A stretch of DNA of 64,000 nucleotides, from positions 1-64,000 of the forward strand of contig JAAXHL010000007.1 of the NCBI GenBank assembly GCA_012270865.1, read 5' to 3'. Origin of the DNA: Candidatus Poribacteria bacterium (lineage in GTDB: Bacteria > Poribacteria > WGA-4E > WGA-3G). Positions within the stretch are counted from its first letter, which is position 1. Every line of letters starts with the position of its first letter. Shown piece by piece: positions 1 to 64,000 of the stretch. A model generated the notes under the pieces. It made no database searches. It was given only the letters and a program-made list of their open reading frames with translations, and was not told where the DNA came from. A program made the position numbers and the translations under genes.

Positions 1-33
1 ACTCAACATTGAACGACTACTAGAGCCCCCGGA

Positions 34-543
34 ATGACATCTACTACAAATCGGTTGATGCTTCATATTGCGAGAAGCACTATCAACAGTCCTTTCATTT
101 CTATCACGCGTTCGTACGGAGTGGCTTGGCACTATGCAATGTCAAGTAGTGAGAGGACTCCTACACTAAATGATCTTGCCTATGTCCATGAAATTGAAAT
201 TCAGGAACCGCTACCGCCCACTCTACAACTCCTTGATCCGGTCAAGGAAGTCACACAGACGTTACCGTCTCCGACAAACCCTGGGCCGCCTTACCAACAC
301 GATGGGTTGCCTGATTTCTTGATAGGGATTGTTGATCCTGGAAATATGGGGCATTTTTTAACGCCGACTTCGCTGCAGCCGCCTGGAAGCGAAGGTACAC
401 CACGCACGCCGAACTTAACCATTGAATTAGAGACACTTGTCCGAGCATTACGGGATACCGAAATCCTTGCACATGGTATCATTCCCGCAGCTTGTGTAAA
501 GAATAGTTTCAGCGTTTATCCAGCTGCACAATTTCAATTTTAA
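34..543 (+). CDS. Hypothetical protein, 169 aa
   Basis: I do not recognise the family. A stop codon at 10-12 in the same frame shows the reading frame begins inside the window. There is no convincing ribosome binding site before the ATG, so a later start is possible. The protein has no clear membrane segment. Its middle is rich in Pro, Thr and Gly (about residues 65-125), which suggests a flexible linker between a short N-terminal part and a C-terminal segment of about 45 residues. It ends 22 nt before the next gene, so the two are probably one transcription unit. Function unknown. Confidence 0.5.
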   Translation: MTSTTNRLMLHIARSTINSPFISITRSYGVAWHYAMSSSERTPTLNDLAYVHEIEIQEPLPPTLQLLDPVKEVTQTLPSPTNPGPPYQHDGLPDFLIGIVDPGNMGHFLTPTSLQPPGSEGTPRTPNLTIELETLVRALRDTEILAHGIIPAACVKNSFSVYPAAQFQF

Positions 544-565
544 TTAATGAGGCGGAGAAACTCCC

Positions 566-901
566 ATGAAACACATCGTTGATAACGTTAACAATCTCAA
601 AATCACATTTAAGACGCTTGACTTGGCAGGGCGTGTGCCTTTTACTGATTCTATTGAACTTCTCGGCGTAGAACTCCAGTACCATGAGGGGCGTGGTCCG
701 CTTTTCATGGGACGTGTTCGGTATGCCATCAATGGTGTCAAACAAGAAGAAGGGTTTCCACTTGATCTGCACAAGGGGGCATTCACCCCCACCGTCCGTA
801 TTCAAGAGGCAGGATTGGAGGATAAACTCCAGGCAGTAGGTCCCGACATCGCCAGGATTGTGTATGAAGATTTAGCAGCACAACGACGAGCGCGCTCCTG
901 A
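566..901 (+). CDS. Hypothetical protein, 111 aa
   Basis: A small soluble-looking protein of unknown function. A purine-rich Shine-Dalgarno stretch (gaggcggag) lies just upstream of the ATG. The sequence shows alternating hydrophobic and polar residues consistent with a compact alpha/beta fold and ends in a basic tail (RRARS). There is no signal peptide or membrane segment. It follows the preceding unknown gene by 22 nt, so the two are likely co-transcribed. Confidence 0.6.
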   Translation: MKHIVDNVNNLKITFKTLDLAGRVPFTDSIELLGVELQYHEGRGPLFMGRVRYAINGVKQEEGFPLDLHKGAFTPTVRIQEAGLEDKLQAVGPDIARIVYEDLAAQRRARS

Positions 902-917
902 GTAAGAAGAAACGCGG

Positions 918-1061
918 ATGAATACACCAAACCCACCTGATACACAAACCGACCTCAGCCGCGTCTTGGCAAAAATCACCGAGATAACCGAAAAATCTGA
1001 CAATTGTTGTGTGTATTCCAGCAGATCTTCATTAACCTCACCTCCGACAACACCGCATTAA
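918..1061 (+). pseudogene. Short 47-codon remnant of a larger gene
   Basis: A 47-codon frame starts at an ATG preceded by an A/G-rich stretch (taagaagaaa). Its first 28 residues look like ordinary coding sequence (MNTPNPPDTQTDLSRVLAKI, then TEITEKSD). After that the composition becomes low-quality (Cys, Ser, Thr, Pro) and the frame stops. This looks like the first part of a gene whose remainder was deleted. The start resembles the N-terminus of FRG-domain proteins as I remember them; that is recollection and was not checked. Confidence 0.3.
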
Positions 1062-1066
1062 AAATT

Positions 1067-1095
1067 TTGCATGCCAACTGTTTTTATGCTATAAT
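1067..1095 (+). promoter_or_regulatory. Sigma70-type promoter with extended -10
   Basis: TTGCAT at 1067-1072, a 17-nt spacer, and a perfect TATAAT at 1090-1095 preceded by TG at the extended -10 position (1087-1088). It points towards the small membrane protein gene at 1185, which would give a leader of about 80-90 nt. Confidence 0.6.
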
Positions 1096-1184
1096 ATCCA
1101 TAATTTGATTCACCCGATTTCTTGAAGTAATGACGCAGTTACGCTCACCAAAGAAATACGTCAGCATGTGGAGAGATCATAACC

Positions 1185-1445
1185 ATGAGAACACGTCGCA
1201 ATACAACCAAACACGCCCTCAATAAAGGCGATCTACTCGATCAGAAATGGCTAACCTATCTTTTAGCTATCGTTCTTATCTTACTCGTCCTTGTGTTTGT
1301 TGTTTTACTTACCCCTAAATATAAACAATATGTCGTCGATACCGTCAGAAGTGTGTTTTACGGAACAAAACAGAAGGCACCGCGCCCGAAGGCTTCACCC
1401 GTAAAATTCCAGCAACCTATCCTACCCAACGGCTTGACCTTTTGA
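1185..1445 (+). CDS. Small single-span membrane protein, 86 aa
   Basis: An 86-residue protein with a basic N-terminus, one strongly hydrophobic helix at about residues 24-42 (LTYLLAIVLILLVLVFVVLL) and a basic, Pro-rich C-terminal tail. The positive N-terminus before the helix suggests the N-terminus is cytoplasmic. GGAGAG lies upstream of the ATG, and a good promoter ends 89 nt before it. No family is recognised. It precedes an LptE-like lipoprotein gene, so an envelope role is possible but unproven. Confidence 0.6.
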   Translation: MRTRRNTTKHALNKGDLLDQKWLTYLLAIVLILLVLVFVVLLTPKYKQYVVDTVRSVFYGTKQKAPRPKASPVKFQQPILPNGLTF

Positions 1446-1515
1446 ACACGAGACGGAAGGGATGTCATTATAATGCAGAATGGATTGCACATTTCAACAA
1501 AACTCGGAGTATAAA

Positions 1516-2031
1516 ATGTCTAAAGCAGTGTTTCTATTAGGAATACCAATATGGCTGAGTATCGTTTCTGGATGCGGGTACGTTTCCAAATCGGAGTACT
1601 TAGAGCACATCGACACCATTCGTATTGCACCTATTGAAATCTTGGATGCCGATTTCTCTTACGATAACGCGACCCAGCGTCCTTACGATGAAGTCATTCA
1701 CGAAAAACTGACGCAGCGTTTCAACAGGAAATGGCGAGACGGCAACGATTCCGAACTTACAATGCGGATACAAGATTTTGATCTACGTGAACAAGACTAC
1801 GGACCCCAAGGGCAAGTCGAAATGGTACGCATGACGCTACAGATTGAGTACGAATTCTTTGACCGCGTTCGCAACAACATGATCGCGCAATCGGACAACT
1901 ACCTCCAAGTTCATGATTACTACATCGTCCCAGGCAGAGCTGAACCACAGGAAACCCGAGAAGAAGCTGAACGGCGTATTGTAGACGAACTGATCGACGA
2001 CCTTTACAACCAACTCGCAGAACAGTGGTAA
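1516..2031 (+). CDS. LptE-like LPS-assembly lipoprotein
   Basis: A 171-aa lipoprotein. The signal sequence ends in a lipobox (VSGC), and the mature protein begins Cys-Gly-Tyr, as LptE proteins commonly do. The body has the LptE pattern: a first strand (TIRIAPIEI), an RPYDEVIHEKLTQRF helix, beta strands with alternating residues, and a C-terminal amphipathic helix ending in Trp. LptE partners the LptD outer-membrane translocon that places lipopolysaccharide in the outer leaflet. An upstream ATG at 1480 is possible, but the start at 1516 has GGAG at proper spacing and places the signal peptide at the N-terminus. LptE sequences diverge strongly, so the family call rests on pattern. Confidence 0.6.
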   Translation: MSKAVFLLGIPIWLSIVSGCGYVSKSEYLEHIDTIRIAPIEILDADFSYDNATQRPYDEVIHEKLTQRFNRKWRDGNDSELTMRIQDFDLREQDYGPQGQVEMVRMTLQIEYEFFDRVRNNMIAQSDNYLQVHDYYIVPGRAEPQETREEAERRIVDELIDDLYNQLAEQW

Positions 2032-2059
2032 GCGAACGCAGTCGGGAGCTTTCTCACGA

Positions 2060-3139
2060 ATGAAATACATAACAACAGGTATTTTTGACAAATTCCATCG
2101 TTTCTGCTTCAGTATCTGCATTTTTTTTAGTTTGATGTTAACTTCATGTGCTCCTGAACAAGGAAATTGGACAGCAGTTCAGCAGGAAGGCAGATATATC
2201 TACGGGGTCTGGTACGGTTCTACAGCGAAGAAGACAGAGCAGATGCTGTTGGAAGTCGCAGAAAATATAAAAGACGCTTCGGCACTGTCCGAACCAGAAG
2301 ATGCCGTAAAGACAACAGTAGCACCAGAGCAGCTGTTACCGAACAGCCAAAAATTACTCGGTTGGGTACAGTCGCGTGCTCCTTCAACATATCAAGGGAA
2401 AACGCTTTATCGGGATAGAGCGACTACAGCAGCCGCTTTACCCGACCTATACTACGCTTACGGCTTTCAACGACAAGCAGAGGTGGAATACCAAGCCCCT
2501 CAATTCGGTTCAAAACCGTTGATTTTACTCGAAATCTTCGATATGGGAACCCCAGAAAACGCCTTCGGAATTTACAGTTTTTACACCTATCCACGAATGA
2601 CATTTGAATGGGTCGGCACTAAGGCAATGCTTTCAGGTGGCTATCTCCGATTCGCAAAAGGAAAATATTTCGTTCAGATTGAAGGCTACGAATTCGCTAC
2701 AGGTATCCGTGAAGGGATGATTGCACTCGCAAAAGCCGTAGCAGCGGAGATTCAAGACCCGCCACCGGAACTACAAATGCTCACGCTTTTACCGAAAAAC
2801 AACAAGATATATGGAAGTACCAAGTTATTCCGATCCGATTGGGCACTAAACCAAATCTACAGCACATTACCTATCAATATACCCCTGTTGACGGATACAG
2901 CGGTCGGCATTTCCGCACGCTATCAAAATAATCTCCGCACAAAAGATTGGACAGATTCACGAGTTGTTTTTATCATCCGTTTCCCGGACAACGCTACAGC
3001 GGAATCTACATACACCCGTTACCGAGACATGATATATGCCCTAATGGACGGGCTTGACGGGATTGACAGTTTTATAAAGAGAACGGATGGCGCGGTTCTC
3101 TTCAACGGTACTTTTGCAGTAACGGTGAACCCAGAATAA
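2060..3139 (+). CDS. DUF6599-like lipoprotein, 359 aa
   Basis: A secreted lipoprotein with a long hydrophobic signal sequence ending in the lipobox LTSC (Cys at about residue 30). The mature protein contains a segment rich in aromatic residues with the pattern DMGTPENAFGIYSFY at about 160-175, followed by a second repeat-like alpha/beta half. This resembles the DUF6599 family, whose role is unknown. It starts 28 nt after the LptE-like gene and ends 13 nt before the amidohydrolase gene, so the three probably form an operon. The lipoprotein is expected in the periplasm or outer membrane. Family call from memory of the sequence pattern. Confidence 0.6.
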   Translation: MKYITTGIFDKFHRFCFSICIFFSLMLTSCAPEQGNWTAVQQEGRYIYGVWYGSTAKKTEQMLLEVAENIKDASALSEPEDAVKTTVAPEQLLPNSQKLLGWVQSRAPSTYQGKTLYRDRATTAAALPDLYYAYGFQRQAEVEYQAPQFGSKPLILLEIFDMGTPENAFGIYSFYTYPRMTFEWVGTKAMLSGGYLRFAKGKYFVQIEGYEFATGIREGMIALAKAVAAEIQDPPPELQMLTLLPKNNKIYGSTKLFRSDWALNQIYSTLPINIPLLTDTAVGISARYQNNLRTKDWTDSRVVFIIRFPDNATAESTYTRYRDMIYALMDGLDGIDSFIKRTDGAVLFNGTFAVTVNPE

Positions 3140-3152
3140 AGGAGACCTTCTC

Positions 3153-3905
3153 ATGCGAGGCGATTTTGAAGCCTATCTCAACGACACATTTCGTGATGAA
3201 AACGGCAAACTCAATTTAGCAGCTTTGTTGGAATTAGAGGACGAAGCTGATATGGATGTCGTTGTCGTCATGCCGAACCCCCAACCGCTTCCCGAAAACA
3301 GTGAACTTGCCGAGGCGATTCGCGGGAATCCGCGCGCCCTCGGTTGCGCACTCGTACATCCAACAGAACCGGAACCTGTTGAGCAGGTCAGATTGACTGC
3401 TGAAGTGTGGGAAATGCCCGGAATTAAACTCATGCCTGCTATTCACAACTACAATGTAGATGATCCCATCGTCCGTCCTGTTGTCGAAGCCGCACGCGAC
3501 TATGGACTTATCATCTCGATTCACTCCGGTCCTAACAACTGCCACCCGAACCGTATCGGCACTGTCGCGAGTTGGGTGCCAGAAACCCCTATTATCATGG
3601 ATCACATGGGGTTCCCTGACGATTTAGACGCTGGCATCTCTGTCGCAAAAGCCAACAGGAATGTCTCACTCGGTACCACTATCCTCCGCTTTCATCGCCG
3701 CTGGGGAACCGATCCAGACAAGGTCGTTCCTACTGAAGTAAAGAAAGCCGTCGATGAACTCGGACCCGAACAGATCGTCTTCGGTTCCAACCTACCGGAA
3801 TACCGACCTATTCAAGTTATTAATGCCCTTAAACGTTTGGAACTCGGCGATGATGCCGAAGCACTAATTTTCGGGGATAATCTTGCACGGATCTATGGAC
3901 TTTAA
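3153..3905 (+). CDS. Amidohydrolase-family (TIM-barrel) protein, 250 aa
   Basis: Motifs of the amidohydrolase-2 branch are visible: IHSG at about residue 126, MDHMG at about 150, and FGSNLPEY near 210, followed by the usual C-terminal NLARIYGL. The family's N-terminal metal-binding HxH is absent. The start is supported by AAGGAGA 8 nt before the ATG, so the short N-terminus appears genuine rather than a misplaced start. Such proteins can be hydrolases or decarboxylases with one metal, or can be inactive. Substrate unknown. It lies 13 nt downstream of a lipoprotein gene and upstream of gcvT. Confidence 0.75.
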   Translation: MRGDFEAYLNDTFRDENGKLNLAALLELEDEADMDVVVVMPNPQPLPENSELAEAIRGNPRALGCALVHPTEPEPVEQVRLTAEVWEMPGIKLMPAIHNYNVDDPIVRPVVEAARDYGLIISIHSGPNNCHPNRIGTVASWVPETPIIMDHMGFPDDLDAGISVAKANRNVSLGTTILRFHRRWGTDPDKVVPTEVKKAVDELGPEQIVFGSNLPEYRPIQVINALKRLELGDDAEALIFGDNLARIYGL

Positions 3906-3968
3906 GGCACATCTGAAGGAAAATCGTGATAATCCACTAATCCTGTAAATCCCGATTCAGACAGAAAC

Positions 3969-5045
3969 ATGAAAAGAACACCGCTTTATCAAGTCCATAA
4001 AACCCTCAACGCCAAATTCACAGAATTCGGTGGGTGGGAGATGCCGATCCAATACAGTAGTATTGTTAAGGAGCATCTCGCTGTGCGAGCAACTGTCGGC
4101 TTGTTTGACCTGTCGCACATGGGTGAATTCGAGATTCACGGACACGGCGCGAACGAGTTAGTCCAAAAACTCAGCACCAACGATGTCGGGCGTTTAACGG
4201 ATGGACGCGCATTGTATACCCTCTTCTGTAATGAAGCAGGCGGAATCGTTGACGACCTCCTTATTTATCGGTATACGGATAATCACTATATGCTGGTCGT
4301 CAATGCCGCGAACATTCAAAAAGACTTGGCATGGGTTCGGAACCACAACGATACGGATGTAGAAATAGAAGACCTCAGCAATGAAACCGCTCTCATCGCA
4401 CTACAAGGTCCAAAAGCAATAGACATTTTAAATCCTTTTGTTCCTAAACGAGATATTTCTAAAATTTCGTTTTTTCGGTTTGCAGTAGACGAGGTTGCGG
4501 GTATCCGTGCCACTATTTCACGAACAGGGTATACCGGAGAAATCGGTTTTGAGTTATATGTTGATGCCAACGATGCCGAAAAATTATGGAACGCGCTCTA
4601 TCCTGCAGTCATTGAAGCAGAAGGACAACCCGTAGGACTCGGCGCACGCGACACATTACGCCTTGAAGCCGGACTCCGACTCTACGGTGTAGATATGAAC
4701 GACGATACAAACCCTTACGAAGTTGGACTTGATAAGTTCGTCAAATCCAAAAATCGCCAATTTGTTGGGAAAAATGCACTCCTTGCCGCGAAAAAGAAGG
4801 GCATTGAGAAGCAGATGATAGGTTTTCAGATGCTTGACCGTGCCGTGGCTCGTACGGGTTATGCCGTCTATCAGGGCGATGAACATATCGGGAACGTAAC
4901 AAGCGGCGCACCTTCACCGAGCCTGAAATGCAACATCGGTTTCGCCATTGTAACCTCACAAACAGTATCTGAAGATGATAAAATCGACATAGAAATTCGG
5001 GGTAGGAGACACCCAGCTAAAATTGTAACGGAACCATTCATCTAA
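3969..5045 (+). CDS. gcvT: Aminomethyltransferase (glycine cleavage T protein)
   Basis: GcvT takes the aminomethyl group carried on lipoyl-GcvH, releases ammonia and transfers the one-carbon unit to tetrahydrofolate. At 358 aa it is the usual family length. Family hallmarks are present: an N-terminal TPLYQVHKTLNAKFTEFGGW stretch, LFDLSHMGE at about 44, RTGYTGEIGFELY near 180-195, and a C-terminal barrel with GNVTSGAPSPSL. It lies in the same direction as gcvH and gcvP but is separated from them by a Uma2-type nuclease gene and about 460 nt of repeat-bearing DNA, which is not the compact gcvTHP arrangement. Confidence 0.95.
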   Translation: MKRTPLYQVHKTLNAKFTEFGGWEMPIQYSSIVKEHLAVRATVGLFDLSHMGEFEIHGHGANELVQKLSTNDVGRLTDGRALYTLFCNEAGGIVDDLLIYRYTDNHYMLVVNAANIQKDLAWVRNHNDTDVEIEDLSNETALIALQGPKAIDILNPFVPKRDISKISFFRFAVDEVAGIRATISRTGYTGEIGFELYVDANDAEKLWNALYPAVIEAEGQPVGLGARDTLRLEAGLRLYGVDMNDDTNPYEVGLDKFVKSKNRQFVGKNALLAAKKKGIEKQMIGFQMLDRAVARTGYAVYQGDEHIGNVTSGAPSPSLKCNIGFAIVTSQTVSEDDKIDIEIRGRRHPAKIVTEPFI

Positions 5046-5070
5046 TATCAATAATCAAACGGAGAAAATC

Positions 5071-5886
5071 ATGGATACCATAAACGGCTTTGAATTCAAG
5101 CAGAGAAAGTATATGCCAGTCTTCCCGAAAGCAAACGGCAAAACGACTGCCTATATTGAAGGTTATCCGTGTGAAGATGACGAACATATCTCCGCAACCT
5201 TTTTTCACGGCGAACAGATTAACACGCTTGCCGATCAATTCAAACGATACTTCGCAATCAACGAACTTGTTATGATCGGTATCGACAGTTTCATCTATTA
5301 CAGTGAAGGCGACATCACAAAATGTGTTGCTCCAGATATTTACATCGTCTTCGGCGTTGCGAAATATCCGTTACGGCGTAGTTTCTATACATGGGCAGAA
5401 GGCGCAGCACCCGTTGCCGTCTTTGAGTTCCTCTCTGACGCGACAGCACATCAAGATCGTACAGAAAAAGTCAACGTGTATCTCAACGATATAGGTGTCC
5501 AAGAGTATTTTATACATCAACCGGAGTTAAAGAAGCCTGCGGAATTTCGGGGATGGCGGAAGGACCCATCAGGCAGCATCATTGAGATGGAACCCGACCC
5601 GCAAGGCGGTCTGTTCAGCGAAGCGTTAAATCTCTACTTTCGGTACGAAGAACAACACCGGACGCACGTTAGGCTATTACGTCCGTATCTGCCAGATGGC
5701 ACGCCGATTCCAACATCTCTGGAGGAGCAGCACCTGAAAGAGGCAGCAGAAGCGCGCGCCGAAGAAGAAGCACGACTGAAAGAAGTCGCACAGGCACGCG
5801 CCGAAGAAGAAGCACAACGCCGACAGGATGCTGAAACAGAATTAGAAAGACTCCGGACACAGCTTGCTGACCTTCAAAATCAATAG
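5071..5886 (+). CDS. Uma2-family (DUF820) putative endonuclease
   Basis: A PD-(D/E)xK-type fold protein. The likely catalytic residues are the Asp in APDIYIVF, the Glu in VFEFLS and the Lys in TEKVNVYLND, in the order seen in Uma2/DUF820 proteins. After the core (about residues 1-200) comes a charged tail (about 215-271) with an imperfect repeat of ARAEEEARLKE and QARAEEEAQRR, which predicts a coiled coil. Uma2 genes occur in large numbers in some genomes, and their target is not known. The gene starts 25 nt after gcvT and may be a later insertion between gcvT and gcvH. Confidence 0.8.
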   Translation: MDTINGFEFKQRKYMPVFPKANGKTTAYIEGYPCEDDEHISATFFHGEQINTLADQFKRYFAINELVMIGIDSFIYYSEGDITKCVAPDIYIVFGVAKYPLRRSFYTWAEGAAPVAVFEFLSDATAHQDRTEKVNVYLNDIGVQEYFIHQPELKKPAEFRGWRKDPSGSIIEMEPDPQGGLFSEALNLYFRYEEQHRTHVRLLRPYLPDGTPIPTSLEEQHLKEAAEARAEEEARLKEVAQARAEEEAQRRQDAETELERLRTQLADLQNQ

Positions 5887-5943
5887 TTCCGTTAAAAGTA
5901 GTAGGCACACGGCGTATGCTGTAACCCGATGAGGGGATAAAAG

Positions 5944-6078
5944 GCAGATCCGAACAGTATCCTCGTCAAAGTGTGTGAAGAGGAATATGGTTGGGGATTT
6001 TATCTGCGCATTACAGACAAAAATGGAAAAACTTTTGATGATTTGGAAATCAATCGTGCTATGCAGGTTGGAGAATGA
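5944..6078 (+). pseudogene. Gene-tail fragment without a start codon
   Basis: An open frame of 44 codons ends in TGA and reads like a genuine protein C-terminus (EEEYGWGFYLRITDKNG then KTFDDLEINRAM). No ATG opens it and no ribosome binding site is visible. It probably is the leftover tail of a deleted gene, although a GTG start at codon 10 cannot be excluded. It lies in the 461-nt interval between the Uma2 gene and gcvH. Confidence 0.3.
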
Positions 6079-6152
6079 TATAATCGTAATAGGTGAGAAT
6101 CAGAATAATGTCTAATTGTAATTCGCAGCCTTGCGAGCATTTTGAAGGTCAT

Positions 6153-6179
6153 ACTGCAGGCGGGGTTTGTAACCCCACC
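6153..6179 (+). repeat. GGCGGGGTT hairpin repeat
   Basis: The core TGCAGGCGGGGTTTGTAACC leads into a 9-position stem with one mismatch and a 3-nt loop (6159-6179). The same core recurs at about 9673, 11293, 33367 and, in diverged form, 32206 and 37050. Confidence 0.7.
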
Positions 6180-6204
6180 ATTGTAAAGTTAATTATGGAA
6201 TAGA

Positions 6205-6307
6205 ACTTACGCAATTCCTCTTAAAGTCCCCCTGATAAGGGGGATTTAGGGGGTTAATTCCTACTTTTTACGTCTAAACGTCCAATATTTTCTCAATTTG
6301 CGTAAGT
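6205..6307. repeat. Small element bounded by ACTTACGCA inverted ends
   Basis: ACTTACGCA at 6205-6213 and its reverse complement TGCGTAAGT at 6299-6307 bound about 100 nt. The interior contains a C-rich/G-rich hairpin (about 6226-6256, GTCCCCCTGATAAGGGGGAT). The same ends bound larger elements at 52373-52557 and 62558-62715. It lies 40 nt before the start of gcvH. Confidence 0.65.
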
Positions 6308-6347
6308 CCTGTGGAATTTACTATAAATAAACGTGAAGGAAAATGAG

Positions 6348-6734
6348 ATGATTCCAGATAATTTAAAATACAACGAAAGCCATGAATGGGCAAAGCAGGA
6401 AGATGACATCGTTACCATCGGTATCACAGACTATGCCCAATCCGAAATCCAAGACATCGTCTATGTTGAGCTGCCAGAAGTCGGCACCGAACTCACACAG
6501 AAAACCGAATTCGGTGTGATAGAATCTGTCAAAGCCGCGTTCGACCTCTACGCACCCGTCAGTGGTGAAGTGATTGAGGTCAACGAATCGTTACTTGACG
6601 CTCCCGAACAGGTGAACGAATCGCCTTACGATGACGGATGGTTTCTCAAGATTCGGATAACAGACCCAAGCGAACTTGACGCACTTCTCGATGCCGATAG
6701 TTATCAAGCACATATTGAGGCGGAGCATGCTTGA
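6348..6734 (+). CDS. gcvH: Glycine cleavage H protein
   Basis: GcvH is the lipoylated carrier that shuttles the aminomethyl group from GcvP to GcvT. At 128 aa it has the normal length. The lipoylation site is Lys62 in [15 protein letters not shown]. An in-frame GTG at 6333 exists, but the ATG at 6348 has GAAGGA at good spacing and gives the typical start [14 protein letters not shown]. The 3' end overlaps gcvP by 8 nt (ATGCTTGA), which implies translational coupling. Confidence 0.95.
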
Positions 6735-9642
6735 TACAAAAAACAAAACTTCCACCTTCGCAGAGCGGCACATCGGTCCTCGTCCTGAAGATATTCAACG
6801 GATGTTGACAACGCTCGGTTATCCTTCAATGGCGCATTTCATTGAAGATGTCGTACCAGCCAATATTCGCTTATCGTCAGATTTCGTACTAAATGATGGC
6901 AAGAAGGGTTCAGGACATAACTCGCAACCTTATACCGCCAAATCAGAAGCAGAAGTGCTTGCGACGTTAAAAGAGATCGCCTCCCACAATCAGGTCTTCC
7001 GGTCTTTTATCGGGATGGGGTACCATAACTGCTTCGTTCCACCCGTCATCCAACGTAACATTTTAGAAGACCCGGGATGGTACACGCAATACACGCCGTA
7101 TCAGGCTGAGATTTCACAGGGACGTTTAGAGGCACTCCTCAATTTCCAAACAATGGTTATCGACTTAACCGGCTTACCTATCGCGAACGCCTCGCTCCTT
7201 GACGAAGCAACGGCTGCAGCGGAAGCTATGGGAATGTGTTTCGCAAATGTACCCGCGAAGATTAGTCGAACCTTTTTTGTCTCAGAAACCTGTCATCCAC
7301 AAACAATCGCTGTTCTACAAACACGCGCCGAACCCCTCGGCATCGAATTACAAATCGGTGATCATCGTGATGTCAATTTTGACACACCGATATTAGGTGC
7401 CATCGTGCAATATCCCGCCACAGATGGGACAATTTACGATTACCGTCAATTCGCCGAACAAGTGCATGCTGCCGGTGGATTATTTGTTACTGCTACAGAC
7501 CTTTTAGCACTCCTGCTGCTAAAGTCTCCGAGCGAATTCGGGGCAGACATTGCTATCGGGAACTCACAACGATTTGGCGTTCCGCTTGGATATGGCGGGC
7601 CCCACGCAGCGTTTCTTTCCACACATGAAGAGCTTAAACGGAGTATCCCCGGACGAATCGCAGGCGTATCCCACGATGTAAACGGTGAAACCGCCATCCG
7701 ATTGGCACTCCAGACGCGCGAACAGCATATCCGACGTGAAAAAGCCACAAGCAACATCTGCACAGCACAAGTCCTCCTCGCTGTTATGGCTGGAATGTAC
7801 GCAGTCTATCACGGACCCAACGGACTTAAACGAATCGCTGAGCGTGTACACGCGCACACCTGCACCCTACGAAACGGACTCGAAGCACTCGGCTATAACA
7901 CTGGAGAATCTCCCTGTTTTGATACAATTTCCATTACCCTCCCATCAGAAGAAATGGCTGAGAAATTACTCACCGCTGCACGTGCGAAACAGATAAACTT
8001 ACGAGCAATCGATCCAACGCACATCGGCATCTCCTTGGATGAAACAGTAACATCAGACGATGTTGAAGAACTTCAGCAGATCTTCGCGGAAAATAGTGCG
8101 GAAAACACAAAGCAACCTTCCGATCTTCCGTCCTTCCAGTCTTCCACTGTCATCCCTGTCGGGCTCCAGCGTGAAACGCCCTATCTGACGCATCCGGTTT
8201 TCAATAGCTACCACTCTGAAACCGAGATGCTCCGTTATATCCGCAGGCTCCAAACCAAAGATCTTTCCCTTGTGAATGCTATGATACCCCTCGGCTCCTG
8301 TACCATGAAACTCAACGCGACAACGGAGATGATACCCGTAACATGGCGTGAGTTTGGCGAACTACATCCGTTTGCCCCACAAGAACAGGCAGAAGGCTAC
8401 CGACACCTATTTCTACAACTGGAAACATGGTTAGCCGAAATAACAGGTTATAGCGGTATCTCATTACAACCCAACGCGGGATCACAAGGCGAATACGCGG
8501 GATTGTTAGTCATTCGCAAATATCACCAGAGTCGTGGGGAATCGCATCGAGATGTCTGTTTAATTCCAACATCGGCACACGGTACCAACCCCGCGAGTGC
8601 TGTCATGGCAGGCATGAAAGTCGTCGTCGTCGCCTGCGATTCAGACGGAAATATTGATCTTGACGACCTCCGAACCAAAGCAGAAACGCACCGCAACACA
8701 CTTGCCGCAGCGATGATTACCTATCCATCAACACACGGCGTTTTTGAAGAGAAAATTCGCGAAATTTGCGATATTGTCCATCAATTCGGCGGACAGGTCT
8801 ACATGGACGGTGCAAACCTAAATGCGCTTGTCGGTATCGCACAACCAGCAGATATCGGAGCAGATGTCTGCCATCTTAATCTTCATAAAACCTTTTGCAT
8901 CCCTCACGGCGGCGGTGGACCAGGCATGGGACCCATCGGGGTCAAAGCACATCTCACAGATTTCTTGCCGACACACCCCATTGTCCCCGTCGGTGGTAAA
9001 GACGGCATCGGTGCCGTATCCGCAGCACCCTGGGGAAGTCCCGGAATCCTACCGATCTCTTGGGCGTATATCGCTATGATGGGAGCAGAAGGACTCACAT
9101 CTGCAACTGAAGTCGCAATCCTTAACGCCAACTATATTGCAAAGAAACTCGCACCGCACTATCCTGTACTTTATACAGGTAAACAAGGCTTAGTCGCTCA
9201 CGAATGTATCATCGACTTACGTACCTTCAAAAAGAGTGCCGACATAGACGTAACCGATGTCGCAAAACGGTTGATGGATTACGGATTCCACGCGCCGACG
9301 GTCTCTTGGCCCGTGCCAGGCGCGATGATGATTGAACCGACAGAAAGTGAATCAAGAGCCGAGTTAGAGCGGTTCTGCGATGCCCTTATCTCGATTCGCG
9401 AAGAGATCGCCGAGGTTGAGGAAGGCACTACTGATCGCGAAGACAACGTCTTGAAAAACGCGCCACACACGGTGCAAATGGTGACGCAGTCCGACTGGTG
9501 CCACCCCTACTCGCGCGAAAAAGCAGCGTTTCCGAAACCGTGGGTCCGCGAGGCTAAGTTTTGGCCCCCTGTGGCACGTATCAACGAAGTCTATGGGGAT
9601 AGAAATCTTATGTGTGCCTGTCCACCCCTTGATGAATATTAA
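6727..9642 (+). CDS. gcvP: Glycine dehydrogenase (glycine cleavage P protein)
   Basis: GcvP is the PLP enzyme that decarboxylates glycine and loads the aminomethyl group onto lipoyl-GcvH. At 971 aa it is the single-chain form in which both P-protein halves are fused. The PLP lysine is Lys721 in [18 protein letters not shown]. The N-terminal half begins with [17 protein letters not shown], typical of the family. The start was set at 6727 because this ATG overlaps the gcvH stop and follows a purine-rich GAGGCGGAG; an upstream in-frame ATG at 6676 would lie deep inside gcvH. A shorter linker between the halves (about 455-475) is poorly conserved. Confidence 0.95.
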
Positions 9643-9648
9643 AGGAAT

Positions 9649-9693
9649 GGGACTTACGCAACACGACTTGCAGGCGGGATTTGTAACCCCGCC
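9649..9693 (+). repeat. ACTTACGCA + GGCGGGATT hairpin repeat
   Basis: GGGACTTACGCA at 9649-9660 is followed by a GC-rich hairpin at 9673-9693 (GGCGGGATT / AACCCCGCC, loop TGT). It belongs to the interspersed family found throughout the window. It lies directly after gcvP and could serve as a transcript-end structure, but there is no T-tract. Confidence 0.7.
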
Positions 9694-9782
9694 TCCAGCA
9701 CGTATCATGCAGAACCTCATAAAAAAATGCGTACACCTACGAAAAAATAAACAAGCGTCTGATGTAATCGGGAACCTCTTTT

Positions 9783-9807
9783 ACTGACGACTGACAACTG
9801 GTTACTG
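9783..9807 (+). repeat. Heptamer repeat before trkA
   Basis: Degenerate copies of the heptamer AACTGAC run up to 5 nt before the trkA ATG. There is no Shine-Dalgarno sequence between the repeat and the start codon. The same placement is seen at trkH, pdxH and the Cu+ ATPase gene. Confidence 0.6.
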
Positions 9808-9812
9808 TAAAA

Positions 9813-11219
9813 ATGAAAGCAATAATAATAGGTGCAGGAGAAGTCGGATTTCATACCGCTAAACTTCTCACCGTTGAGCATAACGATGTTGTACTCATAG
9901 ACGAATCCGAAGCCGCGTGTGATCGTGTAAGTGAACAGTTAGACCTGCAGACTTTACGCGGATCGGGTGCATCGCCGCGCCTTCTTAAAACCGCTGGCAT
10001 TGAAGAAGCCGGACTCCTCATCGCCGTTACGAATAGCGATGAAATTAATATACTCGCCTGCCAGATCGCCGATAAATACAACGTTGAAACAAAAATCGCG
10101 CGTGTCTCAAACCCTGACTATTTCTCTACAGAAAGCGGACTGACCGCCGAGGACTTCGGTATTGATCTCTTGATTAACCCCGAACGGCTCTGTGTTGAGG
10201 AATTCGTCAAACTTTTACAAGTCCCTGAAGCCCGCGAAATCGTCGAATTCGAGGACGGCAGGATACAACTCGTCTCCTTTCGTGTCAAACAATCAAACCC
10301 GCTCATCGGAAAATCGCTCGCAGAATTAGGTGCCAGCGGACTAATCAACGACACCCGTTTCCCAGCTATCAGTCGGCGTGGCCCCTCTAAAAACGGAAAA
10401 TTCGCCACTAACGGCGATAGACACATCATTATTCCGAGCGGAGACGATGTTTTACAACAAGGCGACGATGTTTTTGTTATCGGAAGCGCGATTGCCGTTG
10501 AACAACTCCTGCGGATTAGCGGCATCAGATTCAGCGAGCGACTTGAGAGTGTCATCATCTTCGGCGCAAGTCCTATCGGTATTCAACTCGCTCGTGCACT
10601 TGAAGAAATGGATACCAATGTCAAACTCATTGAAGCCGACGAGACCGAAGCTGAACGCGCATCTCAGGTACTAAGACGAACAACCGTCTTACGCGGGAAC
10701 TATCTCAAATTCAGACTCCTTGAGGAAGCAGGAATAACCGATGCTAACGGATTCGTTTCCGTTACTGGCGACGATGAAGACGATATTATGGCATGTATGA
10801 CCGCAAAGGAACACGGCGCACAACGGGTACTCGCACTCGTCCAGCAGCCCAGTTACCTCCCGTTGTTAGCACGCATCCCACGACTTGATAGCGCAGTCAG
10901 TCGGCACCTCACCGTCGTCAGCAATATCCTCCGACTTATCAGGCACGGAAACATAATTTCTGTAGCATCACTCCACGGAATAGATGCCGAAGTTATTGAA
11001 ATCGCCGCTGGCATCAACGCAAAAATCGTTCATAAAGAACTCTCACACTTCAAAACAAAATTCCCAGAAAACGCTTTTATCTGCGCAATCTTTCGGCGAG
11101 AAAAACTCATTATCCCCACCGGGGAGTCTGTTATCCAACCCGCCGATCGCGTCATTGTTTTCAGTATGCCTGAAGCAATCCCAGTTGTCGAAGACCTCTT
11201 CGCAGAACGGAGAAACTAA
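9813..11219 (+). CDS. trkA: Trk potassium uptake regulator TrkA
   Basis: TrkA is the cytoplasmic NAD(H)-binding gating subunit that regulates the TrkH K+ channel. The 468-aa protein has two tandem RCK units. The first Rossmann domain has GAGEVG at 7-12, followed by an RCK-C domain at about 140-225; the second Rossmann domain has GASPIG at about 251-256 and ends in a second RCK-C domain at about 385-465. This is the usual length and double arrangement. The partner trkH follows 270 nt downstream, separated by repeat DNA, so the two may have separate transcripts. Confidence 0.93.
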   Translation: MKAIIIGAGEVGFHTAKLLTVEHNDVVLIDESEAACDRVSEQLDLQTLRGSGASPRLLKTAGIEEAGLLIAVTNSDEINILACQIADKYNVETKIARVSNPDYFSTESGLTAEDFGIDLLINPERLCVEEFVKLLQVPEAREIVEFEDGRIQLVSFRVKQSNPLIGKSLAELGASGLINDTRFPAISRRGPSKNGKFATNGDRHIIIPSGDDVLQQGDDVFVIGSAIAVEQLLRISGIRFSERLESVIIFGASPIGIQLARALEEMDTNVKLIEADETEAERASQVLRRTTVLRGNYLKFRLLEEAGITDANGFVSVTGDDEDDIMACMTAKEHGAQRVLALVQQPSYLPLLARIPRLDSAVSRHLTVVSNILRLIRHGNIISVASLHGIDAEVIEIAAGINAKIVHKELSHFKTKFPENAFICAIFRREKLIIPTGESVIQPADRVIVFSMPEAIPVVEDLFAERRN

Positions 11220-11246
11220 GTGGTTATCAGTTGAAATAGGTAACAT

Positions 11247-11336
11247 AGGACTTACGTATTTTTTCATGAAATCCTACATAATACGCATTGCAGGCGGGGT
11301 TTGTAACCTCGCTTGCAAGGGGGTTGCGTAAATCCT
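11247..11336. repeat. Small element with AGGACTTACG ends
   Basis: AGGACTTACG at 11247-11256 and GCGTAAATCCT at 11326-11336 form imperfect inverted ends around a copy of the GCAGGCGGGGTTTGTAACC core at 11290-11308. It is another member of the interspersed family, here between trkA and trkH. Confidence 0.65.
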
Positions 11337-11340
11337 GTAA

Positions 11341-11484
11341 CAGTTAACAGTTGTCAGTTACAACTCTCACTGCGAGGCACTCTTAACTGAAAACTGAGTA
11401 CTGACAACTGACAACTACTGACGACTGAAAGGTTTTTTCAGAGAAAAAACCGTATTCTCACTGCGAAGCAAACTGATAACTATA
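11341..11484. repeat. Heptamer (AACTGAY) array with inverted ends, before trkH
   Basis: Many copies of ACTGACA/ACTGATA-type heptamers. CAGTTGTCAGT (11348-11358) is inverted relative to ACTGACAACTG (11400-11410), so the array can form a hairpin. The final copy ends 4 nt before the trkH ATG, and no Shine-Dalgarno sequence is visible. Confidence 0.65.
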
Positions 11485-11488
11485 AAAC

Positions 11489-12994
11489 ATGAGCCTTAAA
11501 CTAATCTTTTACACGATCGGTAATTTGCTTATCTGTCTCGCCGGGACCATGCTACTGCCTTTAGGCGTGGTTATCTATTATCACATAAATTTTGGAGAGA
11601 CACACAACGATTTAGTGGCGTTTGTTATCTCAGCAGCAATAACACTGATTATCGGTTTAACCCTCCGCTTGAGTCTGCGAGCAAGACAGGAAGAACTCGG
11701 TATCCGTGAAGGTTTTGCCGTCGTCGCTTTGGCGTGGGTAACAGTCGCACTCTTCGGCGCACTTCCCTATCAATTAGCAGGCGTATTTCACATTGATGGA
11801 CGCTCACCTTGGACAGCATTTTCTTTCTGCTATTTTGAATCCATGGCAGGTTTTTCAACAACCGGTGCCACAGTACTAACAGAAATTGAACACCTGTCAC
11901 ACGGTATGCTCTTCTGGCGAAGTTTCACGCACTGGCTCGGTGGAATGGGTATCGTCGTCCTCGCTGTCGCTATTCTTCCGATGCTCGGTATCGGTGGTAT
12001 GCAGCTCTTCCGCGCAGAAGCACCCGGACCGCAGACCGATCGGCTCACCCCACGCATCGCACAAACCGCCAAACTTCTCTGGGGCGTTTATGTCCTCCTC
12101 ACTGTCCTCGAAGTTATTCTCCTAATGTTAGGAAAAATGACGCTCTTTGACGCACTCTGCCATACCTTCGGCACCATGGCAACCGGCGGATTCTCCACAA
12201 AAAATGCAAGTATCGGGCATTACAACAGCGTCTACATTGACATGGTTATCTGCGTGTTTATGTTCCTCGCAGGCACTAACTTCGCGCTCCATTACCGCGC
12301 ACTCCGAGGCAACCTTAAAGCCTATTTTCAAGATACAGAATTCAAATTCTATTGCACCGTGATCGTTGTCGGCATCACCTTAATCTCGTGGAATACAATC
12401 AGATTTCAGGTAGATGGACAAATCCCTTACGATTCAATGTGGACATCGCTACGTTACGCAACTTTTCAGGTGCTGTCTATCATCACAACCACAGGATATG
12501 GAACCGCTGATTTCGAGCAGTGGCCCGCACTCTCCCAATTCATTTTAGTGACGCTTATGTTCTACGGCGGATGCGCAGGCTCTACCGGTGGCGGTATGAA
12601 GCAGGTACGATTCCTCCTCCTTATCAAACAGAGCGGTGCTGAAATTAAGCGACTTATTTTTCCGCATGCCCTACTCCGCATTCGTGTCAATGATCAGGTT
12701 GTGCCACGTGAAGTGATGACGAATGTCCTCGGCTTTTTCTTTTTCTTTATCGGAATCTTTGCCATCGTAACCTGCATCATGGCGACCTTAGGGCTTGACC
12801 TCGTGAGTGCCGCAGGCGCGACAATCGCTACGATGGGGAACATCGGACCCGGCCTCGGCACTGTAGGTCCAACTGATAACTACGCACATATTCATACCGC
12901 AGGAAAATTTGTCCTCTCCTTCTGTATGCTACTCGGACGCTTAGAACTTTACACTGTACTTATTCTCTTCTCACCGAATTTTTGGAAAGGATAG
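11489..12994 (+). CDS. trkH: Trk potassium uptake channel TrkH
   Basis: TrkH is the membrane pore of the Trk K+ uptake system. The 501-aa protein has the expected ten or so hydrophobic segments and four pore-loop repeats with Gly-rich filters, for example AGFSTTGATV (about 117-126), ATGGFST (about 230) and the C-terminal GNIGPGLGTVGP. The segment HWLGGMGIVVLAVAILPMLG is typical of TrkH/TrkG. The start ATG is the first in frame after the heptamer repeat. It works with TrkA encoded just upstream. Confidence 0.93.
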   Translation: MSLKLIFYTIGNLLICLAGTMLLPLGVVIYYHINFGETHNDLVAFVISAAITLIIGLTLRLSLRARQEELGIREGFAVVALAWVTVALFGALPYQLAGVFHIDGRSPWTAFSFCYFESMAGFSTTGATVLTEIEHLSHGMLFWRSFTHWLGGMGIVVLAVAILPMLGIGGMQLFRAEAPGPQTDRLTPRIAQTAKLLWGVYVLLTVLEVILLMLGKMTLFDALCHTFGTMATGGFSTKNASIGHYNSVYIDMVICVFMFLAGTNFALHYRALRGNLKAYFQDTEFKFYCTVIVVGITLISWNTIRFQVDGQIPYDSMWTSLRYATFQVLSIITTTGYGTADFEQWPALSQFILVTLMFYGGCAGSTGGGMKQVRFLLLIKQSGAEIKRLIFPHALLRIRVNDQVVPREVMTNVLGFFFFFIGIFAIVTCIMATLGLDLVSAAGATIATMGNIGPGLGTVGPTDNYAHIHTAGKFVLSFCMLLGRLELYTVLILFSPNFWKG

Positions 12995-13014
12995 GTGTTT
13001 TATTGTAATGGCTA

Positions 13015-13085
13015 TCGGCTATTGTAGCACAAACTTTCCAGTTTGTGCAGGATGCAGGGCAAACTATAAAGTTTGCGCTACATTT
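13015..13085. repeat. Paired hairpins, AAACT...AGTTT type
   Basis: GCACAAACTttccAGTTTGTGC and then GCAAACTataaAGTTTGCGC, each a strong hairpin, are bounded by TGTAGC and GCTACA. Similar text (ACAAACTGGAAAGTTTGTGC) lies inside the repeat element at 52373-52557. It sits between trkH and pdxH. Confidence 0.6.
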
Positions 13086-13107
13086 ATCAAACTTAACCAA
13101 ACCTCTT

Positions 13108-13140
13108 AACTGACAACTGATAACTGATAACTGACAACTA
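13108..13140 (+). repeat. Perfect heptamer array before pdxH
   Basis: Four exact-length heptamers run in tandem (AACTGAC, AACTGAT, AACTGAT, AACTGAC) followed by AACTA, ending 3 nt before the pdxH ATG. This is the cleanest copy of the heptamer family in the window. Confidence 0.8.
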
Positions 13141-13143
13141 TTT

Positions 13144-13788
13144 ATGAATACCGAAAAACTCCGTAGAGAATACAACGCACATAAAGGAAACCTCCTTGAA
13201 GAAAACGCTTCACCCGACCCGTTTACGCAATTCAAACGCTGGTTCACGGATGCTGTTGATGCTAAACTGGACCTACCGGATGCTATGACATTGGCGACCG
13301 CGACAAAAGATGGTATCCCCTCCGCTCGGATGGTCGTCCTGAGAGGGTTTGACGAAAGAGGGTTCTGTTTCTATACCGACTATGAGAGTCAGAAAGGGAA
13401 GCAACTCGCAGAAAATCCGAATGCCGCATTAGTCTTCTATTGGCGTGAACTTGACCGACAGGTTAGGTGCACCGGCACCGTTGAAAAGATGCGTGCGGAA
13501 GAATCGGACGCATATTTCGCCAGTCGTCCCGTTGCGAGTCAACTCGCCGTCTGGACAGAACGTCAAAGTCTCGTCATTTCAGGGAGAGAACATCTCACGG
13601 AAAATTTTCAACAGGCAGAAAGAGAATATGCATCCGACGATATTCCGCGGCCGCCGCATTGGGGCGGGTACCGACTCGTCCCGAACCTATTTGAATTTTG
13701 GCAAGGCTGCCCAAGTCGACTCCATGATCGGCTCTGCTATACGCTACAACCCGATGGCACGTGGGAAATGACGCGACTTTCCCCGTGA
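13144..13788 (+). CDS. pdxH: Pyridoxine/pyridoxamine 5'-phosphate oxidase
   Basis: PdxH oxidises pyridoxine or pyridoxamine phosphate to pyridoxal 5'-phosphate with FMN and oxygen. It has 214 aa, typical for the family. Signatures include ATATKDGIPSARMVVLRGFD (about 55-74), the FMN-binding FYTDYESQKGKQLAENP (about 77-93) and the C-terminal RLHDRLCY, matching the substrate-binding RLHDR motif. PLP is the cofactor of GcvP encoded nearby, but no operon link is visible. Confidence 0.95.
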   Translation: MNTEKLRREYNAHKGNLLEENASPDPFTQFKRWFTDAVDAKLDLPDAMTLATATKDGIPSARMVVLRGFDERGFCFYTDYESQKGKQLAENPNAALVFYWRELDRQVRCTGTVEKMRAEESDAYFASRPVASQLAVWTERQSLVISGREHLTENFQQAEREYASDDIPRPPHWGGYRLVPNLFEFWQGCPSRLHDRLCYTLQPDGTWEMTRLSP

Positions 13789-14235
13789 ATTTAGGGCGCA
13801 AACCTCACCAGCGAACAAGGAACAAAGATGTAACCACAAAAACTTACAGCAACATTGATAGCAACTTTGATTTTTTTACAGGGTCATTCAATTGTAGGTT
13901 TTTGCAGGCGTTAAAACTTTATATATGTTATGTATTATAACAATCGGCAGAAATTTTCGCTAGATTTCGCTAGATTTCGCTAGATTTCGCACAGGATCCT
14001 GGAAAAAAGACATCCAGTCCAATAATCTCTTAAAATTGAATGGCTCTGTTTTTTTTAGAAAAAAACTTGACAATGTTTTTGAAATATGAGAAACTATTAA
14101 GCATATTGGAGAAAATTCTGTTTGTCGTTCGAGTTGACCTTCACCTTCGCGAAATCTACAGTGTCAAATTGCCAACTAAAACGCAATTTGTTCCTGTTTT
14201 ATTAAAATGTGTGAGGAAAAAATAGAATAAAAACA
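13789..14235. other. AT-rich intergenic region upstream of nuoA
   Basis: 447 nt without a credible gene. It holds a decamer repeat at 13951-13990 and then AT-rich DNA. A weak candidate promoter for the nuo cluster is TTGACC at 14133-14138, a 17-nt spacer and TACAGT at 14156-14161; this match is poor and not reliable. The 61-codon frame at 14040-14225 looks like chance. Confidence 0.5.
13951..13990 (+). repeat. 10-bp tandem repeat (TAGATTTCGC)
   Basis: Three perfect copies of TAGATTTCGC at 13961-13990 are preceded by a partial copy at 13951-13960. The period of about one helical turn would put any bound protein on one face of the DNA. It lies about 245 nt before nuoA. Confidence 0.75.
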
Positions 14236-14604
14236 ATGTTAATAGATTATCTTCCGATCTTATTGTTAGGCGGGTTCGCAGTGGTCTTTGCAGCCGCTAA
14301 CCTCGCCCTGACCCACATCCTTGGACCCAAACGTCCCAATCCCGTAAAACTTTCCGTTTACGAATCCGGCGTACGACCCGTCGGGGACGCAAGACAACGA
14401 TTCACCATCCGATTCGACCTCATTGCGATGCTCTTTATCATCTTTGACATTGAGGTGGTCTTCCTCTATCCGTGGGCTGTGGTCTTCAAGGATTTCTCTC
14501 AAACAAGCGGTCTATTTATTTTAATTGAAATGTTGGTATTTATCGGCATTCTGCTTCTCGGCTATATCTACGCGTGGAAAAAAGGAGGCTTAACATGGGA
14601 TTAG
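14236..14604 (+). CDS. nuoA: NADH-quinone oxidoreductase subunit A
   Basis: A membrane-arm subunit of complex I next to the quinone site. The 122-aa protein has three hydrophobic helices and the conserved loop [15 protein letters not shown] between the first two, as well as [22 protein letters not shown]. It is the first gene of the nuo cluster. Its 3' end overlaps nuoB by 10 nt, a tight coupling. Confidence 0.95.
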
Positions 14605-15122
14605 CCAAAACGGATGTCCAAAACGCACAAAGCGTAGGACAAACAGATGGAAACATCATCACAACAACGATTGATAAAGTCATCAACTGGGGACGAAAAA
14701 ACTCGCTCTGGCCCATGCCATTCGGTACCGCCTGCTGCGCGATTGAGATGATGGCAACCTTGGCTTCCAAATTCGACCTTTCTCGGTTCGGTTCTGAGGC
14801 AATCCGTTTTTCGCCCCGTCAATCCGATCTCCTCATCGTTTCCGGCAGAATTTCCATCAAAATGATGCCTGTCCTGAAACGCATCTATGACCAGATGCCA
14901 GACCCGAAGTGGGTCATCTCCATGGGCGCGTGCGCTTCCTGCGGCGGTGTCTTTGATACCTATACGCTCATTCAAGGCGTTGACCAATTTATTCCCGTTG
15001 ATGTCTATATCCCCGGATGCCCACCGCGACCCGAAGACCTCATTGATGCAGTTCTACAGGTACAGCAAAAAATCGCCAGCGGTGCTTCACCAAAAGGTGT
15101 AGAGCATCTCCTCGAAACCTAA
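14595..15122 (+). CDS. nuoB: NADH-quinone oxidoreductase subunit B
   Basis: NuoB carries the terminal [4Fe-4S] cluster N2, which passes electrons to quinone. The 175-aa protein has the four expected ligands, Cys47 and Cys48 (TACCAIEMM), Cys113 and Cys142 (PGCPPRPE), with the canonical spacing. The ATG at 14595 is chosen over the in-frame ATG at 14574 because AAGGAGG lies 7 nt upstream of it. Confidence 0.96.
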
Positions 15123-15123
15123 A

Positions 15124-15175
15124 AGGACTTACGCACGCAGACACAGACACGGTAGGTTCGGTTTCTAACCGAACC
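15124..15175 (+). repeat. AGGACTTACGCA + GGTTCGGTT hairpin
   Basis: AGGACTTACGCA is followed by a perfect 9-bp hairpin (15155-15163 with 15167-15175, loop TCT). It is a variant of the interspersed family with a different stem sequence, in the nuoB-nuoC gap. Confidence 0.6.
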
Positions 15176-15194
15176 GGACCTTACGAGGCAACCT

Positions 15195-15743
15195 ATGAAC
15201 GAAGAGAAAGAAATTGAAGAACAACCGACGCCGCTTGTCCTCCAAAAATTAGAGGAACAACACGCCGATGCACTCCTATCACAGGACGAAACGCGCGGTA
15301 CCACCGTCGTTGTTGTACGTAAAGAACAGGCTTACGCAGTTCTGGAATATCTAAAAACAGACCCCGAACTCGCCTACTCCTTTCTTGTTGATATTACAGC
15401 AGTTGATAACTCACAGATGGAATCCGAATTGATGCAGTTCGACTACGCAAGGTTCATGGTCGTCTATCAACTCTATTCCTATCAGGGACAGTGCCGCGTT
15501 CGCGTGAAAGTCCCTGTACATGAAAACGACCTGAATATCCCCTCTGTTACCGGATTGTGGCGAGGCGCGAACTGGTTGGAACGCGAGACCTATGACATGT
15601 TCGGTATCAACTTTGAAGGACACCCCGATCTCCGTCGGATCCTGATGCCTGACGATTTCGAGGGACATCCACTTCAAAAGGATTATCCGCTCCGTGGGCG
15701 CGGCGAACGCGAAAGCTTTAATTTTGATGAACAGAATGTGTAA
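15195..15743 (+). CDS. nuoC: NADH-quinone oxidoreductase subunit C
   Basis: A peripheral-arm subunit that packs against NuoD near the quinone site; it binds no cofactor. The 182-aa protein has the family signature around [20 protein letters not shown] and [18 protein letters not shown]. It is a separate gene from nuoD, not a NuoCD fusion. A 73-nt gap with a hairpin repeat separates it from nuoB. Confidence 0.95.
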
Positions 15744-15749
15744 GAATAG

Positions 15750-15903
15750 TTATCAGTTGTCAGTACGATTTTTTCTCCGAAAAAAATCTTTCAGTTTGCC
15801 TCACAGTAAGAGTAGTTACCAGCCTGCCTGGCAATGCGGGTTGTCAGAAAGAGACTTTGGGATTATCAAATACCTCTTTTAACTGACAACTGACAACTGA
15901 TAA
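15750..15903. repeat. 154-bp element with perfect 15-bp inverted ends
   Basis: TTATCAGTTGTCAGT at 15750-15764 is the exact reverse complement of ACTGACAACTGATAA at 15889-15903. Both ends are made of the heptamer repeat seen before trkH and pdxH. The interior holds a small hairpin (cgattttttctccg / aaaaaatc). It fills the nuoC-nuoD gap. Confidence 0.7.
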
Positions 15904-15930
15904 CTGACAACCATTTACAAGGAGTATGAT

Positions 15931-17127
15931 ATGCAAGGTGGACTCGAACGCGCCACAGGCGAGAAGATGGTCCTCAACTTCGGTCCGCAACATCCCGCAA
16001 CACACGGCACCCTCCGTATCGTGTTAGAACTTGATGGCGAATCCATTTTGAAGGCGACACCGCATGCCGGTTATCTGCATACCGGGTTCGAGAAACTCGG
16101 TGAACACTTGGATTACAACCAGTATATTGTTGTGACCGACCGAATGAACTATCTTTCACCATTGTCCAACAATTTCGGGTATGTCCTTGCTGTTGAACAA
16201 CTGATGGGCATCGAAGTCACGAAGCGGTGTCAATACATCCGTCTTTTAATGGCGGAACTCTCACGCATCGCGGACCATTTGCTATGGTTAGGAACAGCTG
16301 CCCTCGACTTAGGGGCATTTTCAGTATTTCTCTACAGTTTCCGCGAACGTGAGAAATTGTATAGCATCTTTGAAAAAACGACCGGCGCTCGGTTGACGAC
16401 AAGTTACACACGCGTCGGCGGTGTCCTCCGAGACCTCTACGATGGATGTGAGGAAGATGTCCGACAATTCCTCAGCAATTTCCCGAAGGCACTAAAAGAG
16501 ACCCATACACTGCTCACAAAAAATCGGATCTGGATGGATCGCACGAAGGGTGTCGGCCCCATTTCAGCGGATGAGGCAGTTAACTACGGATTAACGGGAC
16601 CCTGTCTCCGAGCCACCGGCATAGCGCATGACATACGCAAAGTTGAACCCTATTCCAGCTACGATGAAGTAACCTTCGACGTACCCGTCGGAACCAACGG
16701 GGATGCCTACGACCGATACCTCGTCCGGATGGAGGAGATGATTCAGAGTTGCGGCATCGTTACCCAAGTATTAGATAACATGCCTGACGGACCCGTCAAC
16801 CTTGAAGATAACAAGGTTACCATGCCAAACAAGTCCGATGCTTATGGGCATATTGAGGGATTGATTCATCACTTTAAGGTTGTTATGGATGGACACGGCG
16901 TGCAACCACCGAAAGGTGATCACTATTGTGCAACCGAATCACCAAACGGTGAACTCGGATTCTATATCGTTAGTGATGGCAGCGGCACCGCCTATCGTAT
17001 TCGTATCCGTCCACCGAGTTTCTTCCACTTCCAAGCGTTACCGCACATGTTGGAAGGCGGAATGGTTTCTGACACTGTGGCTGTTTTGGGAAGCCTGAAC
17101 GTCATCGCCGGAGAATTAGACCGGTAA
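15931..17127 (+). CDS. nuoD: NADH-quinone oxidoreductase subunit D
   Basis: NuoD (49-kDa type) forms the quinone-binding pocket with NuoB. The 398-aa protein has the QHPATHG motif at 20-26, including the His thought to contact the quinone head group, and the hydrogenase-like C-terminus (LGSLNVIAGELDR). A clear AAGGAG precedes the ATG at 15931, unlike other genes that follow heptamer arrays here. Confidence 0.96.
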   Translation: MQGGLERATGEKMVLNFGPQHPATHGTLRIVLELDGESILKATPHAGYLHTGFEKLGEHLDYNQYIVVTDRMNYLSPLSNNFGYVLAVEQLMGIEVTKRCQYIRLLMAELSRIADHLLWLGTAALDLGAFSVFLYSFREREKLYSIFEKTTGARLTTSYTRVGGVLRDLYDGCEEDVRQFLSNFPKALKETHTLLTKNRIWMDRTKGVGPISADEAVNYGLTGPCLRATGIAHDIRKVEPYSSYDEVTFDVPVGTNGDAYDRYLVRMEEMIQSCGIVTQVLDNMPDGPVNLEDNKVTMPNKSDAYGHIEGLIHHFKVVMDGHGVQPPKGDHYCATESPNGELGFYIVSDGSGTAYRIRIRPPSFFHFQALPHMLEGGMVSDTVAVLGSLNVIAGELDR

Positions 17128-17161
17128 CTTCGTCAAAACGTCCTATCCGTAGGAGCATTTA

Positions 17162-17503
17162 ATGGAACTCAAAGGCATTATGCTTTTCGTCAAAGACATG
17201 AAAACTGTCATCGCATTTTATAGGGACGTTATCGGATTAGTACCAGACGAAGACCAGCCGTTCCCAGAAAATCGGTTTTTCCGTTTTAAGGCAGGGGCTT
17301 GCACATTGTGTCTCCATAGTGCCAGCAAACCCAACGAAGGCAGACAAAAACTGATGTTTCACGTTGAAAGCGTCAGTGCTGTTCATCAGCACATAAAATC
17401 GAAAGGGAAGCGATTACGGAAACTTGAAAATAGCGATGGGCATGCCATTTTCGATATCCGCGACCCAGAAGGCAACCGCATTCAGTTTTACGGGGACTAT
17501 TGA
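17162..17503 (+). CDS. VOC (glyoxalase-type) family protein
   Basis: A 113-aa single-module protein of the vicinal oxygen chelate superfamily. It shows the betaalphabetabetabeta pattern: [20 protein letters not shown] at the N-terminus, [13 protein letters not shown] in the middle, and [17 protein letters not shown] at the end, where a Glu/Gln metal ligand usually sits. Substrate unknown; the family includes lyases, dioxygenases and antibiotic-binding proteins. AGGAG precedes the ATG. It lies 34 nt after nuoD in the operon direction. Its C-terminal 50 codons are duplicated at 17981-18142. Confidence 0.8.
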
Positions 17504-17564
17504 TTTTGGGCATTTTCTCACAAAGATAGATAAAGTAATTTTGAGGGAAGTGGGCTTAAATACC

Positions 17565-17768
17565 ATGAAACTAAAAGTTGTTATTCACAAGGCTGAAGAA
17601 GGCGGATATTGGGCGGAAGTGCCATCACTCGCCGGTTGTGCTACACAAGGCGATACTTTTGAAGAATTACTCGAAAACATCTATGAAGCAATTGAAGGAT
17701 ATTTATCTGTAGATGTTAGTGATATAAAAATCGCAGAAGATGATAGAGTGATGGAGATAGCTGTTTGA
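17565..17768 (+). CDS. hicB: HicB-type antitoxin
   Basis: The 67-aa protein matches short HicB-like antitoxins: [20 protein letters not shown] followed by [16 protein letters not shown], a degenerate RNase-H-like fold that blocks HicA. The frame is open further upstream to 17424, but that part overlaps the VOC gene out of frame, so the ATG at 17565 is taken. There is no C-terminal DNA-binding domain, so autoregulation would need another route. The stop overlaps the TTG start of hicA. Confidence 0.85.
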
Positions 17769-17971
17769 AAGCATTAACCGGTAAAGCGTTTTGCCGATTA
17801 TTAGAAAAGCACAATTGGCAGTTAAAGCGAATCAAAGGCAGCCATCATATTTATGCCAAAGATGGCGTTCCGGAGCGGATAGTCGTGCCTGTCCACGGTA
17901 ATAAAACGCTCAAACGCGGGTTGCAGAAATATTTTATGAAAATCGGTGGAATAGAAGAAAGTGAATTGTAG
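17765..17971 (+). CDS. hicA: HicA-type mRNA interferase toxin
   Basis: A 68-aa basic protein with the double-stranded RNA-binding-like fold of HicA. The expected active-site His lies in KGSHHIY (His27 or His28), and [12 protein letters not shown] is the usual second half. The TTG start overlaps the hicB stop by 4 nt, with GGAG upstream. HicA cleaves mRNA until neutralised by HicB. The order here is antitoxin then toxin. Confidence 0.85.
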
Positions 17972-17980
17972 CAGCATTAA

Positions 17981-18142
17981 CTTGTCTTTCAGGTTGAGAG
18001 CGTTAATGCCATTCATCAGCAACTGAAGTCGAAAGGAAAGCGATTGCGGAAACTGGAGAACAACGATGGACATGCCATTTTCGATATCCGCGATCCAGAA
18101 GGCAACCGTATTCAGTTTTACGGGGACTATTGCGTTAATTAA
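17981..18142 (+). pseudogene. Truncated duplicate of the VOC gene
   Basis: This frame encodes 53 residues, the first 50 of which match the C-terminal part of the protein at 17162-17503 at 43 of 50 positions (for example [12 protein letters not shown] and [19 protein letters not shown]). The first 60 or so codons are missing and the place they would occupy holds hicBA. No start codon is present, so it is a broken duplicate. It ends 14 nt before the next gene. Confidence 0.85.
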
Positions 18143-18156
18143 TAGAGGAGTTTACG

Positions 18157-18660
18157 ATGCAAAACATAAACATCAATAGACTAAAAACCGTCCTGACTTT
18201 CACCGTCATTGCGAGTTGTCTGTTTTTCAGTGCTTGCACTGCGCTACAGGAAGCACAACAAAAACGGGAAGCACGGATGATGGAAAAAAGAAAACAGGCA
18301 AACTTCGCTCAAAACCCGTTCATTGAAGTCAACGATACAACATTTGACAATCTCGTGTTGGAGTCCGAGTTGCCTGTCGTCGTAGCATTCGGGGCAGAGT
18401 GGTGAGGGGCATGCAAGGCCATGGAGCCAACGCTCGCTGCAGTTGCAGCAGAAAACCGAGAAACATTTACTGTTGTGAAAGTAGATGTTGACACTGCTCG
18501 GCAAAACTCTCAACGCATATTAGCCTACAAGCAGTCCGGAGTTATCCCTGAATATTCTGTGTTCAAAGACGGGAACGTCGTTGCACATTTTACGGGATCG
18601 AAATCGAAGACCGATTTCCTCCAAGAAGTTTTGGGATCAATAAACGCACAGATAAATTGA
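18157..18660 (+). CDS. Thioredoxin-like lipoprotein, candidate selenoprotein (in-frame TGA at 18403)
   Basis: Read through one TGA, the frame gives a 167-aa protein. It has a signal sequence with lipobox-like FSAC (Cys27), a linker, and a thioredoxin fold: FDNLVLESELPVVVAFGAEW, then TGA, then GACKAMEP, TVVKVDVDTAR and a cis-Pro loop (GVIPEYSVFKDG). TGA occupies codon 83, exactly the first Cys of the WCxxC active site; Cys86 is intact. The 84 codons after TGA are clean coding sequence to a normal TGA stop. The best explanation is selenocysteine; a nonsense mutation of TGC is the alternative. GAGGAG precedes the ATG. It lies between the VOC remnant and nuoE and would act at the cell envelope. 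Confidence 0.7.
18406..18450 (+). promoter_or_regulatory. Possible SECIS hairpin downstream of the in-frame TGA
   Basis: GCTGC (18436-18440) and GCAGC (18445-18449) form a 5-bp stem with loop AGTT, starting 35 nt after the TGA. Known bacterial SECIS elements lie just 3' of the UGA and usually carry a G early in the apical loop; distance and loop fit, but the stem is short. CATG (18410-18413) with CATG (18420-18423) is a weaker alternative. Confidence 0.35.
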
Positions 18661-18692
18661 GTGAACACTTGGGCGAAAAAAGGAAAATATAG

Positions 18693-19217
18693 ATGTCAGA
18701 TGAACGCATTCAGATCGAAACGCCTTTCGCGTTTAACGAAGAAAATCAACGTGAATTCGACGACTTGATAGGGCGGTATCCTATTAAGGAAGCAGCCATG
18801 CTGCCAACGCTCCATCTTGCACAACGGCAGGCGGGCTATATCACACCTGCTGTCATGAAGTATGTCGCAGAACTACTTGAAGTCACCCTCATGAAGGTCA
18901 AGGATGTCGTCACATTCTATCCGATGTTCTTTGAAGAACCCGTCGGCGAGTACGTCATTCGCGTATGCCATACGCTACCTTGTGCATTGCGGGATTGTAA
19001 AGTGGTACTGGAGCATCTCAAAGCAAAACTCAATACGGATACCGCTTCCGAAACGAATCTCGCGAAAGGCACAACTGCTGACGGTAAATTTACCCTCATG
19101 AAGGTGGAATGCCTCGCCTCGTGTGATGTCGCACCTGTTATCATGATCAATGACGATCTCTATAAGAATTTGACCCCAGAAAAGGTCGATGAAATCTTAT
19201 CGGGGTTGGGAAGTTAA
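18693..19217 (+). CDS. nuoE: NADH-quinone oxidoreductase subunit E
   Basis: NuoE carries the [2Fe-2S] cluster N1a of the NADH-oxidising module. The 174-aa thioredoxin-like protein has the four ligands Cys92, Cys97 (CHTLPC), Cys140 and Cys144 (CLASC). It partners NuoF. It starts 32 nt after the thioredoxin-like gene; a short A-rich leader with AAAGGAAAA precedes the ATG. Confidence 0.95.
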   Translation: MSDERIQIETPFAFNEENQREFDDLIGRYPIKEAAMLPTLHLAQRQAGYITPAVMKYVAELLEVTLMKVKDVVTFYPMFFEEPVGEYVIRVCHTLPCALRDCKVVLEHLKAKLNTDTASETNLAKGTTADGKFTLMKVECLASCDVAPVIMINDDLYKNLTPEKVDEILSGLGS

Positions 19218-19357
19218 AAATTGCTGAGGTTAGGCAATCTGTTGAAAGCATAGTTGGAAAAGGCGATTGAAAACGTTCATACCACAAAGTGGTTGAACTT
19301 AACCGAAAACCACCGTGAAACGAAGTGGAACGGTGACCAGATTTAATAATTAAAAAT

Positions 19358-20833
19358 ATGGTTGAAGAAAGACGAATTCTCTACGAGCATCTGGATGTGC
19401 CTGATATTAACACGTTCGATGTCTTCCGGCAATACGACGGATACACCCGTTTTGAAAAGGCAATCGCAGAATATCAACCTGACGATATCGCTAAAATGGT
19501 GACGGATTCTGGGTTGAAAGGGAGAGGCGGTGCCGGATTTTCTACCGGCTTGAAATGGAGCTTTGTTCCAAGAGATATAAAGCCGTGCTACCTCTGCTGC
19601 AACGCTGATGAAAGTGAGCCGGGAACATTCAGCAACCGTTACGTCTTGGAGAAAAATCCACACCTCTTGATTGAAGGTATCCTAATTTGCTGCTATGCAA
19701 TGGGCATTGAGACGACTTACGTCTACATCCGCGGTGAATTTACGCTCGGTAAAAAAATGTTGGATGCCGCGATCAAGGAGGCTTACGAAAAAGGCTACCT
19801 TGGCAAAGACATCCGTGGCACAGGACTCAATATTGACATCTACACACATCCAGGCGCAGGTGCCTATATCTGTGGCGAAGAAACAGGGTTGATTGAGTCG
19901 CTTGAAGGCAAGCGCGGGCAACCCCGCAACAAACCACCTTTTCCCGCCGTCGAAGGTGTGTTCATGAAACCTACCGTCGTGCAGAATGTCGAGACCTTGT
20001 GTAACCTACCTTTCATCATCGGTAACGGCGTTGAATGGTACACCCAGATGGGACCGACGTATGCCGATACACGGAGCGATCCACCGACACCGGACCCAAA
20101 TACAGGCACAAAACTCTACTGTATCAGCGGCGATGTCAACGAACCGGGTGTTTATGAACTTGACCTCGGCTTGACATGCACAGAACTCATTGAGGTCGCA
20201 GGTGGGTTGCGCGGCGAAGAGGTGAAAGCAGTCATTCCCGGTGGAAGTTCCGCACCGATTTTGACGCACTACGAATTGGATACGCGACTCGATTTCACTT
20301 CACTCACACTCGCAAAATCTATGCTCGGTTCCGGTGGTATCATCGTCATGAACGAGACCCGGAATATTGTTGACTGCCTGCTCAATATCATGAAGTTCTA
20401 CGCGCATGAATCGTGTGGACAGTGTACACCGTGCCGCTGGGGAACACCGTGGGTACGCGATATTGTTCAACGGATTGCCGACGGCGGAGGCAGACAAGAT
20501 ACCATCACACGACCCAAATTCGGTGTCACCGAAAGCGGTAGATGGGGCGATACCGGCGAAACAGAAGAAATCTACGAAGACCTGGACCTGTTGGAGAGCG
20601 TCGCCAACAACATCGCGAATGTGGATACGATGACATGGAACACAATCTGCGTTTTCGGCATCGCAGTTTCCTGGCCCGCCGTGAGTTATATGCGCAAGTT
20701 CCGACCCGAATTTGAAGCCGCCATTCGAGAAGGTAAACTCGTTACGCTACCTGTTGCCGAAGCGACAGTACCACCGGAGGAAAATTACGCGTATCAACAG
20801 CGGTTTATCCCGAAAGAGTTCGCTGACCTGTAG
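19358..20833 (+). CDS. nuoF: NADH-quinone oxidoreductase subunit F
   Basis: NuoF binds NADH, FMN and the [4Fe-4S] cluster N3. The 491-aa protein shows GRGGAGF (55-61) of the FMN/NADH site, GAGAYICGEETGLIESLEG (about 166-184), and the cluster ligands Cys353, Cys356, Cys359 and Cys431. Between the third and fourth ligands there are 72 residues, about 30 more than in the E. coli protein; the extra Gly/Thr/Glu-rich segment lies at about 376-406. The rest matches the family closely. Confidence 0.95.
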   Translation: MVEERRILYEHLDVPDINTFDVFRQYDGYTRFEKAIAEYQPDDIAKMVTDSGLKGRGGAGFSTGLKWSFVPRDIKPCYLCCNADESEPGTFSNRYVLEKNPHLLIEGILICCYAMGIETTYVYIRGEFTLGKKMLDAAIKEAYEKGYLGKDIRGTGLNIDIYTHPGAGAYICGEETGLIESLEGKRGQPRNKPPFPAVEGVFMKPTVVQNVETLCNLPFIIGNGVEWYTQMGPTYADTRSDPPTPDPNTGTKLYCISGDVNEPGVYELDLGLTCTELIEVAGGLRGEEVKAVIPGGSSAPILTHYELDTRLDFTSLTLAKSMLGSGGIIVMNETRNIVDCLLNIMKFYAHESCGQCTPCRWGTPWVRDIVQRIADGGGRQDTITRPKFGVTESGRWGDTGETEEIYEDLDLLESVANNIANVDTMTWNTICVFGIAVSWPAVSYMRKFRPEFEAAIREGKLVTLPVAEATVPPEENYAYQQRFIPKEFADL

Positions 20834-21101
20834 GACTTGCCGCTTCGTAACAAAGGGCGTATTTCGTAATGAAGCAGATCGCTTATGGGGTTTTTGCTTG
20901 GGTGTTTCTTTGAGTACGCCGCAAAATGGAGAGCGGGTTCGAGAAAAGAGCGTGAGATTCCAAGTCCACGTTGCTTAATCGGAAAGAAAAATTAAAAGTT
21001 GACCTAAGAGCGTAAGCGTGAAACGAAGTGGAAAGCGGATATACGGAAAGACGCGCTAAACACTAAGTCTACCTAACCGAACCGCAAGGAAAATTTAAAA
21101 A
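20834..21101. other. nuoF-nuoG intergenic region with leader-like repeats
   Basis: 268 nt without a gene. It contains CGTGAAACGAAGTGGAA (21017-21033), also present before nuoF at 19313-19329, a leader-like segment at about 20978-21000 (ATCGGAAAGAAAAATTAAAA), and the 22-nt leader directly before nuoG. Text resembling GGGTTTTTGCTTGGGTGTTT (20879-20898) recurs before nuoK at about 24662-24681. Confidence 0.5.
21080..21101 (+). promoter_or_regulatory. 22-nt leader with AAGGA before nuoG
   Basis: AACCGCAAGGAAAATT followed by an A-run up to the ATG. AAGGA lies 12 nt before the start codon. The same 22-nt block directly precedes nuoH, nuoK and nuoL. Confidence 0.7.
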
Positions 21102-22757
21102 ATGGCACTTGTTAAATTGAATGACCTTGAGATAGAGGTTGAAGATGGAACGAATATAGTCGAGGCAGCGAGGCAACACGGGATCGAGGTGCCTCACTAC
21201 TGCTATCATCCAGGGTTGACCCGTCCTGCGAATTGTCGAATGTGCCTCGTTGAGACTTTCACTTCTCCCGCAGGATCGGAGATGCCAGACAGGCAATTGG
21301 CAACGGGCTGCACGACCACAGTCCGAACGGCTCCTCCTGATAGAAAGTACGATGGGAAATACGACTTCATCGTCCGGACGGATAGCGACCGCGTCAAAAG
21401 GGCACGAGAGGATATACTCGAATTTCTCCTCGTGCATCATCCCTTGGATTGTCCCGTCTGTGATCAAGCAGGCGAATGCGACTTGCAAGATTATAGCTAT
21501 CGACATGGACATGATAAGAGTCGTTACCTCGAAGTCAAGAATGTGCCGCCAAAAAAAGACCTCGGACCAGATGTACTGCTCTACTCGACAAGATGTGTCG
21601 TTTGCACGCGTTGTATCCGGTTTGCGGAAGAGGTGGCTGGAACGGGTGAATTGGGATTAATTAATCGTGGTTCCCACGACGAAATCGATATCCCGAGAAG
21701 CCACGACGGCACGCCGTTACAACTGCTCGATAATAAACTCGCAGGAAATGTCGTCGATATTTGCCCAGTCGGTGCCCTGATTAGCAAGGATTTCTTGTTC
21801 AAGTCTCGTCCGTGGTTCTTAGAAAAGGCGAACAGTGTCTGCACCGGATGTAGTGTCGGTTGCAATATCACCGTAGAGTATAAAGCCGATGGCGTATACC
21901 GAATCAAACCCCGCTTCCACGAGGATATCAACCAGCACTGGATATGTGACGACGGTCGCCTCGGTTACCACTATGTGAACACCGATGACCGGCTCCAACT
22001 CCCACTGAAACGCGTTGATGACGAACTCACACCGACACACTGGGCTGATGCACTATCGGTCATTACGGAACAGTTATCGGAAGTAGAAACCGATGACATC
22101 GTTGTTATCGGTTCCGCGCAAGCCACAAACGAGGACAACTACGTTCTACAGCAGTTCGCACACGACGTACTACAGACAACGCAGTTGGGACTCTTCGGGC
22201 ATCCGCTCGGTGAAGAACACAAGTTCCCACAGTTTACGATCGAAGCGGACAAGAATCCGAACACAGCAGGCGCACGCACAATACTCGGCTCTGCAAACGG
22301 AAACGTCGTTTTAGAAGGCGACGCACTCTGGGAAAAGGTCTCAGGCGCGAAAATCGTCTATCTCGTTAATGGCGGACCAGAACGTCCACTCCAAGACGCT
22401 GAAAAATCCGCATTAGAAAGTGTAGACTTCCTCATCGTGCAAGACGTTTTGTCATCAGAGGTCACGCAATTAGCGAATGTGGTATTACCCGGAACAACTT
22501 TCGTTGAAAAAGACGGCACGATTACCAATTCAACCGGATGGGTCCAACGGATTCGCAAGACAATTGACCCACCCGGCGAAGCACGCATTGATTGGGAAAT
22601 CACGCAGCAGCTTGCCAAGCAGTTGGGTGGTGAGATGAACTATCGCTTTGCCGGCGAAATCGCAATCGCTATTGCCGAAAATGTACCGGGCTATGCAGAC
22701 GCAACGCACCAAAATATTGGAGATGCAGGGGTTAAGTTAGCAATCAGTGATCAGTAA
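21102..22757 (+). CDS. nuoG: NADH-quinone oxidoreductase subunit G
   Basis: NuoG holds the electron-transfer Fe-S chain of the peripheral arm. The 551-aa protein begins with a [2Fe-2S] ferredoxin domain (HYCYHPGLTRPANCRMC, about 32-48). Next are the HHPLDCPVCDQAGECDLQDY region and two CxxC sets (CVVCTRC, DICPVGAL). A molybdopterin-oxidoreductase-like domain follows with CTGCSVGC near 247 and a shortened C-terminus. It is on the short side for NuoG (E. coli is about 900 aa), as in many bacteria with a reduced pterin-like domain. No pterin binding is expected. Confidence 0.93.
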   Translation: MALVKLNDLEIEVEDGTNIVEAARQHGIEVPHYCYHPGLTRPANCRMCLVETFTSPAGSEMPDRQLATGCTTTVRTAPPDRKYDGKYDFIVRTDSDRVKRAREDILEFLLVHHPLDCPVCDQAGECDLQDYSYRHGHDKSRYLEVKNVPPKKDLGPDVLLYSTRCVVCTRCIRFAEEVAGTGELGLINRGSHDEIDIPRSHDGTPLQLLDNKLAGNVVDICPVGALISKDFLFKSRPWFLEKANSVCTGCSVGCNITVEYKADGVYRIKPRFHEDINQHWICDDGRLGYHYVNTDDRLQLPLKRVDDELTPTHWADALSVITEQLSEVETDDIVVIGSAQATNEDNYVLQQFAHDVLQTTQLGLFGHPLGEEHKFPQFTIEADKNPNTAGARTILGSANGNVVLEGDALWEKVSGAKIVYLVNGGPERPLQDAEKSALESVDFLIVQDVLSSEVTQLANVVLPGTTFVEKDGTITNSTGWVQRIRKTIDPPGEARIDWEITQQLAKQLGGEMNYRFAGEIAIAIAENVPGYADATHQNIGDAGVKLAISDQ

Positions 22758-22884
22758 AGCGATCATCTGGCTGATTGCTATTGAAAGAGGTGGTAAGTGC
22801 GACCGGGGTCCCCACCGTTATTGGGAAGGGGCCGGCGCACTGGATATACGGAGAGCAACGTTATTAATCCAATTCACCTTATCG

Positions 22885-22906
22885 AACCGCAAGGAAAGTT
22901 AAAAAT
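22885..22906 (+). promoter_or_regulatory. 22-nt leader with AAGGA before nuoH
   Basis: AACCGCAAGGAAAGTT plus an A-rich run directly before the ATG, equal in length and nearly identical to the block before nuoG, nuoK and nuoL. Confidence 0.7.
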
Positions 22907-24094
22907 ATGGAAAATTTCCCTCTCTTTTTAATCATCAGTTCAATCGTCAAAATTGTCATCATTGTACATCTGCTACTTATCGGTGTGATGATAATGATCT
23001 GGGCAGAACGGCGCGTGAGCGGATGGATGCAGGATCGTTTGGGACCGAATCGCGTCGGGCCCCAAGGATTACTCCAACCTGTCGCAGACGGGCTTAAGTT
23101 CATGTTTAAGGAGGATATCATCCCAGATCATGTGGACAAACCGCTTTACGTGCTTGCCCCCGCAATGCTGTTGGTCCCCGCACTTATTGTAGCTGCAGTC
23201 GTGCCGTTTGGGAGTTCAATAGAACTGTTTGGAGAAACTATCGATCTCCAGATCGCAGACATCAACATCGGTATCCTGTATATTTTGGCGATAACCTCCC
23301 TCGGTGTCTACGGCGTTGTACTTGGCGCATGGGCATCGAATAACAAGTATTCGCTTTTAGGCGGTCTACGGTCATCCGCACAGATGATTAGTTACGAGTT
23401 AACACTCGGATTGGGAATCATCGGTATCCTGATGCTGACGGGCAACACACTCAGTCTTCGGACAATCGCTGTAGAACAAGGGGCATATCCGTGGCATTGG
23501 AACTTCCTTATCCATTTCCCCGCATTTCTCGCATTTACAACCGCAATGTTCGCAGAGACGAACCGCCTACCCTTTGACCTTGCCGAAGCCGAGCAGGAGC
23601 TCGTCGCAGGGTATCACACCGAATACAGCAGCATGAAATTTGCCATGTTCTTCATGGCGGAATACATGAACATGATTGTCGGCTCTGCCGTAACAGTGAC
23701 ACTCTTCTTAGGCGGATGGCACTTCTTCGGTTTGGAAAATATCGGCGGTCCCGTATGGAGCGGACTTATCTCGTTCGGTATCTTCTTCGTCAAGACAGCG
23801 ATTTTCCTGTTTGTGTTCATTTGGGTACGCTGGACGCTCCCGCGCTTCCGATACGATCAACTCATGAACTTCGGTTGGAAATTCCTTTTACCCGTCGCCT
23901 TAACCTCAATCGTGGTAACCGGGACCTTATGGATAGCAACCGGGTCTCGTCTGGTTGTGGGTATTGGCAACGTGGTTGCAGCGTTTATCGTTGTCTCAAT
24001 CGTGGCAGGGCTGCTTGTAATGAGCACACCGAAGCCAACAATACAGGATAGCGATAATCAACTTGCACCGACCGCTCTCGATGCAATAGAGTAG
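22907..24094 (+). CDS. nuoH: NADH-quinone oxidoreductase subunit H
   Basis: NuoH links the peripheral and membrane arms and forms part of the quinone tunnel. The 395-aa protein has about nine hydrophobic helices and the signatures WAERRVSGWMQDRLGPNRVG (about 28-47) and FAETNRLPFDLAEAEQELV (about 215-233). NuoJ follows after only 9 nt, so there is no room for nuoI in its usual position. Confidence 0.95.
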   Translation: MENFPLFLIISSIVKIVIIVHLLLIGVMIMIWAERRVSGWMQDRLGPNRVGPQGLLQPVADGLKFMFKEDIIPDHVDKPLYVLAPAMLLVPALIVAAVVPFGSSIELFGETIDLQIADINIGILYILAITSLGVYGVVLGAWASNNKYSLLGGLRSSAQMISYELTLGLGIIGILMLTGNTLSLRTIAVEQGAYPWHWNFLIHFPAFLAFTTAMFAETNRLPFDLAEAEQELVAGYHTEYSSMKFAMFFMAEYMNMIVGSAVTVTLFLGGWHFFGLENIGGPVWSGLISFGIFFVKTAIFLFVFIWVRWTLPRFRYDQLMNFGWKFLLPVALTSIVVTGTLWIATGSRLVVGIGNVVAAFIVVSIVAGLLVMSTPKPTIQDSDNQLAPTALDAIE

Positions 24095-24103
24095 GAGGCG
24101 TGT

Positions 24104-24637
24104 ATGAATCCAGAACAGATTCTATTTTTTCTCTTTGGAGCAGTCTCGCTGATCGGCGCGATTGCTGTTATCTCGTTTCGACATCCGATTTATAGCGCGC
24201 TTTCGCTAATTGTGACGTTTTTCGCACAAGCGGGTCTATTTGTCCTGCTCGGCGCGCATTTCGTCGCGGCTGTCCAAGTCATCGTCTACGCCGGCGCAAT
24301 CATGGTGCTGTTCCTCTTTGTGATTATGCTCCTGAACCTCGGCACACTCTCGGCGAAAGGGGCTATTAGTGGGAAACTAAAGGGTTTTGCGATAATCCTT
24401 GGCATTCTCCTTGCAGTTGAAGGGGTCTATATCGCAATGAAGGCACCCAAACCCAGCGACCCCACAGTCGCATCAGCGGAAACTGCTACCGAAGCCGTGA
24501 ACACCACGACCTATAACATCGGCGAACTTTTGTTCAGTGATTACCTCTTGCCGTTCGAGGTTACCTCACTTATTTTGTTGGCGGCATTGATCGGCGTTAT
24601 CGTCTTGGTAAAACGTGAAACCCAAGAAGAAAACTAA
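24104..24637 (+). CDS. nuoJ: NADH-quinone oxidoreductase subunit J
   Basis: A membrane-arm subunit with five predicted helices over 177 aa. The third helix region QVIVYAGAIMVLFLFVIMLL is the typical NuoJ segment. GGAGG precedes the ATG. It is the first gene after nuoH. Confidence 0.94.
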   Translation: MNPEQILFFLFGAVSLIGAIAVISFRHPIYSALSLIVTFFAQAGLFVLLGAHFVAAVQVIVYAGAIMVLFLFVIMLLNLGTLSAKGAISGKLKGFAIILGILLAVEGVYIAMKAPKPSDPTVASAETATEAVNTTTYNIGELLFSDYLLPFEVTSLILLAALIGVIVLVKRETQEEN

Positions 24638-24728
24638 ATTCAGTAATCAGTCCCGTTGCAGGATTTTTGCTGGGGTGTTTCTTCAGACCTACGGTAAAGG
24701 ATGTCAAAGTCTCAAAACCACCTGACTG

Positions 24729-24750
24729 AACCGCAAGGAAAATTAAAAAT
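24729..24750 (+). promoter_or_regulatory. 22-nt leader with AAGGA before nuoK
   Basis: AACCGCAAGGAAAATT plus an A-rich run directly before the ATG of nuoK; same block as before nuoG, nuoH and nuoL. Confidence 0.7.
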
Positions 24751-25050
24751 ATGCCATTAGAATCTTATCTTATTTTGAGCGCGCTCTTGTTTACGATCGG
24801 TGTTATTGGGGTCCTCATTCGTAGGAATGCCATCATCATTTTTATGTGTATCGAACTGATGTTAAACGCCGCGAACCTTGCCTTTGTAGCGATTAGTCGT
24901 AATCTCGGAGAGGCATCAGGGCAAATTTTCGTCATTTTCGTAATGGCTGTGGCTGCAGCGGAAGTCGCTATTGGACTCGCAATTATCGTCAGCGTCTTCA
25001 AACACCAGCAAACGATTAACGTGGATGAAGTCAATTCATTGAAGGGTTAA
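24751..25050 (+). CDS. nuoK: NADH-quinone oxidoreductase subunit K
   Basis: A 99-aa, three-helix membrane-arm subunit. The conserved acidic residues of the proton path are seen in [10 protein letters not shown] (Glu about 33) and [11 protein letters not shown] (Glu about 70). Spacing to nuoJ is 113 nt, occupied by a repeat-like stretch and the constant leader. Confidence 0.95.
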
Positions 25051-25196
25051 TTAACCATTAAATTTGATTAACCGCAAGTGCTGCAACAAGGTTTCAGACC
25101 CTGCCTCATAGGGGGTTTGCATCAAAAACCGTAGCCCGTAATGTAATGGAGGGCGGATTTAAGAAAGGGATGTCAAAGACACAACCCGATCTGATT

Positions 25197-25218
25197 AACC
25201 GCAAGGTAAATATAAAAA
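25197..25218 (+). promoter_or_regulatory. 22-nt leader with AAGGT before nuoL
   Basis: AACCGCAAGGTAAATA plus an A-run directly before the ATG of nuoL. It has the same length as the other three copies and only a few changes. Confidence 0.7.
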
Positions 25219-27108
25219 ATGTCAAAAGAACTGATTGTTGTCCTGTTAGTCGCACCGCTCGTTGGGTTCCTGATTAACGGGTTATTCGGAAAATGGCTGA
25301 AAGGTAGCGAGAAACTCAGCGGCTGGATAGGCGCGCTCGCAGTACTTGTCTCCTTAGTCTGTTCGATTATCGTTTTTACCAGTTTGAACGGTGGTGCCGC
25401 CCCACTCAATGAAACGCTTTATGAATGGATTACAGGGGAAGGATTCGCCTTCAATATCGGATTTCATGTGGACGCACTCACAGCCGTCATGTTGCTCGTA
25501 ATCACCGGTGTCGGCTTCCTCATCCACGTCTATTCCATCGGCTACATGCACGGCGATGAAGGCTATACACGCTATTTCGCCTACCTGAACCTATTCGTCT
25601 TTGCGATGCTAATCCTCGTCCTCGGCAACAACTATCTGATGATGTTCGTCGGTTGGGAAGGCGTTGGACTCTGCTCTTACCTATTGATCGGGTTCTGGTA
25701 TGAGAAACAGTCGGCAACAGATGCCGGGAAAAAAGCCTTTATTGTGAACCGTATCGGTGATTTCGGCTTTTTGCTCGGAATGTTCACATTGTTTGCTGTA
25801 TTCAATACCCTTGATTTCACAACGATATTCGCTGATGCTGAGGCAAAAAGTGCTGAAGTCGTTTTCGGCGTAAACGGAATTGTGCTGGCGACATTGCTAC
25901 TCTTTGTCGGCGCGATAGGTAAATCCGCACAAATCCCGCTCTACGTATGGCTTCCAGACGCAATGGAAGGTCCCACACCTGTCAGTGCCTTAATCCACGC
26001 AGCCACAATGGTAACCGCAGGCGTGTATATGATAGCGCGTTCCGCCGTACTTTATAACATCGCGCATACCGGTGAAATCGTCGCATGGATCGGTGTCTTA
26101 ACCGCGTTCTTCGCCGCAACGATCGCCCTAACACAGAACGACATCAAACGTATCCTCGCCTATTCCACTGTCAGCCAACTCGGATATATGTTCGTCGGTG
26201 TCGGTATCGGTGCCTATGCGTCTGGTATCTTCCACTTGGTAACCCACGCCTTCTTTAAAGGCTTGATGTTCCTTACTGCTGGCAGTGTCATGCATGCCAT
26301 GGCGAATGAATTAGATATGCGGAAGATGGGCGGCTTGAAATCGAAGATGCCGATAACACATTGGACATTCTTGGTCGGCGCACTCGCTATCGCCGGTTTC
26401 CCCTTCCTGAGCGGTTTCTGGAGTAAAGACGAAATCTTACACAGTGCTTGGGGAAGTTCACCGCTAATTTATGTGATCGGGCTAATCACAGCATTCCTGA
26501 CAGCGTTCTATATGTTCCGTCTCATCTTCGTGACGTTTTACGGTGAATCTCGCGTTGAACCCGAAGTCGCTTCACATCTGCACGAATCGCCGTCCGTGAT
26601 GTGGGTCCCGCTTGCGATTCTCGCGATCCCTTCTGCCTTAATCGGCTTATTGTTAGGCTGGGGTGGACATGACAGCTGGTTCCACCACTTCACAAAGAAC
26701 GTTTTTCCTGAAGCACACCATGACGCATCGGGCAATATCATCGTGTTTATGGTGATTTCAGCGGTCGTCGGCTTGGCAGGTATCGCGTTCGCATGGACAC
26801 GTTATAGCAAACGCGTACCGGCTGATGAACCGACCAGTGGAATACATAGACTACTTGCGAATAAGTACTATGTTGATGAAGTCTACAACGCACTCATTGT
26901 GCAGCCTATAAAAAACGGTTCGCATTTCCTCTTGTGGAAACTCGTTGACAACGGAATTATTGATGGAATTGTCAACGGTGTCGCAGCAATTGTCCGATTT
27001 ATTGGCGGCCTCTTGCGCCGTTTCCAAACAGGAGTCGTCCAAGCCTACATTGTCTCTATGGTTCTCGGAATCGTGATATTCCTTGCATATTACCTGTTTT
27101 TTACCTAA
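25219..27108 (+). CDS. nuoL: NADH-quinone oxidoreductase subunit L
   Basis: The distal antiporter-like proton-pumping subunit. The 629-aa protein has many helices and the key motifs: MMFVGWEGVGLCSYLLIGFW (Glu near 148), GKSAQIPLYVWLPDAMEGPT (Lys near 236) and a C-terminal lateral helix with following transmembrane segment (about 560-629). It is followed by a DUF5069 gene rather than directly by nuoM. Confidence 0.95.
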   Translation: MSKELIVVLLVAPLVGFLINGLFGKWLKGSEKLSGWIGALAVLVSLVCSIIVFTSLNGGAAPLNETLYEWITGEGFAFNIGFHVDALTAVMLLVITGVGFLIHVYSIGYMHGDEGYTRYFAYLNLFVFAMLILVLGNNYLMMFVGWEGVGLCSYLLIGFWYEKQSATDAGKKAFIVNRIGDFGFLLGMFTLFAVFNTLDFTTIFADAEAKSAEVVFGVNGIVLATLLLFVGAIGKSAQIPLYVWLPDAMEGPTPVSALIHAATMVTAGVYMIARSAVLYNIAHTGEIVAWIGVLTAFFAATIALTQNDIKRILAYSTVSQLGYMFVGVGIGAYASGIFHLVTHAFFKGLMFLTAGSVMHAMANELDMRKMGGLKSKMPITHWTFLVGALAIAGFPFLSGFWSKDEILHSAWGSSPLIYVIGLITAFLTAFYMFRLIFVTFYGESRVEPEVASHLHESPSVMWVPLAILAIPSALIGLLLGWGGHDSWFHHFTKNVFPEAHHDASGNIIVFMVISAVVGLAGIAFAWTRYSKRVPADEPTSGIHRLLANKYYVDEVYNALIVQPIKNGSHFLLWKLVDNGIIDGIVNGVAAIVRFIGGLLRRFQTGVVQAYIVSMVLGIVIFLAYYLFFT

Positions 27109-27164
27109 ACTACTGGACGGTGAACACTCGGACTACGTGATTTTCTCCGACGGAGGAAGATTAG

Positions 27165-27593
27165 ATGAAACAGAGTACTTTTAGACCAAGGGATATGCTC
27201 AACAAAGAGGTTGCAGGCATTTGTGGTGTAGCAAGGTTGGCGGATAAGGCACGGGCTGCCCACGCCGGTGAAATCGGAAGTTATAAATACGGTGCTGATT
27301 CCAAGCAAGATACTGGAATACTATCTTTCCTCGGCATTTCAGCAGATGCGTTTCAAGAAGCTGCCCTGCAGATTGATAATGATACCAGACTCGGGATGTG
27401 GGTGATGGACAACTGCAAGCGGTCATCTAAAGAAATATCGGCATTCAATCGTAAGTTGAAGCTATGGTGGCAGAGCAAAGTGCCTTCTGACACTTATTCA
27501 AAGCGTCGCCGCGAGTTGGCTCGCCGCCGCGAATCACCTGAATCGTCTGAAACGGATTTGCTATTAACTATGATTGGTCTTGGTCTTGATTGA
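27165..27593 (+). CDS. DUF5069-family protein, 142 aa
   Basis: A soluble protein inserted between nuoL and nuoM, transcribed with them. The core (GVARLADKARAAHAGEIGSY, then a short strand, LSFLGISADAFQEAAL) resembles DUF5069 proteins, whose function is unknown. A basic C-terminal extension follows (about residues 100-130, rich in Arg, Lys and Ser). There is no membrane segment. Nothing ties it to complex I apart from position. Confidence 0.65.
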   Translation: MKQSTFRPRDMLNKEVAGICGVARLADKARAAHAGEIGSYKYGADSKQDTGILSFLGISADAFQEAALQIDNDTRLGMWVMDNCKRSSKEISAFNRKLKLWWQSKVPSDTYSKRRRELARRRESPESSETDLLLTMIGLGLD

Positions 27594-27637
27594 TCGTTCC
27601 TACTGATGAAAGTTGAGTTATCTTAAAGGAGGTATCC

Positions 27638-29194
27638 TTGTTACTTTCAATAGTCATTTTTTTACCACTGCTCGGTGTAATAGCAATTGCATTGCTCAGA
27701 GGACTCGGGGCATCTGCCATCAAAGGCATCGCACTCGCCATTGGGCTAATCACCTTTGTTATCTCACTGGGGCTTTACACAGGGTTTAACGCAGACACCG
27801 CTACATTTCAACTCGGTGGTACACCGATAGAGTGGATTCCCGGAGGCGTAAGTTACCATATCGGCATTGACGGGATTTCGTTGTGGTTGGTGTTGCTGAC
27901 GACATTCTTAACACCCGTCTGTATCCTCGCCGCATGGAACTCCGTCGAAAAAGGATTGAGCGGCTTTATGATGTCGCTACTTGCACTTGAAACCGGGATG
28001 TTGGGGGTCTTCTGCTCTTTAGACCTGTTCCTCTTTTTCGTTTTTTGGGAGTCGATGCTGATACCCATGTATTTCCTCATCGGTGTCTGGGGCGGGGAAC
28101 GGCGAATTTATGCCACCATAAAGTTCGTCCTCTATACGATGGCGGGGAGTGCATTGATGCTTGTCGGCATTTTAGCACTCTATTTCCAAAACGATAACAG
28201 TTTTGATCTTACCACACTCAGCGGTCCGTTTGAACATTCCGATCTACTGTTCCTCGCGTTTTTCGTTGCGTTTGCCATTAAGGTACCGCTCTTTCCGTTC
28301 CATACTTGGCTCCCAGATGCACACGTTGAAGCACCGACTGTCGGCAGCGTTATTCTTGCAGGTGTCCTCCTGAAAATGGGCACCTATGGAATCATCCGAT
28401 TCTGTCTGCCACTCTTTCCAGACGCAGCCGAAAAATTCACACCCCTGATCGTTCCGCTCGCTGTCATCGGTATCATCTACGGCGCATTGGTCGCGATGGT
28501 ACAACCCGACCTGAAAAAACTCGTGGCGTATTCCAGTGTCAGTCACCTCGGTTTTGTCGTTCTCGGACTTTTCTCAAAACACCCTGCAGGTCTTCAAGGA
28601 AGCGTGTTGCAAATGATTAACCACGGCTTAAGCACAGGCGCACTGTTCCTCTTGGTCGGAATGATTTATGAGCGTAGACACAGCAGGATGATCGTCGATT
28701 TTGGGGGCTTGTCAAAACGGATGCCAATCTTCGCCACAATCTTCATGATTGTGACGCTCTCGTCAATCGGGCTACCCGGTCTAAATGGATTCATCGGTGA
28801 GTATATGATACTCTTCGGCAGTTTTGTTCAGGGCGCATTCTCTAAGGTCTACGTCGTTTTCGCAACCGCAGGTGTGATCCTCGCAGCCGTCTACATGCTA
28901 TGGATGTTCCAACGCGTAATGTTCGGAACACTCGATAAGACAAACGAAGGGTTACCCGACCTGAACGCACGTGAAATCGTCGTAATGCTTCCGATCCTAC
29001 TGTTCATCGTCTGGATCGGCGTTTATCCCAAACCTTTCCTGAGCAAAATGGAGAAATCGGTAGGTCTTGTCGTGACAAAAGTACAGGCTGCACCTGCTAT
29101 GGGGCAGTTAGAAAATAATGTGCCAGCAGGTACAAAACTTGCACTACGCGAAACACAGCATCAAAAGAGTGAAAAGGAGGCGCGCGCAAAATAA
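27638..29194 (+). CDS. nuoM: NADH-quinone oxidoreductase subunit M
   Basis: An antiporter-like proton-pumping subunit. The 518-aa protein contains [20 protein letters not shown] (Glu near 134) and [20 protein letters not shown] (Lys near 219). The start is TTG, supported by AAAGGAGG 6-7 nt upstream. The C-terminus is longer and charged (SEKEARAK). The stop codon directly abuts the GTG start of the antiporter gene that follows. Confidence 0.95.
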
Positions 29195-30682
29195 GTGAAG
29201 TTCAAATTTGCATCTTGTCTTATTCTATGTCTAATTCTCGCATTTACGCTAACGGTCTCAATGGAAACCTTCGGGGCAGATGAAACACACGGCGACGAAG
29301 CCGCACATCAAGAGCCCGGCGTAGATGGCGCGAAACTGCCTATCTGGAGTATTGTTCCGTTTGTCGGTATTCTGCTATCCATTGCTATCTTTCCACTTGT
29401 GTTGGATTCACACTTTCTCGTCCACCACGGTGGGAAGATGTCACTGGCGTGGGGATTAATCTTTGCGGTTCCATATCTTATCGCTTTCCAAGGGGAGGCT
29501 TTTTACGATATACTGCACATTTACCTGTTAGACTATATCCCGTTCATCATTCTTTTGTGGGGGTTGTTCACCGTTGCGGGTGGAATCCTCGTGCGTGGCA
29601 CGTTGCGCGGCACGCCGATGGTCAATACACTCTTACTATTATTTGGGACTATAATTGCATCATGGGTTGGCACGACCGGGGCATCAATGCTCCTAATCCG
29701 TCCCCTAATCCGAGCAAATGCATACCGAAAGAATAAGGTTCATCTCATTGTCTTTTTCATTTTTCTCGTCAGTAACATCGGTGGCTCCTTAACGCCAATA
29801 GGAGACCCGCCTCTGTTCCTCGGGTTCCTGCGCGGCGTACCATTCTTCTGGACAACTGCGGCACTGTTACCGCACATGCTATTTATTAGTGTTATTTTAA
29901 TCGTGCTGTTCTTTGTCGTAGACACGTTCATGTTTAAACGAGAAGGCGGTGTCGTACCAGATGACGGTATCAGCGAACCGATTCGTATAGAAGGACTTTT
30001 CAACCTCGTCTTTCTACTCGGTATTATTGGTGCCGTTTTAATGAGCGGAACTTTCAAATGGGGAGAAGTCAACATTCTCGGCGTTCACGTATATTGGCAA
30101 AATATTGTTCGTGAATTAATGATTGTCGCTATGGGATTGTTGTCCCTTAAATATACACCATTTCGTGGCGAATTACGTCAATCCAACGAATTTTCATGGG
30201 AACCTATTGAAGAGGTCGCAAAAATTTTCGCCGGAATATTTATAACAATCATTCCAGCACTCGCAATTCTGAGGGCAGGAGAGGAGGGTGCTCTGGCGGG
30301 TTTAATTGGTGCCATGCAACAACCGTACCACTATTTCTGGGTTACCGGCATCCTGTCCAGTTTCTTGGACAATGCACCAACCTATTTGACGTTCTTCAAT
30401 ACCGCACTCGGAAAATTACAACTTACTGATGTGAAAAATGTTTCGGAAATTCTATCAGGTCCATCACAACACCTTGAGTTTATCAGATTGCTCACGGCTA
30501 TATCTGTCGGAGCCGTTTTCATGGGCGCGAATACCTATATCGGCAACGCACCGAATTTCATGGTGAAAGCAATCGCGGAACAAAGCGGTATCCGCATGCC
30601 AAGCTTCTTCGGGTACATGCTCTGGTCGGTCGCGATCTTATTCCCGCTCTTTGTGGTTGTAACACTCGTGTTTTTCCGTTAG
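29195..30682 (+). CDS. nhaD: NhaD-type Na+/H+ antiporter
   Basis: A 495-aa multi-pass protein of the ion transporter superfamily. NhaD-like signatures are GTTGASMLLIRPLIRAN (about 155-171), NIGGSLTPIGDPPLFLGFLR (about 196-215) and LDNAPTYLTFFN (about 392-403). The N-terminus has a cleavable-looking signal and a His/Glu-rich stretch (about 28-44), then about 12 helices. The GTG start follows the nuoM stop with no gap, and nuoN begins 21 nt later, so it is co-expressed with complex I. NhaD proteins exchange Na+ or Li+ for H+. Its position within nuo is unusual. Confidence 0.85.
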   Translation: MKFKFASCLILCLILAFTLTVSMETFGADETHGDEAAHQEPGVDGAKLPIWSIVPFVGILLSIAIFPLVLDSHFLVHHGGKMSLAWGLIFAVPYLIAFQGEAFYDILHIYLLDYIPFIILLWGLFTVAGGILVRGTLRGTPMVNTLLLLFGTIIASWVGTTGASMLLIRPLIRANAYRKNKVHLIVFFIFLVSNIGGSLTPIGDPPLFLGFLRGVPFFWTTAALLPHMLFISVILIVLFFVVDTFMFKREGGVVPDDGISEPIRIEGLFNLVFLLGIIGAVLMSGTFKWGEVNILGVHVYWQNIVRELMIVAMGLLSLKYTPFRGELRQSNEFSWEPIEEVAKIFAGIFITIIPALAILRAGEEGALAGLIGAMQQPYHYFWVTGILSSFLDNAPTYLTFFNTALGKLQLTDVKNVSEILSGPSQHLEFIRLLTAISVGAVFMGANTYIGNAPNFMVKAIAEQSGIRMPSFFGYMLWSVAILFPLFVVVTLVFFR

Positions 30683-30703
30683 GAGAAAAAAGGAAATTAA
30701 AAA

Positions 30704-32164
30704 ATGCCAATAGAAGATATTAACTGGCAATTACTGATGCCAGAACTGGTTATCGCTTTAACGTTGATCATCGTCCTCGTCTTCGACCTGTTTGATTCGA
30801 TCTCAAAAAAGGTTCTCGGTTGGATGACGATCGTTGGTGCCGCGATTGCCTTAGCGGTTTCTATCCAGATGCATCAAGCAGGCATTGCCGGTACCCAATT
30901 CAACGACATGTTCAAGGTAGATAACTTCTCCCTATTCTTCAACATGATTTTCCTCGTTTCCACAATTTTGGTTACCTTGATTTCGATGAGTTATCTCGAC
31001 AGAGCGGACAGGAAGCACGGACCTTACTATCTACTGATTTTGCTCGCAACACTCGGCATGATGTTGATGGCTGCAGGCAATGAGTTGATCATCGTCTTCC
31101 TCGGTTTGGAACTGATGTCGTTATCGCTATATGTCTTGGCTGGTTATTTCAGAGAAAGTCCTGCCTCAAGCGAAGCAGGGATGAAATACCTATTGCTCGG
31201 CGCATTCGCGAGTGCGTTCTTTCTCTATGGGATTGCGCTCATTTATGGGGCTGTTGGAACGACAAGTGTACCCGCAATCGCTGAGGCGATTACCGCTGAA
31301 AACAAGTCACCACTACTTTTAGCAGGGATGTTCCTACTCATCGTCGGGTTCGGATTTAAGGTCGCGATTGTCCCGTTCCATCAGTGGGCACCGGATGTCT
31401 ACGAAGGCGCACCGACAACCATCGCAGCGTTTATCTCCGCAGGACCAAAAGCTGCCGGATTCGCAGCCTTCCTCAGAATTTTCATGGAAGCGTTACCCAA
31501 CCTGCAAGGCGAATGGAGTGGTGTACTCGTTTTATTAGCGATGTTGACAATGACGGTCGGGAATGTCATCGCAATCGCGCAGACGAACATCAAACGCATG
31601 CTCGCGTATTCCAGCATCGCACACGCCGGTTACGTCCTCATAGGCTTAGCAGCAGCAGGCGCGGCAGGCAGTGAAGCAGCAAGAGATGAAGGCATCTCCA
31701 GCGCGATACTCTATCTCCTAATTTACTGCGTAATGAACATCGGCGCGTTTGGGGCAATTATCTTAGCAAGAACGGAGGACGGCGAGAGCCTAATGATCTC
31801 GGATTACGCAGGACTCGGAACCCGAAAACCGTTACTCGCTATGTTTATGTCCATAATGCTTGTATCGCTCGCCGGTTTTCCACCCACTGCCGGGTTCGTC
31901 GGGAAATTCTATATCTTCAAATCAGCTATCGGGTCAGAACTTTACCTGCTTGTCATTGTCGGTGCCATTAACACTGCGATATCGGCGTTCTACTATCTAC
32001 GTGTCGTCGTAACAATGTGTATGCGTGAACCGGAAGAAGAACTGGAGTTCAGTCCTTATGCTTCAACCTTGGTCATCGGATTGATCATCGCAGCGGTTGG
32101 TGTGCTACTTATCGGTATTCTGCCATCGCTCATGCTCACACCCGCACAGAATTCTGTCTTTTAA
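30704..32164 (+). CDS. nuoN: NADH-quinone oxidoreductase subunit N
   Basis: The third antiporter-like subunit, 486 aa. Typical segments are ELIIVFLGLELMSLSLYVLA (Glu near 135) and KVAIVPFHQWAPDVYEGAPT (Lys near 224). AAAGGAAATT followed by an A-run precedes the ATG, a shorter relative of the nuo leader. It is the last gene of the cluster. Confidence 0.95.
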   Translation: MPIEDINWQLLMPELVIALTLIIVLVFDLFDSISKKVLGWMTIVGAAIALAVSIQMHQAGIAGTQFNDMFKVDNFSLFFNMIFLVSTILVTLISMSYLDRADRKHGPYYLLILLATLGMMLMAAGNELIIVFLGLELMSLSLYVLAGYFRESPASSEAGMKYLLLGAFASAFFLYGIALIYGAVGTTSVPAIAEAITAENKSPLLLAGMFLLIVGFGFKVAIVPFHQWAPDVYEGAPTTIAAFISAGPKAAGFAAFLRIFMEALPNLQGEWSGVLVLLAMLTMTVGNVIAIAQTNIKRMLAYSSIAHAGYVLIGLAAAGAAGSEAARDEGISSAILYLLIYCVMNIGAFGAIILARTEDGESLMISDYAGLGTRKPLLAMFMSIMLVSLAGFPPTAGFVGKFYIFKSAIGSELYLLVIVGAINTAISAFYYLRVVVTMCMREPEEELEFSPYASTLVIGLIIAAVGVLLIGILPSLMLTPAQNSVF

Positions 32165-32205
32165 CGGCTTCCAGCCATCAGCAGTCAACTTTGACCCATT
32201 TTGCA

Positions 32206-32226
32206 GTCGGGGTTTGTAACCCTGAC
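32206..32226. repeat. GTCGGGGTT hairpin after nuoN
   Basis: GTCGGGGTT and AACCCTGAC form a 9-position stem with one non-Watson-Crick position and the loop TGT. It is a diverged copy of the interspersed hairpin and may act at the 3' end of the nuo transcript; no T-tract follows. Confidence 0.6.
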
Positions 32227-32326
32227 TTCTGTAAGTGTATAGTTAATGCTGGGATTTACTATATAACGCCGGTTTGATTAATCATTTCAGATGCGTTGCT
32301 GGTTCTATTTTCCGCAACTTAATAAA

Positions 32327-32358
32327 CTCTCCGTTTCTCGACAACGGAGAGAAACGAG
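32327..32358 (+). promoter_or_regulatory. Two overlapping, mutually exclusive hairpins
   Basis: CTCTCCGT (32327-32334) pairs with ACGGAGAG (32344-32351). Alternatively CGTTTCTC (32332-32339) pairs with GAGAAACG (32349-32356). Each is a perfect 8-bp stem with a 9-nt loop, and they share bases, so only one can form. They end about 20 nt before the ATG of the oxidoreductase gene, just before its AAGGA. Confidence 0.45.
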
Positions 32359-32377
32359 CAAGGATAATAATTAAAAA

Positions 32378-33346
32378 ATGTCAGATGTTAGATTAGGTTT
32401 TATCGGTACAGGTGGCAACATGAACCGCCATCTACGCGAATTAACCGAGATCGGCGGCTCGAAGTTCGTCGCCTTCTGTGATATTGTTATCGAAAAAGCG
32501 GAGCGGGCTGTTACACAATACGGAGGCAAAGCCTACGCAGACTATAACCAGATGCTCGCAAGCGAAGAATTGGATGCTGTCTATATCTCGATCCCACCGT
32601 TTGCACACGGTGCCCCTGAACGCGCTGTTGTCGCTGCAGGGCTGCCGATGTTTGTAGAGAAACCGGTACACATGGATACCGACGACGCGAAAGAGATCGC
32701 AGCCGAGATCGAAGACAAAGGCATCATCACTGCTGCCGGTTATCAGGAACGTTACCTTGACATCATTGACAAAGCGCAGGAACTCCTCGCTTCTCGACGT
32801 GTCGGGTTCTTCATGGGCTACTGGATGGGCGGTATGCCAGGCGGATGGTGGCGCGAGAAAGCAAAATCCGGCGGACAACTCATGGAACAGACGACACACG
32901 AATTTGATATGGCGAGATACCTATTCGGCGAAGTCAAGACCGTCTATGCTGTCGCACGCTACGATCTGATTCCAGATACCGATTACGATATTGAAGAAGC
33001 CTCTGCTGTCTCCTTGCAATTTGAGAGCGGTGTTTTCGGTATCATGTTTTCCGCATGCTTCACAATAAACGGGATGCGCCGTTCCGGGTTAGATATCTTC
33101 TGTGAAGACGGTTCGCTGGAGTACCATCTCCGCCGCGCACTTGTGCTTTCCACTGCCGATGAGAAAACTACATGGAACCCAGAAAACAATTGCACCATTG
33201 ATATGGATAGCACTTTTATTGAGGCTGTACGTACAGGTGATGGCAGCGCAATCCGATCCCCTTATGCCGATGCTGCCAAGACTGCTATTCTATCCATCGC
33301 AGCCAACGAATCTCTCGAAACAGGGTTGCCTGTCCACCTAACATAG
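32378..33346 (+). CDS. Gfo/Idh/MocA-family oxidoreductase
   Basis: A 322-aa NAD(P)-dependent oxidoreductase of the glucose-fructose oxidoreductase type. The N-terminal Rossmann domain has GFIGTGGNMNRHLREL (about 6-21), and the EKPVHMD segment (about 94-100) holds the family Lys-Pro. The C-terminal domain includes GGQLMEQTTHEFDMARYLFG with the usual catalytic His. Substrate is probably a sugar or inositol derivative; unknown. AAGGATAATAATT and an A-run precede the ATG, similar to the nuo leaders. Confidence 0.88.
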   Translation: MSDVRLGFIGTGGNMNRHLRELTEIGGSKFVAFCDIVIEKAERAVTQYGGKAYADYNQMLASEELDAVYISIPPFAHGAPERAVVAAGLPMFVEKPVHMDTDDAKEIAAEIEDKGIITAAGYQERYLDIIDKAQELLASRRVGFFMGYWMGGMPGGWWREKAKSGGQLMEQTTHEFDMARYLFGEVKTVYAVARYDLIPDTDYDIEEASAVSLQFESGVFGIMFSACFTINGMRRSGLDIFCEDGSLEYHLRRALVLSTADEKTTWNPENNCTIDMDSTFIEAVRTGDGSAIRSPYADAAKTAILSIAANESLETGLPVHLT

Positions 33347-33348
33347 CA

Positions 33349-33387
33349 CTTACGCAACCCGTTGCAGGCGGGGTTTTTAACCCCGCC
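33349..33387 (+). repeat. ACTTACGCAA + GGCGGGGTT hairpin
   Basis: A near-perfect family member: ACTTACGCAA, TTGCAGGCGGGG, and a 9-bp hairpin at 33367-33387 with loop TTT. It lies directly after the oxidoreductase stop codon. Confidence 0.75.
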
Positions 33388-33497
33388 ATTAAAAACAAAC
33401 CTTACATTCCGATAAAAACAACTTTCCTAACAGATATCGTTAATCAAATACACTCAATTTTAATAAAAAATTTTGACCACACCATACGCCTCTTTAA

Positions 33498-33521
33498 ACC
33501 GACAACTGACAACTGACAACT
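33498..33521 (+). repeat. Heptamer array before the Cu+ ATPase gene
   Basis: Three GACAACT-phase heptamers run to within 6 nt of the ATG at 33528. No Shine-Dalgarno sequence separates them from the start codon. Confidence 0.7.
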
Positions 33522-33527
33522 ATAAAA

Positions 33528-35762
33528 ATGGAACACCAAATTAACCTCCCCATCACCGGCATGAACTGCGAAAGTTGTACAAGCATCATCACACAAAACC
33601 TAAAAAAGATGGATGGTGTTTTTGCTGTAGAAGTCAGTCTTGCTACCGAATATGCCGCGGTTACCTTTGATACATCTACACTCAGCGAGGATGCCATCGT
33701 CAATAAGATCCGAGACCTCGGTTTTGATGTTGTTGATGAAGACAAAGAAGACGAAGCACGCGCTGAAGAATTCCGACGGCAAAAGCTGCAATTCGCTATC
33801 GGGGTACTCTTCACACTCCCACTCTTTCTCATCAGCATGGGGAGAGATATGAACCTGTTGGGTCAGTGGGCCTCTGCAGATTGGGTCAACTATCTTATGT
33901 TTGGTTTAGCACTCCCCGTGCAGAGTTATGTCGCGTTGGACTATTACATCGGCGGTTTTAAGGCACTCCGCAACGGATCCGCCAATATGGATGTCCTCGT
34001 TGCTATGGGTTCATCCGTCGCGTTTCTCTATAGCCTCTTCGTAACGATTGCACTAACCACGGGCATGGGAGAACGCTTCGGCGCACACGTCTATTTTGAG
34101 ACAGCCGCAGTTATCGTCACGTTGATCAAGTTAGGAAAACTGCTCGAAGGGCGTGCCAAAGGTAAGATAAACGCAGCCCTAAAAAAACTCCCGCAACTTG
34201 CCCCTAAAACAGCGTGCCGCTTAAAAGATGGTGAAGAACAAAACATCCCGATTGAACAGGTCGGTGTCGGAGATATCCTGATTGTGCGTCCCGGCGAAAG
34301 TGTTCCGGTTGATGGTGTCGTGCGCAGCGGCGAAAGTGCCATTGATGAAAGCGTCTTCACCGGAGAAAGCCTACCTGTAGATAAGGTATTAGGCGATCCT
34401 GTGACCGCGGCAACGATGAACCAGAGCGGAATGCTCACCATCGAAGCCACGCACGTCGGTGCCGAAATGGCACTTTCCCGTCTTGTCCAATTGGTATACT
34501 CGACGCAACAAGGCAAACCTCCTATCCAACGCGTCGCCGATGCAGTCACAAATGTGTTTGTGCCTGTTGTTGCCGCGATTGCCGTTGTGACGTTTCTCGT
34601 GTGGTGGCTCGTCATTGGAGCAGGATTCACACCGGCGATGCTCCGTCTCGTTGCTATCCTCGTCACAGCCTGTCCGTGTGCCTTAGGACTCGCCACCCCA
34701 ACTGCCGTTATGATGGGAACCGGTATCGGCGCGCAGCGCGGCATCCTCTTCCGAAACGGCGAAGCACTCGAACGCGCTGGCGACTTAACCACAATTGTGC
34801 TCGATAAAACAGGTACCTTGACAGAGGGCAAACTCACCCTTACCGATATTCTCACGGATAAAGACGAATCGGAACTCTTACAGTTATCTGCCGCTGCGGA
34901 GCGTGGCAGTGAGCATCCTATCGGAAAAGCAGTTGTCCAAGCCGCTCAGGTACGTGGACTGGACATCGCTACACCGAGCCAGTTTAAAGCGGTTACTGGG
35001 CACGGTATCACCGCACAGGTCGGTGAGAATAGTGTCATCATAGGCAATTTAGCCTTAATCCAACAACACGATATCCCAACAAGAAGATTTGAAGAAGAAG
35101 CAGAGCGTCTACAGACCGAGGCGAAAACCGTGCTATGGGTCGCTGTTGATGGGGAGGTTCTCGGACTTCTGGCAGTTGCGGATACATTAAAACCGGAAGC
35201 GCAAGCCGCAGTCGCGGAACTCTACGAACTTGGATGCACGGTAACAATGATGACAGGAGATAACCGCGTCACGGCTGACGCGATCGCTAAGGCTTCACGG
35301 ATTAGCGATGTCATGGCAGAACTCAAACCCGAAGATAAAGCGGCAGCCGTTAAGAAGCTACAGACGGAAAATAGTGGACGCGTCGCAATGGTAGGCGACG
35401 GCATCAACGACACCCCCGCATTGGCACAAGCCGACATCGGCATCTCGCTCGGCACAGGCACCGATATTGCAAGGGAAACCGCACACGTAACGCTCATGCA
35501 CAGCGACTTACGTGGACTCCCCGATGCGATTCGGCTCAGCCGTTCCACGATGCGCACCATTAAGCAGAACCTTTTCTGGGCGTTTTTCTACAATGTCCTT
35601 TTAATTCCCATCGCAGCAGGCGTGCTTTATCCGTTCCCTTCCGTACCGATGATGTTCCGAGAACTCCACCCGATGCTCGCAGCCTTCGCAATGGCATTCA
35701 GCAGCGTGTCCGTCGTGCTAAACAGCTTGCGTCTGCAATGGAGGAAAAATAATCATTTTTGA
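33528..35762 (+). CDS. copA: Copper-translocating P1B-type ATPase
   Basis: Exports Cu+ from the cytoplasm using ATP. The 744-aa protein has one N-terminal heavy-metal domain with the CxxC motif Cys14/Cys17 (GMNCESC). Eight helices follow, with the metal-selecting CPC in the sixth (Cys382, Cys384), the actuator TGES (about residue 279) and the phosphorylated Asp426 in DKTGTLTEG. The ATP-binding HP motif is in GSEHPIGK, and [10 protein letters not shown] is also present. The C-terminal part (about 700-744) matches the Cu+ group. No repressor or copper chaperone gene is adjacent. Confidence 0.95.
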
Positions 35763-35881
35763 TTAGGACGTATATGTTAAAAATAGTCCTGTGGGTTGGG
35801 TTGAACGGTGTTGAGAAGTCGGAGGTTATGCCATACATACCTGAAAATCAATATCCGGTCCTATCCATCCATGAATATAGA

Positions 35882-35940
35882 GAAACCCAACTTTACGCGT
35901 CCAGCGTTGGAGAACCTTCACATCAAAAGCGTTGGGTTTC
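35882..35940. repeat. 10-bp inverted repeat GAAACCCAAC/GTTGGGTTTC
   Basis: GAAACCCAAC at 35882-35891 and GTTGGGTTTC at 35931-35940 are perfect inverted copies in the 255-nt gap between copA and the convergent GT9 gene. It may be a transcript-end hairpin or part of a larger dispersed repeat. No gene is visible in this gap. Confidence 0.55.
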
Positions 35941-36017
35941 ACTCGGTCTCTGATGGAATTTCAAGCATATTGCCAAAAATCGTCTCTGGGTAAAACGGCG
36001 CGTAATCGCAGTTTATT

Positions 36018-37007
36018 CTACGGAACAACCGCCCGTTGTAAGATATGAGTTACTGCATCTAACACCTGCTCCACCGTAATCCCTGCGATCACTTCACAAC
36101 TCCCAACACCACATCCCCCCGGATTCCGACCCGGATGGCACGGATTACACCCCAAATCTATTCCGCTTTGCAAAACAGTATGTTTTTCACCATACGGACC
36201 ACTACGTATGTGGTTCGTTGAACCGAAAAGCGCAACGACTGGCGTATCCACAGCCGCAGCGATATGCATCGGTCCTGTGTCGTTTCCGATATACACATCA
36301 CATGCAGAGATTAACGCCGCGAGGTGACGCAGATTCTCTGTTTGAACCAGAATCGGTGGAACGTCCATCATCTGTGCGACCTGTGCTTGGAGCTTCCGTT
36401 CATTCGGACCGGCAAACAACAAAATCGCTGCGTTCCGTTTTTCGACCAAAGCGTTCGCGACACGCGCGTAGTCCGCTGCGTCCCACAACTTGTATACCCA
36501 ATTCCCACCGGGATGGATGCCGATCAACAACTGCTCTGATTTAACGCCTGCTTCAGCAAGAAAACCGTGCGCAGCGGTCTGTTCAGCTTCAACTAACTGT
36601 AAATGTGGATGCGCATCTGTTATGTCAACGCCACGTTTTTGGAGTGCCTCCAGATAGCGGGTAACGGCGTGACGATTGCTCTCACCGCGAACCAGACCCC
36701 AATGTTCCGCACCGATACACCGCGCCGTAAGACTGTCCCGTAAATTCACAACGAGATCAAATTTATCGCGACGCAACGCTTTTACAAGCCGCAAGCGTCC
36801 GCGCCAACCAGCGTGTTCGCCTCGATTATCATAAATGAGAGTTGCATCGATATTGGAATCGGTCGCAAGGAGATCAAACGCTCGGGGTCCGACAAGAAAG
36901 GTAATGTGGGCATCCGAAAAGTGTCTTCGCAGGGGTTGGATAACTGAAGTAGACAGGACCGCATCACCGATAAAAGAGAAACTAAAGACGAGAATTTTCT
37001 TCAGCAT
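36018..37007 (-). CDS. GT9-family glycosyltransferase (heptosyltransferase-like)
   Basis: A 329-aa enzyme of glycosyltransferase family 9, which transfers heptose or a related sugar onto lipopolysaccharide core or other glycans. The N-terminal KKILVFSFSFIGDAVLSTSV (about 2-21) and C-terminal CDVYIGNDTGPMHIAAAVDT (about 235-254) are typical, as is ALFGSTNH. A Cys-rich CNPCHPGRNPGGCGVGSC segment (about 285-302) resembles the conserved Cys motif of some heptosyltransferases. A second GT9 gene lies at 38845-39936. Confidence 0.87.
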   Translation of the reverse strand: MLKKILVFSFSFIGDAVLSTSVIQPLRRHFSDAHITFLVGPRAFDLLATDSNIDATLIYDNRGEHAGWRGRLRLVKALRRDKFDLVVNLRDSLTARCIGAEHWGLVRGESNRHAVTRYLEALQKRGVDITDAHPHLQLVEAEQTAAHGFLAEAGVKSEQLLIGIHPGGNWVYKLWDAADYARVANALVEKRNAAILLFAGPNERKLQAQVAQMMDVPPILVQTENLRHLAALISACDVYIGNDTGPMHIAAAVDTPVVALFGSTNHIRSGPYGEKHTVLQSGIDLGCNPCHPGRNPGGCGVGSCEVIAGITVEQVLDAVTHILQRAVVP

Positions 37008-37031
37008 TTTTTATCAAAAGTTTTTAATCAA

Positions 37032-37064
37032 GACTTACGCATTGTAGGAGGGGTTTCTAACCCC
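37032..37064. repeat. ACTTACGCA + GGGGTT hairpin
   Basis: ACTTACGCA followed after 8 nt by a hairpin GGGGTT / AACCCC (loop TCT). A short family member between the GT9 gene and the next minus-strand gene. Confidence 0.6.
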
Positions 37065-37096
37065 GATAGAAGAAACAACATTGAAGTGGAGAGGGT

Positions 37097-37603
37097 TTAA
37101 CGCTTCTCGTTTTTTAACCACGCATCCATCGCTTCCCGCCTTGCGTTTTCACAGAACCTGTGAACGCTCTCTATGCTACCAAAAGGGATACTATAGATTT
37201 TTAGAACAGTGTGCATTTCCTCAAGTATTTCGGAAACGGCTTTGTTTTGAAAAAGGTTCTCAAGTATTTCGCGATCTTTTTGTAATACCTCCCACCATTC
37301 ATAAAGATGGTGAAGATACTGCACGTCACTGAGCGGATCCCGTCCCTGCATGTCCATCGCATACATACTGATACCTATAGGGTCAAAAGTTGTTAGAGCC
37401 ATCATTTCTTTCAGGGTTAAGTCAAGTTCTACTTCGGCGATATCATACCAGGACAGTCCCTCGAATGCCTCATCTTCAGCAACGCCGGGAATCTCACGCT
37501 CCAAAAACTCCCACGCAACAGCATTTGTTTTTTCTTCAAGTTTTTCTAAATCTTCAATGAAGCCTTCTCTGTCGTGCATTTGAATGTCAAACAGGTTTAT
37601 CAT
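37097..37603 (-). CDS. Hypothetical acidic protein, 168 aa
   Basis: Not recognised. An acidic, mostly alpha-helical, soluble protein with many Trp, Leu and Glu residues and a basic C-terminus. TAAGGAGG lies close before the ATG, so it is well translated. It is 12 nt downstream of the glycosyltransferase gene at 37616 and probably in the same operon. Confidence 0.7.
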   Translation of the reverse strand: MINLFDIQMHDREGFIEDLEKLEEKTNAVAWEFLEREIPGVAEDEAFEGLSWYDIAEVELDLTLKEMMALTTFDPIGISMYAMDMQGRDPLSDVQYLHHLYEWWEVLQKDREILENLFQNKAVSEILEEMHTVLKIYSIPFGSIESVHRFCENARREAMDAWLKNEKR

Positions 37604-37615
37604 TTTTCTACCTCC

Positions 37616-38848
37616 TTAAAAAGATTCAATCAGGTCAACAGCTGCAGTCAAACCATCTTCTGCTTCTATCTGTTTTCCTAAGACCTGTGCCTGTGCTGTC
37701 ATAGAAGGCGTTTCCAAGACCTGCTGAAGCCGTTTCGCCAAACGTTCAGCGGTAAGATTCCGGCGACGTAGATGCCGTGGCGCAACGCCTAAGTCCGATA
37801 GACGTTTTCCCCAATACGGCTGATCCGCATGATGCGCGACAACAACAGAGGGGACTCTCGCACGACATGCCGAGGCAGTCGTCCCAGCACCACCGTGATG
37901 CACGACGCAACTCCCCTGCGGAAACAGCCATTGATGCGGGATATATTCCGCACAGTAGATGTCCGATAACGTCTCCGGCGTGCCGAGTTGCCCCCAACCC
38001 GCTTGGATAATCGCACGTTGCTTTACTTTTCTAACAGCATCTATCAAAATTTCGGTTGTCTCACGTCCATTGGAGCCTCCCATAGACCCAAACGTGATGA
38101 TAATCGGTGGTGGACCCGCCTCCAAGAAATCGACAAGTTCAGGCGGCGGATCGTAAGCAGGGGACGCGAGATGCCAGACACCCGTGAATTTGTGGTTCGG
38201 AGGAAAATCAGCTGGTGGACAAAGCACTGGAGATGCAGCAATCAGGTTCAGATGTGGTGAGTACATCCCTTCTAATGCTACTGTCTGCCTTGATTTTCCG
38301 CCGACAGACTTAATAAATTGATTAAACAGGGCATCTATACTCGGTGCAAGCCGAAGCTGCACCAACTTCCACACGATAGCGTTAAATGTTCGTCCCCAAT
38401 TCGGAAACGGGTAGGGCGCGAAGTCTAAGGATTTGATGAACCCCGGACAATACGTCACAGTGAACCACGGGATCCCGTTCTGGATCGCAGCCTCCTGTCC
38501 GGGAATATCCACTGAATGACAAATCGCTATATCAAACCCTTTCATAGCGGTCAAACAATTCTGATACCACTGTCCACCGCGACGCACGATCCCCTCTTCC
38601 ACGATGAGTCGCAGCATCGCAGTCGGGTCGCGCTTCGGGATAATAGCATCCATCGCCGTGTGAAACTCCGCCAAATCAAAAGCGACACCTATCTCGTAGT
38701 ATTCCGCGCCAACCTCAAGAATCTTATCTTTATAGAGTGCTGGTGAACAGACCCGTACCTGATGCCCGCGTTCAAGCAAACGTTCCGACAGTGCTAAAAC
38801 CGGATAGACATCTCCCGTTGAACCCCAGCAGACGACAACAATTTTCAT
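37616..38848 (-). CDS. UGT-type (GT1/GT28-like) glycosyltransferase
   Basis: A 410-aa nucleotide-sugar-dependent glycosyltransferase. The start KIVVVCWGSTGDVYPVLALS (2-21) is the usual acceptor-domain opening, and the C-terminal donor site contains IPHQWLFPQGSCVVHHGGAG (about 320-339) with the HGGAGT motif, followed by PYWGKRLSDLG. It resembles MGT/sterol or flavonoid-type glucosyltransferases; the acceptor is unknown. The frame extends 13 codons upstream, but the ATG at 38848 overlaps the stop of the next gene by 4 nt (ATGA), typical of coupling, so it is taken as the start. Confidence 0.85.
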   Translation of the reverse strand: MKIVVVCWGSTGDVYPVLALSERLLERGHQVRVCSPALYKDKILEVGAEYYEIGVAFDLAEFHTAMDAIIPKRDPTAMLRLIVEEGIVRRGGQWYQNCLTAMKGFDIAICHSVDIPGQEAAIQNGIPWFTVTYCPGFIKSLDFAPYPFPNWGRTFNAIVWKLVQLRLAPSIDALFNQFIKSVGGKSRQTVALEGMYSPHLNLIAASPVLCPPADFPPNHKFTGVWHLASPAYDPPPELVDFLEAGPPPIIITFGSMGGSNGRETTEILIDAVRKVKQRAIIQAGWGQLGTPETLSDIYCAEYIPHQWLFPQGSCVVHHGGAGTTASACRARVPSVVVAHHADQPYWGKRLSDLGVAPRHLRRRNLTAERLAKRLQQVLETPSMTAQAQVLGKQIEAEDGLTAAVDLIESF

Positions 38849-39936
38849 TTTTCTTCTGCCTCTATCGTTGATGTGGTTGCATCCCAAACCGGTTCAATAG
38901 GAAGTTTTTTCGTGCATTCCCATCCAATTTTACACTTATGCGCGCTACAGGGCCAGCACGGCATATCCCGCCGTACGATAGATGCGTTTTCGCTCAACGG
39001 ATGCCACGCCACATGATCTGTCGGACCGAAAATCGCCACCATCGGTACATCCAAAGCCGCAGTGAGATGCATCGGACCGGAGTCATTACAGACCACCAAA
39101 TCACAACAGGAGAGTAGCGCACCCAACTCACGGATTGATTCTGGCGCGTGAGAAATAGCACGGGCTTCCATTGCCGCTTGGATATTCCGTACCAATTCCG
39201 CTTCTTCAGGACCCCGTAAGAGAAGTATTGCCGCGTTGTACTGATGTGAAAGCCTATCAGCGAGTTCAGCGTACCGCTTTTCCGGCCAACGTTTATCAAA
39301 CGAACTCCCACCCGGATGAATACCGATGAGGAACGTATCGGGCGTGAGACCCCACGAGGTGAGATGTGCTTTGGCGGCGGCAATCTCATCAGAGGACAAG
39401 TGGAATACGAGTTTCCGTTTCCCTTCACCTTTGCAAATTAAGCGTACCAGTTCCAAATTCCTGTCAACTTCATGGGTTTCGCCCTTTCGGTATTGACCGC
39501 GCCATGTATGTGTGAGGGTGGATCTAAAACGTTTCTGATAACGTCCCAATCGGTACGTAGCACCGCAGAGAAATGCGACGAGATGTGACCACATTGCCGT
39601 CTGCATAGCGACAACGAGTTGAAACCGCTCACGGCGCAACTGGCGGTAGAATTGGAGTTGTGCTCGGATTCCCCGGTGCTTACCTTTACGATCAAAAATG
39701 AGGATCCGATCCACGTCGGGATTACCGGCTAACACCGGTGCATTGAGCGGACGCGCCAATACCGTTATCTCCGCTGATGGATAACTCTCCCTTAACAGTG
39801 CGATTGCCGGTGTTGAGTTTAACAAGTCACCGATACCATCAACCCGAATGACAAGTATTTTATTGATGTTAGGAAGCGTGTTGTCTGGTTCGCGATCCGA
39901 AACTTGCATTGTGGAAGTCTGCCCACCGGATAACAT
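38845..39936 (-). CDS. GT9-family glycosyltransferase (heptosyltransferase-like)
   Basis: A 363-aa second member of family 9. It has KILVIRVDGIGDLLNSTPAI (about 25-44), IGIHPGGSSFDKRWPEKRYA (about 210-229) and LVVCNDSGPMHLTAALDVPM (about 274-293), then IFGPTDHVAWHP. A C-terminal CWPCSAHKC motif parallels the Cys-rich segment of the other GT9. Translation is coupled to the downstream UGT-type gene. A second in-frame ATG 9 codons into the gene could be the start. Together the three transferases suggest an outer-membrane or surface glycan pathway. Confidence 0.87.
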   Translation of the reverse strand: MLSGGQTSTMQVSDREPDNTLPNINKILVIRVDGIGDLLNSTPAIALLRESYPSAEITVLARPLNAPVLAGNPDVDRILIFDRKGKHRGIRAQLQFYRQLRRERFQLVVAMQTAMWSHLVAFLCGATYRLGRYQKRFRSTLTHTWRGQYRKGETHEVDRNLELVRLICKGEGKRKLVFHLSSDEIAAAKAHLTSWGLTPDTFLIGIHPGGSSFDKRWPEKRYAELADRLSHQYNAAILLLRGPEEAELVRNIQAAMEARAISHAPESIRELGALLSCCDLVVCNDSGPMHLTAALDVPMVAIFGPTDHVAWHPLSENASIVRRDMPCWPCSAHKCKIGWECTKKLPIEPVWDATTSTIEAEEK

Positions 39937-40026
39937 AATTATTCCTTTATGGACTCAGTGTGCGCTTTGTCTACATCACCATGAAATACATCTAAACCTT
40001 TATGGCGTTCATCTAAAATATCTTTA

Positions 40027-40458
40027 TCAGTTACCTCCTAATAAATCTTTTATCTCCTGGATGACCCCATTCTGATTAATGATATTCTGCATATAAGCCT
40101 TATCTAAATCTGTTGCCAAGACTTTCAGTTTTTCCGCTAACGTTTTGATACGCACATCAGTTGTACTTGCAATGAGCGCGTCTAAATGTAATACAGATTT
40201 CTCTGTCCAAAACGCTTGCTGTTTAGAGCTTCTATAAATCGCATAGATCGCACCCTTATACAATTCAGCGAGATCATGATCAATCTCATTAAACTTGGCT
40301 TCGGCTTCCGTAAGCATCGGATACGTGTGTTTCTTCCAATCCAAAACCTCATCGATACCTTTATTGAAAGTGTCAATCGCTTCTGTTAAGCGTTGAGTTT
40401 CATCGGCACACCCAAATATAAGTAAGGGGACCATGAAAGCGAGACAGATAAATCTCAT
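40027..40458 (-). CDS. Small lipoprotein, 143 aa
   Basis: A lipoprotein with lipobox IFGC (Cys at about 17) and a helical, charged mature part of about 125 residues. It has no recognised domain. The long amphipathic helices resemble those of LemA or coiled-coil lipoproteins, without a specific match. A good promoter at 40554-40582 drives it, with a leader of about 95 nt. Confidence 0.65.
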   Translation of the reverse strand: MRFICLAFMVPLLIFGCADETQRLTEAIDTFNKGIDEVLDWKKHTYPMLTEAEAKFNEIDHDLAELYKGAIYAIYRSSKQQAFWTEKSVLHLDALIASTTDVRIKTLAEKLKVLATDLDKAYMQNIINQNGVIQEIKDLLGGN

Positions 40459-40553
40459 TGCTGTTCTCCCAGGAACGCCGGGACAACTTTCGTCGTCACC
40501 AAATGTGCTACTGCAAGTAGCCCTGTTAACACGATGGTCCTAAAGTATCGCTC

Positions 40554-40582
40554 ATTATAACACAAACCGGTGAAAATGGCAA
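40554..40582 (-). promoter_or_regulatory. Sigma70 promoter, minus strand, for the 143-aa lipoprotein
   Basis: On the minus strand: TTGCCA (40577-40582), 17-nt spacer, and a perfect TATAAT (40554-40559) with TG at the extended position. It is divergent from the plus-strand promoter 32 nt away. Confidence 0.65.
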
Positions 40583-40613
40583 ATTCTAAGCCTTATATTT
40601 AACACAAAACTAT

Positions 40614-40643
40614 TTGCGTTGACGCTGATTGACGTGGTATAAT
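40614..40643 (+). promoter_or_regulatory. Extended -10 promoter directly abutting the DUF6785 start
   Basis: TTGCGT (40614-40619), 18-nt spacer, TATAAT (40638-40643) preceded by TGG. The ATG at 40651 follows after only 7 nt, so the transcript start would fall on or next to the A of ATG. This predicts a leaderless mRNA. Confidence 0.6.
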
Positions 40644-40650
40644 TATAAGT

Positions 40651-42543
40651 ATGCATCACAGAGCATCCCCTACAACCGAAAGCGACCAGAAGCCTTCAGC
40701 ACTCCGTTTCCTTTTCGGAACGCTGGTCTTCGGTTCAATTCTCATTGTTCTCACGTGTTACTGGATTATCTCCGCAGAAAATCGCGTCGTCTGGGAACTC
40801 ACCGATTTCTCTATCTTTCCAACCGTCCTTTTCACCTTCTTCCTGTTGGCTGTCATAACACCGCTCCTCAAAAAGGCTTTCAAAAATTTCGCACCGACAT
40901 CCCGCGAACTCGCTATGACTTATGTGATGGTATCCGTAGCGACCGCACTTGCAGGACACGACATCGTTCGACAGTTAGTACCGATGATCGCCAACGCTGG
41001 ATGGTTCGCAACACCCGAAAATGAATGGGCGGACATCTTTTTCCGATTCATGCCGACCTGGCTGACGATCACCGACCGCGGTATTCTACAAGGATACTTT
41101 GAGGGAGACGATACATTTTGGCAACAACAATACATGGAAGCATGGCTCTGGCCCATCGTGGCGTGGAGCGGATTGGTAATCGTACTCCTATTTATGATGC
41201 TTTGTGTCAATATCATCATTAGAAGGCAGTGGATTGACCACGAGAAATTAAGCTACCCCTTAACGACGCTTCCGGTCGAGTTACTCGGCAATACCTCCGC
41301 ACTCTTTCGGAATAAATTGATCTGGCTCGGTTTCGGCATCGCATTCGGGTTAGAGATTCTGGCAGGCTTGAACTATCTCTTCCCCGTGATACCTTCACTC
41401 AAAATCAAATATCAACTCTACTTTTCTGACCGACCTTGGAACGCAGTCGGACGGCTGCCGATCTATGTCTATCCGTTTGCGATAGGGTTCGGCTACCTCA
41501 TGCCGTTGGATTTGTCGTTGTCGTTTTGGTTTTTCTATCTATTCTGGGGCGCACAACGCGTCTTTTTCAGTGCGATCGGATGGACAACCGCTATCGGTCT
41601 ACAGACGGAACAACGCGGCGGAGCATGGCTCGGTATCGGGATCCTCGCACTCATCACAAGTCGGAAACACGTTTGGGGGATACTCCGAGACGTATTCTCC
41701 TTCAAATCTAAAGACGGTTTATACCGACTCGCTGTTTTCGGATTAATCGTCAGTATGGCAATTGTATTGGTGTTCTGGTATTTCGCAGGGTTATCGCCGT
41801 GGGTCGCGCTCGGTTATTTCAGTATCTACTTGATACTATGCATCGCAATGACGCGCATGCGTGCCGAACTTGGTCCCCCGACACACGAATTACACGGCAT
41901 GCATCCTGATCGTATTATGTTGCTGTTCGGCGGAAGTCGTCCGTTGGGCGCACAAAACCTCACCAATACGACGCTACTTTCATGGCTTGCATACGGTTAC
42001 CGCTGCCACCCGATGCCGCATCAGTTAGAAGCATTTAAAATCGGCAGACATTTCCGTTTTAATGAGAATCGGTTGGTTATAGCACTCATTGTAGCGTCAA
42101 TTGTCGGGACAATCATCTCGATTGTCGGACACGTCGCACTCTATTATGAATACCGGTTTGCACGGTGGGGAGTCGGTGAATTTAACCGCTTACAAAGCTG
42201 GATCATCTCGCCACGGACACCGAATTTTGCCGCCGTCCAACACATAGCGTTCGGTTTCCTATTCACCGGTGTACTGACGTTTTTGAAACGCCAGTTTTTA
42301 TGGTGGCCGTTTTATCCTGTCGGCTACGCTGTCGGCAACGGTTGGGCAATCGGTTGGATGTGGTTCTCAATCTTTTTGGGATGGCTCTTCAAGCAACTGC
42401 TTTTTACAGGGGGTGGGGTGCGAGCCTATCGTCAAGCGTTGCCGCTTTTCTTGGGGTTCGTATTCGGTCAATTCCTTGCCGGAAGTTTCTGGAGTTTGCT
42501 CGGGGTACTCTTGAACAAGAACATGTACACGCTCTTCCCATGA
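40651..42543 (+). CDS. DUF6785-type multi-pass membrane protein, 630 aa
   Basis: A large membrane protein with about 12-14 hydrophobic helices, related to the protein at 57822-59831. Shared blocks are FATPENEWADIFFRFMPTWL/TITDRG (about 125-150), RRQWIDHEKLSYPLTTLPVE (about 191-210), SDRPWNAVGRLPIYV (about 254-268) and RQFLWWPFYPVGYAVG near the C-terminus. The overall fold and length recall oligopeptide-type transporters, but no function is established. No Shine-Dalgarno sequence precedes the ATG; the adjacent promoter suggests leaderless translation. Confidence 0.7.
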   Translation: MHHRASPTTESDQKPSALRFLFGTLVFGSILIVLTCYWIISAENRVVWELTDFSIFPTVLFTFFLLAVITPLLKKAFKNFAPTSRELAMTYVMVSVATALAGHDIVRQLVPMIANAGWFATPENEWADIFFRFMPTWLTITDRGILQGYFEGDDTFWQQQYMEAWLWPIVAWSGLVIVLLFMMLCVNIIIRRQWIDHEKLSYPLTTLPVELLGNTSALFRNKLIWLGFGIAFGLEILAGLNYLFPVIPSLKIKYQLYFSDRPWNAVGRLPIYVYPFAIGFGYLMPLDLSLSFWFFYLFWGAQRVFFSAIGWTTAIGLQTEQRGGAWLGIGILALITSRKHVWGILRDVFSFKSKDGLYRLAVFGLIVSMAIVLVFWYFAGLSPWVALGYFSIYLILCIAMTRMRAELGPPTHELHGMHPDRIMLLFGGSRPLGAQNLTNTTLLSWLAYGYRCHPMPHQLEAFKIGRHFRFNENRLVIALIVASIVGTIISIVGHVALYYEYRFARWGVGEFNRLQSWIISPRTPNFAAVQHIAFGFLFTGVLTFLKRQFLWWPFYPVGYAVGNGWAIGWMWFSIFLGWLFKQLLFTGGGVRAYRQALPLFLGFVFGQFLAGSFWSLLGVLLNKNMYTLFP

Positions 42544-42572
42544 AACAAACTCTGGAACAACAGATAAACGGA

Positions 42573-42923
42573 TTAGAAATCTTTGAGTGCCTCTTCTTCG
42601 GATTCAAAGACACCGATACTCTGTGTCAATCCAATCGTATTGAAAATATTTCTGACTTGCGTGGATGGATGCGCAACCCGTAAAACTTGTCCTTTCTCTC
42701 GCATCTTCCAGAGGAGTCTGATAATCTCACCGAAACCGCTGCTGGTGATGAAACTGCGGCGTTCAAAGTTAAGTAGCACTTTTTCTGCATCTTGAACCTC
42801 CGAGTCCGAGTATGCATCGGTCAACATAGCTTCGGAAGCATCCGTAAGATAACCTGTAATATCAAATATAGCGATCTTTCCTTCATCTTGATGTCGAACA
42901 GAGATTTGAGAATTTGCTCTCAC
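42573..42923 (-). CDS. STAS-domain protein (anti-sigma antagonist-like)
   Basis: A 116-aa protein with the SpoIIAA-like STAS fold: KIAIFDITGYLTD, VLLNFERRSFITSSGFGEII (about 50-69) and a C-terminal helix. The Ser that a partner kinase would phosphorylate probably lies in FITSSGFG (about 60). In this class the unphosphorylated antagonist binds an anti-sigma kinase. No kinase or phosphatase gene is adjacent. The GTG start has TAGGAGGG upstream. Confidence 0.8.
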   Translation of the reverse strand: MRANSQISVRHQDEGKIAIFDITGYLTDASEAMLTDAYSDSEVQDAEKVLLNFERRSFITSSGFGEIIRLLWKMREKGQVLRVAHPSTQVRNIFNTIGLTQSIGVFESEEEALKDF

Positions 42924-42995
42924 AATTCCCTCCTATAAAAATACAAAATGAATCTTAATTTCTTTGAATCTTAGTGTTAGTTGTGATACGATCAA

Positions 42996-43940
42996 TTAAT
43001 CCTCAGTAAAAATTCGTTGAAGCGGTGTATGCTCCGGTTGGGAGTGGATTACGGTGTCGTCGTCAAGGTGTAGCCACGTCTCAAATTGCCGCTCGCCTTC
43101 CTGTAACTGAATCACGCGGGCACCGCGCGGAAATCCTTCTCTCCCATAAGAGTTATAACCGCTTGCACGACCATAGCAGAGACGGATACCGTGTAAATCA
43201 CCCCAGAAATCGTTGACATGCTCATGTCCGACAAATGTTCCCATCACATCCCCAGCTTCATGCATCGCAGCAAAAAAACCGGTATTGATCCGAGGGGCGC
43301 AAACGTTCTCATATTTCACGCCATAACAGGTGTGAAAATCCCACACCTCATCATATTCTGGAATTGGAATGTGGAAAAAGGCAAGCGCAGGCAGTAGATG
43401 CCCAGTTTCAGCTGTGATCTTGGCAGATTCTTGTAGATACCACGCTATCTGTTCACGTCTAATCCAATCGTAGCCACCGATGTCGGTTGGGGCATAACTG
43501 CCAGAGTCAATAAAATAGAGTACCGCGGCAGACGCGTCCGACCCAGAGTACTGGACCGGTAGCGTATAATTGCCGACACCGGGTACGTCTTCGGGCCCCG
43601 GTTGCGAGAGACACAATCCGCTTTCTTGCATAACTGCCATCAACTCGTGCCGATCAGCATTGCCTTCATCATCGTGGTTGCCGAAAACAGCTGCCCACGG
43701 CACTTCACATGCCTCCACAGTTTCGATAACCTGTCGGAGGGAATCGGCAGCATCCTCACAACCGCCACCCGACAAAATATCACCCGTCAAGACGATTAAG
43801 TCCGGGGATTCAGCCTTCGCAATCTTTGTCATTAACTTCGCAGATTGTTGATCCGGTGCCTCCCCGTTTTGCCAATGAATATCCGTAAATTGAACAATCT
43901 TGAAACGCTGATTGCTGCGAAATCTCAATATATTTTCCAC
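42996..43940 (-). CDS. Calcineurin-like metallophosphoesterase
   Basis: A 314-aa dimetal phosphoesterase. Motifs in order are FTDIHW (about 17), LTGDILSGGG (about 54), FGNHDDEGN (about 85) and VGHEHVNDFWG (about 237). The sequence resembles the DCR2/PAP-like branch of purple acid phosphatases. No signal peptide is seen, so it acts in the cytoplasm. Substrate unknown. The GTG start is preceded by AAAGGAG. Confidence 0.85.
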   Translation of the reverse strand: MENILRFRSNQRFKIVQFTDIHWQNGEAPDQQSAKLMTKIAKAESPDLIVLTGDILSGGGCEDAADSLRQVIETVEACEVPWAAVFGNHDDEGNADRHELMAVMQESGLCLSQPGPEDVPGVGNYTLPVQYSGSDASAAVLYFIDSGSYAPTDIGGYDWIRREQIAWYLQESAKITAETGHLLPALAFFHIPIPEYDEVWDFHTCYGVKYENVCAPRINTGFFAAMHEAGDVMGTFVGHEHVNDFWGDLHGIRLCYGRASGYNSYGREGFPRGARVIQLQEGERQFETWLHLDDDTVIHSQPEHTPLQRIFTED

Positions 43941-43964
43941 TATATTTGTTCTCCTTTCGGAAAA

Positions 43965-43992
43965 ATCATAGCATAATTCCGAAAAATTGCAA
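43965..43992 (-). promoter_or_regulatory. Promoter for the phosphoesterase gene, minus strand
   Basis: On the minus strand TTGCAA (43987-43992), 16-nt spacer, TATGAT (43965-43970) preceded by TGC. The start codon lies 24 nt further on. Confidence 0.55.
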
Positions 43993-44126
43993 GTGAATTC
44001 TTGATTGTCAAAAGTGCATAATGAAGCATTATTAGATCAACTCATGACTACCTATATTATAGAGACATTTGTAAGTAAAAGGATAGAAGAAAAATACGCC
44101 TCTTACAAAACTTACCAAGAATAGCC

Positions 44127-44155
44127 TTGCTATATCCAATTTTTCGTGTTAAAAT
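44127..44155 (+). promoter_or_regulatory. Extended -10 promoter abutting the pyrK start
   Basis: TTGCTA (44127-44132), 17-nt spacer, TAAAAT (44150-44155) with TG at 44147-44148. The ATG at 44163 follows 7 nt later, the same geometry as at 40651. This predicts a leaderless transcript and argues against the longer frame starting at 44127. Confidence 0.55.
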
Positions 44156-44162
44156 ATGTGCT

Positions 44163-44981
44163 ATGCGAAATAACCGTTTATCGAACACATACGATCTCCG
44201 CACTGTCATCCTCTCAAACGAAGCAGTTGCGGATGCCCACTATCTGCTGCGCTGTGAGTGTACAGAAATCGCTCAGCAGGCACAACCGGGGCAGTTCATC
44301 CACGTTATGGTTTCGCAAGACACAGGTATGCTCCTACGTCGTCCGTTCACAATCTATACAGTGAATGAACACGAGATTACAATGCTCTATCAGATCATCG
44401 GCGAAGGGACGAAACGGTTATCAGAGATGCCCGAGGGGGAACCGCTTCACATTTTAGGACCTCTCGGCAATACATTTGACCTTACGGCACCGCCCGATCC
44501 TGCTATTCTTGTCGGGGGCGGTGCCGGTATCGCCTCACTTATGCTACTCGCTACAACATTACGTGAAAACGATATACAGACGTTTGGATTGGTAGGCGCA
44601 CAACGGCAAGAACGACTCTTAAGTGTGACGGATTTAGAGTCAATCGGCATCACAACACATATAGCCACAGATGATGGAAGCATCGGACATCACGGATACG
44701 TTACTGATATTCTCGTGGATTTGCTTGAGAACACGAATTGGCATTGTCCTACAATTTACGCCTGCGGTCCACACGGAATGCTTTCCGCTGTCGCAAAGAT
44801 CGCAGCAGATTATGCAGTACCCGCGCAAATTGCTATGGAAAATCGGATGGGGTGCGCGATGGGTGTATGTCTCGGATGTGTCTGTCCAATCCATACAGAC
44901 GCGGATACTATAGAATACCAACGTGTCTGCACCGAAGGTCCAGTCTTTAATGCCACTGCTATCGCCTGGGACGTTTGTTAA
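44163..44981 (+). CDS. pyrK: Dihydroorotate dehydrogenase electron transfer subunit
   Basis: PyrK carries FAD and a [2Fe-2S] cluster and passes electrons from dihydroorotate dehydrogenase B (PyrD) to NAD+. This form has 272 aa. Visible are LLRRPFTIYTVNE (FAD site), a GGGAGIASLM NAD(P)-binding loop and the C-terminal cysteine set GCAMGVCLGCVCPI plus a later Cys in YQRVC. A 12-codon upstream extension to 44127 is rejected because it would cover the promoter. No pyrD gene lies next to it. Confidence 0.85.
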   Translation: MRNNRLSNTYDLRTVILSNEAVADAHYLLRCECTEIAQQAQPGQFIHVMVSQDTGMLLRRPFTIYTVNEHEITMLYQIIGEGTKRLSEMPEGEPLHILGPLGNTFDLTAPPDPAILVGGGAGIASLMLLATTLRENDIQTFGLVGAQRQERLLSVTDLESIGITTHIATDDGSIGHHGYVTDILVDLLENTNWHCPTIYACGPHGMLSAVAKIAADYAVPAQIAMENRMGCAMGVCLGCVCPIHTDADTIEYQRVCTEGPVFNATAIAWDVC

Positions 44982-44990
44982 TCGTAGAAC

Positions 44991-45105
44991 TTATGCAGAC
45001 GGGGGATAAATCGCCTTACTACGGACGCAGCCTCTCATAAATACGCTGTTTTTTTGTATCACGGTTTGTAGTAGTGCAATTCATTGCGCGTTACGTAAGT
45101 CCTAA
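44991..45105. repeat. Element with imperfect ACTTATGCA / ACGTAAGT ends
   Basis: AACTTATGCA near 44991 and TTACGTAAGTCC near 45094-45105 form imperfect inverted ends around about 95 nt. It is a degenerate member of the AGGACTTACGCA family between pyrK and bioB. No gene is present in this 239-nt gap. Confidence 0.5.
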
Positions 45106-45220
45106 ATCAGACACACAACACAAAAGCACAATTGAAACTGACCGGACTATCAGTATTGCCTATTTATATGATTCAAAAAATCAGTAGTTAAAATTAATCG
45201 GAACGCCAATCAGAAAAAAT

Positions 45221-46324
45221 ATGAAAACAACATTTTATCGTGAATTAACAGACATTAGCCTTAGCGACAAACCCATTTCCGACGCTGTTTGTGAGAGATT
45301 ACTAACTGCTCAAGATGTGGAGTTACTCCCGCTTTTAAATGCAGCGTATCAGGTTCGCAAAACCTATTTCCAGAACGAGGTACAACTACATATCCTCAAC
45401 AATGCACAAAACGGTTACTGTCCGGAGGATTGTGGCTATTGCGCGCAAGCAAATACCGCAACGACAGATATTGACGCATATCCATTAAAACCTGATGCAG
45501 AAATTCTGGAAGAAGCAAAACGTGCTTATGAATCCGGGGCGTATCGTTACTGCATCGTCATGAGCGGACGGGGTCCCTCACCAAAACGGGTCGCACACCT
45601 CGCCGAACTCATCCATACCGTAAAAACGCACTATCCGATTGAAGTGTGCCTCTCTGCCGGATTAATTGACGTAGAGTCTGCCCGTGTCTTGAAATCCGCA
45701 GGATTAGATAGGCTGAACCATAATCTGAATACCTCCGAAACCCACTATCCGAAGATATGCAGCACGCACACGTATCAAGATAGGATGGAGACGTTGCAAG
45801 CCGCACAAACCGTTGGACTCGCTTGTTGTTCGGGGGTGATTGTTGGGATGGGTGAAAGCACAGATGATATAATTAAGGTTGCCAAGGCACTCCGTCAGCT
45901 TGAGGTGGCATCTCTACCTGTCAACTTTTTCTTGCCGATAACCGGCACGCAGCTATCGGCGTTTGTTCCAACAGAACCGAGTGTGCCGACCTCTTTAACC
46001 CCGGATTATTGTCTCCGTGTGTTGTGTCTTTTTCGGTTTCTGAACCCACGTGCCGAGATACGAGTCGCAGCAGGTAGGGAACATCATCTACGGAGTATGG
46101 AGGTAATGGCACTCTATCCGGCAAATTCGATGTTTGTTGATGGGTACCTAAATGCGGAAGGTTCGGAAGCATCACGGACGATAGAGATGATTCGAGATGC
46201 CGGTTTCACGATAAAAACAAACGAGGACACGACAACACAACGCAACTTAAAAGACGCTGAGAAAAGGGATGTCCTTCTCAAAGATTTGAAAGTACTCCGA
46301 CCCCGCATGGAATCCAACGCTTAA
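45221..46324 (+). CDS. bioB: Biotin synthase
   Basis: A radical-SAM enzyme that inserts sulfur into dethiobiotin. The 367-aa protein has the SAM-cluster motif CPEDCGYCAQ (Cys67, Cys71, Cys74), HNLNTSETHYPKIC (about 170-183) and LPVNFFLPITGTQLS, all typical of BioB. The Cys residues for the auxiliary [2Fe-2S] cluster are plausible in the SGRGPSPK and SCCSG-like regions. No other bio genes are in the window. Confidence 0.94.
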   Translation: MKTTFYRELTDISLSDKPISDAVCERLLTAQDVELLPLLNAAYQVRKTYFQNEVQLHILNNAQNGYCPEDCGYCAQANTATTDIDAYPLKPDAEILEEAKRAYESGAYRYCIVMSGRGPSPKRVAHLAELIHTVKTHYPIEVCLSAGLIDVESARVLKSAGLDRLNHNLNTSETHYPKICSTHTYQDRMETLQAAQTVGLACCSGVIVGMGESTDDIIKVAKALRQLEVASLPVNFFLPITGTQLSAFVPTEPSVPTSLTPDYCLRVLCLFRFLNPRAEIRVAAGREHHLRSMEVMALYPANSMFVDGYLNAEGSEASRTIEMIRDAGFTIKTNEDTTTQRNLKDAEKRDVLLKDLKVLRPRMESNA

Positions 46325-46340
46325 TTCCTAAAAAAAACGC

Positions 46341-47312
46341 CTAATAACAGTCGCATTCCTTTTCTTGAATATCTAAGTGAAGTTGGGAGGTTTGCGGAGA
46401 CGTTGCGACAATAGCACTGCCCGTTTTAATTTTTTCAAAGTCGATATGCCGCATGTCTTCTGGAATCACAAAATACGACTTCAGAGATTCCCAATCTTTG
46501 TCAGCAATTGTGATGATTTCGTCACGGTGGAAACTCACCCATATATCGCCAACCTTGGAATTTGGAGTTTCTTGTGCTAATTTGCGCTCTGTAATTTCTA
46601 CATATTGGGGATCCAAATCTATACCGATAACTTTCCTTCCTAACCTTGCAGCAGCGACTGCAGTCGTGCCAGTTCCCATAAATGGGTCTAAAACTACATC
46701 CCCCTCATCTGTACTCATTAAAATGAGACGCTCTAAAAGATGGACAGGAAGTTGGCACGGATGTGGATCCCTATGCTTGTTATGGCGGATACGATGAATA
46801 TCTGACCAAACATCGGAAACGAGGGGACCAAAGGGATGCAAAATCTTCTTTTTCCCACCGTAATCTTTCAATAAATATCCACACTTTCGACACCGTCTGT
46901 GTGGATAGCGAATTTCATAAAATTTGTTTTCCTGTTGATTTTTCGCGTAAAATAGGATACCGTAGTGCGACGGTTGCAAGGTTTTGCCCATCGGAGCAGT
47001 CGGTGCGTCCCACGCGATCCAGTGCCGAAAGTCTGCGACTTCGTTCAAGAAACTCGTATAAAAGGTTAACCATTTTGGGATGTTGTGAACAAAGATAGAG
47101 CCACTCGGTTTTGTGATTCTGACCATCTCTAATATCCACCGCTTACACCAATTCAGGTAGTCGTCTATCTCTTTTTCATCTTTGTAAGTCCCATACTTCT
47201 TTTTGAGGTTGAAGGGCGGATCAGCAAAGGTAACGTCAATACTGTCTGAAGGTATTTCCTTCATTACCTCTATACAATCGCCGTGAATGATTTTGTTGAG
47301 AAATTTTTCCAT
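46341..47312 (-). CDS. DNA (adenine-N6 or cytosine-N4) methyltransferase
   Basis: A 323-aa SAM-dependent methyltransferase. The catalytic motif is DPPFN (about 33-37), followed by a target-recognition region and then the SAM-binding VLDPFMGTGTTAVAAARLGR, so the motif order is that of the beta class. It also has a CxxC pair (HRRCRKCGYLL), which could bind zinc. The start at 47312 is chosen because AAGGGG lies 6 nt before that ATG. A GTG at 47378 that overlaps DUF2283 is an alternative. No restriction gene is adjacent, so it may be an orphan methyltransferase. Confidence 0.85.
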   Translation of the reverse strand: MEKFLNKIIHGDCIEVMKEIPSDSIDVTFADPPFNLKKKYGTYKDEKEIDDYLNWCKRWILEMVRITKPSGSIFVHNIPKWLTFYTSFLNEVADFRHWIAWDAPTAPMGKTLQPSHYGILFYAKNQQENKFYEIRYPHRRCRKCGYLLKDYGGKKKILHPFGPLVSDVWSDIHRIRHNKHRDPHPCQLPVHLLERLILMSTDEGDVVLDPFMGTGTTAVAAARLGRKVIGIDLDPQYVEITERKLAQETPNSKVGDIWVSFHRDEIITIADKDWESLKSYFVIPEDMRHIDFEKIKTGSAIVATSPQTSQLHLDIQEKECDCY

Positions 47313-47364
47313 GGTCAACCCCTTAAAAGATTCGTGAAAAATTTCGTCTGTCCAAACAAAATCT

Positions 47365-47589
47365 TTAATCCGTTGCACTCACCATTTCAATCCTGCCCGG
47401 GAGTTTACTAAGAATTAGTTTCTCCATCTCAACTTTGTGACTGGTATTATCAATGTCAATACCAACAAGTCTACCTTCGGCATCATAATCAAGAAGAATA
47501 CCCTCTGATATTTCTTGACTCTCTACACCCGGATGCTCAGACAAATTGATGTACAGTGAATCAGTTTCTGGATAGTAATTGAGTTTCAT
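47365..47589 (-). CDS. DUF2283-family protein, 74 aa
   Basis: A small protein with the DUF2283 pattern: YYPETDSLYINLSEHPG, then SEGILLDYDAEGRLVGIDID. Function unknown. The gene sits between serS (18 nt upstream) and the methyltransferase, so the three are likely one transcript. Confidence 0.8.
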   Translation of the reverse strand: MKLNYYPETDSLYINLSEHPGVESQEISEGILLDYDAEGRLVGIDIDNTSHKVEMEKLILSKLPGRIEMVSATD

Positions 47590-47607
47590 AACTTGAATCC
47601 TTGATTA

Positions 47608-48897
47608 TCACCCAATTTGTGTCAGACCGCCCATGTACGGTTGTAGCACCGCAGGCACGCGTACTGTGCCATCAGGATTCTGATACGTCTCAAGGAGCGC
47701 AATGACGACGCGCGGCAATGCCGTACCCGACGCATTAAGCGTATGAATGAACTCCGGTTTCGCACCCGCCTCCGGACGATAACGGATATTCGCACGACGT
47801 GCCTGGAACGCCTCGAAATTACTACAAGAAGAAACCTCTAAAAACCGCTGTCCCGCCGGTGCCCAAACCTCAATATCGTAGCATTTCGCTGCGGAGAAAC
47901 CGAGTTCCACTGTGCAATGTTGCACAACGCGGTAAGGCAAACCGAGTGCTTGTAGGACGCTCTCAGCATGCGCCAACAGCGATTCGTGTTCAGCGTAAGA
48001 GGTCTCAGGCGTAGTGAACTTTACCATCTCCACCTTGTCAAATTGATGGATGCGTTGTAAGCCGCGTGTATCCTTACCGTAAGCACCCGCTTCGCGCCGG
48101 AAACACGGCGTATAGGCAGTGTAGTAGATAGGCAAATCTTCGGCGGTAAGTATTTCACCAGCGAAAAGATTCGTCACAGGAACTTCAGCAGTCGGAATGA
48201 GAAACAGATCGCTATCAGGGTTCTCTTCATCCCTATCGCAGCGATACATATCCGCCTCAAATTTAGGAAGTTGCCCGGTCCCCGTCATCGTAGGACGGTT
48301 GGCGAGAAACGGCGGCGAGACTTCAGTATAGCCGTGCTGTGTCGTGTGCAGGTCAAGCATGAACTGAATTAACGCGCGCTCCAGTCGCGCCCCTAAGCCT
48401 TTGAAAAGTACAAAGTTGCTACCCGCGACTTTCGCACCACGTTGGAAATCAACGATATTCAACTGCTCCGCGATGTCCCAGTGCCGTTTCAGTTCAAAAT
48501 CGAAACTCGGCAATTCACCCCACATCTTGATTTCGATGTTATCATCTTCACTGGTGCCGACGGGTGTAGTTGCCTCAGGCATGTTCGGGATTGTCAATAG
48601 AATAGCATCAATCTCGGCTTTTGCGTTATTATTTTCTGCTGTGAGTTCCTTGATTTTTTGTGAGAGTTCCCGCATCTCTGCTATGGTCTCTGAGGCATCT
48701 AATTTCGCCTTCTTGCGTTCTGCGATCTGTTGTGAGACCTGATTCTGGTGTGCTTTGTGGGATTGGGTATGTGTCAAATTCTCGCGCCAGCGCGTATCCA
48801 ATGCTATCAACCGATCCAAATCAGCATCGGCGTGGCGATCTACCAACATCTGGCGGACATCTTCAGTGTTTTCGCGAATAAATTTAAGATCAATCAC
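47608..48897 (-). CDS. serS: Seryl-tRNA synthetase
   Basis: Charges tRNA-Ser with serine. The 429-aa protein begins with the long antiparallel coiled-coil arm (about 1-105) that contacts tRNA-Ser. The class II core follows: [40 protein letters not shown] (about 265-284, motif 2) and [20 protein letters not shown] (motif 3). The GTG start has CGGAGG upstream. Confidence 0.95.
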
Positions 48898-48997
48898 AGC
48901 GGTTCCGATCCTCCGTTTTTAGGTTTAGATGACACTATTCATCTTGGAAGAAAACGTCCGTAGCATTACAAAAGACAATCTACGGTCATTTCTATGC

Positions 48998-49627
48998 TTA
49001 GCGTCCGGTTCGCCAACTATATTGCTGCCAATAGTTGGGGTTATCAAGTTCTTGAAGGTGACGTTCTATCTCAGTTATGATGTGTGTATCAGTTGTGAGT
49101 TCTAAGATTTTCTCGAAATCTGCTTTCGCTTCCTGCATGCGTCCTAAGAAAGCTTTTGTTTCGCCTCGGACTTTGTAATCTCTGATATTGTCCGGTTTCT
49201 GACGGATTCTTTCGTCTATATTAACGATGCCTGTCTCGTAAAAATTCAGCATGGCTTCTGCTTCCGCTCTCAACTCTATGATTTCAGCAGAGAGACATTC
49301 AGGGTCTCCCTGTTTTATTAACCTAAGAGCCTCGTCAAAATCGACAATCGCATCTTCATACCGGTCTAAATTGTATTTCGCAAGTCCACGTCTGTAGTAA
49401 GCATGGCGTAGTTCACGGAAGTTTAAACCTAACCGGATTGCTTCGTCAAAATCTGCGATCGCAGAACGGCGTGCATCGTGACGAACAGCACGCGCAGACT
49501 TGTGTTGCGCTGAATAGTCCTTCAGGCATCCCCGATAGAAATAAGCTTCTGCAGAATTAGGGTTAAGACGAATAGCCTCATCGTATTCAGCAAGCGCGGA
49601 CACGTCCGATTGTTTTTTAGTTTGCAT
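48998..49627 (-). CDS. TPR-repeat protein, 209 aa
   Basis: Contains four to five tetratricopeptide units, e.g. YDEAIRLNPNSAEAYFYRG, DFDEAIRLGLNFRELRHAYY, then YEDAIVDFDEALRLI. No signal peptide is visible. TPR solenoids mediate protein-protein contacts; the partner is unknown. It lies beside the tRNA pair. Confidence 0.85.
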   Translation of the reverse strand: MQTKKQSDVSALAEYDEAIRLNPNSAEAYFYRGCLKDYSAQHKSARAVRHDARRSAIADFDEAIRLGLNFRELRHAYYRRGLAKYNLDRYEDAIVDFDEALRLIKQGDPECLSAEIIELRAEAEAMLNFYETGIVNIDERIRQKPDNIRDYKVRGETKAFLGRMQEAKADFEKILELTTDTHIITEIERHLQELDNPNYWQQYSWRTGR

Positions 49628-49747
49628 AGTCTACACGCCATATCCGATAGTGTTAGCACAGATAGTATACTGATAGGGGAGGCTATTCTGTAACGAAAAA
49701 ACCACAGCATTGTAGAGACAATCTGTGGCTAATTCGATAGAATAAAA

Positions 49748-49822
49748 CGGGCCCGACGGGACTTGAACCCGCGACCTCCTGCGTGACAGGCAGGCGCGCT
49801 AAACCAACTGCGCCACGAGCCC
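49748..49822 (-). tRNA. tRNA-Asp (GUC)
   Basis: The minus strand folds as a standard cloverleaf. The acceptor stem is GGGCTCG/CGGGCCC with one G-U pair; the anticodon loop CTGTCAC gives anticodon GTC; the T arm contains GGTTCAAGTCC; the discriminator base is G, as usual for tRNA-Asp. CCA is not encoded. Confidence 0.95.
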
Positions 49823-49839
49823 ATAAAAAAACACTCAAC

Positions 49840-49916
49840 TGGTAGGCGGGACAGGACTTGAACCTGTGACCTACAGCTTGTAAGGCTGTCGCTCTAGCCA
49901 CCTGAGCTACCCGCCC
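49840..49916 (-). tRNA. tRNA-Val (UAC), CCA encoded
   Basis: The minus strand forms a cloverleaf with anticodon loop CTTACAA (anticodon TAC) and T arm GGTTCAAGTCC. The acceptor stem has a G-U pair at 1-72, discriminator A, and the terminal CCA is encoded at 49842-49840. It is 17 nt from tRNA-Asp and probably co-transcribed. Confidence 0.95.
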
Positions 49917-50040
49917 AAAATGAGATTGTGGCTTTATCTCACCTCAAGGACTTATTAAGTATACCACATAGTTTGATGTTTGTCAAGAAAAAAAATGTTT
50001 TTTCTAAAAAACGGGAAAAACGAAAAAATAGTAAAAAAAA

Positions 50041-50745
50041 TCATTTACGCGGTTCGTCGTTGCCTCGATACGGTCGCGTTCCTCGGACAAGCACTCTCCT
50101 TGGGTTGTCTTCCAGTGTCAGTTCATCTGCACTGTGATAACCGAGCGTCATACTCATCCGTGTGCCATCGGTATAGTTGATACCAGTCGAATGGATAATC
50201 ATACTATCAATTGCGAGCAATCCACCCGCCGGCATCGGTAACGGAATCGCTTGATTCGCAGCGATCTCTTGAACCGCATCACCTTTGATATCCGCGAAAG
50301 CAGGGAGGTGGTGCGATCCAGGCACAACCCGTGTACACCCGTTCTCAAGGTTGGTCTCCTCCAGATAGACGAGGACAGTCGCTATTGTCCGCGACCAGTG
50401 GCGGACATCACGGTGTAACGCAAGCGAATGGCTTGAACCCGCATCTCGGAGATAGACATGGTTATGTCGATTTAGCACAAATTCTATATCCGGTCCCAAC
50501 AACGATTCTAAAGGGTTGAGAATCTCGTCACAGGTAATCGTTTCTCGGAAAATGCCGCCGCGTTCCCATACTGCCGAAATTCGGATGATCCTGCCATCTT
50601 GCCGCACCACGGGTTCCACGGCTTCCGACATATCCTTCAACGTTGATGCCTTCAGTGCCTCAACGTGTTCACCGGAGAGTTGCGTCGGAAATTTGATGAA
50701 GCCGTTGTGACGAAACAATTGGACTTCTTGTGGTGTCAGTTTCAT
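50041..50745 (-). CDS. Phytanoyl-CoA dioxygenase-family (PhyH) protein
   Basis: A 234-aa Fe(II)/2-oxoglutarate-dependent oxygenase of the PhyH family. The iron ligands are visible as His-x-Asp in ALHRDVRHW (about 125) and a distal His in SMIIHSTGINY (about 195). The 2-oxoglutarate-binding Arg should lie in the following TRMSMTLGYHS. Substrate unknown; the family acts on many small molecules. A second member lies at 62725-63549, about 26% longer in its N-terminal and middle parts. Confidence 0.85.
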   Translation of the reverse strand: MKLTPQEVQLFRHNGFIKFPTQLSGEHVEALKASTLKDMSEAVEPVVRQDGRIIRISAVWERGGIFRETITCDEILNPLESLLGPDIEFVLNRHNHVYLRDAGSSHSLALHRDVRHWSRTIATVLVYLEETNLENGCTRVVPGSHHLPAFADIKGDAVQEIAANQAIPLPMPAGGLLAIDSMIIHSTGINYTDGTRMSMTLGYHSADELTLEDNPRRVLVRGTRPYRGNDEPRK

Positions 50746-50853
50746 CGGTCTACTTCCATCTTGTTAGGGGTCAATTATCTAATCTTCCGCTACAAAACCC
50801 AATCCTTTAGGTTTGGGATGTAGTAGCGGTTAAGTGGTTGTGTGAAAAAAGGT

Positions 50854-50882
50854 TTGACATTTAGCAGAAAATGTGGTATAAT
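50854..50882 (+). promoter_or_regulatory. Consensus sigma70 promoter for tnpB
   Basis: A perfect TTGACA (50854-50859), 17-nt spacer and TATAAT (50877-50882) with TG at the extended position. It is the best promoter in the window. Transcription should begin near 50889, the first base of the leader RNA stem. Confidence 0.85.
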
Positions 50883-50888
50883 GTTCTT

Positions 50889-50961
50889 ACATCGTGGCGG
50901 TGGAGTTCTACCTCCCGCTTGGGAGTGCCACCGCACCGTTTAGAACTCGGTATCACGATGT
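50889..50961 (+). ncRNA. Structured 5' leader RNA of tnpB (three-way junction with loop-loop pairing)
   Basis: Perfect pairings: closing stem 50889-50896 with 50954-50961 (8 bp); hairpin stem 50897-50903 with 50928-50934 (7 bp), capped by 50912-50916 with 50921-50925 (5 bp, loop GCTT); second hairpin 50935-50938 with 50948-50951 (4 bp). The internal loop AGTTCTA (50904-50910) is complementary to TAGAACT (50941-50947) in the second hairpin loop, giving a 7-bp tertiary helix. AAAGGA (50962-50967) and the ATG follow immediately. A direct repeat ATCACGATGTA (50952-50962 and 50968-50978) lets the first strand pair instead with 50970-50977, which includes the start codon. Confidence 0.65.
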
Positions 50962-50973
50962 AAAGGAATCACG

Positions 50974-52191
50974 ATGTATACCACACTTTACAAACTTTTT
51001 CGTGCGCCTCGCAATCGTAATCTGAAACGATTGACGTGGATCGCACACGATATATGGAACTATTTCCTCGGTTGGCAACGCACGCGCTACGCACTGGGAT
51101 TGCCGTATATGTCCTATGGTGAGATGTCTCGACAGTTTACGATATTGCGTAAAGCACACCCCGAAGTGTTTGCGCATTGGCGTGAGTTGGATTCATGGGC
51201 AGCCCGTGATATTCTCAGACGACTTGATGAAGGGTATCAGCGTTTCTTTAAAAAACTTGCGAAACGTCCTCCGAAGTTTCGGTCATGGCGTAAGCCGTAT
51301 TCGTTCACGATGTGCCCATCGGGTTTCGGATTTGCCGATCCCGAAGAAGGCGACTTTGGTCTCGGTATCTATGACGATAAAGTGCGTATCATGAAACGCC
51401 ACTATCGCTTTAATCTCAGTCGCCCGATACTCGGTAATATCAAGACAGTGACTGTAAAAGCAGATGCTCTCGGTGATTTCTATATGTCCGTTGTAACAGA
51501 CCACATCGCAACCGAAGCCGCACCTAAGACGGGTCAAGCTGCAGGGTACGACTTCGGTATTAAGACGATGTTCACCTGTTCGGATGGCACCCAACGAGAA
51601 TCGCCTTACTTCTATAGCACTGGAGCGTCTCAACTAAAATCGGCCCAACAGAAGCAGTCAAGCAAGGAAAAAGGTAGCAACAACAGAGAACGCGAACGTC
51701 TCAACACGGCTCGCGTTCATAGGAAAATCAAACGGCAGCGCGAGGACCATCATTGGAAACTCGCCAAGCAGTTGGTGCATCAATACGATGTGTTGTTTTT
51801 TGAGACGCTTACGTTTGAAGGTATGAAACGTCTCTGGGGTCGTAAGGTCTCTGATATAGCACCGTATGCGTTTCACTTGAAACTTAAGCAGCAAGCGAAA
51901 AAGCATGGTAAGAAGGTTCACTACATTGATCGGTTTGAACCGACATCAAAAACGTGTAGTGGCTGCGGAGAACCGCAAATGCTCATGGATTTGTCGGTTC
52001 GTCAATGGCAATGTAGCAGTTGTCAACGTAAACATCATCGCGACGTAAACGCTGCGATAAACATTCTCAAGGTTGGGGCATCAACCTTTGGGTTAGAGGG
52101 TGTCAGACTTGCGATCGCAAGCAACCCTCGCAGGCTTCATCCGAAGTCTATACCCCACGATCCACACAGAAAAGCAACGGATTCTCTATAG
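50974..52191 (+). CDS. tnpB: TnpB RNA-guided nuclease-type protein (IS605 OrfB)
   Basis: A 405-aa TnpB. The RuvC residues are present: Asp193 (AGYDFGIK), Glu277 (LFFETLTFEGM) and Asp357 (HRDVNAAINIL). The zinc finger has Cys328, Cys331, Cys347 and Cys350. The N-terminal part begins with YKLFRAPRNRNLKRLTWIAH, the usual opening. It therefore looks catalytically complete, and its guide RNA would be expected to come from the 3' end of the gene and the right end of the element. TnpB nucleases cut the donor site after excision, which favours element retention. AAAGGA lies 6 nt before the ATG. Confidence 0.92.
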   Translation: MYTTLYKLFRAPRNRNLKRLTWIAHDIWNYFLGWQRTRYALGLPYMSYGEMSRQFTILRKAHPEVFAHWRELDSWAARDILRRLDEGYQRFFKKLAKRPPKFRSWRKPYSFTMCPSGFGFADPEEGDFGLGIYDDKVRIMKRHYRFNLSRPILGNIKTVTVKADALGDFYMSVVTDHIATEAAPKTGQAAGYDFGIKTMFTCSDGTQRESPYFYSTGASQLKSAQQKQSSKEKGSNNRERERLNTARVHRKIKRQREDHHWKLAKQLVHQYDVLFFETLTFEGMKRLWGRKVSDIAPYAFHLKLKQQAKKHGKKVHYIDRFEPTSKTCSGCGEPQMLMDLSVRQWQCSSCQRKHHRDVNAAINILKVGASTFGLEGVRLAIASNPRRLHPKSIPHDPHRKATDSL

Positions 52192-52372
52192 AAGAATCCC
52201 ACTGCTTTAGCTGTGGGAGTATGTCAAAGTTTGGTAATTTATCACAGATCGCAATACCCGTCAAGAGAGAAAAGTTGTGTGTGGAATAGAAATCAATTTT
52301 ATCTCAATCGCGCAATTTAGTAACGAAAGATCGAAATATTTCGTTTTATTTCTTAGCAACTGAAAATAAAAC

Positions 52373-52557
52373 AGGACTTACGCAATTTTGGTTTCGGCCC
52401 GTTCTGTTAGATGAGGATTTTTGGAAAAAAACAGTGGTCTCCTACCACAAACTGGAAAGTTTGTGCTACAAAAGAGCGACAAACTGGAAAGTTTTGTGGC
52501 GTACTTGCCCAGATGCGAAGTGCATCGTGCTACAAAAGAGCAGCATGCGTAAGTCCT
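52373..52557. repeat. 185-bp MITE-like element, perfect 12-bp inverted ends
   Basis: AGGACTTACGCA (52373-52384) and TGCGTAAGTCCT (52546-52557). The interior matches the element at 62558-62715 over most of its length (for example CCCGTTCTGTTAGATGAG, then GCCCAGATGCGAAGTGCATC), but with an extra segment holding ACAAACTGGAAAGTTTGTGC. It contains no protein-coding frame. It occupies most of the 405-nt gap before the amidase gene. Confidence 0.8.
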
Positions 52558-52596
52558 ATAAAATTATTGAAAGACATTGTGTAAGAGGTTAAAATT

Positions 52597-54117
52597 ATGA
52601 AAACGTGCTATTCGTATCTGCTGATATTTTCTTTGGCTGTCGTGTCCGGTTGTATGAGCATGCCAGGCTATAAAGAGGCTTCACTGCGCCATCATGCGTA
52701 TGCAACCGGTACAACACCTGCGACTGCTACGGAGTGGCGCGACCTTATCTCGGAGTTCCAAAGGGTGATTGATGCCGACCCGAAAGGATCATCAGCAGAT
52801 GATGCACAATACGCAATCGCTTCAGGTTGGCTCTGGAGTATCAAGGCAGGCGACACTGAAGCATCACATCTCGCAATTGAAGCCTTCAAAAAACTGATTT
52901 ATACCTATCCGCACTCCGAGTACGTCCCGTTCGCATACTATTGGTTGGGACGTTGCTACGACGCTATCGGCAACGATTATCAGGCAATCGTCCAATACCA
53001 ACTTGTAGAGAACCGCTACGCGGATTCCGAGATGTCGGCGTTCGCTAAGTTGGAATTAGCACGTCTGTACGCCAGACAGGGATACGTCAAACGCGCAGAA
53101 GCGTTCTATGAAAGCCTTATCAACGCTCCTCGAAATCACGAGATCGGTGTCGCTGCGTCAATAGAGTTACAGGCACTCAAAACCCCAAGAAAACCGGTTG
53201 TATCACCGCCACAAAACACAACGCAAAAGCAACAAATCGCACGGCAACCGATCGAACAACGAAGGCAACAACCGCAACAGCCAAAACAGGTACAACAACC
53301 ACAACAATCACAACGTCCGCAGCACACAGAACTCGAAGCACCCACTTCAAAACCTAAACCCTTAACACCTAAATCACTGACACGTGAATTTGGATTGACA
53401 GCAAAAACAATCGTTATCGATCCGGGACACGGCGGTAAAGACCCAGGCGCGCCAGGGGATGGTACACTACATGAGAAAGGAATTGTGCTCAGCATTTCAG
53501 CGAAACTTCGCGAGATATTAACTGCTAAAGGTTATACCGTCCTGATGACACGTGAGACCGATCGTTTTATTCCGCTGAAAAAACGCACCGAATTCGCAAC
53601 GCAACACAAAGTAGACCTTTTCCTGAGTATCCACGCCAACGGCAGTGAAAGTCCAAACGCCAACGGCATCGAAACCTATTATCTGGACGTTACAAGTACG
53701 GATAGTGCCGCGGAAAAAGTCGCCGCACGCGAAAATATAAACTCCGGTTATAGTATCCAAGAACTCGAAACCTTATTGGAAGGATTGATACAGGAGAGTA
53801 AGAGCGAAGACAGCAAACGCCTCGCGCGACATGTACAACAGGCGTTGGTGCAAAACACGGGTGCTACCAATCGTGGGGTCAAGCACGCACGTTTTGTCGT
53901 TCTGATTGGAACAAAGGTACCAGCGATCCTCATTGAGACCGGATTTGTATCGAATCCTGTAGAAGCACAAAAACTCGCGACATCGGCGTATCAACATAAA
54001 ATTGCGACTGCGATCGCGCAAGGTGTCGATAGATTTTTAGGGAAAACAGATGGAACACCGTTTGTTGCAGCGCGAAGTCCAAAGTTTGCCGCTATAAGTG
54101 TTGAGAGGGATAGGTAA
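52597..54117 (+). CDS. N-acetylmuramoyl-L-alanine amidase lipoprotein with TPR-like domain
   Basis: A 506-aa envelope protein. A signal sequence ends in the lipobox VSGC (Cys19). Residues about 45-190 form TPR-like helices of the outer-membrane assembly (BamD/YbgF) type. A Gln/Pro-rich linker (about 205-250, including QPQQPKQVQQPQQSQRPQH) leads to a C-terminal Amidase_3 domain. Zinc ligands there are His278 (DPGHGGKDPGA), a Glu in HEKGIVL, and His in SIHANGS; the catalytic Glu is in LIETGFVSN. It would cleave the amide between MurNAc and L-Ala in peptidoglycan. Its stop shares the A of the next gene's ATG (TAATG). Confidence 0.9.
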   Translation: MKTCYSYLLIFSLAVVSGCMSMPGYKEASLRHHAYATGTTPATATEWRDLISEFQRVIDADPKGSSADDAQYAIASGWLWSIKAGDTEASHLAIEAFKKLIYTYPHSEYVPFAYYWLGRCYDAIGNDYQAIVQYQLVENRYADSEMSAFAKLELARLYARQGYVKRAEAFYESLINAPRNHEIGVAASIELQALKTPRKPVVSPPQNTTQKQQIARQPIEQRRQQPQQPKQVQQPQQSQRPQHTELEAPTSKPKPLTPKSLTREFGLTAKTIVIDPGHGGKDPGAPGDGTLHEKGIVLSISAKLREILTAKGYTVLMTRETDRFIPLKKRTEFATQHKVDLFLSIHANGSESPNANGIETYYLDVTSTDSAAEKVAARENINSGYSIQELETLLEGLIQESKSEDSKRLARHVQQALVQNTGATNRGVKHARFVVLIGTKVPAILIETGFVSNPVEAQKLATSAYQHKIATAIAQGVDRFLGKTDGTPFVAARSPKFAAISVERDR

Positions 54118-56132
54118 TGTCTTTAAACCGACTGGCAAGCCCATACCACTCACGCCTAACCACAATAGTCCTTCTCGTGTTCACGCTCCTCTGCTGTGTG
54201 GGTGGGTTCATTGATGGCGAAGCACAACAGAACGCAGAGATCGCAATCGTTTTACCGACCGCCGCGTCGCGGACAGCAGATGGAGATATTCAATACGCGC
54301 AGTCAATGGGCAAAAGATTCAGCCGAATGCTTAACAGTATCGGATTAACTGCCGACCTACTTGATGAGGATGCGCTTTCTGAAGCACAACTCGAATCTCG
54401 CCGTATGGTTGTTCTTCCCTTGAATGCACGGATTACACCGACAACTACAAGTTTATTGAAGGACTTCGTGGCATCGGGTGGCAAACTTTTCGTGACCTAT
54501 AATTTACCGGATACAGTGGCACCGCTGCTCGGCTTGCGTCAAACGAATTGGCTAAAACAGGAGACCCCAGGACAGTTTGCGTCAGTTCAATTGAATGCAC
54601 CCGAAATCCGAGATATGCCAGCATCTATCAGACAGGGATCGTGGAACATTACGGTGGCGGAACCGACGACACCGCAGACGAAAATTATCGGGTATTGGCA
54701 TAGTGAAAACGGGGATTCAACCGGTTTACCAGCACTTTTTCTCGGGAAGGCGGGAGCCTTCTTTAGCCATGTTTTCCTTGCAGACGACATCCAACGTAAG
54801 ACGCAGATGCTCGCTGCACTCTTCGGACACCTCGTCCCAGAATTTCGGCAGACGTTTGCTAAGCAAGCAATGGCGGCGATGACAACTATCGGACACACCA
54901 AAGACTTTACAGCGTTGGAGCGATTCGTCCAACAAAGCAGTGTCCCTGAAGCGAGTCAGGTGTTAAATGCCGGGATAGACTTGATGAAACGCGCGCGCAC
55001 CGAATATGATACCGGCGATTACAATGCAGCGATAACGATAGCCCGTGCGAGTCGTGCCAAGTTTTCTAAAGCCTATTTCCTATCGCACACCAGTGTCGAA
55101 ACCGAAGGACGCGCCGTATGGAATCACTCTGGACTCGGTGCATATCCGGGAGATTGGAACCGGGCTGCGAAAGCGTTAGCAGCCGCCGGCGTGAACATAA
55201 TCCTCCCGAACATGGCGTGGGCAGGTGTAGCACACTATCCGAGCGAAATCCTACCTAAAAGCGAAAAGTTTACGCAATACGGCGATCAGATCGCGCAGTG
55301 CGTTCAGGCAGCACACGCACACGGTTTAGAAGTCCATGTCTGGAAGATTACCTGGAATTTGGAAGGCGCGCCGAAAACGTTCGTCGAAAAAATGCGCGAA
55401 GACGGACGCACCCAAGTCTCCGCAACTGGAGAAGCACTCAATTGGCTCTGTCCCTCACACCCAAAAAATGTGCTTCTCGAATTGGATAGCATCCTTGAGA
55501 TCGTCACAAATTACGATGTAGACGGTATCCATCTTGATTATATCCGCTATCCGGGAAGCCATGCCTGCTACTGTGAAGGCTGCCGTGAAAGATTTGTACG
55601 GACACTACGAAAGCCTATCAATGAATGGCCCGCCGAGGTTTTACCGAAAACTGGGACTTACGGCGATCAGTATACCGAATGGCGCGTCCAACAGATTACA
55701 CGCTTGGTGCGTCTAATTCACAAACGCACTCGTGAAGTTGACCCCGAAATCAAAATCTCTGCTGCTGTTTTCGGGTGGTATCCGGGGTGTATCACTTCTA
55801 TCGGACAAGATTGGGTCGCGTGGGCAAAGTCCGGTTACCTCGATTTTGTCTGTCCGATGAATTATACTGAAGACTCCGACTATTTCACAGAACTATTAAC
55901 CAACCAAATTGCCCTTATGCCCAAAGGCGTACCTATTTATCCCGGTATCGGCGCGACTGCATCCAATTCACTACTGACACCGGATGCCGTCGTCGAGCAG
56001 ATTTACCTATCCCGTTCCTTAGGTGCTTCAGGCTGGACGATCTTCGACTACTCGGTTGACATCTCTGAAACGGTGTTGCCAGCACTCACACTCGGTGTCG
56101 CGAAAAGCAAAGCAAAACCGCCGCATCAATAA
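54117..56132 (+). CDS. GHL10-family glycoside hydrolase-like protein
   Basis: A 671-aa secreted protein. It has an N-terminal hydrophobic signal (about 12-36), then a glutamine-amidotransferase-like domain (about 40-240) that includes RRMVVLPLNARITPTTTSLL. A helical linker follows, then a GHL10 TIM-barrel domain (about 330-650) starting at EGRAVWNHSGLGAYPGDWNR. The barrel has YDVDGIHLDYIRYPG (about 463-477), whose Asp residues are candidates for catalysis, and ISAAVFGWYPG. Such proteins are thought to act on surface polysaccharides. Translation is coupled to the amidase gene. Confidence 0.85.
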   Translation: MSLNRLASPYHSRLTTIVLLVFTLLCCVGGFIDGEAQQNAEIAIVLPTAASRTADGDIQYAQSMGKRFSRMLNSIGLTADLLDEDALSEAQLESRRMVVLPLNARITPTTTSLLKDFVASGGKLFVTYNLPDTVAPLLGLRQTNWLKQETPGQFASVQLNAPEIRDMPASIRQGSWNITVAEPTTPQTKIIGYWHSENGDSTGLPALFLGKAGAFFSHVFLADDIQRKTQMLAALFGHLVPEFRQTFAKQAMAAMTTIGHTKDFTALERFVQQSSVPEASQVLNAGIDLMKRARTEYDTGDYNAAITIARASRAKFSKAYFLSHTSVETEGRAVWNHSGLGAYPGDWNRAAKALAAAGVNIILPNMAWAGVAHYPSEILPKSEKFTQYGDQIAQCVQAAHAHGLEVHVWKITWNLEGAPKTFVEKMREDGRTQVSATGEALNWLCPSHPKNVLLELDSILEIVTNYDVDGIHLDYIRYPGSHACYCEGCRERFVRTLRKPINEWPAEVLPKTGTYGDQYTEWRVQQITRLVRLIHKRTREVDPEIKISAAVFGWYPGCITSIGQDWVAWAKSGYLDFVCPMNYTEDSDYFTELLTNQIALMPKGVPIYPGIGATASNSLLTPDAVVEQIYLSRSLGASGWTIFDYSVDISETVLPALTLGVAKSKAKPPHQ

Positions 56133-56235
56133 CCCTCCCGATTCTATTATTGTTTCGGGTTCTAAATACCTTCATAACTGCTATCCAAACTTGTGCCCTA
56201 AAATTCAGATTTTCCGTATTTCTCCAAGATTCTGC

Positions 56236-56264
56236 TTGCATATTCTCAATGAATCGTTTAAACT
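56236..56264 (+). promoter_or_regulatory. Candidate promoter for the sulfatase gene
   Basis: TTGCAT (56236-56241), 17-nt spacer, TAAACT (56259-56264). It matches the consensus at 4 of 6 positions in each box. The rest of this 184-nt gap shows nothing else. Confidence 0.4.
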
Positions 56265-56316
56265 AAAGTCAGTCTAAGAATTTTCCACGGAGAGATAGAA
56301 AGGAGATTTTTGATTA

Positions 56317-57777
56317 ATGGCGCAAAAACCGAATATTCTATTTTTGATGAGTGATGAACATAGTCCGCACGCTATCGGGTATGAAGGTAATCCCATTGTA
56401 CAGACACCGAACCTCGACCAACTCGCGGCATCCGGCACCTATTTTGAAAGTGCTTATTGTCAAGTCCCACTCTGCACACCGTCCCGGATGTGTATGCTGA
56501 CTGGTAAGCACGCGCATCGCTGTTCAGCGTGGGATAACGGAGCGATTCTTTACCCAGAACATCTCACAATGCCTGCACATTTCGCGCAACACGGCTACGC
56601 AACCGCACTCGTCGGTAAGATGCACTTCGGTGGTAAAGAACAGCACAACGGCTTCCAGTCTCGACCCTACGGTGATCTACGCGGCAATGCTGGACACCAA
56701 ACTGACCCGCTAAATCCGCCATCTCGCATACGAGGGCGAACACGGCTTGCAGGTGTTACAGAGATTCCGAGCAGCCTTCTACAAGAGCGCGTTATCAACG
56801 GGGAGACCCTTGAATACCTAAGATCGCAACCTTCAGATCAACCCTGGTTCCTGCTTGCCAGTTACAGCCGTCCGCACTTTCCGCTCACGGCACCGAAACG
56901 ACTCCTCGATAAATATTGGCCCGATAATGTAGATATGCCGAATATCCCGGCAGGGCACTTAGAGCAGACGCACCCCTTCGCGAAGGGCTTACGAGATAAT
57001 TTCAACACACAGGATATCCCGCCTGAAGAGGCACGAAAAGCGCGCGCCGCCTACTACGCCTGTTGTGAATTCTTGGACGAAACCGTCGGGGATTTACTCA
57101 CGCTTTTGGAACGCGACGGCTTTTTAGATAACACCATTATCGTCTATACAACGGATCACGGTGAGATGGCAGGCGAACACGGACAGTGGTGGAAATCAAG
57201 CTACTACGAAGCAGCCGCACGCGTGCCGTTGATCGTTTGGGATAAGCAAATCCAGCAATCACACGGCGCAAGGGTAAAAGCACCTGTCGAATTAAATGAC
57301 CTCTTCCCAACTTTATGTACCCGGGCAGGTATCCCTGTTCCCGAGGATTTGGATGGCACAGATTTAACGAAACTGATGTCCGGCAACGCTGACGGTTGGC
57401 GCGACACAGCAATCACGGAATATTGGGCAAGACAGACCACGGGTCCAATGCGTATGCTCCGAACACCTCGCTATAAATACGTCGCTTTCCCTGAAGATGC
57501 ATCCATCCTCTTCGATCTTGAAACAGACCCAGATGAATTTGAGAACCTATCAGGACAAGAAGAATATACGGAATTAGAAGCATCCCTCCACGAGCAACTC
57601 ATGGGCGGGTTCTCATGGGAATCTGTCGCCGAACAACAAGCAACGGATAAGGTGCGAAGCCGAGATTTCAAAGAACCGTGGGGGGGAGGCACCCCGAATC
57701 AGTATACACTGCCTGACGGACGTATCGTTGATGCAGAGACCTGTCTCTATCGTCCTTCATTGAGAGATGAGAGTTAG
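56317..57777 (+). CDS. Type I sulfatase (alkaline phosphatase superfamily)
   Basis: A 486-aa sulfatase. The motif CTPSR (Cys53 to Arg57) matches the C-x-P-S-R signature in which Cys is converted to formylglycine. Calcium-site residues lie in the N-terminal LFLMSDEHSPHAIGY and in VYTTDHGEMAGEHGQWWK (about 276-293). There is no signal peptide, so it is probably cytoplasmic and acts on imported sulfated oligosaccharides or choline-type esters. AAAGGAG precedes the ATG. Confidence 0.92.
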   Translation: MAQKPNILFLMSDEHSPHAIGYEGNPIVQTPNLDQLAASGTYFESAYCQVPLCTPSRMCMLTGKHAHRCSAWDNGAILYPEHLTMPAHFAQHGYATALVGKMHFGGKEQHNGFQSRPYGDLRGNAGHQTDPLNPPSRIRGRTRLAGVTEIPSSLLQERVINGETLEYLRSQPSDQPWFLLASYSRPHFPLTAPKRLLDKYWPDNVDMPNIPAGHLEQTHPFAKGLRDNFNTQDIPPEEARKARAAYYACCEFLDETVGDLLTLLERDGFLDNTIIVYTTDHGEMAGEHGQWWKSSYYEAAARVPLIVWDKQIQQSHGARVKAPVELNDLFPTLCTRAGIPVPEDLDGTDLTKLMSGNADGWRDTAITEYWARQTTGPMRMLRTPRYKYVAFPEDASILFDLETDPDEFENLSGQEEYTELEASLHEQLMGGFSWESVAEQQATDKVRSRDFKEPWGGGTPNQYTLPDGRIVDAETCLYRPSLRDES

Positions 57778-57821
57778 AGGAACCTTTGGACCGGTGGTAA
57801 TAACAGAGGACATATACACGA

Positions 57822-59831
57822 TTGGCTGCTAATACTTTTAAGGACAATTTTGGGGAAAACGGCAGGTCGAATTCAAAAATTCGGTTTTCTGCTATTCTTG
57901 TAGGGCTGCTTTTAGTAAGTGCCATGTGTGCAATCACACCCTACAACAATTATTTCCTACAAAATACAAAGATCGCAGGCAACCACCTCCCTGTCGGTTC
58001 AATCTTCGGACTTCTCTTTCTGGTATTTCTCGTCAATGTCCCGTTACGTAAGTTCATGCGGCGTGGACGTTTCGCCTTCTCCGCCCTCGAATTGACTGTC
58101 ATCTGGATGATGCTAATCGTAGCGGTTGGCATTCCGTCGATGGGGTTGCTGCAATTTCTGCTGCCATCTCTCGTTGCAGTCCGTTACTTCGCGACGACGG
58201 AAAACGATTGGGCGGAAACACTACATCCACACATCCCTGAGTGGCTTGTTGTCACGGATACTCGCGCAATAACGGATTTTTACGAAGGTATTGCTCCGGG
58301 TGAAAGTGTTCCGTGGTTGTTCTGGACCAAACCCCTGCTCATCTGGGGACTTTTCATCCTTGTTTTCTATTTTACGACGCTCTGCCTATCGACAATCCTC
58401 CGAAAACAGTGGGTGGAGCGTGAACGGTTCTCGTTCCCGTTAATTCAGATTCCGGTACAACTCGCTGCGGAACCGACATCCGGCACGCTTCTCAACGCTT
58501 TTTTCAAAAATAAGCTCCTTTGGGCGGGGATGGTGTTGCCGGTGGTGTTACATCTTATCAACGGGTTACATGCACACTTCCCGAATGTTCCAGAGATCCC
58601 GCTCATCTATAACATTCACCGAGCCTTTACCGAGAAACCGTGGCATACGCTCGGATGGTGGCCCGCGATGCGATTCGTTATCTATTTCTCGGTTATCGGG
58701 ATCGCCGCTTTGTTGACGCTGGAGGTATCGTTCAGTCTCTGGTTCTTCTTCATCTTTTTCAAAATCCAATATATCATCATGAATGCAATCGGACTCGGCA
58801 TCGGACCGTGGATTAGCTGCAGCCGTCAGGTCATGGGCGGCTACCTCGTCTTCGTCCCTGCGGTCTTTTGGATAGGACGTGAACACATCGCAACGGTCTT
58901 TAGAAAAACGTTTGGACTCGGACACGCAAGGACAACTACTATGACCACAGCGAAGCAACCGATAGATGATTCCAATGAACCGGTCTCGTATCGCGTCGCA
59001 CTCCTCGGATTTCTTTTAGGGTTCATTACCTTAGCAGTTTTCTTGGTTATCGCTGGTATAACAACATGGGTTGCGATTGTGACGCTGCTCTCTATCTTTA
59101 TCACATCTATTGTCCTAACCTGGATGGTCGTCAACGGCGGTTTATTGCTGGTGCAGGCGCCCTTTTTCCCTTCAGAATATATTGACATTACTTTGGGATC
59201 CAACGCTGTCGGACATAAGAGTTTGGCGATACTGAGTTTCCAACGCACATTTCTACGAGATTGGGGGGAGTTCATGATGCCGAACTTCCTGCACAGTTTC
59301 AAGGCAGCCGATGAAGTCCGACTCGCGCGACGACGCATTGTACCAATCTTAGGCATCGCAATTGTCGTCGCGATTCTGGTATCTGTTTATGCTTCGTTGA
59401 CCCTGATATACGACAAAGGTGCACTCTTTTTACAGAGTTGGTCCTTCGTGGTTGCACCGCGGAACTATTTCCAACGGATGAACAATCTCATCCAATTTCC
59501 TGTTGAAACGAAATGGGCTGAGGTCTACAGTATGATCGCCGGTGCCGGGTTTACAGGCTTTATGCTCTGGATGCGGCAGAACTTCGTCTGGTGGTCTTTG
59601 CATCCCATCGGCTACCTCCTCGGAGCAACATACCCGCCGTTTCATCTATGGTCGTCTATTCTCATCGGGTGGTTCATTAAATACATGGCACTTAAGTTTG
59701 GCGGCGCCGCAACCTACAGGAAGATTCGACCCATCGCTTTCGGCTTGATTTTCGGTGAGTACGTAATGGTCGGACTATGGATGATTGTCGGATTCTTCAC
59801 CGGCATCGGCTATTTCGCGCTGCCATCGTGA
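57822..59831 (+). CDS. DUF6785-type multi-pass membrane protein, 669 aa
   Basis: Paralogue of the protein at 40651, with the same succession of helices and blocks such as FATTENDWAETLHPHIPEWL, RKQWVERERFSFPLIQIPVQ, TEKPWHTLGWWPAMRFV and RQNFVWWSLHPIGYLLGATY. A charged cytoplasmic loop interrupts it at about residue 365-390. The start is a TTG with AGAGGA 12 nt upstream, so the exact start is uncertain. It is placed 44 nt after the sulfatase gene and before the dehydratase, suggesting a transporter role for the same substrate class; inferred only. Confidence 0.7.
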   Translation: MAANTFKDNFGENGRSNSKIRFSAILVGLLLVSAMCAITPYNNYFLQNTKIAGNHLPVGSIFGLLFLVFLVNVPLRKFMRRGRFAFSALELTVIWMMLIVAVGIPSMGLLQFLLPSLVAVRYFATTENDWAETLHPHIPEWLVVTDTRAITDFYEGIAPGESVPWLFWTKPLLIWGLFILVFYFTTLCLSTILRKQWVERERFSFPLIQIPVQLAAEPTSGTLLNAFFKNKLLWAGMVLPVVLHLINGLHAHFPNVPEIPLIYNIHRAFTEKPWHTLGWWPAMRFVIYFSVIGIAALLTLEVSFSLWFFFIFFKIQYIIMNAIGLGIGPWISCSRQVMGGYLVFVPAVFWIGREHIATVFRKTFGLGHARTTTMTTAKQPIDDSNEPVSYRVALLGFLLGFITLAVFLVIAGITTWVAIVTLLSIFITSIVLTWMVVNGGLLLVQAPFFPSEYIDITLGSNAVGHKSLAILSFQRTFLRDWGEFMMPNFLHSFKAADEVRLARRRIVPILGIAIVVAILVSVYASLTLIYDKGALFLQSWSFVVAPRNYFQRMNNLIQFPVETKWAEVYSMIAGAGFTGFMLWMRQNFVWWSLHPIGYLLGATYPPFHLWSSILIGWFIKYMALKFGGAATYRKIRPIAFGLIFGEYVMVGLWMIVGFFTGIGYFALPS

Positions 59832-59891
59832 CTTATAGGTAACTGCGAACTTGACCGCTCACACTGAAAGGCATCTAAGAGGAATTACATT

Positions 59892-61100
59892 ATGCACGCC
59901 AATGAAAACAGCCTCACAGCCGAATGGAAAACACGTGCGAAGACTCGGCATACCGTCGTCGGAATCCGGACGTGGCACGTTAATCTGAACCCTCGCGCAA
60001 TGCCGAGTCTCGGATTCGCTAAGGGACAGCAGTGGCAGAAATCAACATCACAGTCTGCACACGTTGATTGGCGCGGCCCCTTCGCAACACAAGCAGGCGC
60101 GTTAATCGTAGAAGTAACAACAGATAAAGGCTTGAAAGGATACGGCCTCGGCGGCGGTGGACTTGCAGGTGCCATGATTATTGACAAACATCTTCAGCAC
60201 TTTGTCATCGGACGCGATCCACTTGATGTTGAGGATATCTGGAATCGTCTCTATCACATTACCTCAATATATGGACGACGCGGCTTGGTTATTTATGCTT
60301 TGAGCGGTATAGAACTTGCACTCGTTGACCTGTGTGGGAAGATTGTAGGCGCACCCGTCTATGCTCTCGTTACGGATACACCGCTCCTTAAAATTCCGGC
60401 TTACGCGACGGGTGCTGATGTCGGTTATTATGCTGAGAACGGGTTTACCGCTTGCAAACTACCGCTCCGTAATGGAATCACCGAAGGAGAGGACGGGTTT
60501 AAGGAAAACGTGGAGATGATAAACGTTGCCCGCGATGCCATCGGTGCGGATGTTGAATTGATGGCAGACATCTATCTCCGTTGGGATGTGGACTACACCC
60601 TCCGTTTCGCAGATGCCGTCCCTGATGTGAATCTCAAATGGATTGAGGAACCTATCGCACTTGACGACTACGCTGGCATGGCACAATTGGTCCGCGAGGT
60701 TCAACCGACGTGGATTGTCTCTGGTGAACATGAATTCACGCGATACGGGTTCCGTGAGTTGTTGCGTTGGAAGGCAGCGGATATGATTCAGCCGGATATT
60801 AGTTGGGCGGGTGGTTTTACGGAATGTTTGCGGATTGCAGATGAAGCCGCTGAACTCGGCATCCCGACGTGGCTGCATCAAGCCGGAACACCGTGGGGGT
60901 TGCATCTCACGGCGTGTCTCCCGATGCCGTGTATGGCAGAAACCTTCGGTCCCTCCCGCGACGGCGTTGAAAACGAACTCTATCGCCGCTTGCGTCCCGA
61001 AACTCGCGACGGGTTTTTCAATCTCAACGACGCACCCGGTTTCGGTGTTGATTTAGACGAAGTGTTGTTAGAGGCATACACAGTTGACCGTTTGTCTTGA
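59892..61100 (+). CDS. Enolase-superfamily sugar-acid dehydratase, L-rhamnonate dehydratase-like
   Basis: A 402-aa mandelate racemase/muconate lactonising enzyme. Metal and base residues lie in AYATGADVGYYAENGFTACK, ADIYLRWDVDYTLRFADAV (Asp), LKWIEEPIALDDY (Glu), and the segment SGEHEFTRYGFRELLRWKA (about 277-295). That last segment closely resembles the GEHEYSRYGFR signature I associate with L-rhamnonate dehydratase. Rhamnonate dehydratase removes water from L-rhamnonate to give the 2-keto-3-deoxy acid. AGAGGAATT precedes the ATG. The substrate specificity is inference. Confidence 0.8.
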   Translation: MHANENSLTAEWKTRAKTRHTVVGIRTWHVNLNPRAMPSLGFAKGQQWQKSTSQSAHVDWRGPFATQAGALIVEVTTDKGLKGYGLGGGGLAGAMIIDKHLQHFVIGRDPLDVEDIWNRLYHITSIYGRRGLVIYALSGIELALVDLCGKIVGAPVYALVTDTPLLKIPAYATGADVGYYAENGFTACKLPLRNGITEGEDGFKENVEMINVARDAIGADVELMADIYLRWDVDYTLRFADAVPDVNLKWIEEPIALDDYAGMAQLVREVQPTWIVSGEHEFTRYGFRELLRWKAADMIQPDISWAGGFTECLRIADEAAELGIPTWLHQAGTPWGLHLTACLPMPCMAETFGPSRDGVENELYRRLRPETRDGFFNLNDAPGFGVDLDEVLLEAYTVDRLS

Positions 61101-61114
61101 AACTATTGAAGTTA

Positions 61115-61612
61115 TTATTCCTCAAAGTTCGGTTTCACAAGGGTAGCAATTTCTATGGCGCGCTCCCAAGGGACGGTTACCTTCTGTTTCGCCTCCGGGG
61201 ACTTGGGGTGAAGTGCCGCTATATGTGGCGGTCCGGCTCCCCAATCACCGGACTTTCGACGCGGCACAACATGGATGTGATAGTGTGGCACTTCTTGTAA
61301 ACTAATTACGCCGTTATTCTGATAGACAGTGATACCATCAAGGTTGAATGTTTTCATCAAGGCTTCTGCGGCTGTTCGGACTTTGTTCAGAATTTCAACC
61401 GCCTCATCATCCGTCAGGTCCAATAGCGTTGGTGCGTGTCGGCGAGTAATAACAAGCAATTGCCCGATTTCAAATTGCCGTGGGTTGACAATCGTGAGCG
61501 TCTTTTCAGTGGCATTGATGATATGTCTGTTTTCGATACGTCCAGCAGCCAACTCACAGAATGGACACGGATCCCAGACAGGCATCTCAAATGGAGCGAC
61601 GGTATCGTTCAT
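61115..61612 (-). CDS. HIT-family hydrolase
   Basis: A 165-aa protein of the histidine triad superfamily. The triad appears as HYHIHVVPRR (about 112-121) and the N-terminal CPFCELAAGRI is the usual zinc-site-like start. HIT enzymes hydrolyse or transfer nucleotidyl groups. It lies 15 nt downstream of the unknown gene at 61628, convergent with the dehydratase gene. Confidence 0.9.
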   Translation of the reverse strand: MNDTVAPFEMPVWDPCPFCELAAGRIENRHIINATEKTLTIVNPRQFEIGQLLVITRRHAPTLLDLTDDEAVEILNKVRTAAEALMKTFNLDGITVYQNNGVISLQEVPHYHIHVVPRRKSGDWGAGPPHIAALHPKSPEAKQKVTVPWERAIEIATLVKPNFEE

Positions 61613-61627
61613 TTTCTTCTCCGGCAG

Positions 61628-62437
61628 CTAAGGGATTGGATGTAAGGATACAGATGTTAACTGATCGTGCGCCCATCCGCTACAGTCGCTGTGGACATAG
61701 ACGGTGTCGTTGATGACAATGCGGCGATTGTTCGGATATTTAGCCACTAAATCGTGTCCTCGCAGATAGCGACCGTCATAGCGTCTGAAAAAGACTGTGC
61801 GTCCACCGCTTTCGATGTATATCTCAGCAAGTTCGCCACCGTGAGGCTCGGAGATGTCAACGTCTAAAATACGAAGACAGTGAAAAGTGTTTTCGCCGAT
61901 TGTCACGTTGTATGTCCCAGCACCGAACCCTTGACCATCGGTGATTCTGTACGAGCCATCAGATTGAAGTTCATACCGACCATCGTCTACAATCTGTCGT
62001 TTTAAGGGACCACCCCACTGATCTTCAAACCACTCGTCGCCGATTGTGTAGGGGACCTCTTTCCCGTCTACGATATTAACAACCGAAATCCATCTGGTAT
62101 GAATATCGTCAAGTGTTGCGTACATCATAACCGGCGGATTTACATTGGGCCAGTCCCTCGGTGCTAACCATTCCCTGATTTGAAGTCCCACATAATCCAT
62201 ACCCAGAATTGTTGCAGGTGCGGTCGGTGTAATTTCTACGATTGCGTCGAGTTCCAACGTGTTGGCATCATACTCAGCCCGGAGGTGAGGTTCACCCATC
62301 TCTGGAACAGCGAACCACCATTGCAGCTCCGGACAGTCAACTTCGGTGATACGATCATCGCTTTCGACAATCTTCACGTCCGGTCGCTGTTGTGGGAACG
62401 GGTGTTTTAGAATTTCATTTGTCTGTTTTGTGTGCAT
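61628..62437 (-). CDS. Hypothetical protein, 269 aa
   Basis: No family recognised. A beta-rich soluble protein with many aromatic and acidic residues; segments such as GAGTYNVTIGENTFHCLRIL and HGGELAEIYIESGGRTVFFR look like a lipocalin-like or beta-sandwich fold. No signal peptide. GGAGGA precedes the ATG well. It is followed 15 nt later by the HIT gene, so the two are a likely operon. Confidence 0.75.
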   Translation of the reverse strand: MHTKQTNEILKHPFPQQRPDVKIVESDDRITEVDCPELQWWFAVPEMGEPHLRAEYDANTLELDAIVEITPTAPATILGMDYVGLQIREWLAPRDWPNVNPPVMMYATLDDIHTRWISVVNIVDGKEVPYTIGDEWFEDQWGGPLKRQIVDDGRYELQSDGSYRITDGQGFGAGTYNVTIGENTFHCLRILDVDISEPHGGELAEIYIESGGRTVFFRRYDGRYLRGHDLVAKYPNNRRIVINDTVYVHSDCSGWAHDQLTSVSLHPIP

Positions 62438-62557
62438 TTTGTGAATCCTCCTCTATAACTCGGATATTCTGAGAAGATTCAATCCGTGTTGTGGAATTAA
62501 ATTCAGAAAATATTGGATTACGACTTTAGGTGGGCTGATTCCGGACCGATAACATTG

Positions 62558-62715
62558 AATAGGACTTACGCAATTTTGACTGCAGCCCGTTCTGTTAGAT
62601 GAGAGTTTTCGGAAAACACAACGGTCTCCTGCCACAAACTATGAAGTTTTGCGGCGTACTCGCCCAGATGCGAAGTGCATCGTGCTACAAAAGAGCGACC
62701 TGCGTAAGTCCTATT
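62558..62715. repeat. 158-bp MITE-like element, perfect 15-bp inverted ends
   Basis: AATAGGACTTACGCA (62558-62572) and TGCGTAAGTCCTATT (62701-62715) are exact inverted copies. The interior resembles that of 52373-52557 but lacks part of it. It separates the unknown gene at 61628 from the PhyH gene at 62725; the rest of this gap shows nothing. Confidence 0.82.
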
Positions 62716-62724
62716 GAATTAACG

Positions 62725-63549
62725 CTATGCTTCTGACTGCTTCGCCTTCATGCGTTTAACGGCATCCAATTTCGTCTGTTGCCAACCTGTCCAATCCGTT
62801 TTTCCTTCATAACGCACGACATCGTGAATTGTTGCGCGCGGTTGGTAGGTGATGTAGTTCCCCGTATGCCACGCAAGGTTGCGATAGACCATGAAATCTC
62901 CGGGTCCCAGATGCACCTGAACTGCGCCCGGGAATTGTCTGCAATGTTCCAAACAATATCTTTCGGCTTCAGCGTTGGATTGTCCTTCGGCGGGTTTTCG
63001 CAGTTTTGGGTCCTGTGTGGATTGCTCTTCACCGGGCATATCCCACTGACGCAGATGGCTACCCGGTACAAACCACGTACAAGAATCTGCATAAATCGCA
63101 CAGTTGACCTGATTAAAGTGGCGCAAATCGTGCCAGACTTCCGCCAACTTCGCGTTGACGATCTCATCCCGCGCTTCCAGTGGAACCTCAACAACGCCAT
63201 CTCGATGCCAACCGATATGCCACGGATACTCAAGCGGTTCAACGAGGAGTCCCATGATGTCAACGTGTCCGTGTGTATAGTCGGGACCAAGCAATTTTTC
63301 GATAGCATCTCGAAGTTCGGGGAGTTCTGTGTAGTCGTAAAAAGGCTTCAGGTCTAATTCATCACCGTAATTGGATAGGGGTTGAATGCGTTGCGTCTGC
63401 GGTCCGTTGAGCTTATGTGCCAAATCGCGCGCCTTCTCTGCCTCACGACGCAAATCGGCGAGCAACGCCGGTGGCACAATCCCACGAAGAATCAGGTAAC
63501 CTTGTGAGAGGTACTCGTTTACCATGGAATCCTGAAATTGAAATGCCAT
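62725..63549 (-). CDS. Phytanoyl-CoA dioxygenase-family (PhyH) protein
   Basis: A 274-aa Fe(II)/2-oxoglutarate oxygenase. The iron-binding His-x-Asp is in GWHRDGVVEV (about 115) and the distal His in AWHTGNYITY (about 228), followed by RATIHDVVRY whose Arg should bind 2-oxoglutarate. Substrate unknown. It is transcribed away from the 158-bp element, and a GGAGG is located upstream of the ATG. Confidence 0.87.
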   Translation of the reverse strand: MAFQFQDSMVNEYLSQGYLILRGIVPPALLADLRREAEKARDLAHKLNGPQTQRIQPLSNYGDELDLKPFYDYTELPELRDAIEKLLGPDYTHGHVDIMGLLVEPLEYPWHIGWHRDGVVEVPLEARDEIVNAKLAEVWHDLRHFNQVNCAIYADSCTWFVPGSHLRQWDMPGEEQSTQDPKLRKPAEGQSNAEAERYCLEHCRQFPGAVQVHLGPGDFMVYRNLAWHTGNYITYQPRATIHDVVRYEGKTDWTGWQQTKLDAVKRMKAKQSEA

Positions 63550-63611
63550 CGTGCTCCATACCTCCTACCTAATTGCGTGCCTTGATCGTGAGTGCCTTCC
63601 AATTTCTGTTT

Positions 63612-64000
63612 TTAGCGGCGTATAATATCTATTCGACGCAAGGCAATGTCTACGAGCAAAAAACAAAGTGCCGCGATAAGAAACGGTCTCCAGAGGTGAA
63701 TCCGAAGCATAACAGGGTCTTCAGGGTCTCTGAATGCGTCTTCGGCTGAAGCGTCGTATTTCCCACCAGATGTCGCCGAGACTTGACGCAACAGTGATTC
63801 ATCGGCGTTGTGCACAACATATTCTTCAGGATAGGAAACAACGGTCCCTGTTACTTGTGTATTGACAATTTCGCCTGCCTGTTTTTGCATGATATTAACG
63901 AAATAGGGTCCCACATCTTTTGTCGGAAAATCGAGTTCGTAATGTCCCGGCGCACTCTGTGTAACAGCGAGTTGTCGCTTTTTGAGGTTGGGTCCGATGA
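63612..64000 (-). CDS. C-terminal end of a VWA-type membrane protein (partial)
   Basis: An open frame enters from the right edge of the window on the minus strand and ends at 63612. The visible 129 residues read as the tail of a large VWA/glutamine-amidotransferase-like membrane protein: APGHYELDFPTKDVGPYFVN, VVSYPEEYVVHNADESLLRQ and a final transmembrane helix (FLIAALCFLLVDIAL) followed by RRIDIIRR. The start lies outside the window. Confidence 0.7.
   Translation of the reverse strand, partial: IGPNLKKRQLAVTQSAPGHYELDFPTKDVGPYFVNIMQKQAGEIVNTQVTGTVVSYPEEYVVHNADESLLRQVSATSGGKYDASAEDAFRDPEDPVMLRIHLWRPFLIAALCFLLVDIALRRIDIIRR

Follow-up and report, generated by a model that had tools for sequence, protein, structure and literature searches.

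Here we have examined the reading frame at positions 18157-18660 of the window (the whole stretch of 64,000 nucleotides that was analysed, from an uncultured member of the phylum Poribacteria), and we conclude that it almost certainly encodes a selenoprotein: a thioredoxin with a predicted lipobox leader, whose redox pair is Sec83-Gly-Ala-Cys86 and in which the UGA at 18403 is read as selenocysteine (Sec). We infer Sec insertion itself, as well as the export and lipidation of the protein. According to the mechanism which we propose, SelB and Sec-tRNA(UCA) would read UGA 18403 as Sec, and an AGUU-loop hairpin 35 nt downstream would direct the insertion. The export leader would place the enzyme outside the cytoplasm, anchored through its lipobox, and Sec83 would be the attacking residue of a fast periplasmic thiol-disulfide reductase. 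The features of the gene are as follows.

18157-18660, + strand: gene of the predicted Sec-containing thioredoxin-like lipoprotein, 167 aa with Sec83; stop codon TGA at 18658-18660
18403-18405, + strand: putative Sec codon UGA at the first Cys of WCxxC (W-U-G-A-C), the position that it takes in 73/73 collected TGA-thioredoxins
18434-18451, + strand: predicted upper hairpin of a bSECIS, with a 5-bp core at 18436-18449 and an AGUU loop at 18441-18444
18157-18237, + strand: putative export leader with a lipobox-like FFSAC (Cys27), read from the sequence
18144-18150, + strand: ribosome-binding site AGAGGAG, nearly identical in the orthologue loci L009/L010

The frame and its in-frame TGA

From the ATG at 18157 the frame runs through 82 sense codons, meets TGA at 18403-18405 right after Trp82 and continues for another 84 sense codons; our re-reading of the sequence agrees with the preliminary description that this TGA alone breaks the frame. 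In a profile search the read-through product matched the Pfam family Thioredoxin (PF00085, E=1.2e-19, residues 56-157) at 70.6 bits against a cut-off of 23.5, and the match crosses the TGA. C83, C86 and P131 are invariant in the alignment, P131 being the proline of the cis-Pro loop. The earlier claim that the 84 codons past the TGA are normal coding sequence including this loop is confirmed. The TGA had also been assigned to the codon of the nucleophilic Cys of WCxxC, and it does align with Cys in the Cys homologues. Against the TrxA equivalog model TIGR01068 the protein scored 66.3 bits, below the curated cut-off of 96.8, and by its profile scores it is a predicted member of the thioredoxin family but no TrxA equivalog. 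No selenoprotein-specific model reached its cut-off in an NCBIfam search of the protein. The AlphaFold2 model has a thioredoxin fold (domain pLDDT mostly 76-91) after a long low-confidence N-terminal helix; it was built from an input of 4 sequences, and the five models differ much, with mean pLDDT from 76 to 45. Foldseek matched this model to E. coli thioredoxin at E about 1e-9. When all TGA-ended ORFs of the window were scanned, only the frame at 18157 combined a long ORF upstream of its TGA with a clear coding signal on both sides. The next UxxC-looking TGA candidate, at 39472, lies on the strand opposite the long ORF 38845-39936 and is an antisense artefact.

Two lipobox candidates were found by eye, FFSAC at residues 23-27 and IASC at 18-21, and with such a leader the protein is probably anchored in the envelope. 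The same genome encodes an unrelated lipoprotein-like protein (L008, G000:C37:1122-1253) whose leader and EAQQ-R-EAR stretch resemble the N-terminus of the window protein and whose C-terminal part carries a metallopeptidase-like HELTHAF motif. The likeness of the two leaders suggests leader shuffling.

Orthologues with 92% and 88% identity occur in two other species, and the TGA is kept in all three species; neither orthologue has any other lesion. The contigs of L009 and L010 seem to be those already present as G072:C96 and G069:C33, so the set represents 3 species and not 5. Upstream of the AGAGGAG site the DNA differs between the window gene and L009/L010. Among the three orthologues dN/dS was 0.060-0.232 before the TGA and 0.083-0.253 after it, and purifying selection acts on both sides of this codon.

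Thioredoxin matches are present in 82 of the 85 genomes of the phylum, and in the genus of the window many carry one in-frame TGA. We collected 73 distinct thioredoxin genes of the phylum with a TGA, drawn from the best-scoring matches and thus not sampled at random or exhaustively, and in every one of them the TGA occupies the codon of the first Cys in CxxC (motifs UPFC, UGFC, UIYC, UGAC, UPSC and others). The other 17 collected genes have TGC or TGT: 15 are Poribacterial with CGPC, one is Bathyarchaeal with CGPC and one is a secreted form with FCGWC. An alignment of homologues, which had been proposed as a check, has the orthologues keeping TGA without other damage and the Cys homologues carrying Cys at this position.

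Selenocysteine machinery and the downstream hairpin

If the UGA is to be read as Sec, is the machinery there? The sel genes, for which the preliminary description had proposed a search, were all found in the same genome: selA (601 bits), selB (360 bits), selD (362 bits) and, adjoining selB, a tRNA-Sec gene with the anticodon tca (UCA), which scored 76 bits against a cut-off of 47. The genome assembly has 5.28 Mb and is 93% complete with 8.5% estimated contamination. Since tRNA-Sec was found in 73 of the 85 genomes of the phylum, the Sec trait belongs to the lineage despite this estimate. Four congeners with TGA-thioredoxins gave no tRNA-Sec match, which incomplete MAGs and strict filters may explain. 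The selD gene (L031, G000:C52:30850-31773) has an in-frame TGA of its own at KCAGU, and its product is presumably a Sec-containing selenophosphate synthetase; this is the usual place of Sec in SelD.

A hairpin 31 to 44 nt downstream of the TGA had been pointed out, and it is indeed present at 18436-18449 (GCTGC-AGTT-GCAGC). In the transcript, GCUGC-AGUU-GCAGC, the loop lies 35 nt past the UGA, and loop, spacing and core (AGUU, 35 nt, 5 bp) fit the bSECIS model. The rules which we applied are those of PMC13188914 (Fig. 2) and include an MFE of <= -7.5 kcal/mol; the window region reaches -16.9 kcal/mol and the hairpin alone about -5.1. When the 53 nt of the window itself were folded, the result was no better than for shuffled sequences (z -0.18), and the hairpin alone was not exceptional among synonymous recodings. 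Synonymous change in the stem is low across the 3 orthologues, but not significantly so (p=0.28). Across 19 WUGxC genes, 97% of the stem cells are paired, and 3 of 7 pairs show compensatory changes, counts which are inflated by relatedness and include some changes that also alter amino acids. The covariation score of the two-helix structure in these 19 genes was higher than in any of the 500 shuffles or of the slid controls. The mean best bSECIS-like hairpin was -5.4 kcal/mol for TGA genes, near 0 for TGC genes and -1.7 for TGT genes. The proposal of a SECIS element is thus in agreement with the published loop and spacing rules and with covariation in relatives.

Hairpins of other kinds occur elsewhere in the family. 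The UPxC group has an AGUU loop at 23 nt, and one of its pairs covaries (C-G, U-G, A-U, U-A); the TUPFC group has a GGU loop at 23 nt. Most members of the UIYC group (FUIYC/SUIYC/RUIYC; L004, L005, L043, L066, L072, L080, L082-L084, L091 and L093) yield no more than weak hairpins when the bSECIS rules are applied, and it may be that the recoding signal of this subgroup differs or extends further. The three classes (AGUU/35 nt, AGUU/23 nt and GGU/23 nt) are natural test cases for the rules of SelB recognition.

Genomic surroundings and alternative readings

The gene lies within the cluster encoding complex I, with the following neighbours.

15931-17127, + strand: nuoD (49 kDa subunit of complex I), upstream neighbour; PF00346, E=2.8e-115
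17162-17503: VOC/glyoxalase gene in the nuoD-nuoE gap of the window
18693-19217, + strand: nuoE, downstream neighbour; PF01257, E=1.3e-49

Just upstream of the selenoprotein gene, at 17978-18131, the window holds a partial copy of the VOC gene, which covers 154 nt of its C-terminal part with 86% identity. Between the two copies, at 17546-17970, a HicB-like antitoxin ORF (end at 17768) is followed by an ORF at about 17770-17970, which we take from its sequence to be HicA-like. The ORFs which L009/L010 have in this gap showed no such pair.

Could the protein, if a genuine selenoprotein, serve complex I, acting on NuoE/NuoF or in NADH-linked redox? All three orthologues do sit between nuoD and nuoE, ending 32 nt before nuoE. 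However, the gene is present in only 3 of 38 congeners, the length of the gap ranges from about 490 to 1470 nt, VOC, HicB-like and small ORFs occupy it in other genomes, and none of 27 other nuoE loci matched the gene (8 of the 27 do not reach nuoD). The predicted export would moreover put the protein on the opposite side of the membrane from NuoE/NuoF. The gap looks like a variable insertion spot inside the nuo cluster, and the location is therefore weak evidence for a function in complex I; such a role is not supported, and we consider it improbable. The preliminary description had seen a UxxC oxidoreductase encoded inside the complex I cluster: its Sec reading stands, but the location is a weak clue to function.

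The rarity of the gene among congeners and the partial VOC duplicate in the same gap would also suit a pseudogene, in which a nonsense mutation had killed a Cys thioredoxin. Such a history is nevertheless very hard to reconcile with a TGA common to three species that have no other lesion, with dN/dS values that are low both before and after it and with the use of the same codon in 73 homologous genes, and we give it very little credence. An error of sequencing or assembly, with TGC or TGT read as TGA, is still harder to believe: three separate genomes carry the TGA, which is thus no base-call error of a single assembly, and five further paralogues in the window's own genome have TGA at the same codon. 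Neither do we see any real prospect that the UGA stands for some other amino acid, through a reassigned code or a suppressor tRNA. A changed genetic code had already been judged unlikely, and TGA indeed serves as the stop of normal genes here, the present gene (at 18658) among them; the complete Sec pathway with tRNA-Sec(UCA) also argues against it.

Predicted exported Sec-thioredoxins and their proposed function

The window protein appears to belong to a family of exported Sec-thioredoxins that is specific to this lineage. Together with the five paralogues mentioned above, its genome has at least six Sec-thioredoxins. Three architectures can be distinguished: (i) a lipobox leader and thioredoxin domain (WUGxC), where the layout places the window gene; (ii) a signal peptide, dockerin type I and thioredoxin (e.g. 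UIYC, UPFC); and (iii) a signal peptide, dockerin, Ig-like repeats and thioredoxin (UPFC, UPSC). The matches to dockerin, Big_5 and thioredoxin exceed the Pfam cut-offs, the leaders were judged by eye, and the relatives look exported, either as lipoproteins or as signal-peptide proteins. Cys forms of class ii (FCGWC, FCIFC) occur in genus g2. In a quick tree, which rests on few columns, the exported forms split from TrxA and show at least three Sec/Cys changes among themselves; the window gene groups with its two orthologues (starred), and the deeper placement of this group is loose.

In several genomes a Cys lipoprotein thioredoxin with CPFC and a long acidic EPEPIDPEP linker lies about 2-10 kb from a Sec lipoprotein with WUGFC (L134, L135, L136, L142, L143), and the two are a natural Sec/Cys pair. 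The window's own genome has pairs of adjacent genes, at L064 and L063 (C7 and C165), for a dockerin-Trx(U) and a dockerin-Ig repeats-Trx(U) protein, both predicted exported selenoproteins, and this pairing recurs in many congeners, e.g. L073, L078, L080, L094 and L099.

Thioredoxins with UxxC (PF00085) are an established selenoprotein family, found in Geobacter, Anaeromyxobacter, Treponema denticola and Carboxydothermus (PMC13188914; PMC1794560). The window protein shares with them the Pfam family and the position of Sec as the first residue of CxxC, but the Poribacterial members carry a lipobox, or a signal peptide with dockerin and Ig-like domains, while TrxA of the same genomes stays a Cys protein. 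In the genome of the window this TrxA (G000:C97:12005-12328) is 45% identical to the window protein in the thioredoxin domain and has CGPC, without an export leader or a SECIS-like hairpin. Selenoproteins of periplasmic type have also been listed, namely DsbA-like, DsbG-like, thiol:disulfide interchange protein and UGC-TlpA (PMC13188914; PMC1794560). These likewise are thioredoxin-fold enzymes with Sec, from families whose members are usually exported, but they are other families; the window protein scores best with TIGR01068 and PF00085, not with DsbA or TlpA. The TsoB rhodanese/DsbD fusion-like selenoprotein (NF045694) gave a weak match through its thioredoxin domain (E=1.1e-5); the score was 24 bits against a cut-off of 805, and the window protein has no membrane or rhodanese part.

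What might the exported enzyme do? A single DsbD is encoded in the genome, its C-terminal domain carrying WCVAC, and no match to DsbA, DsbB or VKOR was found in this 93% complete genome. Taken together with the predicted export, this points to a reductase fed by DsbD. The window protein would most likely be such a reductase, with Sec as the attacking residue and DsbD as its putative partner. Re-reduction would run through the C-terminal WCVAC domain of DsbD, and the targets may be oxidised protein thiols, or electrons may pass on to peroxide or methionine-sulfoxide reductases. Alternatively, the protein could be an oxidase or isomerase resembling DsbA or DsbC. Exported thioredoxin folds can do either, and where DsbA, DsbB and VKOR go unmatched another enzyme may handle disulfides. 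However, no oxidant partner was found in the genome, DsbD is present, and the Sec form of thioredoxin has been described as a reductase (PMC13188914). We regard this alternative as unlikely, though a more serious competitor than those discussed above, and prefer the DsbD-fed reductase.

A literature search, which was incomplete, found no earlier report joining Poribacteria with a selenoprotein, and earlier notice is possible; the text of the 2026 review (PMC13188914) has no Poribacteria, dockerin or lipoprotein. Two papers mention Poribacteria as well as selenocysteine, and one, on the analysis of CAZyme domains, mentions dockerin as well as selenoprotein. What appears to be new is the phylum, the genus-wide expansion and the exported dockerin, Ig and lipoprotein architectures, whereas the chemistry and the decoding were already known. 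We tentatively hypothesize that Poribacteria run an extracytoplasmic Sec thiol system, in which several exported Sec-thioredoxins per genome (lipoproteins, dockerin- or Ig-fused) would work with DsbD, in the absence of DsbA, DsbB and VKOR, and take over the disulfide reduction or isomerisation that Cys-based Dsb proteins perform in other organisms, possibly on cell-surface dockerin-cohesin assemblies. It is an idea to which we would give rather less than even chances. Gene callers truncate these proteins at the active site unless TGA is recoded. The findings add a phylum with near-universal Sec decoding and with exported Sec-thioredoxins of unusual surface-type architecture, and as Sec and Cys homologues coexist in one family, it becomes testable why Sec is retained in extracytoplasmic proteins.
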